From NCBI GenBank assembly GCA_937944105.1, contig CALDZP010000015.1, positions 1-46,964 on the forward strand: a stretch of DNA of 46,964 nt, given 5' to 3'. The translations under genes and the position numbers were made by a program. A model generated the notes under the pieces. It was given only the letters and a program-made list of their open reading frames with translations. It searched no databases and had not been told where the DNA came from. This DNA is from an uncultured Ignavibacteria bacterium (GTDB lineage: Bacteria; Bacteroidota; Ignavibacteria; Ch128b). This document shows, piece after piece, positions 1 through 46,964 of this stretch; positions within the stretch are counted from its first letter, which is position 1, and each line of letters starts with the position of its first letter.

Positions 1-2
1 TT

Positions 3-881
3 AAAAATCTTTTTTATTTGAGAAAAAATCTTAAAGAATTAAAAAACTTTTGTATTAAGAATAAAATAGAAATTATTCATACTCATCATCGTTATCCAGA
101 ATTTTTGGTAAATCATCTAAAAAGAGAATTGAATATTAAAACTGTTACAACTGTCCATAGTTTAGTTAAAAGCTTTAAGAAATTTAGTTTCAATTCCGAT
201 AGAATCATTGCTGTTAGTAAAGCAGTTGAATCTAATCTGATTCATTATTTTAATGTAAATCCAGAGAGGGTAATTCAGCTTTATAATCCAGTGGACTTTA
301 ATATAAAACAAATAAAAGATGAGAGTAACTTAAATATTCCTTCGAACTATCGAATTATTTTATTCATTGGTAGAAATGATAAGGTTAAGGGTTTGGATAT
401 ACTTCTAAAAGCATTTGAAAATGTTTCAAAAACTTATTCAAATATTGCTCTTATTATTGTATCAGATTTAACCAAAGAACAAAGGGAAAAAATTGAAAAA
501 GGAAATAACAAAATATTTATTTTTCAACCTATGGAAGATGTATATGAATTTTATAAAAATTCTGAAATAGTAATATTACCTTCTCATGTTGAATCTTTTC
601 CATATGTCATGCTTGAAGCTGGTATTTATAAAAAATTATTTATTGGTTCTAATGTTGGTGGTATAAAGGAATTTATAGAAGATGAGAAAAATGGTTTACT
701 ATTCGAAAGTGAGAATGTAGATTCATTAATTGAGAGAATTATATTTGCACTTAATCTAGATTTAGCAACTAAAAGCAACATAACTGAAAATCTCCATAAT
801 AAAGTTTTAAGTCTTGATAATCCTCAAACTTATACACAAAAATTGGTTAACATCTACAGGCAGTTATTAAGTAATGAATAA
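3..881 (+). CDS. Glycosyltransferase family 4, 5'-truncated
   Basis: This is the C-terminal part of a GT-B fold glycosyltransferase that would transfer a sugar from a nucleotide-sugar donor during polysaccharide or glycoconjugate assembly. The frame is open to the left edge, and the first possible start (TTG at 18) falls inside the N-terminal Rossmann domain, so the true start lies outside the window. The IIHTHH stretch matches the end of the acceptor domain. The FIGRNDKVKG segment begins the donor domain. An E-x7-E motif (ESFPYVMLE), about 85 residues before the C terminus, is the GT4 donor-binding signature, followed by NVGGIKEFI. Its 3' end overlaps the next gene by 8 bp, so the two are probably translationally coupled. 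The family is clear; the sugar and the acceptor cannot be read from the sequence. Confidence 0.85.
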   Translation, partial: KNLFYLRKNLKELKNFCIKNKIEIIHTHHRYPEFLVNHLKRELNIKTVTTVHSLVKSFKKFSFNSDRIIAVSKAVESNLIHYFNVNPERVIQLYNPVDFNIKQIKDESNLNIPSNYRIILFIGRNDKVKGLDILLKAFENVSKTYSNIALIIVSDLTKEQREKIEKGNNKIFIFQPMEDVYEFYKNSEIVILPSHVESFPYVMLEAGIYKKLFIGSNVGGIKEFIEDEKNGLLFESENVDSLIERIIFALNLDLATKSNITENLHNKVLSLDNPQTYTQKLVNIYRQLLSNE

Positions 882-2388
882 GATAAAATTATCGATTCTG
901 GTTTTAGGTATTGTTTTTATTTTGATCTGGATTAGTTCACCAATTGAATATTTACTGAGTTTTACAAATGATGATTCTTATTTTTATCTTAAAACTGCAT
1001 TGAATTTTGCCAAACAAGGAAAATCCACTTTTGATGGAATAAGTTTGACTAATGGTTATCATCCCTTGTGGTTTTTGATTTTAACGGTAGTTTTCAAGTT
1101 AAGCTTACTATCAGGTGTTAGTTCCGAAAATTTACTTTTAAGAATTGTTTTTCTTTTAGTAACATTTTTGAACATTATTATCTTATATCTCATAAAAAAA
1201 GCTTTTTTCGAATTTGAAATAAATCATAAAAACAAAGCTTTCCTTTTATCTCTCGTTTTATTAATACCATTTGTTCTGTTTTATCAACTGGGATTGGAAA
1301 CGCAAATTTTTACTCTATTTTTCTTTATTGTTATAACTCAAGTTTCAAGATTTTTTATCAATCCTGACAATGTAAAATTAAAAATCGGAATTTCGATAAG
1401 TTTATCATTATTATTTTTAAGTAGAGTTGATTTATTCTGGTACATTTTGACAATGCTTTTGATTTATATTCTTTTGAAAGATAGAAATTTATTTCATGAA
1501 TTTTTGAAAATATTATCTCTACCTTTTGTGACTATCTTTGTTTATGTTTTAATTAATAAAATGGTTTTTAATACATACTATCCAATTTCCAGTTATTACA
1601 AATTATCTTTTAATATATTCGAGAACTTAAAATTTTTTCCAACTCCTTTGAAGAATCCAATCGATTTCTCGATTTTATTTTTAATAATTGTTTTAAAATT
1701 ATCTTCAATTTTTTTTCTAAATAAGTCCAGGTGTCATAAGAATGATTTTGTTAAAATATTAATATGGTCAAATTTTACATTTATATTTTTTCTTCTTATT
1801 AATTTTTTGATTAATTCGAATGGAGTTCGAGAGTGGTATTATACTTTTCCAATGTTTACAAGTATTATGTGCTTTTCACTTGTTATCTCTACGCAAAGGA
1901 TTTACAATATTATTTTGTTAGCTTCTTTTGTAATTAATCTATTTTATTTTACTATCTTCAGGATGAATTATTATAATCACACATCGGCTTATAATTATGC
2001 ATTAGATTTAAAGAAATCTATAAAAGAAGACTCAATTATTTATCAAGTTGATTATTCTGGTCTAATATCTTTTTTTTCAGGTAAAAGCATTATTAATGGT
2101 GATGGACTAATTAATAGTTATGAGTATTATGAGTATGTTAAATCAGGTAGATTAAAGGAATATTTAGAGAATTATAAACCAGAATATTTAAGTTTTTATT
2201 CATTTGAAAATCCATTTGTGAATGAAAAAATAACACATAAATTTAAAGTGATAAAAGAATATCAGTTATTGATTCCTGCTAAGAATTTAGTTCTTCGTAG
2301 ACCTTTTTTGTATGGTGGAATATTCAGAAGAAAATTCGGAAATTTTTATTTAGTAAAATTCAATGAATTTCAAATCATTACTAACTGA
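874..2388 (+). CDS. Multi-spanning GT-C-type membrane glycosyltransferase (putative)
   Basis: A protein of 504 residues with about ten hydrophobic segments. The first helix is at residues 5-21. It is followed by an acidic pair (DD at about 33-34) in a loop reading DDSYFYLKTA, and then TNGYHPLW at about 59-66. An aspartate-rich first extracytoplasmic loop followed by a conserved HPLW-type segment is typical of GT-C enzymes that use polyprenyl-phosphate sugars (PMT/ArnT-like proteins and relatives). The soluble C-terminal tail after about residue 370 has no motif I recognise. It overlaps the upstream GT4 gene by 8 bp and the downstream GT26 gene by 26 bp, so it belongs to the same operon. Its role in glycan modification is inferred from fold and context; the substrate is unknown. 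Confidence 0.65.
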   Translation: MNKIKLSILVLGIVFILIWISSPIEYLLSFTNDDSYFYLKTALNFAKQGKSTFDGISLTNGYHPLWFLILTVVFKLSLLSGVSSENLLLRIVFLLVTFLNIIILYLIKKAFFEFEINHKNKAFLLSLVLLIPFVLFYQLGLETQIFTLFFFIVITQVSRFFINPDNVKLKIGISISLSLLFLSRVDLFWYILTMLLIYILLKDRNLFHEFLKILSLPFVTIFVYVLINKMVFNTYYPISSYYKLSFNIFENLKFFPTPLKNPIDFSILFLIIVLKLSSIFFLNKSRCHKNDFVKILIWSNFTFIFFLLINFLINSNGVREWYYTFPMFTSIMCFSLVISTQRIYNIILLASFVINLFYFTIFRMNYYNHTSAYNYALDLKKSIKEDSIIYQVDYSGLISFFSGKSIINGDGLINSYEYYEYVKSGRLKEYLENYKPEYLSFYSFENPFVNEKITHKFKVIKEYQLLIPAKNLVLRRPFLYGGIFRRKFGNFYLVKFNEFQIITN

Positions 2389-3094
2389 AAAAATTATTCT
2401 TTCAGAAAAGAAATTATTCGAAGTTTTCAACGAACTTTCAAAAAGTAATATTGGATCTTTGTTTACTTATTTCAATCAAAATTCTTTTAATCATTGTTAT
2501 TCAAATAAAGAATTCCAGAATATATTGGTTCATTTTAATGTATACCAGGAAGGTATTGGTTTATATTTAGCTCTGAAATTTTTAGGATTTACCAATGTCG
2601 ATAGAATAGACTCAACAGAAGTGCATAAAAATTATGTTAATAAATTGATATCTGATAAACAAAGCATTATTTTTATCGGTGGTAGATTTGATGAAATAGA
2701 GCTTATTGAAAAAGCTAAAAATTATGGACTCAATATTGAATTCTATCATCATGGTTATTTTGATAAAAATCATATTGGTTGTCTTCTTAGTAAAATTAAA
2801 GAATTTAAATCAAGGTATATTTTTATCGGTATGACAACACCAAAGCAAGAATTCTTAGCTTATGAATTATCTAGAAGTCTTTATGATAAAGTTTTTGTTT
2901 GTGTCGGCAATTTTTTCAACTATTTTCTGGGTTATCAAAAAAGAGCCCCAAAATTTATAAGGATACTTCAACTTGAATGGTTCTATCGTTTACTTCAAGA
3001 ACCAACGAGATTATTTAAGAGATATGTAATTGGTATTCCCATTTTTATATGGAGAATTTTCAAATTGAGATTAATTTATAATAAATTGTCTTAA
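2363..3094 (+). CDS. WecG/TagA/CpsF family glycosyltransferase (GT26)
   Basis: A protein of 243 residues matching the GT26 family, whose members add N-acetylmannosamine(uronate) or a related sugar to a polyprenyl-linked intermediate at the inner membrane. The motif FIGMTTPKQE (about residues 153-162) corresponds to the family's G-x-P-K-Q-E loop. The stretch CVGNFFNYFLGYQKRAP is the usual GGxFDFxAGxxxRAP segment, and LEWFYRLLQEPTRLFKRY is the conserved C-terminal block. The N-terminal 80 residues are less typical. The start overlaps the membrane glycosyltransferase by 26 bp. Aspartate is replaced by asparagine in the usual F-D-F step (FFNYF), so activity should not be assumed. It closes the glycan cluster; the next gene follows after 14 bp but has a different role. 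Confidence 0.85.
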   Translation: MNFKSLLTEKIILSEKKLFEVFNELSKSNIGSLFTYFNQNSFNHCYSNKEFQNILVHFNVYQEGIGLYLALKFLGFTNVDRIDSTEVHKNYVNKLISDKQSIIFIGGRFDEIELIEKAKNYGLNIEFYHHGYFDKNHIGCLLSKIKEFKSRYIFIGMTTPKQEFLAYELSRSLYDKVFVCVGNFFNYFLGYQKRAPKFIRILQLEWFYRLLQEPTRLFKRYVIGIPIFIWRIFKLRLIYNKLS

Positions 3095-3108
3095 TTTAGG
3101 AGGTGAAT

Positions 3109-6100
3109 ATGAAAATTAAATTTATCGTTTTTGTTATTTTTATTTGCTTTAATTTTCTATGGGGATTTAGCTCTAAAGTTAAAAAGATGTCAAATGGATT
3201 CGAAATAAATATACACTTCCCTGAAACTGAATATCTTCTATCATATGTCAATGGATTTACAAAATATGATTTTATTTTTAATGGAGATGAAAGTAAACCA
3301 GGCTATCCAAAATTACCTTCAAGAATAATATTTGTTGCTATTCCACCTGAAGCAAAAGTAAATGTTAAATTAGTCGATAAACACACTGTCGAATATAATA
3401 ATGCACTTATAGAAATCAATCCTGAACCAATTTTCAATGATTCTTTAATTGAATATAAATCAATTGATCCCGATTTATCTATTTATCAAAATGGTTTTTA
3501 TCCTTCTAATGAAATAGAAATAATTGATTATATCTGGATTAGAGATTTTTATTGTGCAGTTATAAAAATAAATACTCACCGTTATTCATTCTTTGAAAAG
3601 AAATTATTGATAATTGACTCACTAAAGTTTCATATCACTTTCAATGAATTTAATTTAAACTATCTAAAAAACAATCAACCTTTTTCAATATTCGATGATA
3701 TTCTTAAAGATATAATAATAAACTTTGATTATGCTAAAGAATTCAGGTCATTTAATACCATTCTTACATACCAGGATACTACAGGACAATGGATAGACTA
3801 TACCAAGGAATATTTAAAGCTTGCTATACCGTCTGATAATATTTACAGAATAACTTATAACGACTTAGTTTCCTATGGTGTAAATCCTGATCAAATAAAT
3901 CCAAAAACATTTAAGTTGTTCTTCAAAGGAAAAGAACAACCAATATTTGTATCAGGCGAAGATGACAATATTTTTGATTCTGAAGATTACATAGAATTTT
4001 ATGCTGAGAAAAATTATACATATCAGGATTATCGAAGAATTGTTCAGATGGGTCAGGATTATATTCAATATCTAAACCGTTATTCTGATACAAGCATTGT
4101 GTGGTTGACATGGAACGGAAATTTTGGAAAGCGGATATCTCAACTTAATCAACATTCAATTCCTGCACTGGATACCATTGATTCACATTTAGTTAAAATA
4201 CATTTAGAGCAAGATGTAAGACTATGGTATTATGATCCTGTCACAGCAAGAGTTCAATTACCATTCTGGCAGGAGAATAAAACCTGGACATGGTTAGTTG
4301 TTGGTAACTCAGGTTCAACATCTGTGAATTTTAATGCCAGAGATTTTTTACCAAACACACCTGTAACAGTAATTGCAAGATTAATCAGTTATGCAGCAAG
4401 CGGAAATCAAAATGCTCATAAACATGCTTTAAGTCTTAACAGTACAACACCTTTAGATACTCTTGTTTATAATTACAGGCAAACAGTTAATCTAACTGGT
4501 AATTATTCTTCTTCGAGATTAGTAAATGGAAATAATATTGTCAGAATATTTGGTTTACCAACACAGGCTACATTTCATCAATCATTAATTGATTGGGTAG
4601 ATATCGATTATTATAGACAAAATGTTACTATTAATGACTCATTGAAAATTATAATCCCAGATTCTGTTACAAGAAATTTAAGAACTATAAAAATCAGTAA
4701 TGTACTTTACCCCGATAGCATTTTGATTTATAAAATTAAACCTGAATATAAAAAAATAATTAATTTTAATATTGTTGGATCATCCCCATCTACATTATTT
4801 TTTGTAGATACAGTTGGTGGTGGAGATCAATATTATATAACCAGAATTAGTAAGGTTTCTAAACCAGTATTTAAAAACAAAAAATATTTTATAAACTTAA
4901 GAAATCCATTAAATGGGGCTGATTATATTCTTATTTCAAGTAGAATTCTAAGTACTTCAGTAAATGAATACAAAAATTTTATTTCCAGTAATTATAATAT
5001 TAGAGTTGAATTAATCTATGATGATGATATTTATGATGAGTTTTCTTTTGGAATGACGGAGGCTGAAGCAATAAAATCGTTTTTAAAAGTGGCATATTCA
5101 AGTTGGACTGCTCCTAAACCATCCTTTCTCACTTTAATTGGTGATGCAAATTATGATTATAAAGATGTAGTAACTCCAGCTCCAACTCCACGAAAGAAAA
5201 ACATTGTAACATCATTTGGTAATCCAGTTAGTGATGTGTGGTATGTAATGTGGGATTCTGTAAATCTTTATTTCCCTCAAATGTTTGTTGGTAGAATACC
5301 TGCAAATAATAATGAACAGGTATCTTTATATCTTCAAAAACATCAAAAATATTTGAATCGAAGATTTGATGTCTTCAATAAATCATATCTATTTTTTAGT
5401 GGCGGTGATGCTAATAAGCCTTCGGAACTTGCACAGATTAAAGCTACAAATGATTATTTGATGTCAAATTTCATTTTAAGCAATCCACTTTTTGGAAACG
5501 CTAATCATTTTTACAAGACAATAAATCCACCAAGTAATTTTGGACCTTACTCACTTCAGTATGTTCAAAATGCCATTGATGAAGGAGGAACATTTGTTTC
5601 TTACATAGGCCATAGTGGAACAAGAACCTGGGATAATTCTATTACAGAAGTAGAGCATTTAAAGAATAAATACAACGATAGATTCCCTTTAATAACAGAT
5701 TTTGGGTGCTCGACCGGGAAATTTGCAGAGCCTGATGTGGATGCATTTGGTGAGCTATTTATCTGTCAATCACCGAATGGACAAGCGATTGCATATCTTG
5801 GAAATTCAAGCTGGGGATATTTATCAACCTCATTAAGATTTCCAAAGTATTTTTATGAAATTTTAACCCGTGATTCTTTGAAAGGTATTGGAAGAGCTCA
5901 TACTTTAGCAAAAATCAGGCAATTAAATGAAACCGGTATGGGGGATGTTAATCTTGTCTTTACTTATTGCAACTTATTACTTGGCGATCCAATTATTGGA
6001 CTAAAAATTCCTGAAAAACCAAACTTTTCTGTAAATGAAAACAATATAAAACTCTTGACGCCACAGCCAAATGATCAACTCGATTCTACAAAGTTTCAGG

Positions 6101-8499
6101 TTGTTATAACAAATTTAGGAATTGTTAATAACGATTCACTTAATGTTCAAATAGAAGATGTATTTCGGGATTCAATAATTTACTCCCAGAGAATTGTAAT
6201 GCCGTTTACGAAATTTAAAGATACTTTAGAGATTTCTATTCCAGTTGGAAATTTTATCGGTCAGAGAACTTTTAGAGTAATTATAGATCCAGAAAATAAT
6301 ATAAACGAGATTTATGAAGATGATAATGAAGTTAGTTTTGATTATTTGATTAATTCAACTTCACTAAGGACACTCGAAGTTTCTGAATATTATAATACTT
6401 ACAAGGATACTATTGAAATTCTAAATCCTTTAATAAAGAAAACAGGATTACCTGAACGATTAATAATGCAATTATCAACTACAAAAGATTTTAATCAAGT
6501 TAGAACAATTGTTAAAGAATTCGATACACTTTTAACAAAAGTTCCAATTTATAATTTATTACCGAATCAGAGATATTATTATAGAATGAAAATTGATGAG
6601 CCAGATGCATTCTGGGGTGAAATTTTATCATTTCAGCAGAAAAAGCCGGAATTTAAATTTTATATAGATGAAGAATTGAATCCTGAAGATTTTCTGCATT
6701 ACCAAACTAAATTTGATACTGTTTCCAAATCCTGGAGATTAAATACTGAAAAAATTACATTAAAAATTTTATCAGCTGGTGGTCACGATGGAGCATTTGG
6801 TTCTATTCAATTAAATGGATACGAACAGCTACCAAATACTTATTACTGGGGTCTTGCTACTGCATTTATCGATTCATTAACTTTAAGACCTTATAATATA
6901 AAATATTTCAATGTACCAGATCCTGGAGTAAGAGATTCACTTGCAAATTATGTTAACAATCTACCAGAGAATACATTAATTGCAATGACCATTTCAGCAG
7001 ATGCTGTGCAGAACATTCTTGCTGGCAGGGGAAGTAACTCCAGAAATGCTATTAAAACTCTAGGCAGTTTATATATCGATTCAATACAATATCGTGAAGG
7101 ATGGTGTATTTTAGGTAGAAAAGGTGCTTCTATTGGTTCAGTCCCGGAAGATTATAGAAAACTGTTTGCTGGTGTTGCACAGATTGAAATTTCTAAAAAT
7201 CTTAATTATGATTCTGGTTATATAGTCTTTCCTGAAATAAAATTCTCTTCAAAATGGGGATATATACTTGTTGAAACCGAAAAACCTTTAAATACAAACA
7301 TTTACTATTTACCTATTGGCATAAGAAAAAATGGTCAACAAGATACCTTATATCAATATCAAACCAATAGAGATTCTATTGATTTAACAAGTTTAGATGC
7401 AACGATATATCCTTCACTTAAATTAATGGCAAAACTTTATGCTAACGAAAGAAAAGAATCACCCAAAATTTATTCAGTTGGAATAAAGTATACTCCAATT
7501 TCTGAACTTGCTGTCAATTATCAAACTGTTACAACTAATGTAGACTCAATTTACCAGGGGGAATCAATTTTATATAAAGCAAGAATTTTTAATGTGGGTC
7601 AATCTTCTGCAAATAATTTCAGAATTAATCTTGATTTAATTAGAGATGATAACTCAAGTTATAATTTAATTGATACAGTTGTTAATGAATTAAATGCGGG
7701 TAATTTTGTTGATATAAGTTATAATTATATAAATAAAATTTATGATGGTTATGGTAATTTCTCGTTCAAATTATCAATTGATCCAGATAATTCAGTTTAT
7801 GAATTTTATAAAAACAACAATCTTTTTTATAAATCATTTTATGTGAAAAAGGATACGACTACTTCGGTTAATGAAGCACAAATTTCAGTTTTATTTAATG
7901 GACGAATTATTCGAGATTGGGAATATGTTGAACCAGAGGCTAAAATTGAGATTGTATTGAATTATCCAGTATGGTTTCCTGTTTACGATACCTCAGCTGT
8001 GCAGATTTTCATTGATGGGCAACGGTATTATTCACATCAATTGGTTTATGATTATGATACAATTGAAAGGAAGATAAATATCATTTTAGACAAAAAATTT
8101 TCTAAAGGTGAGCACAATTTGAGAATTTTTGTAAAGGATGCTTATGGCAAAATTTCTACTCAACCAATAGTTGATCGTTATTTCAAAGTCACATCAGAGC
8201 TTGAAATTTATAATGTGTATAATTATCCCAATCCATTTAGTTCGGAAACTTATTTTACTTTTGTATTAACACAAGTTCCAGATGAATTATTAATAAAAAT
8301 TTATACAGTTGCTGGCAGATTAATAAAAGAATTGAGACTTAGTCATGCTGATCTTACAACAAACTTTAATAAGGTTTTATGGGATGGAAAAGATGAAGAT
8401 GGTGATTTTGTTGGCAATGGTGTTTATTTATACAAAATTATTGCAAAGAAAGCGGATAAAGTTCAAACAGTAATTCAAAAACTTGCAGTAGTGAGATGA
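3109..8499 (+). CDS. Giant C25 (gingipain-type) cysteine peptidase with ILEI-like, CARDB-like and T9SS sorting domains
   Basis: An exported protein of 1796 residues. I chose ATG 3109 over GTG 3103 because AGGAGG at 3098-3103 would overlap the GTG. Residues 1-20 form a signal peptide. The peptidase C25 domain spans about 603-965. Its catalytic His is in GHSGTRTW (about H835) and its Cys in FGCSTGKF (about C867), 32 residues apart as in gingipains. CARDB-like beta domains follow at about 970-1080 and 1465-1580. A stretch at about 1225-1360 with a YREGW...GRKGASIGSVPE pattern resembles the ILEI/FAM3 (PANDER) domain. The protein ends in a T9SS type A sorting domain with NYPNPF and a DGKDEDGDFVGNGVYLYK-type repeat. 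The peptidase resembles the T9SS sortase PorU, but the protein is several hundred residues longer; it could be PorU-like or a secreted cargo protease. It is translationally coupled to the next gene. Confidence 0.85.
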   Translation: MKIKFIVFVIFICFNFLWGFSSKVKKMSNGFEINIHFPETEYLLSYVNGFTKYDFIFNGDESKPGYPKLPSRIIFVAIPPEAKVNVKLVDKHTVEYNNALIEINPEPIFNDSLIEYKSIDPDLSIYQNGFYPSNEIEIIDYIWIRDFYCAVIKINTHRYSFFEKKLLIIDSLKFHITFNEFNLNYLKNNQPFSIFDDILKDIIINFDYAKEFRSFNTILTYQDTTGQWIDYTKEYLKLAIPSDNIYRITYNDLVSYGVNPDQINPKTFKLFFKGKEQPIFVSGEDDNIFDSEDYIEFYAEKNYTYQDYRRIVQMGQDYIQYLNRYSDTSIVWLTWNGNFGKRISQLNQHSIPALDTIDSHLVKIHLEQDVRLWYYDPVTARVQLPFWQENKTWTWLVVGNSGSTSVNFNARDFLPNTPVTVIARLISYAASGNQNAHKHALSLNSTTPLDTLVYNYRQTVNLTGNYSSSRLVNGNNIVRIFGLPTQATFHQSLIDWVDIDYYRQNVTINDSLKIIIPDSVTRNLRTIKISNVLYPDSILIYKIKPEYKKIINFNIVGSSPSTLFFVDTVGGGDQYYITRISKVSKPVFKNKKYFINLRNPLNGADYILISSRILSTSVNEYKNFISSNYNIRVELIYDDDIYDEFSFGMTEAEAIKSFLKVAYSSWTAPKPSFLTLIGDANYDYKDVVTPAPTPRKKNIVTSFGNPVSDVWYVMWDSVNLYFPQMFVGRIPANNNEQVSLYLQKHQKYLNRRFDVFNKSYLFFSGGDANKPSELAQIKATNDYLMSNFILSNPLFGNANHFYKTINPPSNFGPYSLQYVQNAIDEGGTFVSYIGHSGTRTWDNSITEVEHLKNKYNDRFPLITDFGCSTGKFAEPDVDAFGELFICQSPNGQAIAYLGNSSWGYLSTSLRFPKYFYEILTRDSLKGIGRAHTLAKIRQLNETGMGDVNLVFTYCNLLLGDPIIGLKIPEKPNFSVNENNIKLLTPQPNDQLDSTKFQVVITNLGIVNNDSLNVQIEDVFRDSIIYSQRIVMPFTKFKDTLEISIPVGNFIGQRTFRVIIDPENNINEIYEDDNEVSFDYLINSTSLRTLEVSEYYNTYKDTIEILNPLIKKTGLPERLIMQLSTTKDFNQVRTIVKEFDTLLTKVPIYNLLPNQRYYYRMKIDEPDAFWGEILSFQQKKPEFKFYIDEELNPEDFLHYQTKFDTVSKSWRLNTEKITLKILSAGGHDGAFGSIQLNGYEQLPNTYYWGLATAFIDSLTLRPYNIKYFNVPDPGVRDSLANYVNNLPENTLIAMTISADAVQNILAGRGSNSRNAIKTLGSLYIDSIQYREGWCILGRKGASIGSVPEDYRKLFAGVAQIEISKNLNYDSGYIVFPEIKFSSKWGYILVETEKPLNTNIYYLPIGIRKNGQQDTLYQYQTNRDSIDLTSLDATIYPSLKLMAKLYANERKESPKIYSVGIKYTPISELAVNYQTVTTNVDSIYQGESILYKARIFNVGQSSANNFRINLDLIRDDNSSYNLIDTVVNELNAGNFVDISYNYINKIYDGYGNFSFKLSIDPDNSVYEFYKNNNLFYKSFYVKKDTTTSVNEAQISVLFNGRIIRDWEYVEPEAKIEIVLNYPVWFPVYDTSAVQIFIDGQRYYSHQLVYDYDTIERKINIILDKKFSKGEHNLRIFVKDAYGKISTQPIVDRYFKVTSELEIYNVYNYPNPFSSETYFTFVLTQVPDELLIKIYTVAGRLIKELRLSHADLTTNFNKVLWDGKDEDGDFVGNGVYLYKIIAKKADKVQTVIQKLAVVR

Positions 8500-9167
8500 T
8501 TAAAATGAAAAATTTAGCAAAAACAATTTTGATCTTTTTATCACTTGTTTTCAATTCTCTCTTTGGTCAATCTAAAGACGATATTTTACCAGTTGAGTTA
8601 ATTTACTTTGAAGCATCTTTGGTTTACAGTGGGGTGTTGCTCAGATGGGGTACGGCTACAGAGGTGAACAATTTTGGTTTTGAAGTTCAGAGGGCTGATA
8701 GTTCATTTCAATTTGTTGGAATTGATTTTGTACCAGGAAGTGGTAATTCAAATTCTCCTAAACATTATTTTTATTTGGATACTACTTTAAATGAATATGG
8801 AATTTACCACTATCGCTTAAAAATAATTGACATCGATGGTTATTTTGATTTTTCAGATACGATTCATGTTCTATATCAACCCACTGGTGTAGCTTCACAA
8901 AAATTACAAAATCTATTGAATGTTTTATTCATTAACGATAGCAAATCACAAAACTTAATATTACAACTAGACAATTCAAATGAGTTTGATGAATTAAATC
9001 TCTCCATCTATAATATACTTGGTGAAAAAATTTATATAAAATCTTTTCCCAATATTTTAAAATCTATTACATTTAATTATGGTTTCCTTTCAAATGGTAT
9101 TTACTTGGTATTGCTTCACTCAAAAAATCAAATTATTACAGTACAAAAATTTATAGTTCTTCGCTAG
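8496..9167 (+). CDS. Small exported protein with T9SS sorting domain
   Basis: A protein of 223 residues whose ATG overlaps the stop of the C25 peptidase gene by 4 bp; a second in-frame ATG at 8505 is equally plausible. A signal peptide (to about residue 24) is followed by a domain beginning LPVELIYFEA with RWGTATEVNNFGFEVQR. That is the immunoglobulin-like module that commonly precedes T9SS tails in Bacteroidota and Ignavibacteria. The last 75 residues form a type A sorting domain (LNLSIYNILGEK ... LSNGIYLVLL). There is no catalytic domain: the protein is essentially a stalk plus sorting signal. Coupling to the C25 gene suggests a partner or anchor role for that peptidase, which is inference only. 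Confidence 0.75.
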   Translation: MIKMKNLAKTILIFLSLVFNSLFGQSKDDILPVELIYFEASLVYSGVLLRWGTATEVNNFGFEVQRADSSFQFVGIDFVPGSGNSNSPKHYFYLDTTLNEYGIYHYRLKIIDIDGYFDFSDTIHVLYQPTGVASQKLQNLLNVLFINDSKSQNLILQLDNSNEFDELNLSIYNILGEKIYIKSFPNILKSITFNYGFLSNGIYLVLLHSKNQIITVQKFIVLR

Positions 9168-9214
9168 TTAAAATTCGATTATTTTTTTAGTTTAATTAAA
9201 AAAAGAGGAGTAAA

Positions 9215-10567
9215 ATGCTGAAAAAATTTACATTAATTCTCTTATTTTTTATAAGCTTCTCCCTGCAATCTCAGGGTTTAAGAGATTTGAAAAGAGAAAA
9301 TGAGTTTGCAGGTGGACTTGGTCTTTCATGGATTAATGGTGAACCTTATTATTTGTTTAACTTATCACCAGATTTATCCTTTGGAAAGTTTGGAGTTGGA
9401 TTAGATGTAAATTTTAGAATAGATAGAAATGGGAACTTACGAAATGAGGATTTTAATTCTGTCTCTGATTTTTTAAGCTTAATCAAATACGTAAGATATG
9501 GTTATAAACGAGACCCGTTTTATATCCGAATTGGAGGACTTGATAAAGCAATCCTGGGTCAAGGTAATATTGTTTATTATTACAATAACAGAGCTTCTTA
9601 TGATAATAGAAAAATAGGTGTTGAGCTGGATATTGATTTTGGAAAATTTGGATTTGAGTCTGTCTATGGTGATTTGAGTGGTAAGGGTTTGTTAGGAATC
9701 AGGGGGTATACTCGTCCATTGCAATTTACTGAACTTGGAAAAATACCAGTAATTGGAAAACTTGAATTTGGTGCAACTTTTGCAACTGATTTAAATGATT
9801 ATTCTGGTGTTACAAACGCTCAAGTTGATCCTACCACAAAATCATTGAAAGTATTAAGTGATGAAGGTAATATTACTGTTGTTGGGTTAGATGCCCTTTT
9901 ACCAGTTGTGAGAACAAAAATAATTAATGTCGATTTATATTCTAACTTTACTAAAATTCTGAGATTTGGAAGTGGTGCAACAATTGGAACTGGTTTTTCT
10001 TTCAGTGGTCTTGGTCTGATTACACTTGATTTAAGATTAGAGAGATGGTTTAATGGTGATCAATTCATTCCACGATATTTCAATCAATTTTATGAAATCC
10101 AGAGAATGATTGTTGATTCAACTCAGGGATTTATTTCAAGTAAAGCAAGCTCCCTTGTTAATTCTCGTTCTCTTGGTAATTCTTATTTTGGTGAATTGTT
10201 AATTAATGTTCTGAATTTTGTTCAAATTTATGGTTCATACTCGAGATACGATAAAATTTCCAATTCTGGAATTTTAAGATTAGAAACAGACCTTTCTCCA
10301 AAAAACGCCAGTTATGTATTTAGAGCCTATTATGATAAAGTTGGAATTAAAGATGAAAAAGATATTTTCACACTTGATGATAGATCAATTTTAACTGCAG
10401 AAGTCGGCTACAAACCTTTAAGTTATTTACTTGTTTCATTCTTATATCAATGGACATTTGCTCCAGAATATGATGCTAATGATAAGGTTATAGGTTATAA
10501 AACACAGAAAAGAATAGAACCAAGGGTATCTTTAGTATTTCCATTAAACTTTGGTGGTAGAAGTTAA
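9215..10567 (+). CDS. Putative outer-membrane beta-barrel protein
   Basis: A protein of 450 residues with a signal peptide (residues 1-19, cleavage near LQSQG) and a body of alternating hydrophobic/aromatic strands separated by polar turns, as in outer-membrane barrels. Examples are FGKFGVGLDVNFRID, DPFYIRIGGLDKAILGQG and KIGVELDIDFGKFGFESVYG. No plug, POTRA or TonB box is visible. RBS GAGGAG lies 5 nt before the ATG. It follows the T9SS pair by 47 bp, and a strong terminator lies just after it. It does not resemble PorV (FadL-like), although PorU and PorV genes are often close. A role as a porin or as an assembly partner for the preceding peptidase is open. I do not recognise a characterised homologue. 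Confidence 0.6.
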   Translation: MLKKFTLILLFFISFSLQSQGLRDLKRENEFAGGLGLSWINGEPYYLFNLSPDLSFGKFGVGLDVNFRIDRNGNLRNEDFNSVSDFLSLIKYVRYGYKRDPFYIRIGGLDKAILGQGNIVYYYNNRASYDNRKIGVELDIDFGKFGFESVYGDLSGKGLLGIRGYTRPLQFTELGKIPVIGKLEFGATFATDLNDYSGVTNAQVDPTTKSLKVLSDEGNITVVGLDALLPVVRTKIINVDLYSNFTKILRFGSGATIGTGFSFSGLGLITLDLRLERWFNGDQFIPRYFNQFYEIQRMIVDSTQGFISSKASSLVNSRSLGNSYFGELLINVLNFVQIYGSYSRYDKISNSGILRLETDLSPKNASYVFRAYYDKVGIKDEKDIFTLDDRSILTAEVGYKPLSYLLVSFLYQWTFAPEYDANDKVIGYKTQKRIEPRVSLVFPLNFGGRS

Positions 10568-10574
10568 TTTTTTA

Positions 10575-10608
10575 ATCAGGTTGAAACTAATTTAAGTTTC
10601 AACCTGAT
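10575..10608. terminator. Bidirectional Rho-independent terminator
   Basis: A perfect 14-bp inverted repeat (arms 10575-10588 and 10595-10608) with a 6-nt loop lies between two convergent genes whose stops are only 46 bp apart. T-rich sequence flanks it on the right (TATTTATT), and A/T-rich sequence lies on the left for the other strand, so it can serve both directions. Confidence 0.85.
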
Positions 10609-10613
10609 ATTTA

Positions 10614-11261
10614 TTAAATCCTTTCTTGCAACCATTCTCTGAAAGACTTTACTGTTTCAAAATATAATGGATTTAATTTTACAACATCTTCCTTTGCATA
10701 AGAATCCCATACAACAGAGGCAATATCAACACCAGCTTCTTTTGCAGCAATAATATCAGCAATAGAGTCACCAACCATTAAGACATCGTTTTTATTCAAA
10801 TTGAAAGAATTAATGAATTTTATAATTCCTTCTGGCGAAGGTTTATGATTAGTAACATCATCTCCAGTAACTATCATATCGAAAAAATGTTTTATTCCTA
10901 AAATTTCGAGAGTAATTTCAGTGGTTTTTCTTCCTTTACCAGTAAAAATTGATGTAATGATATTTTTATTTTTGAGTTCAGTAAGTATATCAACAATTCC
11001 TGGGTAAAGATCTGCCATTTTTGGATGATTCTCACGATAGAACTTGTAATATTCCTCATATACTTCTTTGAACTTGTCTCCATTAAATTTTTCTTTCAAA
11101 ATTATATCTTCAGTTGGTCCAAACATTGAAATAATTTCTTCATCAGAGTAAACTTTGCCTTCATATTTTTGAGCTATATGATTAAAAGTTGCAAAAATTA
11201 ATTCATTTGTTGAAGTTAATGTTCCATCAATATCGAAGATTATGCCTTTGTATTTTTTCAT
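10614..11261 (-). CDS. HAD-superfamily phosphatase (phosphoglycolate phosphatase/PpaX-like)
   Basis: A soluble cytoplasmic hydrolase of 215 residues. Motif I is FDIDGTLT (nucleophile D10, acid D12 from ATG 11261). A helical cap follows at about 20-85. Motif II is the T in FTGKG, motif III the Lys in NHKPSPEG, and motif IV is MVGDSIADIIAAKEAG, which matches the phosphoglycolate phosphatase / pyrophosphatase PpaX subgroup. I chose ATG 11261 over the longer frame at 11300, because the longer one overlaps the upstream gene by 32 bp and adds 13 residues ahead of the invariant first strand. It sits 7 nt after the metallophosphoesterase gene, so the two are likely cotranscribed. The substrate is not determined by sequence. 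Confidence 0.8.
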   Translation of the reverse strand: MKKYKGIIFDIDGTLTSTNELIFATFNHIAQKYEGKVYSDEEIISMFGPTEDIILKEKFNGDKFKEVYEEYYKFYRENHPKMADLYPGIVDILTELKNKNIITSIFTGKGRKTTEITLEILGIKHFFDMIVTGDDVTNHKPSPEGIIKFINSFNLNKNDVLMVGDSIADIIAAKEAGVDIASVVWDSYAKEDVVKLNPLYFETVKSFREWLQERI

Positions 11262-11268
11262 TTGTATT

Positions 11269-13077
11269 TCAATCCATTTTAATTCTGAAAAATTGACCAT
11301 CCATATTTGAAATGATTATATTGTTTTGATCTGTAAAAACAACATCATTTAATCTTGCAGTTGATAGGTAAAAAGTTTTCAATAGTTTGCCTTTCATTAA
11401 ATCAAGAATATACAAATTACCATTTTTAGCAGGTACAACAACAAAATTTTTTTTAACAAAAATAGGTACTGGATTTGTATCAAGACCATAACCCAAATAA
11501 GTTTTCCATTTTAATTTTGGAATTGAATCACTAACTTGAATTGCATATAAAGTATCAACTAATCCTTTGACAAGTAAAACTTCTTTTGAATCATCAATAC
11601 CAATTGATTCCCAACAATTGAATTCGTTTGTTCTGTAAACAGTTTTACCTGTTTTTAAGTCAATAGCCGAAAGATATTTATCGGGAGTGGAAATAAAAAT
11701 TCTGTTGAATTTATCGGCAACAGGTGAACAGGCTGCCGGCGAGTAGTAGAAATTTTTGTTTTCAGTCCATTTCCACAAAATGTTTAATGTATCATTTAGA
11801 TTTACATTAATTGAATAAAGATAATTATCCCAGTTTCCTATAAAAATTTTGTCATTAAGTATTAAAGGGGATGCTTCAAAATTTTTTTCTGCAATTTTAT
11901 ATGATTTCGTTTCGAAAGATTTTAGGTTTATTAAATTAATTTTGCCGTCATTTGTAAAAACAATCAAATTATTTTTGTGAATCACCGGAGATGAAATTAT
12001 TGATGAATTAAATTTAATCGTCTTAAGTAATCTACCGTTTGATTGATTTAGAAAATAAACACTACCATTTGTACCAGTGAATATAACTTGATTTTTGTAT
12101 GCTATGGGTCTTGCAAAAAATGATGTTGATAAGTATTTCTTCCAGACTAAATTACCATTTAATCTTACTGAATAAACATATCCTTTTAAATCTGCAAAAA
12201 ATAGTCTTTTGTTCTTAACGATACCTGTTTTATTAATTGTTGTCTGTGAATTAAAAATAGGTGTTATGAATTGAAGTGATTGTTGAATTAAAACTTTCTC
12301 TTCACTCAGATTTTTAATTTTTCTAAGAGAATTTTTGTACCATTCTTTATTCTCAATAAAATCGATTGTTTTAATTGAAATGCTATCATTAAAAAGTGAA
12401 ATTAAATTGTAACCTGGGGTTATTCCTTTGCTAAGTGAAGATCTTCCCATTGCACCATTAATACCATTGAAAATATAAGATCGATTTGAATGTCCATGTC
12501 CTACGATGACAAATACTTTTTCAAATTTTGTAAATAGTTCAACTACATCTTTGTAGTTATCGATCTCTTTATCCAGTTGATGGTGAACAGCAAAAACAAT
12601 TTTAGTATCAGATGATAATTTATTCAATCTATGTTTCAACCAGTTTATATCTTCGGGTGAAATATGTCCACCACCGCCTCTTAATGGAATACCACTATTC
12701 AAACCAATAAAACAATAATCATCAATAGTAAAGATAAATTTATTATCTCCAAAAAGTTCATTAAACTTTGTACAACCAGATTCACTCCATTTTGTATCAT
12801 GATTTCCAGGAATTATAAAATATGGTCGATTAAGTTTATCAAGAATTTCTTTTGCTTGGATTAATTCTGAATTAAAACCTTTTTCGGTAATATCTCCTGT
12901 GATGATAGTGAAGTTGATATTTTGTTTGTTAATATCATTGACAATTTGAATTAAATCTTTCTCAGCCTCCGGCGAACCAATATGTGTATCTGTTATCCAA
13001 GCGAAATTAATTTGAGCACTTAGCGATTGAAATAAAAAACAGAAAGTAAAGAAAATATAGTTTATTAAAGTTTTCAT
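11269..13077 (-). CDS. Exported metallophosphoesterase with PQQ-type beta-propeller
   Basis: A protein of 602 residues with a signal peptide (1-21, ending LSAQ). A calcineurin-like phosphoesterase domain follows, with all usual metal ligands: D30-x-H32 in ITDTHIG, D62 in TGDIT, N92-H93 in GNHD, a His in VFAVHHQ (about 165) and GHGH (H194/H196). From about residue 265 there are repeated blades such as ...VYSVRLNGNLVWKKY, VYFLNQSNGRLL, AIDLKTGKTVYRT and LYILDLMKGKLL, which is a PQQ/YVTN-type propeller. The enzyme probably acts in the periplasm or outside on a phosphodiester or phosphomonoester. The propeller may bind a partner or polymer. No sorting domain is present at the C terminus (ends GQFFRIKMD), unlike the other exported proteins here. 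The downstream HAD gene suggests a shared phosphate-ester theme, but this is inference. Confidence 0.8.
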   Translation of the reverse strand: MKTLINYIFFTFCFLFQSLSAQINFAWITDTHIGSPEAEKDLIQIVNDINKQNINFTIITGDITEKGFNSELIQAKEILDKLNRPYFIIPGNHDTKWSESGCTKFNELFGDNKFIFTIDDYCFIGLNSGIPLRGGGGHISPEDINWLKHRLNKLSSDTKIVFAVHHQLDKEIDNYKDVVELFTKFEKVFVIVGHGHSNRSYIFNGINGAMGRSSLSKGITPGYNLISLFNDSISIKTIDFIENKEWYKNSLRKIKNLSEEKVLIQQSLQFITPIFNSQTTINKTGIVKNKRLFFADLKGYVYSVRLNGNLVWKKYLSTSFFARPIAYKNQVIFTGTNGSVYFLNQSNGRLLKTIKFNSSIISSPVIHKNNLIVFTNDGKINLINLKSFETKSYKIAEKNFEASPLILNDKIFIGNWDNYLYSINVNLNDTLNILWKWTENKNFYYSPAACSPVADKFNRIFISTPDKYLSAIDLKTGKTVYRTNEFNCWESIGIDDSKEVLLVKGLVDTLYAIQVSDSIPKLKWKTYLGYGLDTNPVPIFVKKNFVVVPAKNGNLYILDLMKGKLLKTFYLSTARLNDVVFTDQNNIIISNMDGQFFRIKMD

Positions 13078-13773
13078 CTATAAACCTGAATTATTTTTTT
13101 GCAAATTAAAAAAGGTATAATGAAGGTTAAAATCTTACTCATTAAAATTTAGAATTATTACATTACTCAGCGAATTATTAAATATTCTGAATTCTTAAAA
13201 AATAAATTAAAGAGTTTACAATTTAACATTAAAACCATTTCAGAAAATTTTTTGCCTTGTTGCTTTTCGATTTATTAATTGGAAAAATAAATCTTTGTAT
13301 CAAATTTTCTATTGAAATCAGAAAAATCAATTGATATGGAATTGAAAATTTTGACTCATGTAATAAATTAATAATAAATTGAATTAGATAAAGGAGATGA
13401 TTTCCAGGCTTTGAATTTTTTTTAATTCACTCAATATGTAAAGTTGAATTGTATCGGGTCTCAATAATATATTGAACTTGAAATTTTATTAATTGATTTA
13501 CCTGCATTAGTTTGTCTCATAAATTTGTAAATAAAATTTTACATAATTGGATTAAAATAAGAATAAATATAAACAGGTTTCCAATTTTGAATATTCTTTG
13601 TATAACTCAGGTATTTAAAAGATAAAACAAGACACATAATTATAATTGAAATAGAGACAAGCTCATTGAATTTATATCAATAATTTTAGTAGAATTAAAT
13701 GTTCAAAAACAAAAGAGAAAATAGATACTTGAAATTTTTAGACTAAGGATAAAAAAACACAGTTAATAATGAT
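13078..13773. other. Gene-free intergenic region upstream of lepA
   Basis: A stretch of 696 bp between divergent genes. No open frame longer than a few dozen codons with a ribosome site was found on either strand, and there is no tRNA or strong hairpin. It is more AT-rich than the flanking genes. It contains one good promoter-like box pair (13497-13527), listed separately, and a short hairpin (TGAATT/AATTCA) near 13409-13427. It may hold a long 5' leader of lepA or a small RNA, but nothing specific can be named. Confidence 0.5.
13497..13527 (+). promoter_or_regulatory. Candidate promoter for lepA operon (TTTA-N19-TAAATTTG)
   Basis: TAAATTTG at 13520-13527 is a perfect match to the Bacteroidota -7 box TAnnTTTG. 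TTTA at 13497-13500, 19 bp upstream, matches three of four bases of the -33 box TTTG. If used, it gives a leader of about 240 nt before lepA. Found by eye; AT-rich background makes chance matches likely. Confidence 0.3.
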
Positions 13774-15567
13774 ATGACAAGATTTAGAAATTTTTGCATA
13801 ATAGCTCATATTGATCATGGAAAATCGACATTAGCCGATAGATTGCTCGAAAGAACTGGTGCAATTTCAGAAAGAGAATTAGTTGATCAAGTCCTTGATG
13901 ATATGGATCTTGAAAGGGAAAGAGGAATTACAATTAAATCTCATGCTGTTCAGATGAAGTATCGTCATACTGATGGTGAAGAATATATCTTAAATTTGAT
14001 TGATACTCCAGGTCATGTGGATTTCACATATGAAGTTTCCCGTTCGCTTGCGGCATGTGAAGGTGCTTTACTGGTTGTTGATGCATCACAAGGAGTAGAA
14101 GCGCAAACAATCAGTAATCTTTATATGGCTATCGATGCTGGATTAGAAATAATCCCAGTTATAAATAAAATTGATTTGCCAAGTGCTGATATCGAAAATG
14201 TTTCACAACAAATAATTGATTTGATCGGTTGTAAAAAGGAAGAAATTATTCTGGCATCGGCAAAACAAAAAATTGGTGTTGACGAAATCCTTCAGGCAAT
14301 TGTTGAAAGAATTCCACCTCCAAAGGATAATAAAAATAAACCACTTAGAGCTTTAATTTTCGATTCAAAGTATGATACTTATCGAGGTGTTATAACTTAT
14401 ATCCGCGTATTTGATGGGGAGTTAAAAGAAGGTCAGAAAATTAAATTTTTCAGAACTGACAAAACATTTATTGCAGAAGAAGTTGGAGTACTTGAACTAA
14501 AACAAACCAGAACGGGTTATTTAGAATCCGGAAATGTTGGTTATCTTATCGCTGGTGTAAAAGATGTACACGATACAAAGGTAGGTGATACCATCACTAC
14601 TGTTGATAATCCAGCCACTGAACCATTACACGGTTACAAAGAAGTTAAGCCTATGGTTTTCAGCGGCCTTTATCCAACAAATAGTGATAAGTATCAGGAG
14701 TTAAGAGATGCACTTGATAAATATGTTTTGAATGATGCAGCATTAACTTATCAACCCGAAACTTCAGCTGCATTGGGGTTTGGATTTAGATGCGGTTTCT
14801 TGGGTTTGCTTCATATGGAAATTGTACAGGAAAGACTTTCGAGGGAATTTAATCAAGATATAATTACTACAATACCCAATGTTGAGTATCATGTGACAAA
14901 GAGAAATGGTGATAAAGTAATTGTAGATAATCCAGCTCAAATGCCTCAAATTGGTGAGATTGATTTTATCGAAGAACCGTTTGTGAAAGCTCAAATTGTT
15001 ACTCCAGCTGAATATATTGGAAGTATCATGAAACTTTGCATGGATAGGAGAGGAATTCACAAAAGCACAACATATTTAAGCCCTACCAGAGTTGATATGC
15101 AATATGAATTACCTCTTTCTGAGATTATCTTTGATTTTTATGATAAGCTAAAATCTATTTCAAGAGGATATGCTTCTTTTGATTATGAATTTATGGGTTA
15201 TCGAGAATCTGATCTTGTGAAAGTTGAAATTTTGTTAAATGGTGATCCTGTTGATGCTTTTTCTTTTATAGTTCATCGTTCAAAAGCTTATGAGTGGGGA
15301 AGAAAGTTGTGTTCAAAATTAAAAGAATTAATTCCACGTCAACTTTTTGAAGTTGTTATTCAAGCTGCAATTGGTAGTAAGGTGATAGCAAGAGATGTTA
15401 TTAAACCCTTAAGGAAAAATGTACTTGCCAAATGCTATGGTGGTGATGTAACTCGAAAAAGAAAACTCTTAGAAAAGCAAAAAGAAGGTAAAAAACGAAT
15501 GAAACAAGTTGGCAATGTGGAGATTCCACAAGAAGCATTCCTTGCAATTCTTTCCATGGAAGAATAA
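13774..15567 (+). CDS. lepA: Elongation factor 4 (LepA), back-translocating ribosomal GTPase
   Basis: A protein of 597 residues, the usual LepA length. It is a ribosome-associated GTPase of the cytoplasm and inner membrane. G1 is AHIDHGKST (about 11-19). The switch-I region is [10 protein letters not shown]3 is DTPGHVDF and G4 is NKIDLP. The family hallmarks that separate it from EF-G are present: [20 protein letters not shown]-like text ([17 protein letters not shown]) and the C-terminal domain with [17 protein letters not shown], which lines the A site. The start codon is preceded only by weak purine runs. The gene is followed 104 bp later by signal peptidase I, the same lepA-lepB order as in E. 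coli. No domain is missing. Confidence 0.97.
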
Positions 15568-15671
15568 AAAATGATTAATCATTTCTTGATTTTCTTATCG
15601 GAACAAATTCTGCTAAAAAACTTAGAATATTCAATTTTTATACTAAAATTTAAATTACAAAGGAGTATTTA

Positions 15672-16610
15672 ATGAATTGGTTAAAAGATTACTGGAAAAA
15701 AAGACAGGAACGTAAAAGAAAAAAGGAAGAAGAGAAAGCAAAAAGAACTATAAAAGAAAAATTTTACGACAATCTAAAAAATTTATTATGGGCTGCAGGT
15801 GCTGCTTTAATTCTTAAAACTTTTGTTATCGAAGCTTATACTATTCCAACTGGTTCAATGGAAGATACCCTTCTACCAGGTGATTTTTTACTTGTGACAA
15901 AATTTACGATGGGAGCAACTACTCCGAGAAATATTCCATTTACAAACATTGCACTACCTTATTACCAATTTCCAAGACTTAAAGAAGTAAAACGTGGAGA
16001 TATAATTGTATTTGAATATCCAGGTGATAGAGATGAATTAAGGCATGCAGAAATTATGAATTATGTAAAAAGATGCGTTGGACTTCCAGGTGATACAATT
16101 CAAATTGTTGATAAAATTTTATATGTAAATGGTGAGTTGTTTCCACCTCCACCTAAAATGAAATTTTTAAATCCAATTCCTACACCCAAAGGAATTTCTA
16201 ATCCATTTATATTTCCTAAATATTCAAATTTCAATGAAGATAATTATGGTCCGCTTTATGTCCCTAAAAAAGGAGATACAATTCAACTTTCTCTTTCAAA
16301 TATTGAACAATTCAGAACATTGATTAATAGAGAGTTTGGTCGTGAAGTTGTTAGAGTTGTGGGTGATGAGATTTTTATTGATGGAGTGAAGACAGACACG
16401 TACATCATTAAAAAGAATTATTATTTTATGATGGGAGATAATCGTGATGATAGTGCCGATAGCCGGTTCTGGGGATATGTACCGGATGATTTAATCATTG
16501 GTGAACCATTAATTATTTATTGGTCATGGGATCGGGATTTACCTTTATTTCCAGATGTAATCAGAAAACTTTCTTCAATAAGATTAAATAGAATTGCAAA
16601 GTTAATTTAG
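15672..16610 (+). CDS. lepB: Signal peptidase I
   Basis: A membrane-bound serine/lysine peptidase of 312 residues that removes signal peptides from exported proteins; at least seven such precursors are encoded in this window. One membrane segment (about 36-54) follows a very basic cytoplasmic tail. The nucleophile Ser62 is in IPTGSMEDT and the general base Lys133 in YVKRCVGLPGD. The C-terminal box is MMGDNRDDSADSRFWG. A longer insert between the Ser and Lys boxes and a second insert near 150-200 are usual for Bacteroidota/Ignavibacteria enzymes. AAAGGAG lies 7 nt before the ATG. It lies downstream of lepA, and the next gene follows without a real gap. Confidence 0.95.
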   Translation: MNWLKDYWKKRQERKRKKEEEKAKRTIKEKFYDNLKNLLWAAGAALILKTFVIEAYTIPTGSMEDTLLPGDFLLVTKFTMGATTPRNIPFTNIALPYYQFPRLKEVKRGDIIVFEYPGDRDELRHAEIMNYVKRCVGLPGDTIQIVDKILYVNGELFPPPPKMKFLNPIPTPKGISNPFIFPKYSNFNEDNYGPLYVPKKGDTIQLSLSNIEQFRTLINREFGREVVRVVGDEIFIDGVKTDTYIIKKNYYFMMGDNRDDSADSRFWGYVPDDLIIGEPLIIYWSWDRDLPLFPDVIRKLSSIRLNRIAKLI

Positions 16611-16616
16611 GTGAAT

Positions 16617-18602
16617 ATGAAAAATTTAATTCTAATTTTGCTGACATTTAGCTTTTTTCAAATAACACTTGCAAATGAAAAATATCTTATCTTCTTTAAA
16701 GATAAAGGAGAATGGAATCAGCTTTATTTTAAGAAATCCCAAATTGAACAAAAGCTCTTGAATGAATTCGCTCAAAAAGCAATTGAAAGAAGAAAAAAAG
16801 TACTTGGTGATGAAATCTTTACTTATGGAGATTATCCAATTTATGAACCATATGTTAATGAATTAAGAAACATTGGAATAGAGATAATTCATAGACTTAA
16901 TTGGTTTAATGCTGTTTCGTGTTTATTGGATAGTAATCAGGTAAACATTGTGAAGTTTCTGCCTTTTGTTGATAAAATAGAGAAGGTGAAAGTTTTCAAA
17001 TTAAAAAATAGAGAATATACTCATAACTTTAGTGAGCAATTAAATAAGTTATCAAATAATTATGGTCCTTCATATCAACAATTACAACTCTCGGAAATAC
17101 CAGTTGTTCATTCGAAAGGTATTACGGGTGAAAATGTTATAATTGGATTACTTGATTCTGGATTCCGATGGAAAACCCATGAGGCAATTCAGAATTCTCA
17201 AGTTATCGCTGAATATGATTTTGTTTATAAAGATTCCATTACTGCAAATGAACCCGATGATAATCCCGCTCAAGATATTCATGGTACGATGATAATGGGA
17301 ATTATTGCAGGGAAAATGGATGGTAAACTTTATGGTTCTTCTTATAATTCTAAATTTATTCTTGCTAAAACTGAGGATATAAAAAGTGAAACCAGGGTAG
17401 AGGAAGATAATTATGCCGCTGCATTAGAATGGATGGAAAGATTGGGAGTTGATGTAACAAGCAGTTCACTTGGTTATAATGAATTTGATAATCCAGATGA
17501 AAATTATACTTACAAAGACATGGATGGAAAAACAACAATAGTAGCCCGTGCTGTTGATTCTGCTTTTGTTAGAGGAGTTGTAACTGTCACTGCTGCTGGA
17601 AATGAGTATCAGAAACCGTGGAAATACATAATTTCACCAGCAGATGCTAAATATGTTTTAGCTATTGGTGCTGTAAATTCTAATGGGGTAATCGCTCCAT
17701 TTTCATCTCGTGGCCCAACAAGTGACGGAAGAATAAAACCAGATGTTTGTGCTCAGGGGGTTTCGGTATATACTGTTCAACCTGGTTCGTTTTCAAGTTA
17801 CACATATGCAAGTGGAACTTCTGCGTCAACGCCAATTGTTGCTGGTATTGCTGCACTTTTAATTTCTCATTATCCTTTAATTAATCAATATCAAGTACGA
17901 GATGCGATTCGAAATACCGCACATCAATTTGATAAACCCGATACAGTGTATGGCTGGGGAATTGCTAGTGCAAAAAAAGCAATCGAATACCCTGTTATAA
18001 TTAGAGCATTTAATGATGTACTGCTTTACAAGTCTTTTATTAGCAATGAACGAATTGATAGTGTACGTTTGATAATTTTAAGTGATTATTCAAATCAAGT
18101 TGTGTTCAATGATTTAATGCAAACAGATGATGGAATAAAATTTAGTTCATCATTGTTTTATTCATCTCTCAATGCAGATGATGTCTATAAATTTTATTTT
18201 TCTTACTACATTAATGGTTCCATTCATAGAGAACCTTCAGATAATAGTTTATTTTATTCGTTACAACTTTCTTCACAGAAAGTTTTTCCGCCAAGAAAAT
18301 CTCTAAATCAAGTCAGTAATTTTTTACTTTATCAAAATTATCCAAATCCATTTGCTAGAGAGACGAAATTTAAGTTTGTTCTTCCTGAACAAGATTGGGT
18401 AACTATTGAAATTTATGATATTCTGGGCAGAAAGATAAAAACTCTATTAAAGGATGTGGGTTTATCTCGTGGTACTCATAACTGGTTAACCTGGGATGGC
18501 ACCGATGATACTGGTAATTTGGTAGCAGATGGAATCTATTTTTATCGTTTTAGTTCTTTTCAATTTAATCAATCAAAAAAATTAATCTTGTTAAGGAGAT
18601 AA
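16617..18602 (+). CDS. Subtilisin-like S8 serine protease with T9SS sorting domain
   Basis: An exported protein of 661 residues. I preferred ATG 16617 over GTG 16611, because TTAGGTGA forms the ribosome site and the GTG would overlap it. Signal peptide at 1-19. A propeptide-like region lies at about 20-150. The S8 triad is complete: D180 in GLLDSGFRW, H222 in DIHGTMIMG and S402 in GTSASTPIVAG, with the oxyanion Asn in TAAGNEY. The sequence HGTMI instead of HGTHV is a mild deviation. The C terminus is a type A sorting domain (QNYPNPFARET ... GTDDTGNLVADGIYFYR). It is predicted to be exported by the Sec system and then the T9SS to the cell surface or medium. The stop-to-start distance from lepB is 6 bp. 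Confidence 0.92.
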   Translation: MKNLILILLTFSFFQITLANEKYLIFFKDKGEWNQLYFKKSQIEQKLLNEFAQKAIERRKKVLGDEIFTYGDYPIYEPYVNELRNIGIEIIHRLNWFNAVSCLLDSNQVNIVKFLPFVDKIEKVKVFKLKNREYTHNFSEQLNKLSNNYGPSYQQLQLSEIPVVHSKGITGENVIIGLLDSGFRWKTHEAIQNSQVIAEYDFVYKDSITANEPDDNPAQDIHGTMIMGIIAGKMDGKLYGSSYNSKFILAKTEDIKSETRVEEDNYAAALEWMERLGVDVTSSSLGYNEFDNPDENYTYKDMDGKTTIVARAVDSAFVRGVVTVTAAGNEYQKPWKYIISPADAKYVLAIGAVNSNGVIAPFSSRGPTSDGRIKPDVCAQGVSVYTVQPGSFSSYTYASGTSASTPIVAGIAALLISHYPLINQYQVRDAIRNTAHQFDKPDTVYGWGIASAKKAIEYPVIIRAFNDVLLYKSFISNERIDSVRLIILSDYSNQVVFNDLMQTDDGIKFSSSLFYSSLNADDVYKFYFSYYINGSIHREPSDNSLFYSLQLSSQKVFPPRKSLNQVSNFLLYQNYPNPFARETKFKFVLPEQDWVTIEIYDILGRKIKTLLKDVGLSRGTHNWLTWDGTDDTGNLVADGIYFYRFSSFQFNQSKKLILLRR

Positions 18603-18606
18603 TTTT

Positions 18607-19038
18607 ATGACTGATTCACTGAATACAACTGAAAAATTTTTAGATGAATTTAAAAGATTTTCAATTAAGGATTTAAAAAATGAAATTGATGTTTATAATT
18701 TGCTTGAATCAATTTTTAGAATTAATAATTTTCAATTGCTTGAAGATCTAGCTTTTTCCTCGAAATATTGTGTTGGTCTTTATCATATTCTAAGTCAAAA
18801 TAAAACAGAAGTTAGTGATGATTATAAAAAAGAGATTGAACAAAGCTTTTCTGAAACAGTTGAACTAATTAAATCCAAATTAAATGAAATTATTCGTCAC
18901 TTTCCTGAATTTGAACGAGAAAGTTTTAAGTCTCGGTATTTTGAAATGACTCATGCGGGAATTAATAACCTTATATCTTTAATTAATGATTTCAGCGAAA
19001 TAAAAATTTTTCTTAATCGAAGAAAAAGAGAAAAATAA
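18607..19038 (+). CDS. Uncharacterised small helical protein
   Basis: A protein of 143 residues without signal peptide or membrane segment. It is rich in Glu, Lys, Phe and Ile and appears almost wholly alpha-helical, with a basic C terminus (NRRKREK). AAGGAG, overlapping the end of the S8 gene, lies 8 nt before the ATG, so it is the last gene of the lepA-lepB-S8 run. I do not recognise a family. A cytoplasmic, perhaps four-helix fold is likely from heptad-like spacing of hydrophobic residues, but no function can be proposed. Confidence 0.7.
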   Translation: MTDSLNTTEKFLDEFKRFSIKDLKNEIDVYNLLESIFRINNFQLLEDLAFSSKYCVGLYHILSQNKTEVSDDYKKEIEQSFSETVELIKSKLNEIIRHFPEFERESFKSRYFEMTHAGINNLISLINDFSEIKIFLNRRKREK

Positions 19039-19344
19039 TTTTAATGCTTTATTATCTCTCTCAATAAATACTCTTAGATTTAAGGATTCTTCATCTTAAT
19101 TACCTAACTCTATTCAATCAATCCACTGAATCTTATTTTATATTCTTAATTAATTTACATTAAAAGATTTTATACCAAACATTTTATTTAGAGATTTTTT
19201 GATGTGTTAGAAATAGTAAGTATTGTTCAAAACAATGGACACTAAAAATTTTAATTAATAAAAAATGCAATTTTTATATGCAAAATTGTGCTTTACCTCT
19301 GGCATATTCATTGATTATTAATTAGAAAACAAATGAGGTCGAAA
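19039..19344. other. Intergenic region upstream of the DUF6600-like gene
   Basis: 306 bp with no coding frame. It holds a short palindrome (ATTGTT-CAA-AACAAT) near 19222-19236 and a sequence at 19300-19315 that resembles a sigma-54 promoter in spacing but lacks the -12 GC. No clear terminator for the upstream operon and no TAnnTTTG box are visible. Confidence 0.4.
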
Positions 19345-20595
19345 ATGAAAAAGTTCTTATTGTTAATCGCTTTATTAATTTTGGCTTTCAAAATTGTGGA
19401 AGCAGGAACTCCATATTATCAGGGAAGAATTACTTTTAAAACATTTTATTACTCTCTTGTACCTTATGGTGAATGGATAGAAATTGATTACGGTGTTTAT
19501 GCATGGCGACCCATTAAGGTATCGATTGGTTGGTCTCCCTATTTGATTGGTAGATGGGTTTGGACACCTTATGGTTGGTACTGGGATTCTTTCGAACCGT
19601 TTGGTTGGGCAGTTTATCATTATGGTAGATGGTATTACGATGATTATTATGGTTGGATATGGATACCTGACTATGATTGGGCACCAGCCTGGGTAGAGTG
19701 GCGTTATACTGATTACTATATTGGTTGGGCTCCATTACCGCCTTATGCATCATTTTCAATAAGTATTGGAATTCGTTTTTCTATTAATTGGTATTCACCA
19801 CATTATTACTGGCATTTTGTTCCTGTAAAATATTTCTGTGGTTATGAAGTTTATCGATATGCTGTAGAGCCTAAATACAAGTATAGAATTTACCAGGATT
19901 CAAAATACTCCGTGAACTATCGATATGATAATGGCAGAATAGTTAATAGCGGAATTGATAGAAATTTTGTTGAACGAAAAGGTGGTAGACTTTTTGAGGC
20001 AAGAATTGAAGAAACTACAAGATTAAGAGATTTTACAGATAGAAGGTTTGACGAAAAAAACAGAGTTTTAGTTTATCGACCAGATGAAAAAAATATCGAT
20101 CTTAACTCAGATATTAGAATTAGAAAAGCAGAAAGAGAGATATCGTTGGATATTAAAAAAATTCAAACACCGAGGGAAAGAAATTTTTATCGTGAAGAAA
20201 GAAGAGATTATGAAATATCAGGTGGAGATGGAACTGAAAAAGGTAGAGTAATAGAAAGGGATAGAAAACTTAACATCAATGATAACAAAAGAAATGAGAG
20301 GGTATTTGAGGAAAAGAATACAACAATTCGACCAGATGATAATTTGAGAATTCGTATCGAGAACGAGAAAAAGCACAACAAAAGAGATGAAAATAAATTT
20401 AACCGAAACATTGAAATACCTCGTATGAATTCACCAAAAGATAATAATTACCAGAAAAATGATAGACAAATAGAAGAAACACAAATCAAAACTCAGACAA
20501 GAATACCCTCTATGAATCCTAATGTGGATGAAATTCGTAAAAGAGACTTAGAAAAAAGTATTGATCGTTCTTTTGATAGAAAAAGAGAACGGTAG
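19345..20595 (+). CDS. DUF6600-like Trp/Tyr-rich exported protein with charged tail
   Basis: A protein of 416 residues. I chose ATG 19345 rather than ATG 19333, because GAGG at 19335-19338 then serves as ribosome site with 6-nt spacing; the signal peptide (MKKFLLLIALLILAFKIVEA) starts cleanly there. Residues about 30-140 carry repeated aromatic blocks such as GRWVWTPYGWYW, GWAVYHYGRW, YGWIWIPDYDW and YIGWAPLPPY. This Y-G-x-W-x-x-P pattern is that of DUF6600 proteins. The C-terminal 220 residues are very rich in Arg, Glu, Asp, Lys and Asn with little hydrophobic content, so they are probably disordered. No sorting domain or lipobox is present. It is probably periplasmic or surface-associated; its function is unknown. 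A terminator follows. Confidence 0.75.
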   Translation: MKKFLLLIALLILAFKIVEAGTPYYQGRITFKTFYYSLVPYGEWIEIDYGVYAWRPIKVSIGWSPYLIGRWVWTPYGWYWDSFEPFGWAVYHYGRWYYDDYYGWIWIPDYDWAPAWVEWRYTDYYIGWAPLPPYASFSISIGIRFSINWYSPHYYWHFVPVKYFCGYEVYRYAVEPKYKYRIYQDSKYSVNYRYDNGRIVNSGIDRNFVERKGGRLFEARIEETTRLRDFTDRRFDEKNRVLVYRPDEKNIDLNSDIRIRKAEREISLDIKKIQTPRERNFYREERRDYEISGGDGTEKGRVIERDRKLNINDNKRNERVFEEKNTTIRPDDNLRIRIENEKKHNKRDENKFNRNIEIPRMNSPKDNNYQKNDRQIEETQIKTQTRIPSMNPNVDEIRKRDLEKSIDRSFDRKRER

Positions 20596-20627
20596 AAACT
20601 TTTTCAATTCTCTCTCTTCGTAATCTC

Positions 20628-20663
20628 AACGGGGCTCAGATTAAATCTGGCTCCGTTTTTTTA
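20628..20663 (+). terminator. Rho-independent terminator
   Basis: AACGGGGCTCAGAT pairs with ATCTGGCTCCGTT with one bulged/mismatched position, has a 3-nt loop, and is followed directly by seven T's. It lies 32 nt after the DUF6600-like gene and ends that transcript. Confidence 0.85.
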
Positions 20664-20798
20664 TTTAATAGATTAATTTGTGTCTGAATTATTAAGGATA
20701 CTTAGGTCTTTTTTATTTAAAAGTCATTTCATAACTTGGTTTGCATCGTTTTAATTTTTTGATGCGAAAATATTTTTAATTAGAATTCAGGAGGAAAA

Positions 20799-23363
20799 AT
20801 GAAGAAGTTATTTTTTATACTATTTATATTTTTACCTTTGATAATCTGTGCTGCAGATTTTGAATCAAAGGGTTTTAGTTTAATTCAAAAATTTTTCGAA
20901 GAAGGTAAAATCTCTTATGAAGAACAACTACTTCAAAAATTCTATTATATTTTTAATCGGGATAAATTAAAATCAGAATTTAAATTTGAACAAGATTATC
21001 CCGTCAAATGTGCAACTTCATTAATAATTGAATTTCAGAAAAATCGGCATTTACTCTCTTCAAATGTTATTTCTGAAATTGAAACTTTTATAAATCCAGA
21101 AAAACTAATGACTCCTACTGCGTTTACTTACGATTCACCAGGGGGTAAATTTAGGTTAACATATGAAACAACTGGACCGAATGCTGTTCCAACAGCTGAT
21201 AATAACGGTAATGGTATTCCTGACTATGTTGAATGGGTTGCTAGTTATTTTGATTATTGTTGGAGTTTTGAAATAGACACTCTTGGTTTTCTTCCACCAC
21301 CAATTGGAACTGGAAAATACCAAATTGGTTTCGAAGAAATGAGTGCTTATGGATATACAACAGTTGTGAGTGGTACATTAACGAGGATTGTCATGCATAG
21401 AAATTTTGTAGGTTTTCCACCAAATCAAGATCCTGAAGGTAATGTTAAAGGTGCAGCTAAAGTTACTGCTGCTCATGAATTTAAACATGCTCATCAAATT
21501 GTTTATAATTATTGGAATGAACCAAGTTGGTTTATTGAACTTGATGCAACTTGGATGGAAGATATTGCATATGATTATGTCAATGATTACTATAATTACA
21601 TTACTTCAAGTGGCTCGCCATTTACTTCTCCAGGTCAATCTTTAGACGCTGGTCAGGGTTATGAAGACTGTATCTGGATGCATTTTCTCAGTGAACGATT
21701 TGATGTTCAAATTAACAAAAGAATCTGGCAAAGAAGACAATCAAGTCCTGCTGAAAATATTTTCAATACTTTCAATTATGTTTTGTCAAATTTTTATTCA
21801 TCTAATTTTCAATCAGCTTTTCGAGAATATATTGTTTGGAATTTTCTAACTGGTAGTCGGGCAACTAACACTCATCCAGGGTATGGAGAAGCTGCTCAAT
21901 ATCCTGCAGCTGCTTTATGCAGGACAGTTACTTCATATCCACATTCAGGAAATAATTGTACCATTACAAAATATTCTGCCAATTTTATAAGATTTAATCC
22001 TCAATCAAATACAAATTCACTTCAGATTGATTTTAATGGAGCAAATTCACCACATGTTTTCAAAGTTAGTGTTGTTATAAGAAAAACGGATGGATTAGTC
22101 CTGTCGTATGAAATTCCACTTGATCAAAATAACGATGGTAGTTATTTATTACCCTTTACAAATAATCAGATTTCGTATGCAGGATTATGTGTAGCTGTTG
22201 TATCGGGTAATACAGGTCCAACATTTACATATTCGATAACGGAGCAAACTGCCTATACAACATCAGTTAGTTATAATTCAGGATGGAATCTATTAAGTGT
22301 TCCTATATCGCTTTCTAATATGAGCTTTGCATCAATTTTTCCTGAGGCTACTTCAAATGCATACTATTACGATAATGGTTACCAAATTGCAAATAGTGCA
22401 GAACTTGGTAAAGGTTACTGGCTAAAATTTAATCAAGCAATTAATAAAAATTTAATGGGCAATCCTCAAAGTTCTGTGACTGTTAATTTAAAAGCAGGCT
22501 GGAATATAGTAGGTCCTTTGCATAACAATATTTCTGTTAATTCTGTAACTACAAATCCACCAAATATAATACAATCTTATTTTTATGGTTATAACAATGG
22601 ATATCAAACGGCAACAACACTCGAAAAAGGAAAAGCATACTGGGTTAAAGTTTCTTCAAATGGTACAATGACAATACCATCAACATTATTGAGAAGTGAT
22701 GATTTATCAGAAATGAATGAAATGGTAAATGAATTAAGTAATTTATCAAATGCAGGTAAGATAACTTTTGAAAATGAAGAAGGTAACGCAGTATCATTAT
22801 TTTTTACAGATAAATTATTATTACGAGATGTTGAGTTACCACCAATTCCTCCTGTACAGATTTTCGATGTAAGATTTTCTGATAATACTTTTGTAAAAAG
22901 TAAAAATGATAGAATATATTCTATAGAAATTCAGGGAATAAGGTCACGACTAAAAGTTAAAAGCGAGAACATAAACTCAATTGTAAAAATATTTGATGAA
23001 ATGAGTAACGAATTAATTGGGAAATTATTAAATGGAGAAACTCTCTGGATAAATAAATCATTATCAAAAATTAAAATAGAATTTGAGAATTTACCTAATG
23101 AATTCAGGTTATTCCAAAACTATCCAAATCCATTTAATCCGACCACAACGTTTGAATTCACAATACCTGAAGATGGAATGGTGACATTGAAAATATATGA
23201 TATGCTAGGACAGGAAATAGAAACACTTCTAAATGAAGAATTAACATCAGGTCAATTACATAGGGTTAAATTTGATGGGAGCAGATTACCATCAGGAATA
23301 TATTTTTACAAGCTGGAGAGTAAAAATCATTCTGCCATTAAAAAATTTACCTTGTTGAAATAA
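20799..23363 (+). CDS. MXAN_6640-type putative metalloprotease with T9SS sorting domain
   Basis: An exported protein of 854 residues with signal peptide (1-18) and an excellent AGGAGG 7 nt before the ATG. Residues about 100-310 form a zincin-like domain. It opens with FRLTYETTGPNAV and a DNNGNGIPDYVE calcium-binding-like loop, and has an H-E-x-x-H site (HEFKH, H226/E227/H230) followed by ELDATWMED, the usual layout of the MXAN_6640 family of putative metalloproteases. Two similar modules (YNSGWNLLSVPIS and LKAGWNIVGPL) at about 485-625 are beta repeats. The C terminus is a type A sorting domain (QNYPNPFNPTTTFEF ... LPSGIYFYKLE). It is probably secreted as a surface or extracellular protease. 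It is monocistronic between two terminators. Family proteolysis is a prediction, not established here. Confidence 0.88.
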   Translation: MKKLFFILFIFLPLIICAADFESKGFSLIQKFFEEGKISYEEQLLQKFYYIFNRDKLKSEFKFEQDYPVKCATSLIIEFQKNRHLLSSNVISEIETFINPEKLMTPTAFTYDSPGGKFRLTYETTGPNAVPTADNNGNGIPDYVEWVASYFDYCWSFEIDTLGFLPPPIGTGKYQIGFEEMSAYGYTTVVSGTLTRIVMHRNFVGFPPNQDPEGNVKGAAKVTAAHEFKHAHQIVYNYWNEPSWFIELDATWMEDIAYDYVNDYYNYITSSGSPFTSPGQSLDAGQGYEDCIWMHFLSERFDVQINKRIWQRRQSSPAENIFNTFNYVLSNFYSSNFQSAFREYIVWNFLTGSRATNTHPGYGEAAQYPAAALCRTVTSYPHSGNNCTITKYSANFIRFNPQSNTNSLQIDFNGANSPHVFKVSVVIRKTDGLVLSYEIPLDQNNDGSYLLPFTNNQISYAGLCVAVVSGNTGPTFTYSITEQTAYTTSVSYNSGWNLLSVPISLSNMSFASIFPEATSNAYYYDNGYQIANSAELGKGYWLKFNQAINKNLMGNPQSSVTVNLKAGWNIVGPLHNNISVNSVTTNPPNIIQSYFYGYNNGYQTATTLEKGKAYWVKVSSNGTMTIPSTLLRSDDLSEMNEMVNELSNLSNAGKITFENEEGNAVSLFFTDKLLLRDVELPPIPPVQIFDVRFSDNTFVKSKNDRIYSIEIQGIRSRLKVKSENINSIVKIFDEMSNELIGKLLNGETLWINKSLSKIKIEFENLPNEFRLFQNYPNPFNPTTTFEFTIPEDGMVTLKIYDMLGQEIETLLNEELTSGQLHRVKFDGSRLPSGIYFYKLESKNHSAIKKFTLLK

Positions 23364-23399
23364 ATTAAAATTCTTGCACAAGGATTTAAAACAATCATT

Positions 23400-23441
23400 G
23401 GTCTGTTATGTTGGTATTTAATTAACATAACAGACCTTTTT
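23400..23441 (+). terminator. Rho-independent terminator
   Basis: A perfect 13-bp stem (GGTCTGTTATGTT / AACATAACAGACC) with an 11-nt loop is followed by TTTTT. It lies 36 nt after the metalloprotease gene and before the convergent tRNA/GIY-YIG block. Confidence 0.9.
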
Positions 23442-23492
23442 AATGCAAAGACTTATACCACTGTGAAAATATTTAATTCAAAATTATTTTAG

Positions 23493-23557
23493 TGAGGGCG
23501 GATGGAATCGAACCATCGACCCCTCCGACTTAAGAAGTCGGAGTGCTCTACCCCTGA
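23493..23557 (-). pseudogene. tRNA-Lys(CUU) remnant lacking its 5' end
   Basis: Read on the minus strand, this is a tRNA from the D loop (TCAGGGGTAGAGCA) to the 3' acceptor strand (CGCCCTC plus discriminator A). The anticodon stem-loop CCGAC-TTCTTAA-GTCGG gives anticodon CTT, which decodes Lys AAG. The T arm is intact (GATGG TTCGATT CCATC). The first 11 positions (5' acceptor strand, the linker pair and half of the D stem) are replaced by AT-rich sequence that cannot pair with CGCCCTC. The break coincides with the end of the GIY-YIG gene, whose stop codon is inside the D loop. It cannot fold as a normal tRNA. tRNA-Lys(UUU) next door can read both Lys codons, so loss should be tolerated. Confidence 0.75.
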
Positions 23558-23811
23558 TTTAATTTTTGAAGATAAGCAATAGCTTTTTTAGAGTTTTTGA
23601 ATTTTTTAAGTTTTAGTTCTAATTGGACAGCTTCATTTTTTGAATTACACGGATATGCTAATACTAATTCCCATGGGCCTTTAAGTTTAGTATAAACACT
23701 TCGGTTTTGATTATGTCTTTTGAGTCTATCATCTAAATTATGAGTATGGCCGATATAATATTTTCCTGAGGACAAAGATTTAATAATGTAGACGTGGAAT
23801 AAGTTATTCAT
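23548..23811 (-). CDS. Small GIY-YIG nuclease-domain protein inserted between tRNA-Lys genes
   Basis: A protein of 87 residues consisting only of a GIY-YIG domain: HVYIIKS (the GIY strand), KYYIGHT (YIG), the helix with DDRLKRHN (catalytic Arg) and EAVQLELKLKKFK (catalytic Glu helix). I chose ATG 23811, because the longer frame would start inside the T arm of the upstream tRNA. Standalone proteins of this size belong to the UPF0213/YhbQ-like group. Its last codons (Leu-Asn-Gln-Gly, then TAG) lie in the D loop of the decapitated tRNA-Lys(CUU), so gene and tRNA are fused. It begins 43 nt after the end of tRNA-Lys(UUU), with no clear ribosome site. The arrangement suggests insertion at a tRNA, possibly by the nuclease itself; that is inference. 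Confidence 0.75.
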   Translation of the reverse strand: MNNLFHVYIIKSLSSGKYYIGHTHNLDDRLKRHNQNRSVYTKLKGPWELVLAYPCNSKNEAVQLELKLKKFKNSKKAIAYLQKLNQG

Positions 23812-23853
23812 AAGTAGAGAAGTATTTGAAGAAAAGTTTTGATAAAGTTTTAG

Positions 23854-23925
23854 TGAGCGCGGATGGAATCGAACCATCGACCCTCTGCTTAAAAGGCAGA
23901 TGCTCTACCCCTGAGCTACGCGCCC
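23854..23925 (-). tRNA. tRNA-Lys (anticodon UUU)
   Basis: A complete cloverleaf on the minus strand. The acceptor pairs GGGCGCG with CGCGCTC, with one G-U pair, and discriminator A. The D arm is GCTC-AGGGGTA-GAGC. The anticodon arm is TCTGC-CTTTTAA-GCAGA with anticodon TTT. The T arm is GATGG-TTCGATT-CCATC. CCA is not encoded. From the D loop on, it is nearly identical to the neighbouring tRNA-Lys(CUU) remnant apart from the anticodon stem, and about ten bases of 3' flank (TTTTAGTGAG on the plus strand) are shared as well. This points to an old tandem duplication. Confidence 0.95.
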
Positions 23926-24092
23926 AACCAACAATTCAAATTGTAAATTTTATTACAAATTTTTACTACAAAGTAGTTGCAAATATAATAAAATTATTCT
24001 CACATACAAAGATTAAATCACAAGAAAATTTTTTATGTAGATTTAAAGTATTTATCGTAAAAAATTTATCCAGGTGTACTTAAGTAGCTTTC

Positions 24093-24123
24093 TTTGATAA
24101 CATTTAATGCTTAGGTAATTTTG
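24093..24123 (+). promoter_or_regulatory. Promoter of the enolase gene (TTTG-N19-TAATTTTG)
   Basis: TTTG at 24093-24096 and TAATTTTG at 24116-24123 are separated by 19 bp. Both boxes match the Bacteroidota housekeeping consensus (TTTG, 19-21 bp, TAnnTTTG) perfectly. The leader to ATG 24158 would be about 30 nt and carries AAAGGAG. Confidence 0.65.
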
Positions 24124-24136
24124 TAAATAAAAATAA

Positions 24137-25456
<1,320 letters not shown>

Positions 25457-25458
25457 CA

Positions 25459-25507
25459 TAGATTGGTTATTGATTACAATCTAAAAATTAATGGCAGCTC
25501 TTTTTTT
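25459..25507 (+). terminator. Possible weak terminator after eno
   Basis: A 7-bp stem (TAGATTG/CAATCTA, 25459-25465 and 25477-25483) with an 11-nt loop lies 3 nt after the stop. The T run (25501-25507) is 17 nt further on, which is not the standard geometry, so this is only a candidate. Confidence 0.3.
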
Positions 25508-25570
25508 ATTTATAAGATAATCTTTGATGTGAGCACTCTTTATAATAAAAAAACAAATTTGAGGTGAATT

Positions 25571-26905
25571 ATGAATAAGTTAAAAATGTTAATTTTATTT
25601 TTAACAATAACTGGTTTACAAATGAATCTTTATTCACAAAAATTTTTCCCTTATGAGATAAAAGAACACTCATTACTAAATGGATTAAAGGTAATAGTTG
25701 TTCCATATAATAGTCCTGGAGTTGTTGCATATTATACGGTTGTTCGAACAGGTTCAAGGAATGAAGTCGAGCCTGGGAAAACAGGTTTTGCGCATTTCTT
25801 TGAACATATGATGTTTAGAGGTACTGAAAAATATTCAGATGTAGAGTATAATCGAATTCTAAAGTTACTTGGTGCAGATTCAAATGCATGGACTTCAAAC
25901 GATCAAACTGTCTATCACATTGTAGCAAGTGCAGATGCTCTAGAAACAATAATAGATATTGAATCAGATAGATTTAAAAATCTTAAATATTCCAAAGAGC
26001 AATTTCAAACTGAGGCGGGTGCAATTTTAGGTGAGTATAATAAAAGTGCAATGAATCCTTTCCAGATTTTAAATGAAGAAATGCAAAAACTTGCTTTTAC
26101 TACTCATACATATCGTCATACAACTATTGGATTTCTTGAAGATATAAAAGATATGCCAAATCAATATGAGTATAGTTTACAGTTTTTTGATAGATATTAT
26201 AGACCTGAGTATTGTACAATAATTGTAGTTGGTGATGTTAATTTTAATAAGGTTATATATTTAATTGAAAAATATTATGGTGATTGGAAGAAAGGTGCAT
26301 TTACTCCAAATATTCCAGTTGAACCCGAGCAGAAAGAAGAAAGAATTAAAGATGCAAAAGCTCCATATAAAACTCTTCCATATCTATATATTGGTTATAA
26401 AGTACCTGCCTTCGATTCGAAGAGTAAAGAAATTGCTGCATTGAATGTGATTTCAGAATTATTATTCTCAGAGACATCAGAACTGTATCAAAAGTTAGTT
26501 CTTGATGAAAAGTTAGTTGATTTCATCAGTGGTGAAATGCCAATGGACAGAGATCCGAGTTTATTTAGAATTTTTGCAAGAATTAAAAAAGATGAAGATA
26601 TCGAAAAAGTTAAGCTAGAGATTTTTAATGCAATTGATAAATTAAAAAATGAAACTGTATCACCTAAAAAATTAAACGATGTCTTATCAAATATGAAATA
26701 CAGTTTTTTACATTCACTTGACAATCCAGATGCTATAGCATCAACACTTGCATATTATGTTAGTGTAACTGGATATCCACAAAGTCTTGATGAATTTTAT
26801 TCAACTTTAAATTCTCTTACACCAGATGATATTCAGAATACGGCTAAAAAGATTTTTGTAAAGGAAAAACGAAACATTGTCACTTTAACTTCAGGAGGGA
26901 ATTAA
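25571..26905 (+). CDS. M16 zinc peptidase, active subunit (exported)
   Basis: A protein of 444 residues with signal peptide (1-22, MNLYSQ). It has the inverted zinc motif H-x-x-E-H (HFFEH; H75, E78, H79) and the third ligand Glu downstream in TEAGAILGEYNKS (about E148/E155), as in insulinase/processing-peptidase M16B enzymes. The second half (about 250-440) is the inactive M16_C domain, with YKVPAFDSKSKEIAALNVIS. GAGGTG lies 6 nt before the ATG. It is followed after one base by a second M16 gene that lacks the motif, so the two should form the catalytic and non-catalytic halves of one periplasmic peptidase. The substrate is unknown; related pairs degrade peptides. Confidence 0.9.
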   Translation: MNKLKMLILFLTITGLQMNLYSQKFFPYEIKEHSLLNGLKVIVVPYNSPGVVAYYTVVRTGSRNEVEPGKTGFAHFFEHMMFRGTEKYSDVEYNRILKLLGADSNAWTSNDQTVYHIVASADALETIIDIESDRFKNLKYSKEQFQTEAGAILGEYNKSAMNPFQILNEEMQKLAFTTHTYRHTTIGFLEDIKDMPNQYEYSLQFFDRYYRPEYCTIIVVGDVNFNKVIYLIEKYYGDWKKGAFTPNIPVEPEQKEERIKDAKAPYKTLPYLYIGYKVPAFDSKSKEIAALNVISELLFSETSELYQKLVLDEKLVDFISGEMPMDRDPSLFRIFARIKKDEDIEKVKLEIFNAIDKLKNETVSPKKLNDVLSNMKYSFLHSLDNPDAIASTLAYYVSVTGYPQSLDEFYSTLNSLTPDDIQNTAKKIFVKEKRNIVTLTSGGN

Positions 26906-26906
26906 A

Positions 26907-28397
26907 ATGAAAAATTCCATATTAGTAATAATTAGTCTGGCTATTTTCACTATGAATCTTTCAGCACAAAAAATTAAAGTTACCGCATTAAAAATTGAAG
27001 ATTCACCGATTGTATCTTTTAGAATTCAATTCCGTGTTGGGAGTATAAATGAACCTAAAGGAAAAGAAGGATTAAATCTACTCACTGCTAAGCTAATTGC
27101 TGAGGGTGGTTATGGTGAGGTAACTTATAAGGAAATGTTGCAGAAGTTATATCCTATTGCTGGAAAAATAAGAGTTACCGCAGATAAAGAGGTTACAACA
27201 TTTATAGCTGATATCCACAAAGATAATCTTGAAAAATTCTGGAATATTTTCGAACAGGTTTTGACAAATCCGAGAATGGATGAGAATGATTTTGTCCGTT
27301 TGAAAGATTTACAGATGAATTATATCAAAAACACATTAAGAAGAGAGAATGATGAAAATTTGGGTAAGGCATATCTTCAAACTATGATTTATGAAGATCA
27401 TCCTTATGGTTGGATAGAAGCTGGGAAAATAAGTTCCTTAAAAGCAATAACTTTAAATGATGTTAAAAATTTTTATAAACAGTTTTATACCCAGGCAAAT
27501 TTAACTGTAGGATTAGCAGGAAATTTATCGAACGAATTTATTGCAAAAGTTAAAAGAGATTTGTCAAAACTTCCAAAAGGTAAACCTAATACTGTAAAAC
27601 TTCCTAAGCCAAAAAAGATTGAAAATATAGAAGTCACTTTAATAGAAAAGAAAACACCTTCAACAGCTATTTCTTTTGGGTATCCAATTGAAATTACAAG
27701 ATCAAACAAAGACTATTATGCTTTAATGGTTGCAAACTCCTATCTTGGTGAACATAGAACATTTAATGGAATTTTAATGAACAAGATGAGAGGTGATCGT
27801 GGATTGAATTATGGTGATTATTCTTACATCGAGAATTTTATTCAAGATGGGGGATCAACTTTTCCAATTCCGAATATTCCGAGAAGACAACAATATTTTA
27901 GTGTATGGATTCGCCCCGTTGTAAATGCTAATAGACATTTTAGTTTGAGAATGGCAATAAGAGAAATTGAAAATTTGATCAAGAATGGAATCCCTGAAAA
28001 AGATTTTCAAGAAACTAAACAATTCCTATTAAATTATTCGAAATTATGGGTTCAAACTCAATCCAGAAGACTTGGTTATCTTATGGATTCGGAATTTTAT
28101 GGTACAGGGTACTTTATTGACGAGATTGCAAAAAGATTACCCAGTCTTACTAAAAAAGAAGTAGACGATGCAATAAAGAAATACTTAAATTACCAAAATA
28201 TCAAAGTGGTGATGGTAACTGAAGGTGCAAATGAATTTGCAAGTGATTTGATTTCAAATAAAGTATCCCCGATAACTTATCAGCATTCAAATATTTCTCA
28301 GCACATATTAGATGAGGATAGATACATCCAAAAATATCCACTTAAAATTAACGAAAAGAAATTGAAAATTGTTAAAGCTGAAGAAGTTTTTGAGTAA
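26907..28397 (+). CDS. M16 peptidase-like protein, non-catalytic partner
   Basis: A protein of 496 residues with a signal peptide (1-20, LSAQ). It has an M16 fold: the N-terminal FRVGSINEPKGKEGLNLLTAKL corresponds to the strand-helix that would carry HxxEH, but here reads EGLNLL, so the zinc ligands are absent. M16_C follows at about 185-375 (VKNFYKQFYTQANLTVGLAGN). AGGAGG overlaps the end of the first M16 gene, giving tight coupling with a 1-bp gap. By analogy with two-gene M16B systems it probably forms a heterodimer with the upstream protein and shapes the substrate chamber. A strong terminator follows. Confidence 0.88.
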   Translation: MKNSILVIISLAIFTMNLSAQKIKVTALKIEDSPIVSFRIQFRVGSINEPKGKEGLNLLTAKLIAEGGYGEVTYKEMLQKLYPIAGKIRVTADKEVTTFIADIHKDNLEKFWNIFEQVLTNPRMDENDFVRLKDLQMNYIKNTLRRENDENLGKAYLQTMIYEDHPYGWIEAGKISSLKAITLNDVKNFYKQFYTQANLTVGLAGNLSNEFIAKVKRDLSKLPKGKPNTVKLPKPKKIENIEVTLIEKKTPSTAISFGYPIEITRSNKDYYALMVANSYLGEHRTFNGILMNKMRGDRGLNYGDYSYIENFIQDGGSTFPIPNIPRRQQYFSVWIRPVVNANRHFSLRMAIREIENLIKNGIPEKDFQETKQFLLNYSKLWVQTQSRRLGYLMDSEFYGTGYFIDEIAKRLPSLTKKEVDDAIKKYLNYQNIKVVMVTEGANEFASDLISNKVSPITYQHSNISQHILDEDRYIQKYPLKINEKKLKIVKAEEVFE

Positions 28398-28486
28398 GGA
28401 AATTTTATAAGTTAGAGTTCTAATTTGTTGATTTGTAAACAACTTATTTTGTTGAGAGATTAAGAATTAAATTCTTTCCTGTTTAT

Positions 28487-28533
28487 AATCCTGCCCTTAT
28501 AACTGTTCAAAGTTGGTAGGGGCAGGATTTTTT
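28487..28533 (+). terminator. Rho-independent terminator
   Basis: AATCCTGCCC... pairs with ...GGGGCAGGATT in a long stem (about 16 of 18 positions) with a small loop (TGTTCA), followed by a run of T's. It ends the M16 transcript before the convergent prmA gene. Confidence 0.9.
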
Positions 28534-28584
28534 AGTTAAATTGGATATAGATGTATTTTAGAAACATTGAAAAAACTTTAATCT

Positions 28585-29433
28585 TTATTTTTTAATTACT
28601 ATTCCGAGCCATTCGTCTTCAATTTCTTTTTCAATTAATTTAAAACCGAGTGAAATGTAATTTTCAAGTATATCTTTATCATCTTCAATTAATAAACCTG
28701 ATAATATAACTAAACCGTCTTCTTTAATTTTATCTTTGATCTTTGGCGCTATTTCAATTAATACATTTTTTTGAATGTTCGCAAGTATCAAATCAAAATC
28801 CTTTTCTTCAATGTTGTCTATAGTTCCATATATAAATGAGCATTTATCCTTTACATCATTTTTTTCAAAATTTTCTAAAGCATTTTCCTTTACGAATTCA
28901 TCATTATCACAGGTTATAATTTTACTCGCACCAAGTTTTGCACAAACAATTGCCAGAATTCCAGTACCTGTTCCAACATCAAGAACTTTTGATTTTGGTT
29001 TAATATACTTTTCAATTAGTCTTATCATGATTCTGGTGCTTTGATGATAACCAGTTCCAAAAGACATTTTAGGATCTATTGTAATAACTATTTCATTTTT
29101 ACCAGGAGTGTATTCTCTAAAAGTTGGTTTAATAATTATTCGTTCACTAACTCTAATAGGCTGAATTGATTTTTCCCACTCCACATTCCAGTTTTTTTGT
29201 TCGATAGTTTTACGAAAGATTTCAAACCTTTCAATTAAAGATTCATTTCTAAGATTTGTGAGTAGTTTTTGTAAATAATTAAAATCATCATCACTAAATT
29301 CAGTGAAATAACAGGCAAGTTCATCTTCTCTTTCTTCGATACCAGTGATAGAGTCGATCATATACACTAACCCTGAAATTAATTCCGGAAAAAAAGGTTG
29401 GGTTTTGATAACAATTTCTATAAAATTTTTCAT
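28585..29433 (-). CDS. prmA: Ribosomal protein L11 methyltransferase
   Basis: A cytoplasmic SAM-dependent methyltransferase of 282 residues that modifies ribosomal protein L11. The N-terminal substrate domain is about 1-95. It is followed by DPKMSFGTGYHQSTR (the family's signature before motif I), motif I VLDVGTGTGILAI, the acidic residue in ITCDND, and ANIQKNVL, the N-I-x-x-N-x-L form of the NPPY-type catalytic loop that typifies PrmA. It begins 2 nt after the M28 gene stop, so both are in one minus-strand operon. Length is normal. Confidence 0.93.
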   Translation of the reverse strand: MKNFIEIVIKTQPFFPELISGLVYMIDSITGIEEREDELACYFTEFSDDDFNYLQKLLTNLRNESLIERFEIFRKTIEQKNWNVEWEKSIQPIRVSERIIIKPTFREYTPGKNEIVITIDPKMSFGTGYHQSTRIMIRLIEKYIKPKSKVLDVGTGTGILAIVCAKLGASKIITCDNDEFVKENALENFEKNDVKDKCSFIYGTIDNIEEKDFDLILANIQKNVLIEIAPKIKDKIKEDGLVILSGLLIEDDKDILENYISLGFKLIEKEIEDEWLGIVIKK

Positions 29434-29435
29434 TA

Positions 29436-30431
29436 TTAATACTCACTAAATTTTAATGAATAGATTAAATGTATTAATAATTGTCCTACTTCTTTTAATG
29501 TTTCTTTACTGATGTTTTCGATCGTATCATTTTGTGTGTGCCAGTAATTTCTTCGAGGATTTGGAGAGTCGGCACCAATTAATTCTGCATCAATTATATT
29601 GATAATTTTAATACCAATTTCTCCAAGAGGGATGTGATCATCATAAATTGGATCTGAAATTTCATTTGAAAATGTCTTCAAATTTAATTTGTTTGCTAAA
29701 TTCCAAACAAAATCTACAATATCCGGTGCAAATCTAATAGAGTTTGGTTCCTTTCTAAATCGAGCCTCTTTATCGCCAACCATATCTAAAAGAATTGCAA
29801 ATTGTGGCTTAATATAATCGGGTTTATTCTGTGCGAAATATTTTGCACCAAGAGAATAATTAAGCAAATCTCCTTCCTTTCCATAATCTTCGCCGTCAAA
29901 TAAAACAATATCTACACCATAATCTACATTTTTCTCACTGAGCATTTTTGAAATTGTTAATAGAACAGCTACTCCACTTGCTCCATCGTTTGCTCCAATA
30001 ATTGGCTTATCTCGATCAGCAGGGGAAGTGTCTTTATCTGATCTTGGTCTTGTATCCCAGTGAGCACACAACAAAATTCTGTGTTTACTGTCAGTATTAA
30101 AGGAAGCTATGATATTAGAAAGATTTAATCTTTCACCATTATAACCTGGATAGACAAAATCTTGAGAGAATACAGTATCACAATATTTTTTCAATTCAGT
30201 AAGTAAAAATTCTTTAGTTTTGAGATGTCCAGTTGAATTTGGATTTCTTGGTCCAAATGAAATTTGATGTTTTATATATTCAAAGGCTAAATCTCTATCG
30301 AATTCTGGTACATCAGTTTCAATTAAGGAGAATGTAATTTGTTTGATTTCGGGAGTATCTGATTTTCTATTACAGTGATAAATTGAAAAAGAGATAATTG
30401 CAATTAATAAAAAGAATTTTAATCTCATCAT
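29436..30431 (-). CDS. M28 peptidase / glutaminyl-cyclase-like exported protein
   Basis: A protein of 331 residues, predicted to be a lipoprotein: hydrophobic N terminus and Cys20 in FSIYHC. This is not a canonical lipobox, but Bacteroidota tolerate such variants. The M28 fold shows all zinc ligands: H124 and D126 in AHWDTRP, D149 in GANDGASG, E181 in LFDGEDYG, D216 in LLDMVGD and H298 in NYWHTQND. The combination AHWDTRP plus DGED plus YWHTQND is closest to the secreted glutaminyl-peptide cyclotransferase branch, so the enzyme may cyclise N-terminal Gln or act as an aminopeptidase. A second ATG 3 nt downstream is possible. It is divergent from pstS with a 138-bp shared control region, and prmA follows. 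Confidence 0.85.
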   Translation of the reverse strand: MMRLKFFLLIAIISFSIYHCNRKSDTPEIKQITFSLIETDVPEFDRDLAFEYIKHQISFGPRNPNSTGHLKTKEFLLTELKKYCDTVFSQDFVYPGYNGERLNLSNIIASFNTDSKHRILLCAHWDTRPRSDKDTSPADRDKPIIGANDGASGVAVLLTISKMLSEKNVDYGVDIVLFDGEDYGKEGDLLNYSLGAKYFAQNKPDYIKPQFAILLDMVGDKEARFRKEPNSIRFAPDIVDFVWNLANKLNLKTFSNEISDPIYDDHIPLGEIGIKIINIIDAELIGADSPNPRRNYWHTQNDTIENISKETLKEVGQLLIHLIYSLKFSEY

Positions 30432-30448
30432 TTTTACCTTATTTTTTT

Positions 30449-30456
30449 CAAATATA
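30449..30456 (-). promoter_or_regulatory. -7 box of the M28-prmA operon (TATATTTG)
   Basis: Perfect TAnnTTTG on the minus strand, followed by AAAAAA and ending 17 nt before ATG 30431. The best -33 candidate is CTTG 22 bp upstream, which is at the long end of the allowed spacing. Confidence 0.45.
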
Positions 30457-30507
30457 CACCTTGCATTTAAAACAACATCAAGAATGCTTTATTTTGTTTT
30501 CAATCAG

Positions 30508-30535
30508 TTAACAATTCCTTAACAATTTCTTAACA
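30508..30535 (+). promoter_or_regulatory. Triple TTAACA array, putative Pho box upstream of pstS
   Basis: Three exact TTAACA hexamers at 30508-30513, 30519-30524 and 30530-30535 are each separated by 5 bp, giving an 11-bp period. A degenerate fourth unit (TTTTCA) sits in phase at 30497-30502. The array occupies the -33 region of the pstS promoter, ending 9 bp before its -7 box. This is the layout of PhoB/PhoP-type Pho boxes and the hexamer equals the Bacillus PhoP consensus. Phosphate-starvation activation is therefore likely. Confidence 0.75.
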
Positions 30536-30544
30536 TTATAATTT

Positions 30545-30552
30545 TACCTTTG
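30545..30552 (+). promoter_or_regulatory. -7 box of the pst operon (TACCTTTG)
   Basis: Perfect TAnnTTTG followed by AAAAAA, ending 17 nt before the pstS ATG. No TTTG -33 box is present at the normal distance; the Pho-box array is there instead, as expected for an activator-dependent promoter. Confidence 0.6.
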
Positions 30553-30569
30553 AAAAAAGAGGAAAAATT

Positions 30570-31394
30570 ATGAAAAAATATATTTTATCGATTATAACTT
30601 TAGTTACAATATTTCTTAGTTTGTTTGCAAAAGAAGTTATAACCGTAAAAGGTTCAGACACAATGGTAATTCTTGCTCAAAGATGGGCAGAAGTTTATAT
30701 GAAAAAGAATAAAAATGTCGTGATTCAAGTAACAGGTGGAGGAAGTGGAACTGGAATATCTGCCTTAATAAATGGAACAACTGATATTTGTAACTCTTCT
30801 CGACCTATGAAAAAAGAAGAAAAAATTAAGTTAAAAGAAAAGTATGGTTCACCTGGAATAGAAATAAAAGTTGCTGTTGATGGTTTATCAATTTATGTTA
30901 ATGAAAAAAATCCGATTAACGAACTTAGTGTAGAACAAGTTAGAGATATATATACTGGAAAAATAAACAACTGGAAGGAAGTTGGTGGACCAGATGCAAA
31001 GATCATTAGATATTCAAGGGAGAATAATTCCGGGACTTATGTTTATTTCAAAGATGAAGTATTACTTGGTGCAGATTTTCATCCATCAACACAAAATTTG
31101 CCTGGTACGGCAGCAGTTGTAAATGCTGTTTCAAAGGATAAAAATGGTATTGGTTATGGTGGGGCAGCATACGGTAAAGGAATTAAGGAATTAAAAATTA
31201 AGAAAGATTCTAATTCTCCTGCTTATGCACCGACAATTGAAAATATTAGAAAGGGATTATATCCTATTTCTAGATTTCTTTATATGTATACAAGGACCAA
31301 ACCTGAAGGTGAAGTTAAAAAATTTATTGATTGGGTATTGAGTGAAGAAGGACAGAAGGTTGTATCTCAAGTTGGTTATTTCCCAATTCGTTAA
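30570..31394 (+). CDS. pstS: Phosphate-binding periplasmic protein PstS
   Basis: A protein of 274 residues with signal peptide (1-20, ending LSLFAKE). It captures phosphate in the periplasm and delivers it to PstCA. Phosphate-contact motifs are visible: VKGSDTM at the N terminus, TGGGSGTGISALINGTTDICNSSR with the G-S-G-T loop, SRENNSGTY and the C-terminal LSEEGQKVVSQVGYFPI. Its size is that of the short PBP-like PstS family. GAGGAAAAATTATG supplies the ribosome site. First gene of the operon; its promoter carries the TTAACA array. Confidence 0.93.
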   Translation: MKKYILSIITLVTIFLSLFAKEVITVKGSDTMVILAQRWAEVYMKKNKNVVIQVTGGGSGTGISALINGTTDICNSSRPMKKEEKIKLKEKYGSPGIEIKVAVDGLSIYVNEKNPINELSVEQVRDIYTGKINNWKEVGGPDAKIIRYSRENNSGTYVYFKDEVLLGADFHPSTQNLPGTAAVVNAVSKDKNGIGYGGAAYGKGIKELKIKKDSNSPAYAPTIENIRKGLYPISRFLYMYTRTKPEGEVKKFIDWVLSEEGQKVVSQVGYFPIR

Positions 31395-31408
31395 TTAGAT
31401 ATAAAAAA

Positions 31409-32464
31409 ATGGAAGAAAAACAACCACAGATTGATTTACTTCAGAAGAAATTTTACTTCTCAGATTGGATTGCAAAAATTATTATAAAAACTGTAGCATT
31501 TGTTTCTTTTATTTCAATTATTTTGATTTTTTTATTTGTATTCAGAGAAGCATTCCCTCTTTTTTCTTATCAACCTGATAAAATGTCTTATAAGGAAGAA
31601 GAACTTGAACAGGAAGTTTATGGTGAGGAGCATATTGAAATTGTTACTCCCGATAAATCCGAAAAAAAACTTTCTGCTCAGAATGCATCTGAGGAAGAAA
31701 AATCAATTTGGGATAATATTTTTTCAACTATCTGGGAACCAATTTCATCTAAACCGAAATATGGAATAATACCTCTCGTAATTGGAAGTTTTAAAGTTAC
31801 TTTAATAGCGATTTTAATTGCTGCACCAATTGGTATCCTTTCTGCACTTTTTACATCGATGTTTGCTCCAAAATGGACAAAAGAAATTCTTAAACCAGCA
31901 ATTGAGATCCTTGCAGGTTTTCCTTCAGTTGTTATTGGTTTCTTTGCATTAATTGTGATGGCTTCTTTTTTACAAAATCTTCTGGGTTACCAATATAGAT
32001 TGAATGCATTTGTAGGCGGGATTGCAATGTCGCTTGCTGTAATTCCAATTATTTACACTGTCACAGAAGATTCACTTTCAGCTGTTCCCCAAAGCTACAT
32101 TGAAGCGAGTTTAGCTTTGGGTGCTGAAAAATGGCAAACTGCTCTTTTTGTCGTTTTACCTGCTGCAACACCAGGAATATTTGCTGCAGTTTTACTTGGA
32201 ATTGGAAGAGCGTTTGGCGAGACTATGATTGTATTAATGGCTACTGGAAACGCTGCACTAATGTCACTTTCAATTTTTGAACCCGTTAGAACAATGTCAG
32301 CAACAATTGGTGCTGAAATGGCGGAAGTCGTTTTTGGAGAATTGCATTACAATATTTTGTTTTTCTTGGGCTCTGTTCTTTTTCTCTTCACATTCACTTT
32401 AAATGCTATCGCTGAATTTTATGTCAGGAATAGATTGCTAAAAAAATTTGGTGGTGAAAAGTGA
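31409..32464 (+). CDS. pstC: Phosphate ABC transporter permease PstC
   Basis: A protein of 351 residues with six or seven membrane spans. The EAA loop reads EASLALGAEKWQTALFVVLPAA, typical of PstC. The N-terminal membrane helix (about 23-45) is followed by an acidic, low-complexity insert at about 48-108 (rich in Glu and Lys) before the permease core. This region is longer than in E. coli PstC. The stop overlaps the GTG of pstA by 4 bp. Together with PstA it forms the channel for phosphate. Confidence 0.93.
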   Translation: MEEKQPQIDLLQKKFYFSDWIAKIIIKTVAFVSFISIILIFLFVFREAFPLFSYQPDKMSYKEEELEQEVYGEEHIEIVTPDKSEKKLSAQNASEEEKSIWDNIFSTIWEPISSKPKYGIIPLVIGSFKVTLIAILIAAPIGILSALFTSMFAPKWTKEILKPAIEILAGFPSVVIGFFALIVMASFLQNLLGYQYRLNAFVGGIAMSLAVIPIIYTVTEDSLSAVPQSYIEASLALGAEKWQTALFVVLPAATPGIFAAVLLGIGRAFGETMIVLMATGNAALMSLSIFEPVRTMSATIGAEMAEVVFGELHYNILFFLGSVLFLFTFTLNAIAEFYVRNRLLKKFGGEK

Positions 32465-33372
32465 AGTTGAAAAAAATTATAATGGGTTTTTCAATTAAAA
32501 CCCTTACCGCATTGTCTGCATTTCTAATACTTTCTGCAATTTCCGTAATTATGTTGAATATTATTATAGGTGGATGGTCTCATATTTCGTGGGAATTTTT
32601 AACCACCGCACCAAAAGAAGGAATGACTGAAGGAGGAATCTTCCCGGCTATTTTTGGTACTTTTTTACTTGTTGTAATAATGTCAATATTTAGTGTTCCA
32701 ATTGGAACTATTTCAGCGATTTATTTAAGTGAGTATGCAAGTTCAACTTCAATCATCGCCAGGTATATTAGATTCTCCGTTAACACATTAGCTGGAGTGC
32801 CAGCAATTGTTTTTGGATTGTTTGGACTTGGTTTTTTTATTCAGTTTGTGGGGAAAGGAATGGATAATTTGTTATATGGTGGATTAGAGCTTAAGTGGGG
32901 TCAGCCAAATATTTTGTGGGCGAGTTTAACAATGGCTCTTTTAACTTTACCGGTTGTGATTGTTTCTGTTGAAGAATCTATTAAATCTGTTCCAAAAGAA
33001 TTAAGAGAAGCCAGTTTTGCTCTCGGCGCAACTAAATGGCAAACAATTAGAAAAGTGATTATTCCAAATTCACTAACGGGAATTTTAACAGGTGGTATTC
33101 TTGCTGTTAGTCGTGGTGCTGGTGAAGTTGCTCCAATTTTATTTACAGGAGCTGCTTATTTCCTGCCTTACTTGCCTTCCTCTTTATCCGATCAATTTAT
33201 GGAGTTGGGGTATCATATCTACATTATGAGTACTCAGTCTCCGGATGTGGAAGCTACTAAAGGAATTCAATATGCGACAACTTTAGTTTTGCTTGTTTTG
33301 ACTTTCGCATTAAATTTTTCTGCCATATTTTTGCGTTATAAATTAAGGACGATAAAGAGTAAATTGAGTTAA
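32461..33372 (+). CDS. pstA: Phosphate ABC transporter permease PstA
   Basis: A protein of 303 residues starting at GTG 32461, which overlaps the pstC stop; no better ATG precedes the first membrane helix. Six membrane spans. Its EAA motif is REASFALGATKWQTIRKVIIPNS, followed by GILTGGILAVSRGAGEVAPILFTGAAY, which is characteristic of PstA. Partner of PstC in the inner-membrane channel. Confidence 0.93.
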   Translation: MKLKKIIMGFSIKTLTALSAFLILSAISVIMLNIIIGGWSHISWEFLTTAPKEGMTEGGIFPAIFGTFLLVVIMSIFSVPIGTISAIYLSEYASSTSIIARYIRFSVNTLAGVPAIVFGLFGLGFFIQFVGKGMDNLLYGGLELKWGQPNILWASLTMALLTLPVVIVSVEESIKSVPKELREASFALGATKWQTIRKVIIPNSLTGILTGGILAVSRGAGEVAPILFTGAAYFLPYLPSSLSDQFMELGYHIYIMSTQSPDVEATKGIQYATTLVLLVLTFALNFSAIFLRYKLRTIKSKLS

Positions 33373-33388
33373 CTGAGATTTATTGAAA

Positions 33389-34147
33389 ATGGAAAAAATA
33401 AAAATTGTTACTCGTAATGTGAATTTTTATTATGGGAAAAAACAAGCTTTATTTAATATTAATCTTGAAATTCCTGAAAAAAAAGTTACAGCTTTAATCG
33501 GTCCATCTGGTTGCGGTAAGTCAACTTTTCTAAGAACATTAAACCGGATGAACGATTTAATTGATGGTGCACATTTGGAAGGGGAAGTATTAATAGATGG
33601 AATTAATATTTATCAAAATGGTATTGATGTTGTTGCTTTGAGAAAAAAAGTTGGAATGATATTTCAGAAATCAAATCCTTTTCCGAAATCCATATACGAT
33701 AATGTTGCATATGGTCCTATGATTCAAGGTATAAGGGATAAGAAGATTCTTGATGAGATTGTTGAAAAAAGTTTGAAACGAGCGGCATTATGGGATGAGG
33801 TCAAAGACGAACTTAAAAAGAGTGCTTTGACTCTTTCTGGAGGTCAGCAGCAAAGATTATGCATTGCTCGGGCTCTTGCTATTAATCCAGAAATTCTTTT
33901 GATGGATGAACCAGCCAGCGCACTTGATCCAATTTCAACTATTAAAATTGAAGACTTGATATTTGAGTTAAAACAAAATTATACGATTGTAATTGTTACG
34001 CACAATATGCAACAGGCTGCAAGAGTAAGTGATTACACTGCATTCTTTTATATGGGTCATTTAATTGAATTTGATGATACACGTGTGATTTTTACTGCAC
34101 CTAAGAAAAAAGAAACTGAAGATTACATAACAGGTAGATTCGGTTAG
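33389..34147 (+). CDS. pstB: Phosphate ABC transporter ATP-binding protein PstB
   Basis: A cytoplasmic ATPase of 252 residues. I took ATG 33389 as start; a TTG 6 nt upstream is possible but unnecessary. Walker [11 protein letters not shown]-loop in [15 protein letters not shown] (the phosphate-specific NPFP), signature [15 protein letters not shown], Walker [13 protein letters not shown] and switch His in [13 protein letters not shown] are all present. It follows pstA by 16 bp and powers import of phosphate. Confidence 0.96.
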
Positions 34148-34155
34148 GAGGTTTT

Positions 34156-34824
34156 ATGCAAAAACATTTCGAAACTGAACTTGAAAATTTAAAAATTAAT
34201 ATTACAAAAATGGCAAGTATTGTTGAGCAAATGGTGGAGGATGCATTTAGTGCGTTGATTAATTCTGATTTAGAACTTTGTAGAAAAATCAAAACAAGAG
34301 ATAGAGAAATAGACGCATACGATAATTTAATTAAAACTCAATGTGAAAATATTCTTGCTTTATTTCAGCCTTTTGCTATTGATTTAAGATTTATACTCAC
34401 TGCTTTAATGGTAAATAATCAATTGGAAAGATGTGGTGATATTGCTGTTAATATTACGCAAAGGGTAAAGCCATTAATAGATTATAAATCACTTGTTGAG
34501 GAATCGAAAATTTTGGAAATGGGGAAAGTTGCAAAATCAATGTTTAAAGATGCAATTGATTCTTTTATTAATAGAGATTCAAATCTTGCTGAACAAATTG
34601 GTGAAAAAGATAATATCGTTGATAATTACAATAAAAATATTTTTCGCTTTTTAATCGAAAGAATGAAACTTCAACCAGAATTAATTGAACCTGCTGCACA
34701 TTTAATAATCCTATCACGACATATAGAAAGACTGGCAGATCATTCAACAAATATCGCTGAGGATGTTATCTTTATGGTTAATGCCGAAATCGTTTCACAC
34801 AAGCACAAATTAGGACATCAATAA
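34156..34824 (+). CDS. phoU: Phosphate-signalling protein PhoU
   Basis: A protein of 222 residues made of two three-helix PhoU repeats, each with the E/D-x-x-x-D metal-binding pattern: KTRDREIDAYDNLI (about 50-63) and EKDNIVDNYN (about 153-162). The closing HIERLADHSTNIAEDVIF is the family signature. AGGAGG lies 6 nt before the ATG. PhoU connects PstSCAB with the PhoR sensor and represses the Pho response when phosphate is plentiful. No phoR or phoB lies in the window. Confidence 0.95.
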   Translation: MQKHFETELENLKINITKMASIVEQMVEDAFSALINSDLELCRKIKTRDREIDAYDNLIKTQCENILALFQPFAIDLRFILTALMVNNQLERCGDIAVNITQRVKPLIDYKSLVEESKILEMGKVAKSMFKDAIDSFINRDSNLAEQIGEKDNIVDNYNKNIFRFLIERMKLQPELIEPAAHLIILSRHIERLADHSTNIAEDVIFMVNAEIVSHKHKLGHQ

Positions 34825-34854
34825 AAATCAACACTTTCTCAATACTAATAACAA

Positions 34855-35034
34855 TTATTTAATCGCTTGCTTAATTTTAGTTAGATCATTTTTCGAATAA
34901 TAACTGCATGCTCCTTTCTTTGCCGCAGGTTGAATACCAAGCTCCTGAATTGCTTTTTTAACTTTTGTAGCTGGAACTGACAATTGTTCTGCAATTTTTC
35001 CAACTGTTAATAGTTCTTCTTTTTGGTTTTTCAT
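34855..35034 (-). CDS. Small winged-HTH/MerR-like DNA-binding protein (59 aa)
   Basis: A 59-residue protein with AAGGAG 7 nt before the ATG. It begins MKNQKEELLTVGKIAEQLSV and continues with PATKVKKAIQELGI, an N-terminal helix-turn-helix in the LTVGKIAEQL / VPATKVKKAIQEL pattern seen in excisionase- and MerR-like recognition modules. It ends in a lysine-rich tail with SYYSKNDLTKIKQAIK, plausibly the wing. A perfect -7 box (TATTTTTG) lies 17 nt before the start. It is on the opposite strand to the flanking genes (phoU and the PEP-synthase-like fusion). A DNA-binding regulator is inferred from the fold; the target is unknown. Confidence 0.7.
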   Translation of the reverse strand: MKNQKEELLTVGKIAEQLSVPATKVKKAIQELGIQPAAKKGACSYYSKNDLTKIKQAIK

Positions 35035-35051
35035 TATTAACTCCTTTTTTT

Positions 35052-35059
35052 CAAAAATA
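35052..35059 (-). promoter_or_regulatory. -7 box of the small HTH gene (TATTTTTG)
   Basis: Perfect TAnnTTTG on the minus strand, followed by AAAAAA and located 17 nt before ATG 35034, the same spacing as at pstS and the M28 gene. The -33 region is weak. Confidence 0.4.
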
Positions 35060-35074
35060 TCATTAAAAAAACTT

Positions 35075-35108
35075 TTTGTCTAAAATATTGAAATTTTTCA
35101 TAACTTTT
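35075..35108 (+). promoter_or_regulatory. Candidate promoter of the receiver/PEP-synthase fusion
   Basis: TTTG at 35075-35078 is followed after 22 bp by TAACTTTT (7 of 8 to TAnnTTTG) at 35101-35108. It lies 33 nt before the ATG. Long spacing and an imperfect box make this uncertain. Confidence 0.25.
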
Positions 35109-35141
35109 ATAAGTTAGATATTAACTAATCAGGATATTGCA

Positions 35142-38126
35142 ATGACAACAACCGAAAAGTTTAAAATTGATTTTCAATATGGTAGTAGATTTAGAGAATT
35201 TCAGAATCTTATGAAATTTAAAATAAGAGATATTCTTCTTGTGTCGAGTTTATATGATTATTATTTATTTGAAGAAGATGGACGTTTATATGAACAAATC
35301 CGTGAAGAATATAGAGCATTAAATTTAAGCCATGCCCCTGAAATTGTTCATGTAACAACAGCAAAAGAAGCACTTAATATTTTATCTGATTCAAGGAAAA
35401 AATTTGACCTTGTAATTACTACTCTTCACATTGAAGATATGACAGCAATTAAATTTGTACACAATCTAAAAGAAAATCATCCTGATTTACCGGTTATCTT
35501 GTTATCCTATGATAATCGTGAATTAAAAGAACTAAGAAAAAATTTTGATCTTTCAATTTTTGAAAAAATTTTCATCTGGCAAGGAGATTATAAATTATTA
35601 ATAGCAATTATAAAATATCTTGAAGATAAATTAAATGTTGAACATGATACAGCATCAGTTGGAGTTCAAATAATTATTCTTGTTGAAGATAATGTAAAAT
35701 TCTATTCAAGTTATCTCCCAATTATTTACACAGAAATTTTTACTCAATCTCAGCGTTTGATATCAGAAGGTTTAAATATTTCACATAAATATTTGAGAAT
35801 GAGAGCAAGACCTAAAATTTTGCTTTGCTCAACATATGAAGAAGCCTGGCATTATTTCGAAAAATATAGAGAATACATTCTCGGCATCATTTCAGATATT
35901 AATTTCAGCAGAAATGGTGTGCGTGACTCTGAAGCTGGTCTTAAACTTGCTCAAGAAATTAAAAGAATTCAACCAGATATCCCTATTTTATTGCAGTCGA
36001 GTAATATCGAGTATGCAGAAAAAGCTAAAGAGTTGCAATCCTACTTTATTCGAAAAGGTTCACCAACGTTACTTAAAGAACTTAGTCAATTTATTAAGGA
36101 TAATCTAGGATTTGGTGATTTTATTTTCAGAACTCCTGATGGTAGAGAAGTGGCTCGAGCAAGAAATCTTATTGAGCTTGAAGAAGTATTAAAATCAGTC
36201 CCTGATGAAAGTATTGTTTATCACGCTTCGAGGAATCACTTTTCAAACTGGTTGAAAGCAAGAACTGAATTTTGGCTTGCTCACAAATTACGACCAAGAA
36301 AAGTAAGTGACTATCCTACTGTTGAAGATTTACGTTGGGATTTAATCAATTCAATTAAAAAATATCGTGAAATGCGTTTAAGAGGAATTGTAAGTGAGTT
36401 TGACAAAAACACATTTGATGTAAATCATAGTTTTGCTCGAATTGGTTCAGGCTCTCTTGGTGGTAAAGCTAGAGGTTTAGGATTTTTAAATTCTTTAATT
36501 GTTAATTATGGTATTCGTGATCAATTTAAAGATATCATAGTTTATGTTCCATCTGGTGTTGTACTTGCAACAGATATTTTTGATAAGTTTATTCAAGAAA
36601 ATGATTTGTTTGACTTTGCATATCAATGTGAAGATGATGCTTTGATTAAAGAAAAATTTTTTAATGCTAAATATTTTCCTGAAGATGTAATAGAGAAATT
36701 AAAAGAATTTCTTGAACTTGTAAAAACTCCTTTAGCAATTAGATCCTCTTCAATTCTTGAAGATTCTCAGTTTCAACCACTTGCTGGTGTATATTATACA
36801 GTGATGATTCCAAATAATAATCCTGATATAAATGTTAGATTAAGTGAACTCCTTGATGCAATTAAGTTGATCTATGCTTCTATGTTCTTCCAGCATAGTA
36901 AAAATTATATGAAAGCAACATCATATCGACTCGAAGAAGAAAAGATGGCAGTAATTATTCAAAAAGTCGTTGGATTGCAACACAATGGAAGATTTTATCC
37001 CGACTTTGCTGGTGTTGCTAAGTCATATAATTTCTATCCGATTTCACCTCAAAAATCAACCGATGGAATTGCACAGGTTGCACTGGGACTTGGAAAACTG
37101 GTTGTTGAAGGTGGGAATTGTGTTAGATTCTGCCCAAAATATCCAAAACATTTATTGCAATTTTATTCAACCAGAGAAACTATAAAAACAACTCAGCAAT
37201 ACTTTTACGCTATTGATTTGCTCGAAGAATTTAGATCTGTTAAACATTCGCCAGAGGAATTTGTTAAAACCTTTGATCTGAAAGTTGCCGAAAATGATGG
37301 AACAATAAATTTTATCGGATCAACATATTCGCCTGAAAATGATGCTATTTATGATGGTATTTCAAGGAATGGAACTCGACTTGTTACTTTCGCTCCAATT
37401 CTTAAATATGAGAAGTTCCCATTACCTCAAATTCTTGAAACTTTACTTGACCTTTGTTCTTGGGCAATGGGTTCACCTGTGGAACTTGAGTTTGCTTGTA
37501 ATTTAACTGTTCCACCAGGACAACCTAAAGAATTTGCTTTACTTCAACTTCGTCCTTTTATTGTTAGTCATGAGATAGAAGAAGTTGAATTCGAATTAAA
37601 TAACTCGGATAAAGTTATATGTTTCTCTAATCAAGTTCTAGGAAACGGCATTTACAATGATTTGTATGATTTAATTTTTATAGATATAAATAAATATGAC
37701 AGAGCCAAAAGTATGGAAGTTGTAGCCGAAATAGATTACTTAAATAAAAAGTTGATTGAAGAAAATCGACATTATATTTTAATTGGTGTTGGAAGGTGGG
37801 GAAGTAAGGATCCATGGTTAGGAATTCCTGTTAAGTGGGAGCAAATTGGTGGTGCCTCAGTGATCGTTGAATCAAGTTTCAAAGATTATCATACCACTCC
37901 CTCTCAAGGTTCTCATTTCTTTCAAAACATTACTACTTTTAGAATAGGTTATTTTACAGTTGATCCCTATAACGATTTGGGTTATATTGATTGGGATTGG
38001 TTATTATCTGTTAAACCTGAAGAAGAATTAAAGTTCTGTAAACATTTAAGATTCGACTATCCATTAATTGTTAAAATAAATGGTCATAAAACGAGTGGGG
38101 TAATCCTAAAACCCAACAGCAAATGA
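35142..38126 (+). CDS. Receiver-domain / PEP-synthase ATP-grasp fusion protein
   Basis: A cytoplasmic protein of 994 residues. Residues about 28-160 resemble a response-regulator receiver without the phospho-acceptor (the FDLVITTLHIEDM strand has Thr where Asp is expected). Residues about 175-330 form a second receiver that looks complete: acid pair E182-D183 in LVEDN, phospho-acceptor D252 in IISDINF and Lys305 in FIRKGS. From about residue 430 there is a PEP-synthase/PPDK N-terminal ATP-grasp domain: GSLGGKARGLGFL, then IRSSSILEDS with Arg534, LAGVYYTV, VIIQKVVG and LGLGKLVVEGG. The phosphohistidine swivel and the PEP-binding TIM barrel of PEP synthase are absent; the last 150 residues contain GVGRWGSKDPWLG and no known motif. 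It is therefore not an ordinary PEP synthase, and a signal-controlled kinase or phosphotransferase is likely. Similar Bacteroidota proteins are annotated only as PEP/pyruvate-binding. Confidence 0.75.
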   Translation: MTTTEKFKIDFQYGSRFREFQNLMKFKIRDILLVSSLYDYYLFEEDGRLYEQIREEYRALNLSHAPEIVHVTTAKEALNILSDSRKKFDLVITTLHIEDMTAIKFVHNLKENHPDLPVILLSYDNRELKELRKNFDLSIFEKIFIWQGDYKLLIAIIKYLEDKLNVEHDTASVGVQIIILVEDNVKFYSSYLPIIYTEIFTQSQRLISEGLNISHKYLRMRARPKILLCSTYEEAWHYFEKYREYILGIISDINFSRNGVRDSEAGLKLAQEIKRIQPDIPILLQSSNIEYAEKAKELQSYFIRKGSPTLLKELSQFIKDNLGFGDFIFRTPDGREVARARNLIELEEVLKSVPDESIVYHASRNHFSNWLKARTEFWLAHKLRPRKVSDYPTVEDLRWDLINSIKKYREMRLRGIVSEFDKNTFDVNHSFARIGSGSLGGKARGLGFLNSLIVNYGIRDQFKDIIVYVPSGVVLATDIFDKFIQENDLFDFAYQCEDDALIKEKFFNAKYFPEDVIEKLKEFLELVKTPLAIRSSSILEDSQFQPLAGVYYTVMIPNNNPDINVRLSELLDAIKLIYASMFFQHSKNYMKATSYRLEEEKMAVIIQKVVGLQHNGRFYPDFAGVAKSYNFYPISPQKSTDGIAQVALGLGKLVVEGGNCVRFCPKYPKHLLQFYSTRETIKTTQQYFYAIDLLEEFRSVKHSPEEFVKTFDLKVAENDGTINFIGSTYSPENDAIYDGISRNGTRLVTFAPILKYEKFPLPQILETLLDLCSWAMGSPVELEFACNLTVPPGQPKEFALLQLRPFIVSHEIEEVEFELNNSDKVICFSNQVLGNGIYNDLYDLIFIDINKYDRAKSMEVVAEIDYLNKKLIEENRHYILIGVGRWGSKDPWLGIPVKWEQIGGASVIVESSFKDYHTTPSQGSHFFQNITTFRIGYFTVDPYNDLGYIDWDWLLSVKPEEELKFCKHLRFDYPLIVKINGHKTSGVILKPNSK

Positions 38127-38162
38127 CATTCTTCTCGCCATTTTGATTAAATTGAATTTGAA

Positions 38163-39386
38163 ATGGAATTTATTTTACTAATACTAAAAAAATTTTTGAG
38201 GTTACAGAAAGAATCTAAATTTCTTTCGACAATCACTTTTATTTCGATTTTTGGTATTTCAATTGGCGTCGTTATTCTTGAAATAGCTCTATCGGTTTTA
38301 AACGGATTCGAAAAAGAAATTGAAAAACGATTGGTTGGGTTCAATCTTCACATTGTAGCAGAAGGTTATGAAGGGAAGCCGGTTAATTTTAATGATATTG
38401 AATTGAAAAAGTTTAGTGAAGCTATTGGCAACGAACTCTCAGGTATCTCACCTTTTGCGGGTCAGCTGGCTCTTATTAAGTTAAAAAAATTCAAAGAAGG
38501 CGTTTACCTAAAAGGTATTTTGCCTGAATACGATTATTCTAATCTTCGAATGAGTATTATAAAAGGTGAATACAAACTAATTGATAATGAATTTTCTACA
38601 ATTATAATTGGTCAAAAATTAGCCAGAAAGATAGGAGCAAAGGTAGGAGATACATTAACCGCTTTTTCACTGCAAAGTTTTGTTTTACCAGTTGACATAG
38701 AAAATTTGAAGATTAAAAAATTCATTGTTGCAGGTATTTATGAATCGGGAATGGCTGAATATGATGATGCAAATGCCTTTATTCATTTAAAATCTGCTCA
38801 AGAATTGTTTGGACTTAATGATAAAATATCTGGTTATGAAATAAAATTGAACGATCCGCAAAAAGCCGATTATTTTAGTTTGAAGTTATCAACAGCTCTT
38901 GGTTATCCTTACCATGTCAGGTCAATTTTTCAAACCTATAGAAATATTTTTAACTGGATAGAACTTCAAAAAAAGCCGATTCCAATTGTACTTGCTCTAA
39001 TTACCATTGTTGCTATTTTTAATGTCATATCAACGCTTCTAATTTTTGTAATGGATAAAACAAATTCAATTGGAATTCTTAAAACTCTGGGAGCAAATTC
39101 AAAACAAATTAAGTTGATTTTTGTTCTAAATGGTCTTGTGATTGGTCTCATAGGAACTTTGAGTGGAAATTTAATTGCTGTTGTTCTCTTAAATCTTCAA
39201 AAAAGGTTCGAGATAATTAAAATCCCTGAAGGTGTATATTTCCTCGATAAAGTACCATTATCAATTGAATTTGAAAGTTTTCTACTTGTTTCTTTTATCA
39301 GTTTGTTTATTTCTATTTTATTTTCACTTTTGCCGGCAAAATTTGCTGCTAAGATTGATATTATTAAATCAATAAAATTTTCGTAG
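38163..39386 (+). CDS. Lipoprotein-releasing ABC permease (LolC/LolE family), first copy
   Basis: An inner-membrane protein of 407 residues: one membrane helix at about 22-46 (FISIFGISIGVVILEIALSVLNGF), a large periplasmic domain (about 50-270), and three C-terminal helices. This is the FtsX/LolCE topology. The N-terminal FLSTITFISIFGISIGV and the C-terminal IGILKTLGANSKQIKLIFVLNGLVIGLIG are family hallmarks. One base separates it from the second permease gene. With the second permease and LolD it forms the complex that extracts outer-membrane lipoproteins and hands them to LolA, encoded about 4.6 kb away. Which copy is LolC and which LolE cannot be decided by eye. Confidence 0.8.
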   Translation: MEFILLILKKFLRLQKESKFLSTITFISIFGISIGVVILEIALSVLNGFEKEIEKRLVGFNLHIVAEGYEGKPVNFNDIELKKFSEAIGNELSGISPFAGQLALIKLKKFKEGVYLKGILPEYDYSNLRMSIIKGEYKLIDNEFSTIIIGQKLARKIGAKVGDTLTAFSLQSFVLPVDIENLKIKKFIVAGIYESGMAEYDDANAFIHLKSAQELFGLNDKISGYEIKLNDPQKADYFSLKLSTALGYPYHVRSIFQTYRNIFNWIELQKKPIPIVLALITIVAIFNVISTLLIFVMDKTNSIGILKTLGANSKQIKLIFVLNGLVIGLIGTLSGNLIAVVLLNLQKRFEIIKIPEGVYFLDKVPLSIEFESFLLVSFISLFISILFSLLPAKFAAKIDIIKSIKFS

Positions 39387-39387
39387 T

Positions 39388-40617
39388 ATGCGATTAGAAA
39401 AATTTATTGCTTTAAGATATTTGAAATCGAAACATAAGGTTAATTTTATCACTGTAATATCAATGCTTTCAATTCTTGGTATTACTGTAGGTGTGGCTTC
39501 ATTAATTGTTGTGCTGGCTGTGTTCAATGGATTTGGAAATCTTGTAACTGAAATTTTACTCAGTTTCGATCCTCATCTTAAAATTGAATCAAATTTAGCA
39601 GAAGGATTTTTACCAGATAAAGAACTTGAAAAATTCTTTGAAGAGAGTAAAAATATAAAATCGTTTTCTCCATATGTGTATGGTAAGTGTGTAGTTTATT
39701 CAAATAAAGTTATAAGAATAGTAAATCTCATTGGAATTAGTGACGATAAAAACAGAGAAATTACTGGACTGAAGAACAGTATAATTTCTGGTGCTTATGA
39801 TTTAAATTCTTCAGGCTTACCAAAAATATTAATAGGATTAAGTATTGCATCAAGACTACAGGTATCCATTGGTGATACATTGATTATTGTTAGTCCTGAA
39901 AGTTTTGAAGCTTATCTTTCTGGAATTCATATTCCTGCCTATCAGGCTTTTATTATAAGTGGCATCTATAATACAAATAATAAAGATGTTGATTCTTATA
40001 ATGTGTATGTTTCATTAAGTTATGCACAGAGGTTACTTGGTTATTCAAATAAAATATTTGGATATGAGATTCGATTGAGAGATATTAACGAAACAAATTC
40101 GTTCAAAGAAAAACTGGAAAAAACTTTTAATACCAAATTGTACTCAATTAAAACCTGGTTTGATTTACACAAAGATCTTTATTCTGTAATGTTAATAGAA
40201 CGATGGACTGCATATGTGATTTTAAGTCTGATAATTGCTGTTGCTACTTTTTCGATTTTTAGTTCTTTATTTATGACAGTTATTGAAAAGAAAAGAGATA
40301 TCGGAATTTTGAAGGCTATGGGTTTATCAAATAAAAGTTTGTTAAAAATTTTTCTATTCGATGGAATTTTAATTGGAATAATTGGATCAGCTTTAGGAGT
40401 TATAATTGGACTGGGTGTTTGTTATGCACAAATTAAATATAAATTGTATCCACTTGATCCAACAGTTTATATAATAGATGCTCTACCAGTTAAGGTTAAT
40501 TCATTCGATGTTATTTTGATTGTTATAATGGCAATCTTTTTATCAACACTTGCGGCATATTTCCCGGCGAGGAAATCAACGACTTTAAATGTACTTGAAG
40601 CAATAAGATGGGAATAA
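39388..40617 (+). CDS. Lipoprotein-releasing ABC permease (LolC/LolE family), second copy
   Basis: A paralogous permease of 409 residues with the same layout as the upstream gene: KVNFITVISMLSILGITVGVASLIVVLAVFNGFG at the N terminus, a periplasmic domain to about 265, and C-terminal helices beginning RDIGILKAMGLSNKSLLKIFLFDGILIGIIG. The closing LAAYFPARKSTTLNVLEAIRWE is conserved in LolC/E. It matches textbook LolC/E more closely than the first copy. The next gene, lolD, starts after one base. Confidence 0.85.
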   Translation: MRLEKFIALRYLKSKHKVNFITVISMLSILGITVGVASLIVVLAVFNGFGNLVTEILLSFDPHLKIESNLAEGFLPDKELEKFFEESKNIKSFSPYVYGKCVVYSNKVIRIVNLIGISDDKNREITGLKNSIISGAYDLNSSGLPKILIGLSIASRLQVSIGDTLIIVSPESFEAYLSGIHIPAYQAFIISGIYNTNNKDVDSYNVYVSLSYAQRLLGYSNKIFGYEIRLRDINETNSFKEKLEKTFNTKLYSIKTWFDLHKDLYSVMLIERWTAYVILSLIIAVATFSIFSSLFMTVIEKKRDIGILKAMGLSNKSLLKIFLFDGILIGIIGSALGVIIGLGVCYAQIKYKLYPLDPTVYIIDALPVKVNSFDVILIVIMAIFLSTLAAYFPARKSTTLNVLEAIRWE

Positions 40618-40618
40618 A

Positions 40619-41320
40619 ATGAATTTTTCAATTGAAGACAAAAAAATAATTCTTAAAGCCATTGATTTGAAAAAATCTTTTTTACTTGATAATAAATTAA
40701 AACTTGAGGTTTTAAAAGGAATTACTCTTGAAATCTTTAAAGGTGAAATTCTTGAAATTATAGGTGCATCGGGTGCAGGTAAAAGTACGCTGTTGCATAT
40801 TCTCGGGACAATCGATAAACCTGACGAAGGGTTGATCTATTTTGAAGAGATAAACTTATTAAGTCTAAAAGATGAAGAACTCTCGAGATTTAGAAATAAG
40901 AATATCGGATTTGTTTTCCAGTTTCATCATCTTTTACCTGAATTTACTGCTCTTGAAAATGTTGTTATTCCAATGATGATAGATGGACGAACCTTTAAGG
41001 AATGTAGAACTAAAGCTATAGAATTACTAGATTTTGTTGGATTAAAAAATAGACTTAATCATAAGCCATCAGAACTTTCCGGTGGAGAACTTCAAAGAGT
41101 TGCTATTGCTCGAGCACTCGCTAATAATCCCAAAATAATTTTTGCTGATGAACCAACAGGTAATTTGGATTCTCAAAATAGCCAGACTATAATACAATTG
41201 ATCAAGAATTTAAATGAAGAGTTTGGTCAAACTTTTGTTATTGTAACTCATAATCCCGAGCTTGTTGAAATTGCAGATCGTGTAAAAGAAATTAAAGACG
41301 GTCAATTATTATCAAGATAA
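40619..41320 (+). CDS. lolD: Lipoprotein-releasing system ATP-binding protein LolD
   Basis: A cytoplasmic ABC ATPase of 233 residues of the MacB/LolD group: Walker A IGASGAGKST, Q-loop FVFQFHHLLPEFTALENV (the HHLLPEFTA pattern is LolD-like), signature LSGGELQRVAIARAL, Walker B IIFADEPTGNLD and switch His VTHNPEL. It drives lipoprotein release through the two preceding permeases, with which it is tightly linked. A 358-bp non-coding region follows. Confidence 0.9.
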   Translation: MNFSIEDKKIILKAIDLKKSFLLDNKLKLEVLKGITLEIFKGEILEIIGASGAGKSTLLHILGTIDKPDEGLIYFEEINLLSLKDEELSRFRNKNIGFVFQFHHLLPEFTALENVVIPMMIDGRTFKECRTKAIELLDFVGLKNRLNHKPSELSGGELQRVAIARALANNPKIIFADEPTGNLDSQNSQTIIQLIKNLNEEFGQTFVIVTHNPELVEIADRVKEIKDGQLLSR

Positions 41321-41678
41321 ACCAGCACGAGATAACAGTAAAGGGAACTATTCAAAAAGTATTATACTTAAACCTGTCCCGAATTATCTGGTAAGGTTTT
41401 ATAAAGCAAAAAAAGATTCTGAAATAAATTCAAAATGACTTGTATATTTATATCTTTCTAAAGCACTTTAAATATCTTTTCAGAACCTGCATTAAATTTC
41501 AGAATAACATAACGATTCTTTTTTAATTCCTAAGCTAAAAGTTTTTGAGGCAAAATAACACTTAATAGACATCCTCTATTTTAATTTTATCAGAATTTCA
41601 TAAAAACAAATCTCACAATATTAATTGAAAAGATAACTTTCAAATCTTATAGTTCGCATTTCTACTTAATTTATTTAA
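41321..41678. other. Gene-free region between convergent lolD and POT transporter genes
   Basis: 358 bp without a supportable frame; the longest possible peptide is about 26 codons. It contains an imperfect hairpin at 41370-41399 (AAACCT...AGGTTT with an inner CC/GG pair), the best terminator candidate for the lol operon. A distant inverted repeat (ATTCTGAAAT/ATTTCAGAAT), about 90 bp apart, is also present. The function of either is unclear. Confidence 0.4.
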
Positions 41679-42959
41679 TCAATATTTGCTCTCTTTAGCT
41701 ATAAATTTTCCATAAAGTAATAGACCTAAAATTGTTGCAACACCAATCATACTAAACACAATCCATAGTGTTTGAGGGTCGTTCAAATTATCAACAAAAT
41801 GAACATACAAATTTGCTCCGAGTACTCCTCCAATCAAAGAACCTAATACTCCATACAAAAATGCATAACCTAAATATGTTGCTTTTTTGTCTTCAGGAGC
41901 AATTAGACCTACATAACTTATAAATTTTGGATGTGCTGTCATCTCACCAATTGAAAACATAATTATTCCAATCATAAATACCCAGATGTTTGTTGAAATA
42001 GCAAGTATAGCCATTCCCAGCGTTCCCAGAGAAATTCCAGTTATCATTGTTGGTAATGCCTTTTTGTTCTTTACAATGTTTGAAACAATCATTTGTAATA
42101 AAATAATTGTTCCAGCATTTATAACTGTCACATGCTCAACATCAAATTTCCAGTTAAGATTAATTCCAAAAAATGCCAGTACAGAATTGACCACATTATC
42201 TAACGACTTTGCATCGACATAATCTTTAACATACCACAGAACAGAATCAAACATTTGAAAATATAAAATCCAGAAACCTGAGTAAATTACTATCAACAAA
42301 ACAAATCTAAAATCTTTTAATACCAGAATCATTTCTTTAAAAACCTGAACCAGGCTCTTTGAACTTTGGGGTCTCGGTGGTTCTTTATATGCCAAGATAG
42401 TTGGAATAACCATTCCAGCAGTAAATACAGCAGAGGCAATCATAACAGAATGCCAACCATAGGTATTTTTGAGATAGGGGACAAGAATAAGTGGAAATAA
42501 AAATGCACCAAAGTTAATTGACCAATAATAAATTCCAAATCCAAGTGTGCTATTTTTCTCGTTGGTTATTCTTGCAATTGTTCCTGATATCATTGGCTTA
42601 AATGCACCAGCACCAATTCCCATAATTACAAGGCTTCCAAAAACTAAAGCATAATCTTTAAATTGACTTGTTAGAAAATAACCAAGCCCAAGAAAAGTAA
42701 AAGCAAAAATTAATGTTTTCTTGTAACCAAATCTATCACCAATAGCCCCGGCAATAATTGGTAAAATATAGAGTAGTGGTTGAATGGTACTCTTAATTAT
42801 TCCGACACTTTCTTTTGAAAAGAATAAATAATCTGTGAAGTAAACGGAAAGAATACTCATCATTCCGTAGTAAGAACCTCTTTCAAAGAATTCAAACATA
42901 ATGACAAGCCAGAATTGAGATGAAAATTCTTTGAAGAACTTTGTGATTTTAGAAATCAT
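41679..42959 (-). CDS. POT-family (PTR2) proton-dependent oligopeptide transporter
   Basis: A membrane protein of 426 residues with about 12 helices, of the major facilitator superfamily. The first helix contains EFFERGSYYG, the E-x-x-E-R-x-x-Y-Y proton-coupling motif of POT transporters. The next loop has AGAIGDRFGYKKTL, the MFS signature between helices 2 and 3. Helix 4-5 GIGAGAFKPMISGTIARI fits the GTGxxKP pattern. The protein should import di- or tripeptides with protons across the inner membrane, which would suit a cell secreting several peptidases. GGAG lies 9 nt before the ATG. It is shorter than many POT members (about 450-500). Confidence 0.8.
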   Translation of the reverse strand: MISKITKFFKEFSSQFWLVIMFEFFERGSYYGMMSILSVYFTDYLFFSKESVGIIKSTIQPLLYILPIIAGAIGDRFGYKKTLIFAFTFLGLGYFLTSQFKDYALVFGSLVIMGIGAGAFKPMISGTIARITNEKNSTLGFGIYYWSINFGAFLFPLILVPYLKNTYGWHSVMIASAVFTAGMVIPTILAYKEPPRPQSSKSLVQVFKEMILVLKDFRFVLLIVIYSGFWILYFQMFDSVLWYVKDYVDAKSLDNVVNSVLAFFGINLNWKFDVEHVTVINAGTIILLQMIVSNIVKNKKALPTMITGISLGTLGMAILAISTNIWVFMIGIIMFSIGEMTAHPKFISYVGLIAPEDKKATYLGYAFLYGVLGSLIGGVLGANLYVHFVDNLNDPQTLWIVFSMIGVATILGLLLYGKFIAKESKY

Positions 42960-43009
42960 TTAGTAACTCCATTATTGTTTTGTGATACTTAAAACGAATT
43001 TATGAAAAA

Positions 43010-44059
43010 TTAATTCCAGCTGAATGACTTTTTGAATCCATTTTTAAGGAGAATAATGAGAGAAATTATTACAAATGGAATGGTGTTAAGAAGGTGCGTT
43101 AGAACTGCATATGCTAAACTTACTTTAACATTAAATCCAAGTACCATAGTTAAAACACTTTTACAAAATGCATGATACGAACCAGTTGAACCAGGAATTG
43201 GAATCATAATTCCAAATGTGGTGATACTCATAATAATTAATCCAGATGCTAAATCAACATGTTGAATATTATGCATATTCAATGCAAGTAGCCCGATATA
43301 TGAACCCAGAGCATATGTAAACCACAATAATGGTGAGAGCAAAAATGTCATAAGATAATTTCTTTTTGTTTTTATACTATCAAATCCATTGATTACTTTA
43401 GTTGTGATTTCTGTCGCTCTATTGAAGAACTTAAGATTCCATTTTCTGAAAAATTGATCAATCCATTGAACTATTTTGAGTTGAAACTTTATAACGAAGA
43501 AAAGAAAAATAAAAGCAATTATTAAAATCATTAAACCCAGATAAATTGAACTATAAATCCAGGGATATCTTGAAACAAGCTCGTCACCAAATATTAATAA
43601 TGAAACAATCACTGATAAGATTAGAAAAATTAAATCGAAAACTCTTTCCACTATAACAGTTCCAATAATTGAACTTCGAGAAATTTTTTCAGCCGAACCC
43701 AGGTAGAGTGATCTTGCTACTTCACCAAATCTTGGTAAAATAACATTTACACCGTAACCGATAATTATAGCTTCGAATAAATTCCTGATTTTAACATCTT
43801 CTTTGAATGAAATTATCATATACTTCCATCTCAAGGCTCTAATGAATGACCCGAGGAAAATGATTAAAATAAAAACAATCAGGTAAAAGTAATTTAAATT
43901 GGATAATTCTGACCCAATATCATTTAATGAAACTCCACGAAAAGTATAAATTAATAAACCAATCCCAAATGAAAGTGATATTAGATAGATTAAAATATCT
44001 TTTGAGTTTATGGATCGTAAATTGAAATTTAAATTTTTTGAATTATCGGAGGTCAACAA
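43010..44059 (-). CDS. Flippase-like integral membrane protein (UPF0104 / LPG-synthase transmembrane domain)
   Basis: An inner-membrane protein of 349 residues with about eight helices. Characteristic family text is GSFIRALRWKYMI, VNVILPRFGEVARSLYLG and IIGTVIVERVFDLIFL in the first half, and IPIPGSTGSYHAFCKSVL in the second. It carries only the membrane module of lysylphosphatidylglycerol synthase, not its catalytic domain. Members are proposed lipid or glycolipid flippases. Its start overlaps the end of lolA by 17 bp, so the two are coupled; a joint role in envelope lipid or lipoprotein handling is inferred. Confidence 0.82.
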   Translation of the reverse strand: MLTSDNSKNLNFNLRSINSKDILIYLISLSFGIGLLIYTFRGVSLNDIGSELSNLNYFYLIVFILIIFLGSFIRALRWKYMIISFKEDVKIRNLFEAIIIGYGVNVILPRFGEVARSLYLGSAEKISRSSIIGTVIVERVFDLIFLILSVIVSLLIFGDELVSRYPWIYSSIYLGLMILIIAFIFLFFVIKFQLKIVQWIDQFFRKWNLKFFNRATEITTKVINGFDSIKTKRNYLMTFLLSPLLWFTYALGSYIGLLALNMHNIQHVDLASGLIIMSITTFGIMIPIPGSTGSYHAFCKSVLTMVLGFNVKVSLAYAVLTHLLNTIPFVIISLIILLKNGFKKSFSWN

Positions 44060-44690
44060 CTTTTACACCCGCCGGGATTTTGAATTTAAATAATTCAGAT
44101 TTTAAGGTTTGATTTAAAAGAAATTTTTCAATTACAAAAGAATATTTATTACCTGCCCAATCTTCAGTTTGTATTTTATATATAATTTTATCTTCACCAA
44201 TCCATAACATCATTTGTTTGAATTCAGGATTTGACCTTTCCGGGAAAAACAAAAATTTATAAACTTTTTGGTTATTTAGATTTTCTTCCCCCTTATATTC
44301 AATTTTAGAATATTCAGGCAGATCCACCAAAAGCTTTTGTGGTGAGAAAAAATTCTCTTCAAAATTTGTAATTACAACTCTTTTAGAATTTTTAGAATAA
44401 TTATAAATAACTTGACCATCACAAACAATTAACTGACCATTTATTTCAAGCCTGTATCGATTTGTTTTTGAATAGTAAAGTTTTCCTTTTAATTGCTGTC
44501 TCCCTTCAATAGCTGAAGAAGAAATTATTTGATTAAAATCAATAACGAAATTATCAATTTTGGAGTAATTAGCCTGGACATCTTTGATAAAATTTTCTGG
44601 ATTAAACTGAAACTGTTGCGAACTGAGGTTCAAATCAAAAGAAAGAAATATAAATATTATGCACTCAAAAAATATTTTTCCTCTCATCAT
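44043..44690 (-). CDS. lolA: Outer-membrane lipoprotein carrier protein LolA
   Basis: A periplasmic protein of 215 residues with signal peptide (1-24, ending NLSSQ). It shows the LolA pattern: an N-terminal helix, FNQIISSSAIEGRQQLKGKLYYSKTNRYRLEI-like first sheet (YYSKTNRYRLEINGQ), then LIVCDGQVIYNYSKNSKRVVI and a C-terminal FKFKIPAGVKVVDLR. It carries lipoproteins from the LolCDE complex to the outer membrane. ATG 44690 is followed by a second ATG; either is possible. A flippase-like gene overlaps its end. The gene is on the opposite strand to the Lol permeases. Confidence 0.88.
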   Translation of the reverse strand: MMRGKIFFECIIFIFLSFDLNLSSQQFQFNPENFIKDVQANYSKIDNFVIDFNQIISSSAIEGRQQLKGKLYYSKTNRYRLEINGQLIVCDGQVIYNYSKNSKRVVITNFEENFFSPQKLLVDLPEYSKIEYKGEENLNNQKVYKFLFFPERSNPEFKQMMLWIGEDKIIYKIQTEDWAGNKYSFVIEKFLLNQTLKSELFKFKIPAGVKVVDLR

Positions 44691-44716
44691 CTTCCTTTAT
44701 TAGCTATTTATTTTTA

Positions 44717-44724
44717 CAAATTTA
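44717..44724 (-). promoter_or_regulatory. Candidate -7 box of lolA (TAAATTTG)
   Basis: A perfect TAnnTTTG on the minus strand, 26 nt before the lolA ATG. No clear -33 box. Confidence 0.3.
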
Positions 44725-44891
44725 GAAAAAAGAATTGATGTTTAATTATTTGTTAATCATATTATTAAAAAATATTTGGGTTTCATGTTTAATATAGAAA
44801 TTAAAATCTTGTTTAAACAGTTTGAAAGGATAGTGATATTAATATTCTTAGCAACTTGTGATTAGAGTTTTAAAGGGTTTAAATTGAAAAG

Positions 44892-46391
44892 TCAGTCTTT
44901 ATTGCTAGCTATTTTTAATCTACCATCAGGAAGTATAAAAGGTTGGTTCCAATATTTATTTTTCGCTGGATATTTTACAAATTGATCACCATCCCAGTAT
45001 AGAATTTCTTTTTTAAGATTTTCAAGTGTAATTGAATCCAGAGGAGCGGAGACAATTTTATTTTCAAAATATTTATAATAATTATCAGTGTATTGTTTAT
45101 TGGTCGATATATGTCTACAGGTTACTAATGAATCGAAAGCAAACATCAGACCATAATATTTATTGTTAATTTCAATTTCACTTGTTACAGCAGTAAAACC
45201 ACCGTAAGTTTTATTTTCAAATAAATCTAATACAAATCTATTTGATATTGTTTGCAATTTTTCACATAATTCTGTATTAGGCAGAAGGATAAAATACAAA
45301 GCATTACCTTTAATTAAATTATATTTTTCAGAGTAAAAATCTGGTAAAACACCCATAAAATAATCAGTTTTTAATATGGCAATTCTAGGCTTTTTATATG
45401 TACTAAAGCCACCGACTATTATTTCATCAAACCCGTCGTTATCTATATCCTTAATTAACAGCGAAACTGTATGTCCAGCAAGGTATGTACTTGAGAGGAT
45501 TTTCCCTGTTATCGGATCAATAAGAGACATAACTGTGCCCGCATAAATTCGATCAAGTGCTAATAAAAACAATTTTACTCCATTTTTAGTCACAACCTTA
45601 TTAAAATATTTAATTCCCCATTTTGTTCTTCGCCAATGAGGTGCATAAATAAATTCTTTTGATTCCGGGAAAGTTTTCCATCTAAGTGTTCCATCATAAT
45701 TAAAACAATAAAGAGTATCTGAACTAAACAGTTTAACATCACTCTTATTACCTCCTGTGATCAATAATTCATTTTTATTATCATTATCAATATCCTCTAA
45801 ATAGATTTTTCTATTTTTATTTATTGAAAAGTCCATCAAAGAATCTAAGGGTTCATCAGGTAAGTCTCCGGCGAACACTTGCCATAGAAATTCACCGCTT
45901 TTGTTATACACTTTTATAAATGCAGATTCTTTTGTCAGATAAAAAGGATTTCGGTCTTTAAAGAATGTATTCTTTAAGGAATTAAAAGATAATATCAACA
46001 TAAAGACAAAAATAAATGTTATTGATATAGAGCGAACAGGATAAACAATGTAATATCGGTATATTTTCAAAAAGAAATGATTGAACTTTGAAATTGAAGT
46101 ATTGTTGTAAAATTTTACTAATAATTCTTTATCACCTGCGGGTAATAATTTTTTTGAACTCTGTCTTATCTGTTCAAGTAATTTATCATGTAGTATAACA
46201 TCTTCTTTGTCGCTTAATTTTATCAGATTGTTTTCATACTCTGAATAAATTTCATGTAATAGATTATAGACCTCTAAGCATTTTGAACAGGATGATAGAT
46301 GTTCATTAATAAAATTTCTTTGCAAATCATTAAAAGATTCTGGATTGATTACAAATTTTTCAAGTACTTTTTCTTCTATATGCATAGTCAT
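44892..46391 (-). CDS. Anti-sigma-like zinc-finger transmembrane protein with FG-GAP-type repeats
   Basis: A protein of 499 residues. The N terminus has an anti-sigma zinc-finger pattern H31-x3-C35-x2-C38 (HLSSCSKC) inside a helical cytoplasmic domain. One membrane helix lies at about 118-137 (VRSISITFIFVFMLILSF). The extracytoplasmic part (about 140-499) is beta-rich, with two calcium-type D-x-D-x-D loops: LEDIDNDNKNELLI (about 199-213) and IKDIDNDGFDEIIVGG (about 315-329). This is the FG-GAP/VCBS repeat pattern. The layout is that of a one-protein signal relay: sensing domain outside, sigma-factor clamp inside. No sigma factor is visible in the window. A start 6 nt downstream (second ATG) is possible. 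The family assignment is inference from motifs. Confidence 0.6.
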   Translation of the reverse strand: MTMHIEEKVLEKFVINPESFNDLQRNFINEHLSSCSKCLEVYNLLHEIYSEYENNLIKLSDKEDVILHDKLLEQIRQSSKKLLPAGDKELLVKFYNNTSISKFNHFFLKIYRYYIVYPVRSISITFIFVFMLILSFNSLKNTFFKDRNPFYLTKESAFIKVYNKSGEFLWQVFAGDLPDEPLDSLMDFSINKNRKIYLEDIDNDNKNELLITGGNKSDVKLFSSDTLYCFNYDGTLRWKTFPESKEFIYAPHWRRTKWGIKYFNKVVTKNGVKLFLLALDRIYAGTVMSLIDPITGKILSSTYLAGHTVSLLIKDIDNDGFDEIIVGGFSTYKKPRIAILKTDYFMGVLPDFYSEKYNLIKGNALYFILLPNTELCEKLQTISNRFVLDLFENKTYGGFTAVTSEIEINNKYYGLMFAFDSLVTCRHISTNKQYTDNYYKYFENKIVSAPLDSITLENLKKEILYWDGDQFVKYPAKNKYWNQPFILPDGRLKIASNKD

Positions 46392-46461
46392 TTATAAATT
46401 TAATAATATGAATTTTTGTTCTACTATAATATTCTTACATTTTTAGTGTTAGCGTAAAAAA

Positions 46462-46964
46462 TTAACTTAAAAATTCCACAATGTCTTTTTTAATTAATTT
46501 TATAAGATATTCCATTTTGCTTTTAAATGTTTTATTGTATTCCTCTTTGGATAAATCATAATTTTCTTTGAGATATTCATATAAACTGTATTGAAATCCT
46601 ATCCCGGAAGTAATATCGTCTATAATAATTAAAATTGTTTCATACATAGCTTTTAATTGATTTTTGTTAATTAAAGTGTTTTGATAATAATAAACTAATT
46701 TTTTAACAATAGTTTCAATTAATTTTTGTTTTAATAGTTGAATATCCATATCATAGAAATTAAAGTTAGTTGTTTGCAAATAATTATCATAATCATTGTC
46801 AAACTCTTCTAATTTTTCAATTACATTATAATATTTTTTAAAGAGGGTAACAGCGTCGTTTAATTTTATTTCCTTCCTGAATTCATCGAATTGAATTAGA
46901 CATTCATATATTCTATACAAAAGATATTTTGTGCCTTTATTTTTTTCTATTTCATAAAAGAAAA
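46462..46964 (-). CDS. Uncharacterised helical protein, truncated at the window edge
   Basis: The frame runs open through the right edge of the window with no stop. The nearest possible start (TTG at 46920) sits inside sensible coding sequence, so the true start lies further right. At least 167 residues are visible, without signal peptide or membrane helix. They are very rich in Lys, Glu, Leu, Ile, Tyr and Asn and nearly all alpha-helical. No recognised motif. It lies 70 bp upstream of the anti-sigma-like gene and may be cotranscribed with it. The composition is unlike a sigma factor. Confidence 0.6.
   Translation of the reverse strand, partial: FFYEIEKNKGTKYLLYRIYECLIQFDEFRKEIKLNDAVTLFKKYYNVIEKLEEFDNDYDNYLQTTNFNFYDMDIQLLKQKLIETIVKKLVYYYQNTLINKNQLKAMYETILIIIDDITSGIGFQYSLYEYLKENYDLSKEEYNKTFKSKMEYLIKLIKKDIVEFLS

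Follow-up and report, generated by a model that had tools for sequence, protein, structure and literature searches.

Why does a gene for a small nuclease lie between an intact tRNA gene and a piece of a tRNA gene, and from which tRNA is that piece derived? The question is raised by a locus of an uncultured Ignavibacteria bacterium (assembly GCA_937944105.1; genome G000 in our numbering), found in contig CALDZP010000015.1, positions 1 to 46,964. This whole stretch of 46,964 nucleotides is called the window, and the genome it belongs to the window genome. The parts of the locus are as follows:

23853..23925, minus strand: intact tRNA-Lys(UUU), the tRNA of the cassette (ARAGORN; Rfam RF00005, 72.9 bits; identical tRNA at the syntenic site of G002, a genome of the same genus)
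23548..23811, minus strand: free-standing GIY-YIG nuclease gene, 87 amino acids (PF01541, E = 6.1e-16; invariant residues; AlphaFold prediction)
23493..23557, minus strand: truncated, arm-swapped copy of tRNA-Lys(UUU), from nucleotide 12 to the 3′ end (alignment)
23523..23543, minus strand: replacement stem-loop CTCCGACTTCTTAAGTCGGAG, exactly at the place of the anticodon arm, nucleotides 27–43 (alignment; covariation)
23487..23492, minus strand: short repeat CTAAAA, as after the intact tRNA (sequence, alignment)

The tRNA, the nuclease gene and the tRNA fragment lie head-to-tail on the minus strand, an order that had been predicted from the letters alone (the original prediction) and that is borne out by the tRNA, Pfam and ORF calls. 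The ATG of the nuclease gene, at 23811, is 42 nucleotides downstream of tRNA-Lys(UUU), and its stop codon, TAG (23550–23548), lies inside the fragment: it is the TAG of the D-loop sequence GGGG-TAG, so that the tRNA supplies the stop codon, as had been noticed. The homology of the fragment to the intact tRNA-Lys(UUU) begins at TCAGGGGTAGAGC, where it had been placed and where alignment also places it, and extends beyond the 3′ end of the tRNA into CTAAAA. Between the tRNA and the fragment there is the GIY-YIG open reading frame alone; no tyrosine or serine recombinase was found there.

Identity of the tRNA fragment

The fragment is a partial, arm-swapped extra copy of the adjacent tRNA-Lys(UUU). 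With the Rfam tRNA model it (23557–23493) scores 21.6 bits, under the Rfam cut-off of 29, and it is identical to tRNA-Lys(UUU) in 57 of 65 aligned columns, all the differences except one being in the anticodon arm. There, CTCCGACTTCTTAAGTCGGAG stands in place of TCTGCCTTTTAAGCAGA and forms a 7-bp stem (CTCCGAC-TTCTTAA-GTCGGAG), which is non-canonical, having 21 nucleotides versus the canonical 17. In other Lys-type cassettes related to that of the window, the stem of this arm covaries, and the loop is variable and is not that of CUU. Across ten fragments of the Lys type, 97% of the stem is paired and three pairs covary, a count inflated by the shared ancestry of these related cassettes; the covariation score exceeded those of all 500 shuffles and of all versions in which the position was slid.

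The original prediction had taken the fragment for a tRNA-Lys(CUU), beheaded when the nuclease gene entered a tandem pair of tRNA-Lys genes, destroying one and sparing the other. The fragment loop TTCTTAA does resemble a CUU anticodon loop, but the body and flank of the fragment match UUU (the alignment score is 90 with tRNA-Lys(UUU) versus 47 with the real tRNA-Lys(CUU)), the stem has 7 bp, relatives have other loops at the same place, and an intact tRNA-Lys(CUU) of different sequence is present on contig 78 (G000:C78:38790-38862). Destruction within a tandem pair is already contradicted by this evidence and has next to no probability; the fragment was rejected as a genuine tRNA-Lys(CUU) on the same grounds. 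No tRNA-Lys(CUU) was lost, and what had been called the destroyed tRNA is an additional copy of the spared one. Nor did the D arm hold up as the proposed target, since in the window it is merely the edge of the truncation, and the altered site in the cassettes at large is mostly the anticodon arm and sometimes the T or D arm. Thus, the original prediction is right that tRNA and nuclease belong together, but wrong on which tRNA is involved and on what was lost.

The nuclease and its genome

The window protein belongs to the GIY-YIG superfamily (PF01541), and Pfam otherwise gave one weak match, to the related T5orf172. Y8, Y19, G21, R29, H33, N34, E65 and K69 are invariant in our alignment of the family (A1), i.e., all catalytic residues are kept. 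The AlphaFold prediction has a pLDDT of 91.9, and the closest solved folds are those of UPF0213 and then of the structure-specific nuclease SLX1. The protein is a lone GIY-YIG domain of 87 amino acids, without a recognisable DNA-binding domain; a Pfam search of it found no HUH/Y1 transposase. No match was found by tblastn at 1e-5 in 50,697 phage records, nor in a search for carriage on plasmids.

In the same-genus genome G002, an identical tRNA-Lys(UUU) occupies the corresponding site next to enolase and is not followed by a nuclease gene; the earlier proposal that the gene is an insertion at a tRNA is supported by this empty site. No relative of the window protein was found at E<=1e-15 in two genomes of the same genus and three of the same family, and the closest relatives (58–66% identity) belong to different families of the class, a distribution indicative of horizontal acquisition of the gene. 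In G002, a tyrosine-recombinase-like gene, judged by eye, adjoins the same tRNA-Lys(UUU) (L067, about 3300–4287), and by this token the tRNA may also be an integration site for other elements.

The window genome has seven GIY-YIG matches: two in long open frames (547 and 609 amino acids) and five in small genes. Besides the gene in the window, one small gene directly follows tRNA-Ser(GCU), and another follows tRNA-Asp(GUC) and is itself followed by several partial copies of tRNA-Asp. The remaining two are at contig ends, one after the 3′ end of an Ala-like tRNA, the other followed by a 3′ piece of tRNA-Ser and then by the start of the gene again.

Linkage to tRNA genes across bacteria

GIY-YIG matches were collected with the Pfam model from 61 genomes of the class, and with alignment A1 from 148 genomes of the phylum (94 positive); a wider scan of 84,980 species gave 457 relatives, of which 80 were kept. 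Hundreds of relatives in many bacteria have the same design. The named set includes Bacteroidota, Ignavibacteriota, Cloacimonadota, Fidelibacterota, Acidobacteriota, Methylomirabilota, Thermodesulfobacteriota, Myxococcota, Armatimonadota and Patescibacteria-type lineages.

Among 252 non-redundant matches (a few of these loci were fetched by tRNA or enolase search and are left out of the figures given by set), an intact tRNA was located upstream, at most 200 bp away, in 114 cases on the same strand and in none on the opposite one; downstream, the numbers were 30 and one, giving a total of 144:1. In the Pfam-drawn set, which was picked regardless of tRNAs but favours high scores, tRNA sequence was present beside 66 of the 111 genes with both flanks (on one side in 22, on both in 44), as compared with 2/38 and 1/34 control stretches taken 700–1000 bp away. 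It had been suggested to check whether GIY-YIG homologues abut tRNAs: they do so systematically.

In a tree of 225 domains (short domains, with many forks unresolved), one large clade of UPF0213-like proteins and their relatives is almost without a tRNA link, and nearly all others are linked; linkage requires 17 changes, versus a mean of 47.7 when shuffled. The isotype of the tRNA also follows the tree, with 61 changes versus 119 (minimum 108) in shuffles, or 53 versus 72.7 (minimum 65) after thinning to <60% identity. Judged from these trees, nuclease clades keep to one tRNA isotype, i.e., target specificity appears to be borne by the lineage. All relatives of the window protein with at least 58% identity and an intact tRNA in reach are at tRNA-Lys(UUU). 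Two others of high identity are L316 (66%), with no upstream tRNA and a Lys fragment downstream, and L341 (65%), which is cut by the contig end. At identities lower than about 55%, the tRNAs include Met, Pro, Val and further isotypes in addition to Lys.

Anatomy of the cassette

An intact tRNA lies closely upstream of 97 genes, and 84 of these also have a 3′ copy of that tRNA after the nuclease gene. Most copies begin at nucleotides 1–20, within the 5′ part or the D arm; they include the 3′ end and, in 48 of the 84, extend at least 20 nucleotides into similar flank. Outside the most altered arm their median identity is 0.95. This arm is the anticodon arm in 44 copies, the T arm in 27, the D arm in nine and the variable arm in four. 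Of the 84 fragments, 82 show an altered arm, even where the remainder is about 95% identical, and such near-universal alteration in nearly identical copies argues that the hairpin matters to the cassette. That the nuclease clade sets which arm is altered was considered and rejected as not significant, the arm type (anticodon or T) not tracking the nuclease tree significantly (P = 0.12).

The new segments are themselves mostly hairpins. A perfect stem of at least 6 bp is present in 58 of 82, 26 of these 58 beginning with TCCCGA, and the longest stem has a mean of 6.4 versus 3.9 in shuffles. Anticodon-arm hairpins with clean junctions replace exactly nucleotides 27–43 in 14 of 19 cases, and in the main T-arm class (Asp, Gly) all eight hairpins are at one position. 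A common form of the replacement is TCCCGA...TCGGGA, in which pairing of the inner stem is kept despite variation: in 63/67 at pair 7 (28.6 expected), 23/33 at pair 8 (13.5) and 10/13 at pair 9 (3.9). The motif TCC(C)GA...TCG(G)GA occurs within 250 nucleotides downstream of 73 of the 168 tRNA-linked genes, versus 3 of 53 unlinked genes and 14 of 505 control windows.

A mirror form of the cassette also exists, in which a 5′ tRNA fragment with hairpin precedes the gene and the intact tRNA follows it; it was found in 19 of the 22 cases with an intact tRNA downstream only. In both forms the tRNA copy is complete distally and truncated on the side facing the gene. At one tRNA-Gln locus (L298 in G012, 90–160), a 5′ fragment with hairpin upstream and the nuclease with a 3′ fragment downstream combine the two forms. 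Six loci (L301, L302, L304, L314, L319 and L320) have a second hairpin in the T loop of the fragment (GGTTC directly followed by TCCC...), from which the gain of palindromes seems to continue once the first arm has been swapped.

The TCCCGA family of palindromes has 33 sites in the window genome. Most of these are in a dispersed repeat that is unrelated, GTCATTGCGAG...AAGCAATC, and there too the palindromes sit at an arm position. This repeat was seen on contigs C6, C11, C44, C73, C76 and others of G000 (L353–L372); its inner arm differs among copies and is in many cases TCCCGAN6TCGGGA or a different palindrome, as though the copies had traded hairpins. Since TCCCGA hairpins occur in an unrelated repeat, the nuclease need not be what makes the hairpin or what the hairpin serves; the hairpin may be a mobile palindrome in its own right or may arise by a structure-guided reaction. 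The hairpin of the window was itself rejected as a high-copy dispersed REP, its exact sequence being single copy in its genome (within 3 mismatches) although related TCCCGA palindromes are dispersed. Directly upstream of an intact tRNA-Thr(UGU) there are tandem units of ~76 bp (G000:C33:1-260, L359; G000:C1:1-200, L358), each being the 5′ part of a tRNA with TCCCGATTTTAATCGGGA replacing the anticodon arm; the array runs into a contig break, and a nuclease gene is not seen.

Turnover of the cassettes

Of 13 congeners compared at one tRNA-Gln locus, eight have the nuclease and five (G022, G057, G189, G190 and G191) lack it or retain remnants; in G194 it is doubled, and decayed hairpin-bearing fragments lie farther out. 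Thus, the same site is met with and without the gene both here and at tRNA-Lys (G000 versus G002). The dN/dS of nuclease genes from the tRNA-Gln locus is 0.07–0.19 where finite, several pairs being saturated in dS, and among the seven genes in the comparison that of G193 contains an in-frame stop; these ratios indicate that the nuclease is under purifying selection at this locus. Three-copy tandem arrays occur with a spacing of 427 bp (L138, in G034) and 323 bp (G172); identical three-copy arrays in single-contig genomes are unlikely to be assembly artefacts.

Proposed mechanism and alternatives

We consider the cassette to be an isotype-specific, homing-like selfish element, made up of a SLX1/UPF0213-like GIY-YIG gene and a partial copy of one tRNA gene, with a probability of about 0.55; that the nuclease cuts and homes is what we infer. 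The nuclease would cut tRNA genes of its own isotype at the anticodon, T or D arm, and repair of the break from a cassette-bearing copy would insert the gene together with a replacement tRNA piece. The insertion would keep the tRNA intact and leave a redundant copy, the arm of which has ceased to match the target; tandem arrays would then arise by further rounds of cutting or by unequal recombination, and their distal copies would decay. Support for homing comes from the same-strand adjacency, the fragments of the same tRNA and their mirror form, isotype tracking, filled and empty sites, tandem copies, purifying selection and the catalytic residues. It is strained by the lone domain, by an arm type that does not track the tree, and by the TCCCGA hairpins in an unrelated repeat. 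Furthermore, the intact tRNA beside the gene keeps its presumed target arm unchanged (G000/G002 and genus g10), the altered arm being in the extra copy; since the functional tRNA keeps that arm, simple destruction of the site does not explain self-protection. A broader proposal, put forward tentatively and with the odds against it, is that these are minimal mobile elements shared across phyla (a SLX1-like nuclease of ~85 amino acids and a tRNA copy with a foreign hairpin), colonising tRNAs by isotype, and that the nuclease may itself swap stem for stem.

The hairpins could instead be central: a SLX1-like nuclease may act on hairpins or cruciforms, and the foreign hairpin may be a cis-acting end or a mobile palindrome that is moved into foldable DNA, mainly tRNA genes, comparable to REP-associated transposases. 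This is in keeping with SLX1, a structure-specific enzyme, as the nearest solved relative after UPF0213, with the exact replacement of whole arms (nucleotides 27–43 in 14/19), with the enrichment of TCC(C)GA...TCG(G)GA at tRNA-linked genes (73/168 versus 3/53 and 14/505) and with the same palindromes at an arm position of the other dispersed repeat of G000. Yet the window hairpin is unique in its genome, many palindromes are distant from any GIY-YIG gene, and isotype tracking would be left unexplained by structure alone, so that this account is doubtful. Action at the level of RNA, with nuclease and pseudo-tRNA co-transcribed with the tRNA and the pseudo-tRNA serving as decoy, antitoxin, guide or processing signal for or against the nuclease, would suit the same-strand order of tRNA, gene and fragment in nearly all cases, the covariation that keeps the arm as a stem, and the altered arm in 82 of 84 fragments even with the rest about 95% identical. 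It is nonetheless unlikely: most fragments, having no 5′ acceptor strand, are unable to adopt a tRNA fold, it is the opposite part of the tRNA that the mirror form contains, arrays without a visible gene exist (C33), and we know of no GIY-YIG RNase or guide system of such a kind. Lastly, tRNA genes are integration sites, and their 3′ ends could be mere hot spots of integration and duplication where GIY-YIG genes happened to land and duplications decay as fragments. Distal copies do decay, and a tyrosine-integrase-like gene (by eye) adjoins the same tRNA in G002; but passive accumulation is very improbable given a strand bias of 144:1, an isotype that tracks the tree, arms that are specifically replaced with stems that covary, a nuclease kept under purifying selection and a sister clade of GIY-YIG genes almost without tRNA link.

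Relation to known systems

Small palindromes next to an enzyme gene, in repeated copies, are known from REP/RAYT and IS200/IS605 systems, which the cassette resembles in this respect; it differs in having a GIY-YIG gene and no HUH/Y1 transposase, and in its tie to a tRNA isotype. Integrative elements that target tRNA genes carry a replacement for the 3′ part of the tRNA. The cassette shares with them a regenerated intact tRNA, a displaced partial tRNA on the far side and reuse of the site, but consists of one 87-amino-acid nuclease gene, with no recombinase between the repeats, and its displaced copy has a foreign arm. An archaeal case of an integrative element with tRNA fragments has been described (PMC3293823). 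In mitochondria of Armillaria, free-standing homing endonuclease genes occur with truncated copies of atp9 (PMC6506933), likewise an endonuclease gene near a truncated duplicate of a host gene; these are organellar, with protein-coding targets and no arm swap. With UPF0213/YhbQ-like GIY-YIG proteins and eukaryotic SLX1 the fold and catalytic residues are shared, but SLX1 is a host repair nuclease, and the unlinked sister clades that these genomes also contain are not associated with tRNAs.

The nearest worked-out parallel is SegB of the T-even phages. SegB of phages T4/T6 is a free-standing GIY-YIG homing endonuclease in a tRNA cluster; it cuts in the tRNA region and thereby drives homologous recombination that amplifies segments of tRNA and nuclease in tandem, and the GIY-YIG/tRNA association is widespread in phages (PMC13096335). 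The position beside tRNA genes is common to both, and the arrays of the cassette match the tandem amplification. Differences are that the cassette is chromosomal, occurs in Bacteroidota and other phyla and has isotype-specific clades, whereas the paper on SegB reports no isotype preference and, in the text available, mentions no arm-swapped partial tRNA copy (PMC13096335); nor was a sequence relation of the window protein to phage GIY-YIG endonucleases detected (1e-5).

The cassettes are a real and widespread class. Open-licence literature on GIY-YIG genes with tRNA fragments, Ignavibacteria and Bacteroidetes gave no description of them, which is weak evidence, and the class, apparently undescribed, looks like a selfish element that specialises in tRNA genes and has been overlooked. 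GIY-YIG genes of many phyla that are small and poorly annotated thereby become a testable family of selfish elements on tRNA genes, one that accounts for the tRNA pseudogenes of these genomes and for their contig breaks at repeats, and poses the question of how a nuclease lives beside an essential gene bearing its presumed target, for which the arm-swapped copies are ready-made substrates and controls.

Two cassettes can also be close neighbours: at L108 (G041:C7), two nuclease genes, each with its own tRNA-Ser (CGA and GGA), lie in one neighbourhood on opposite strands.
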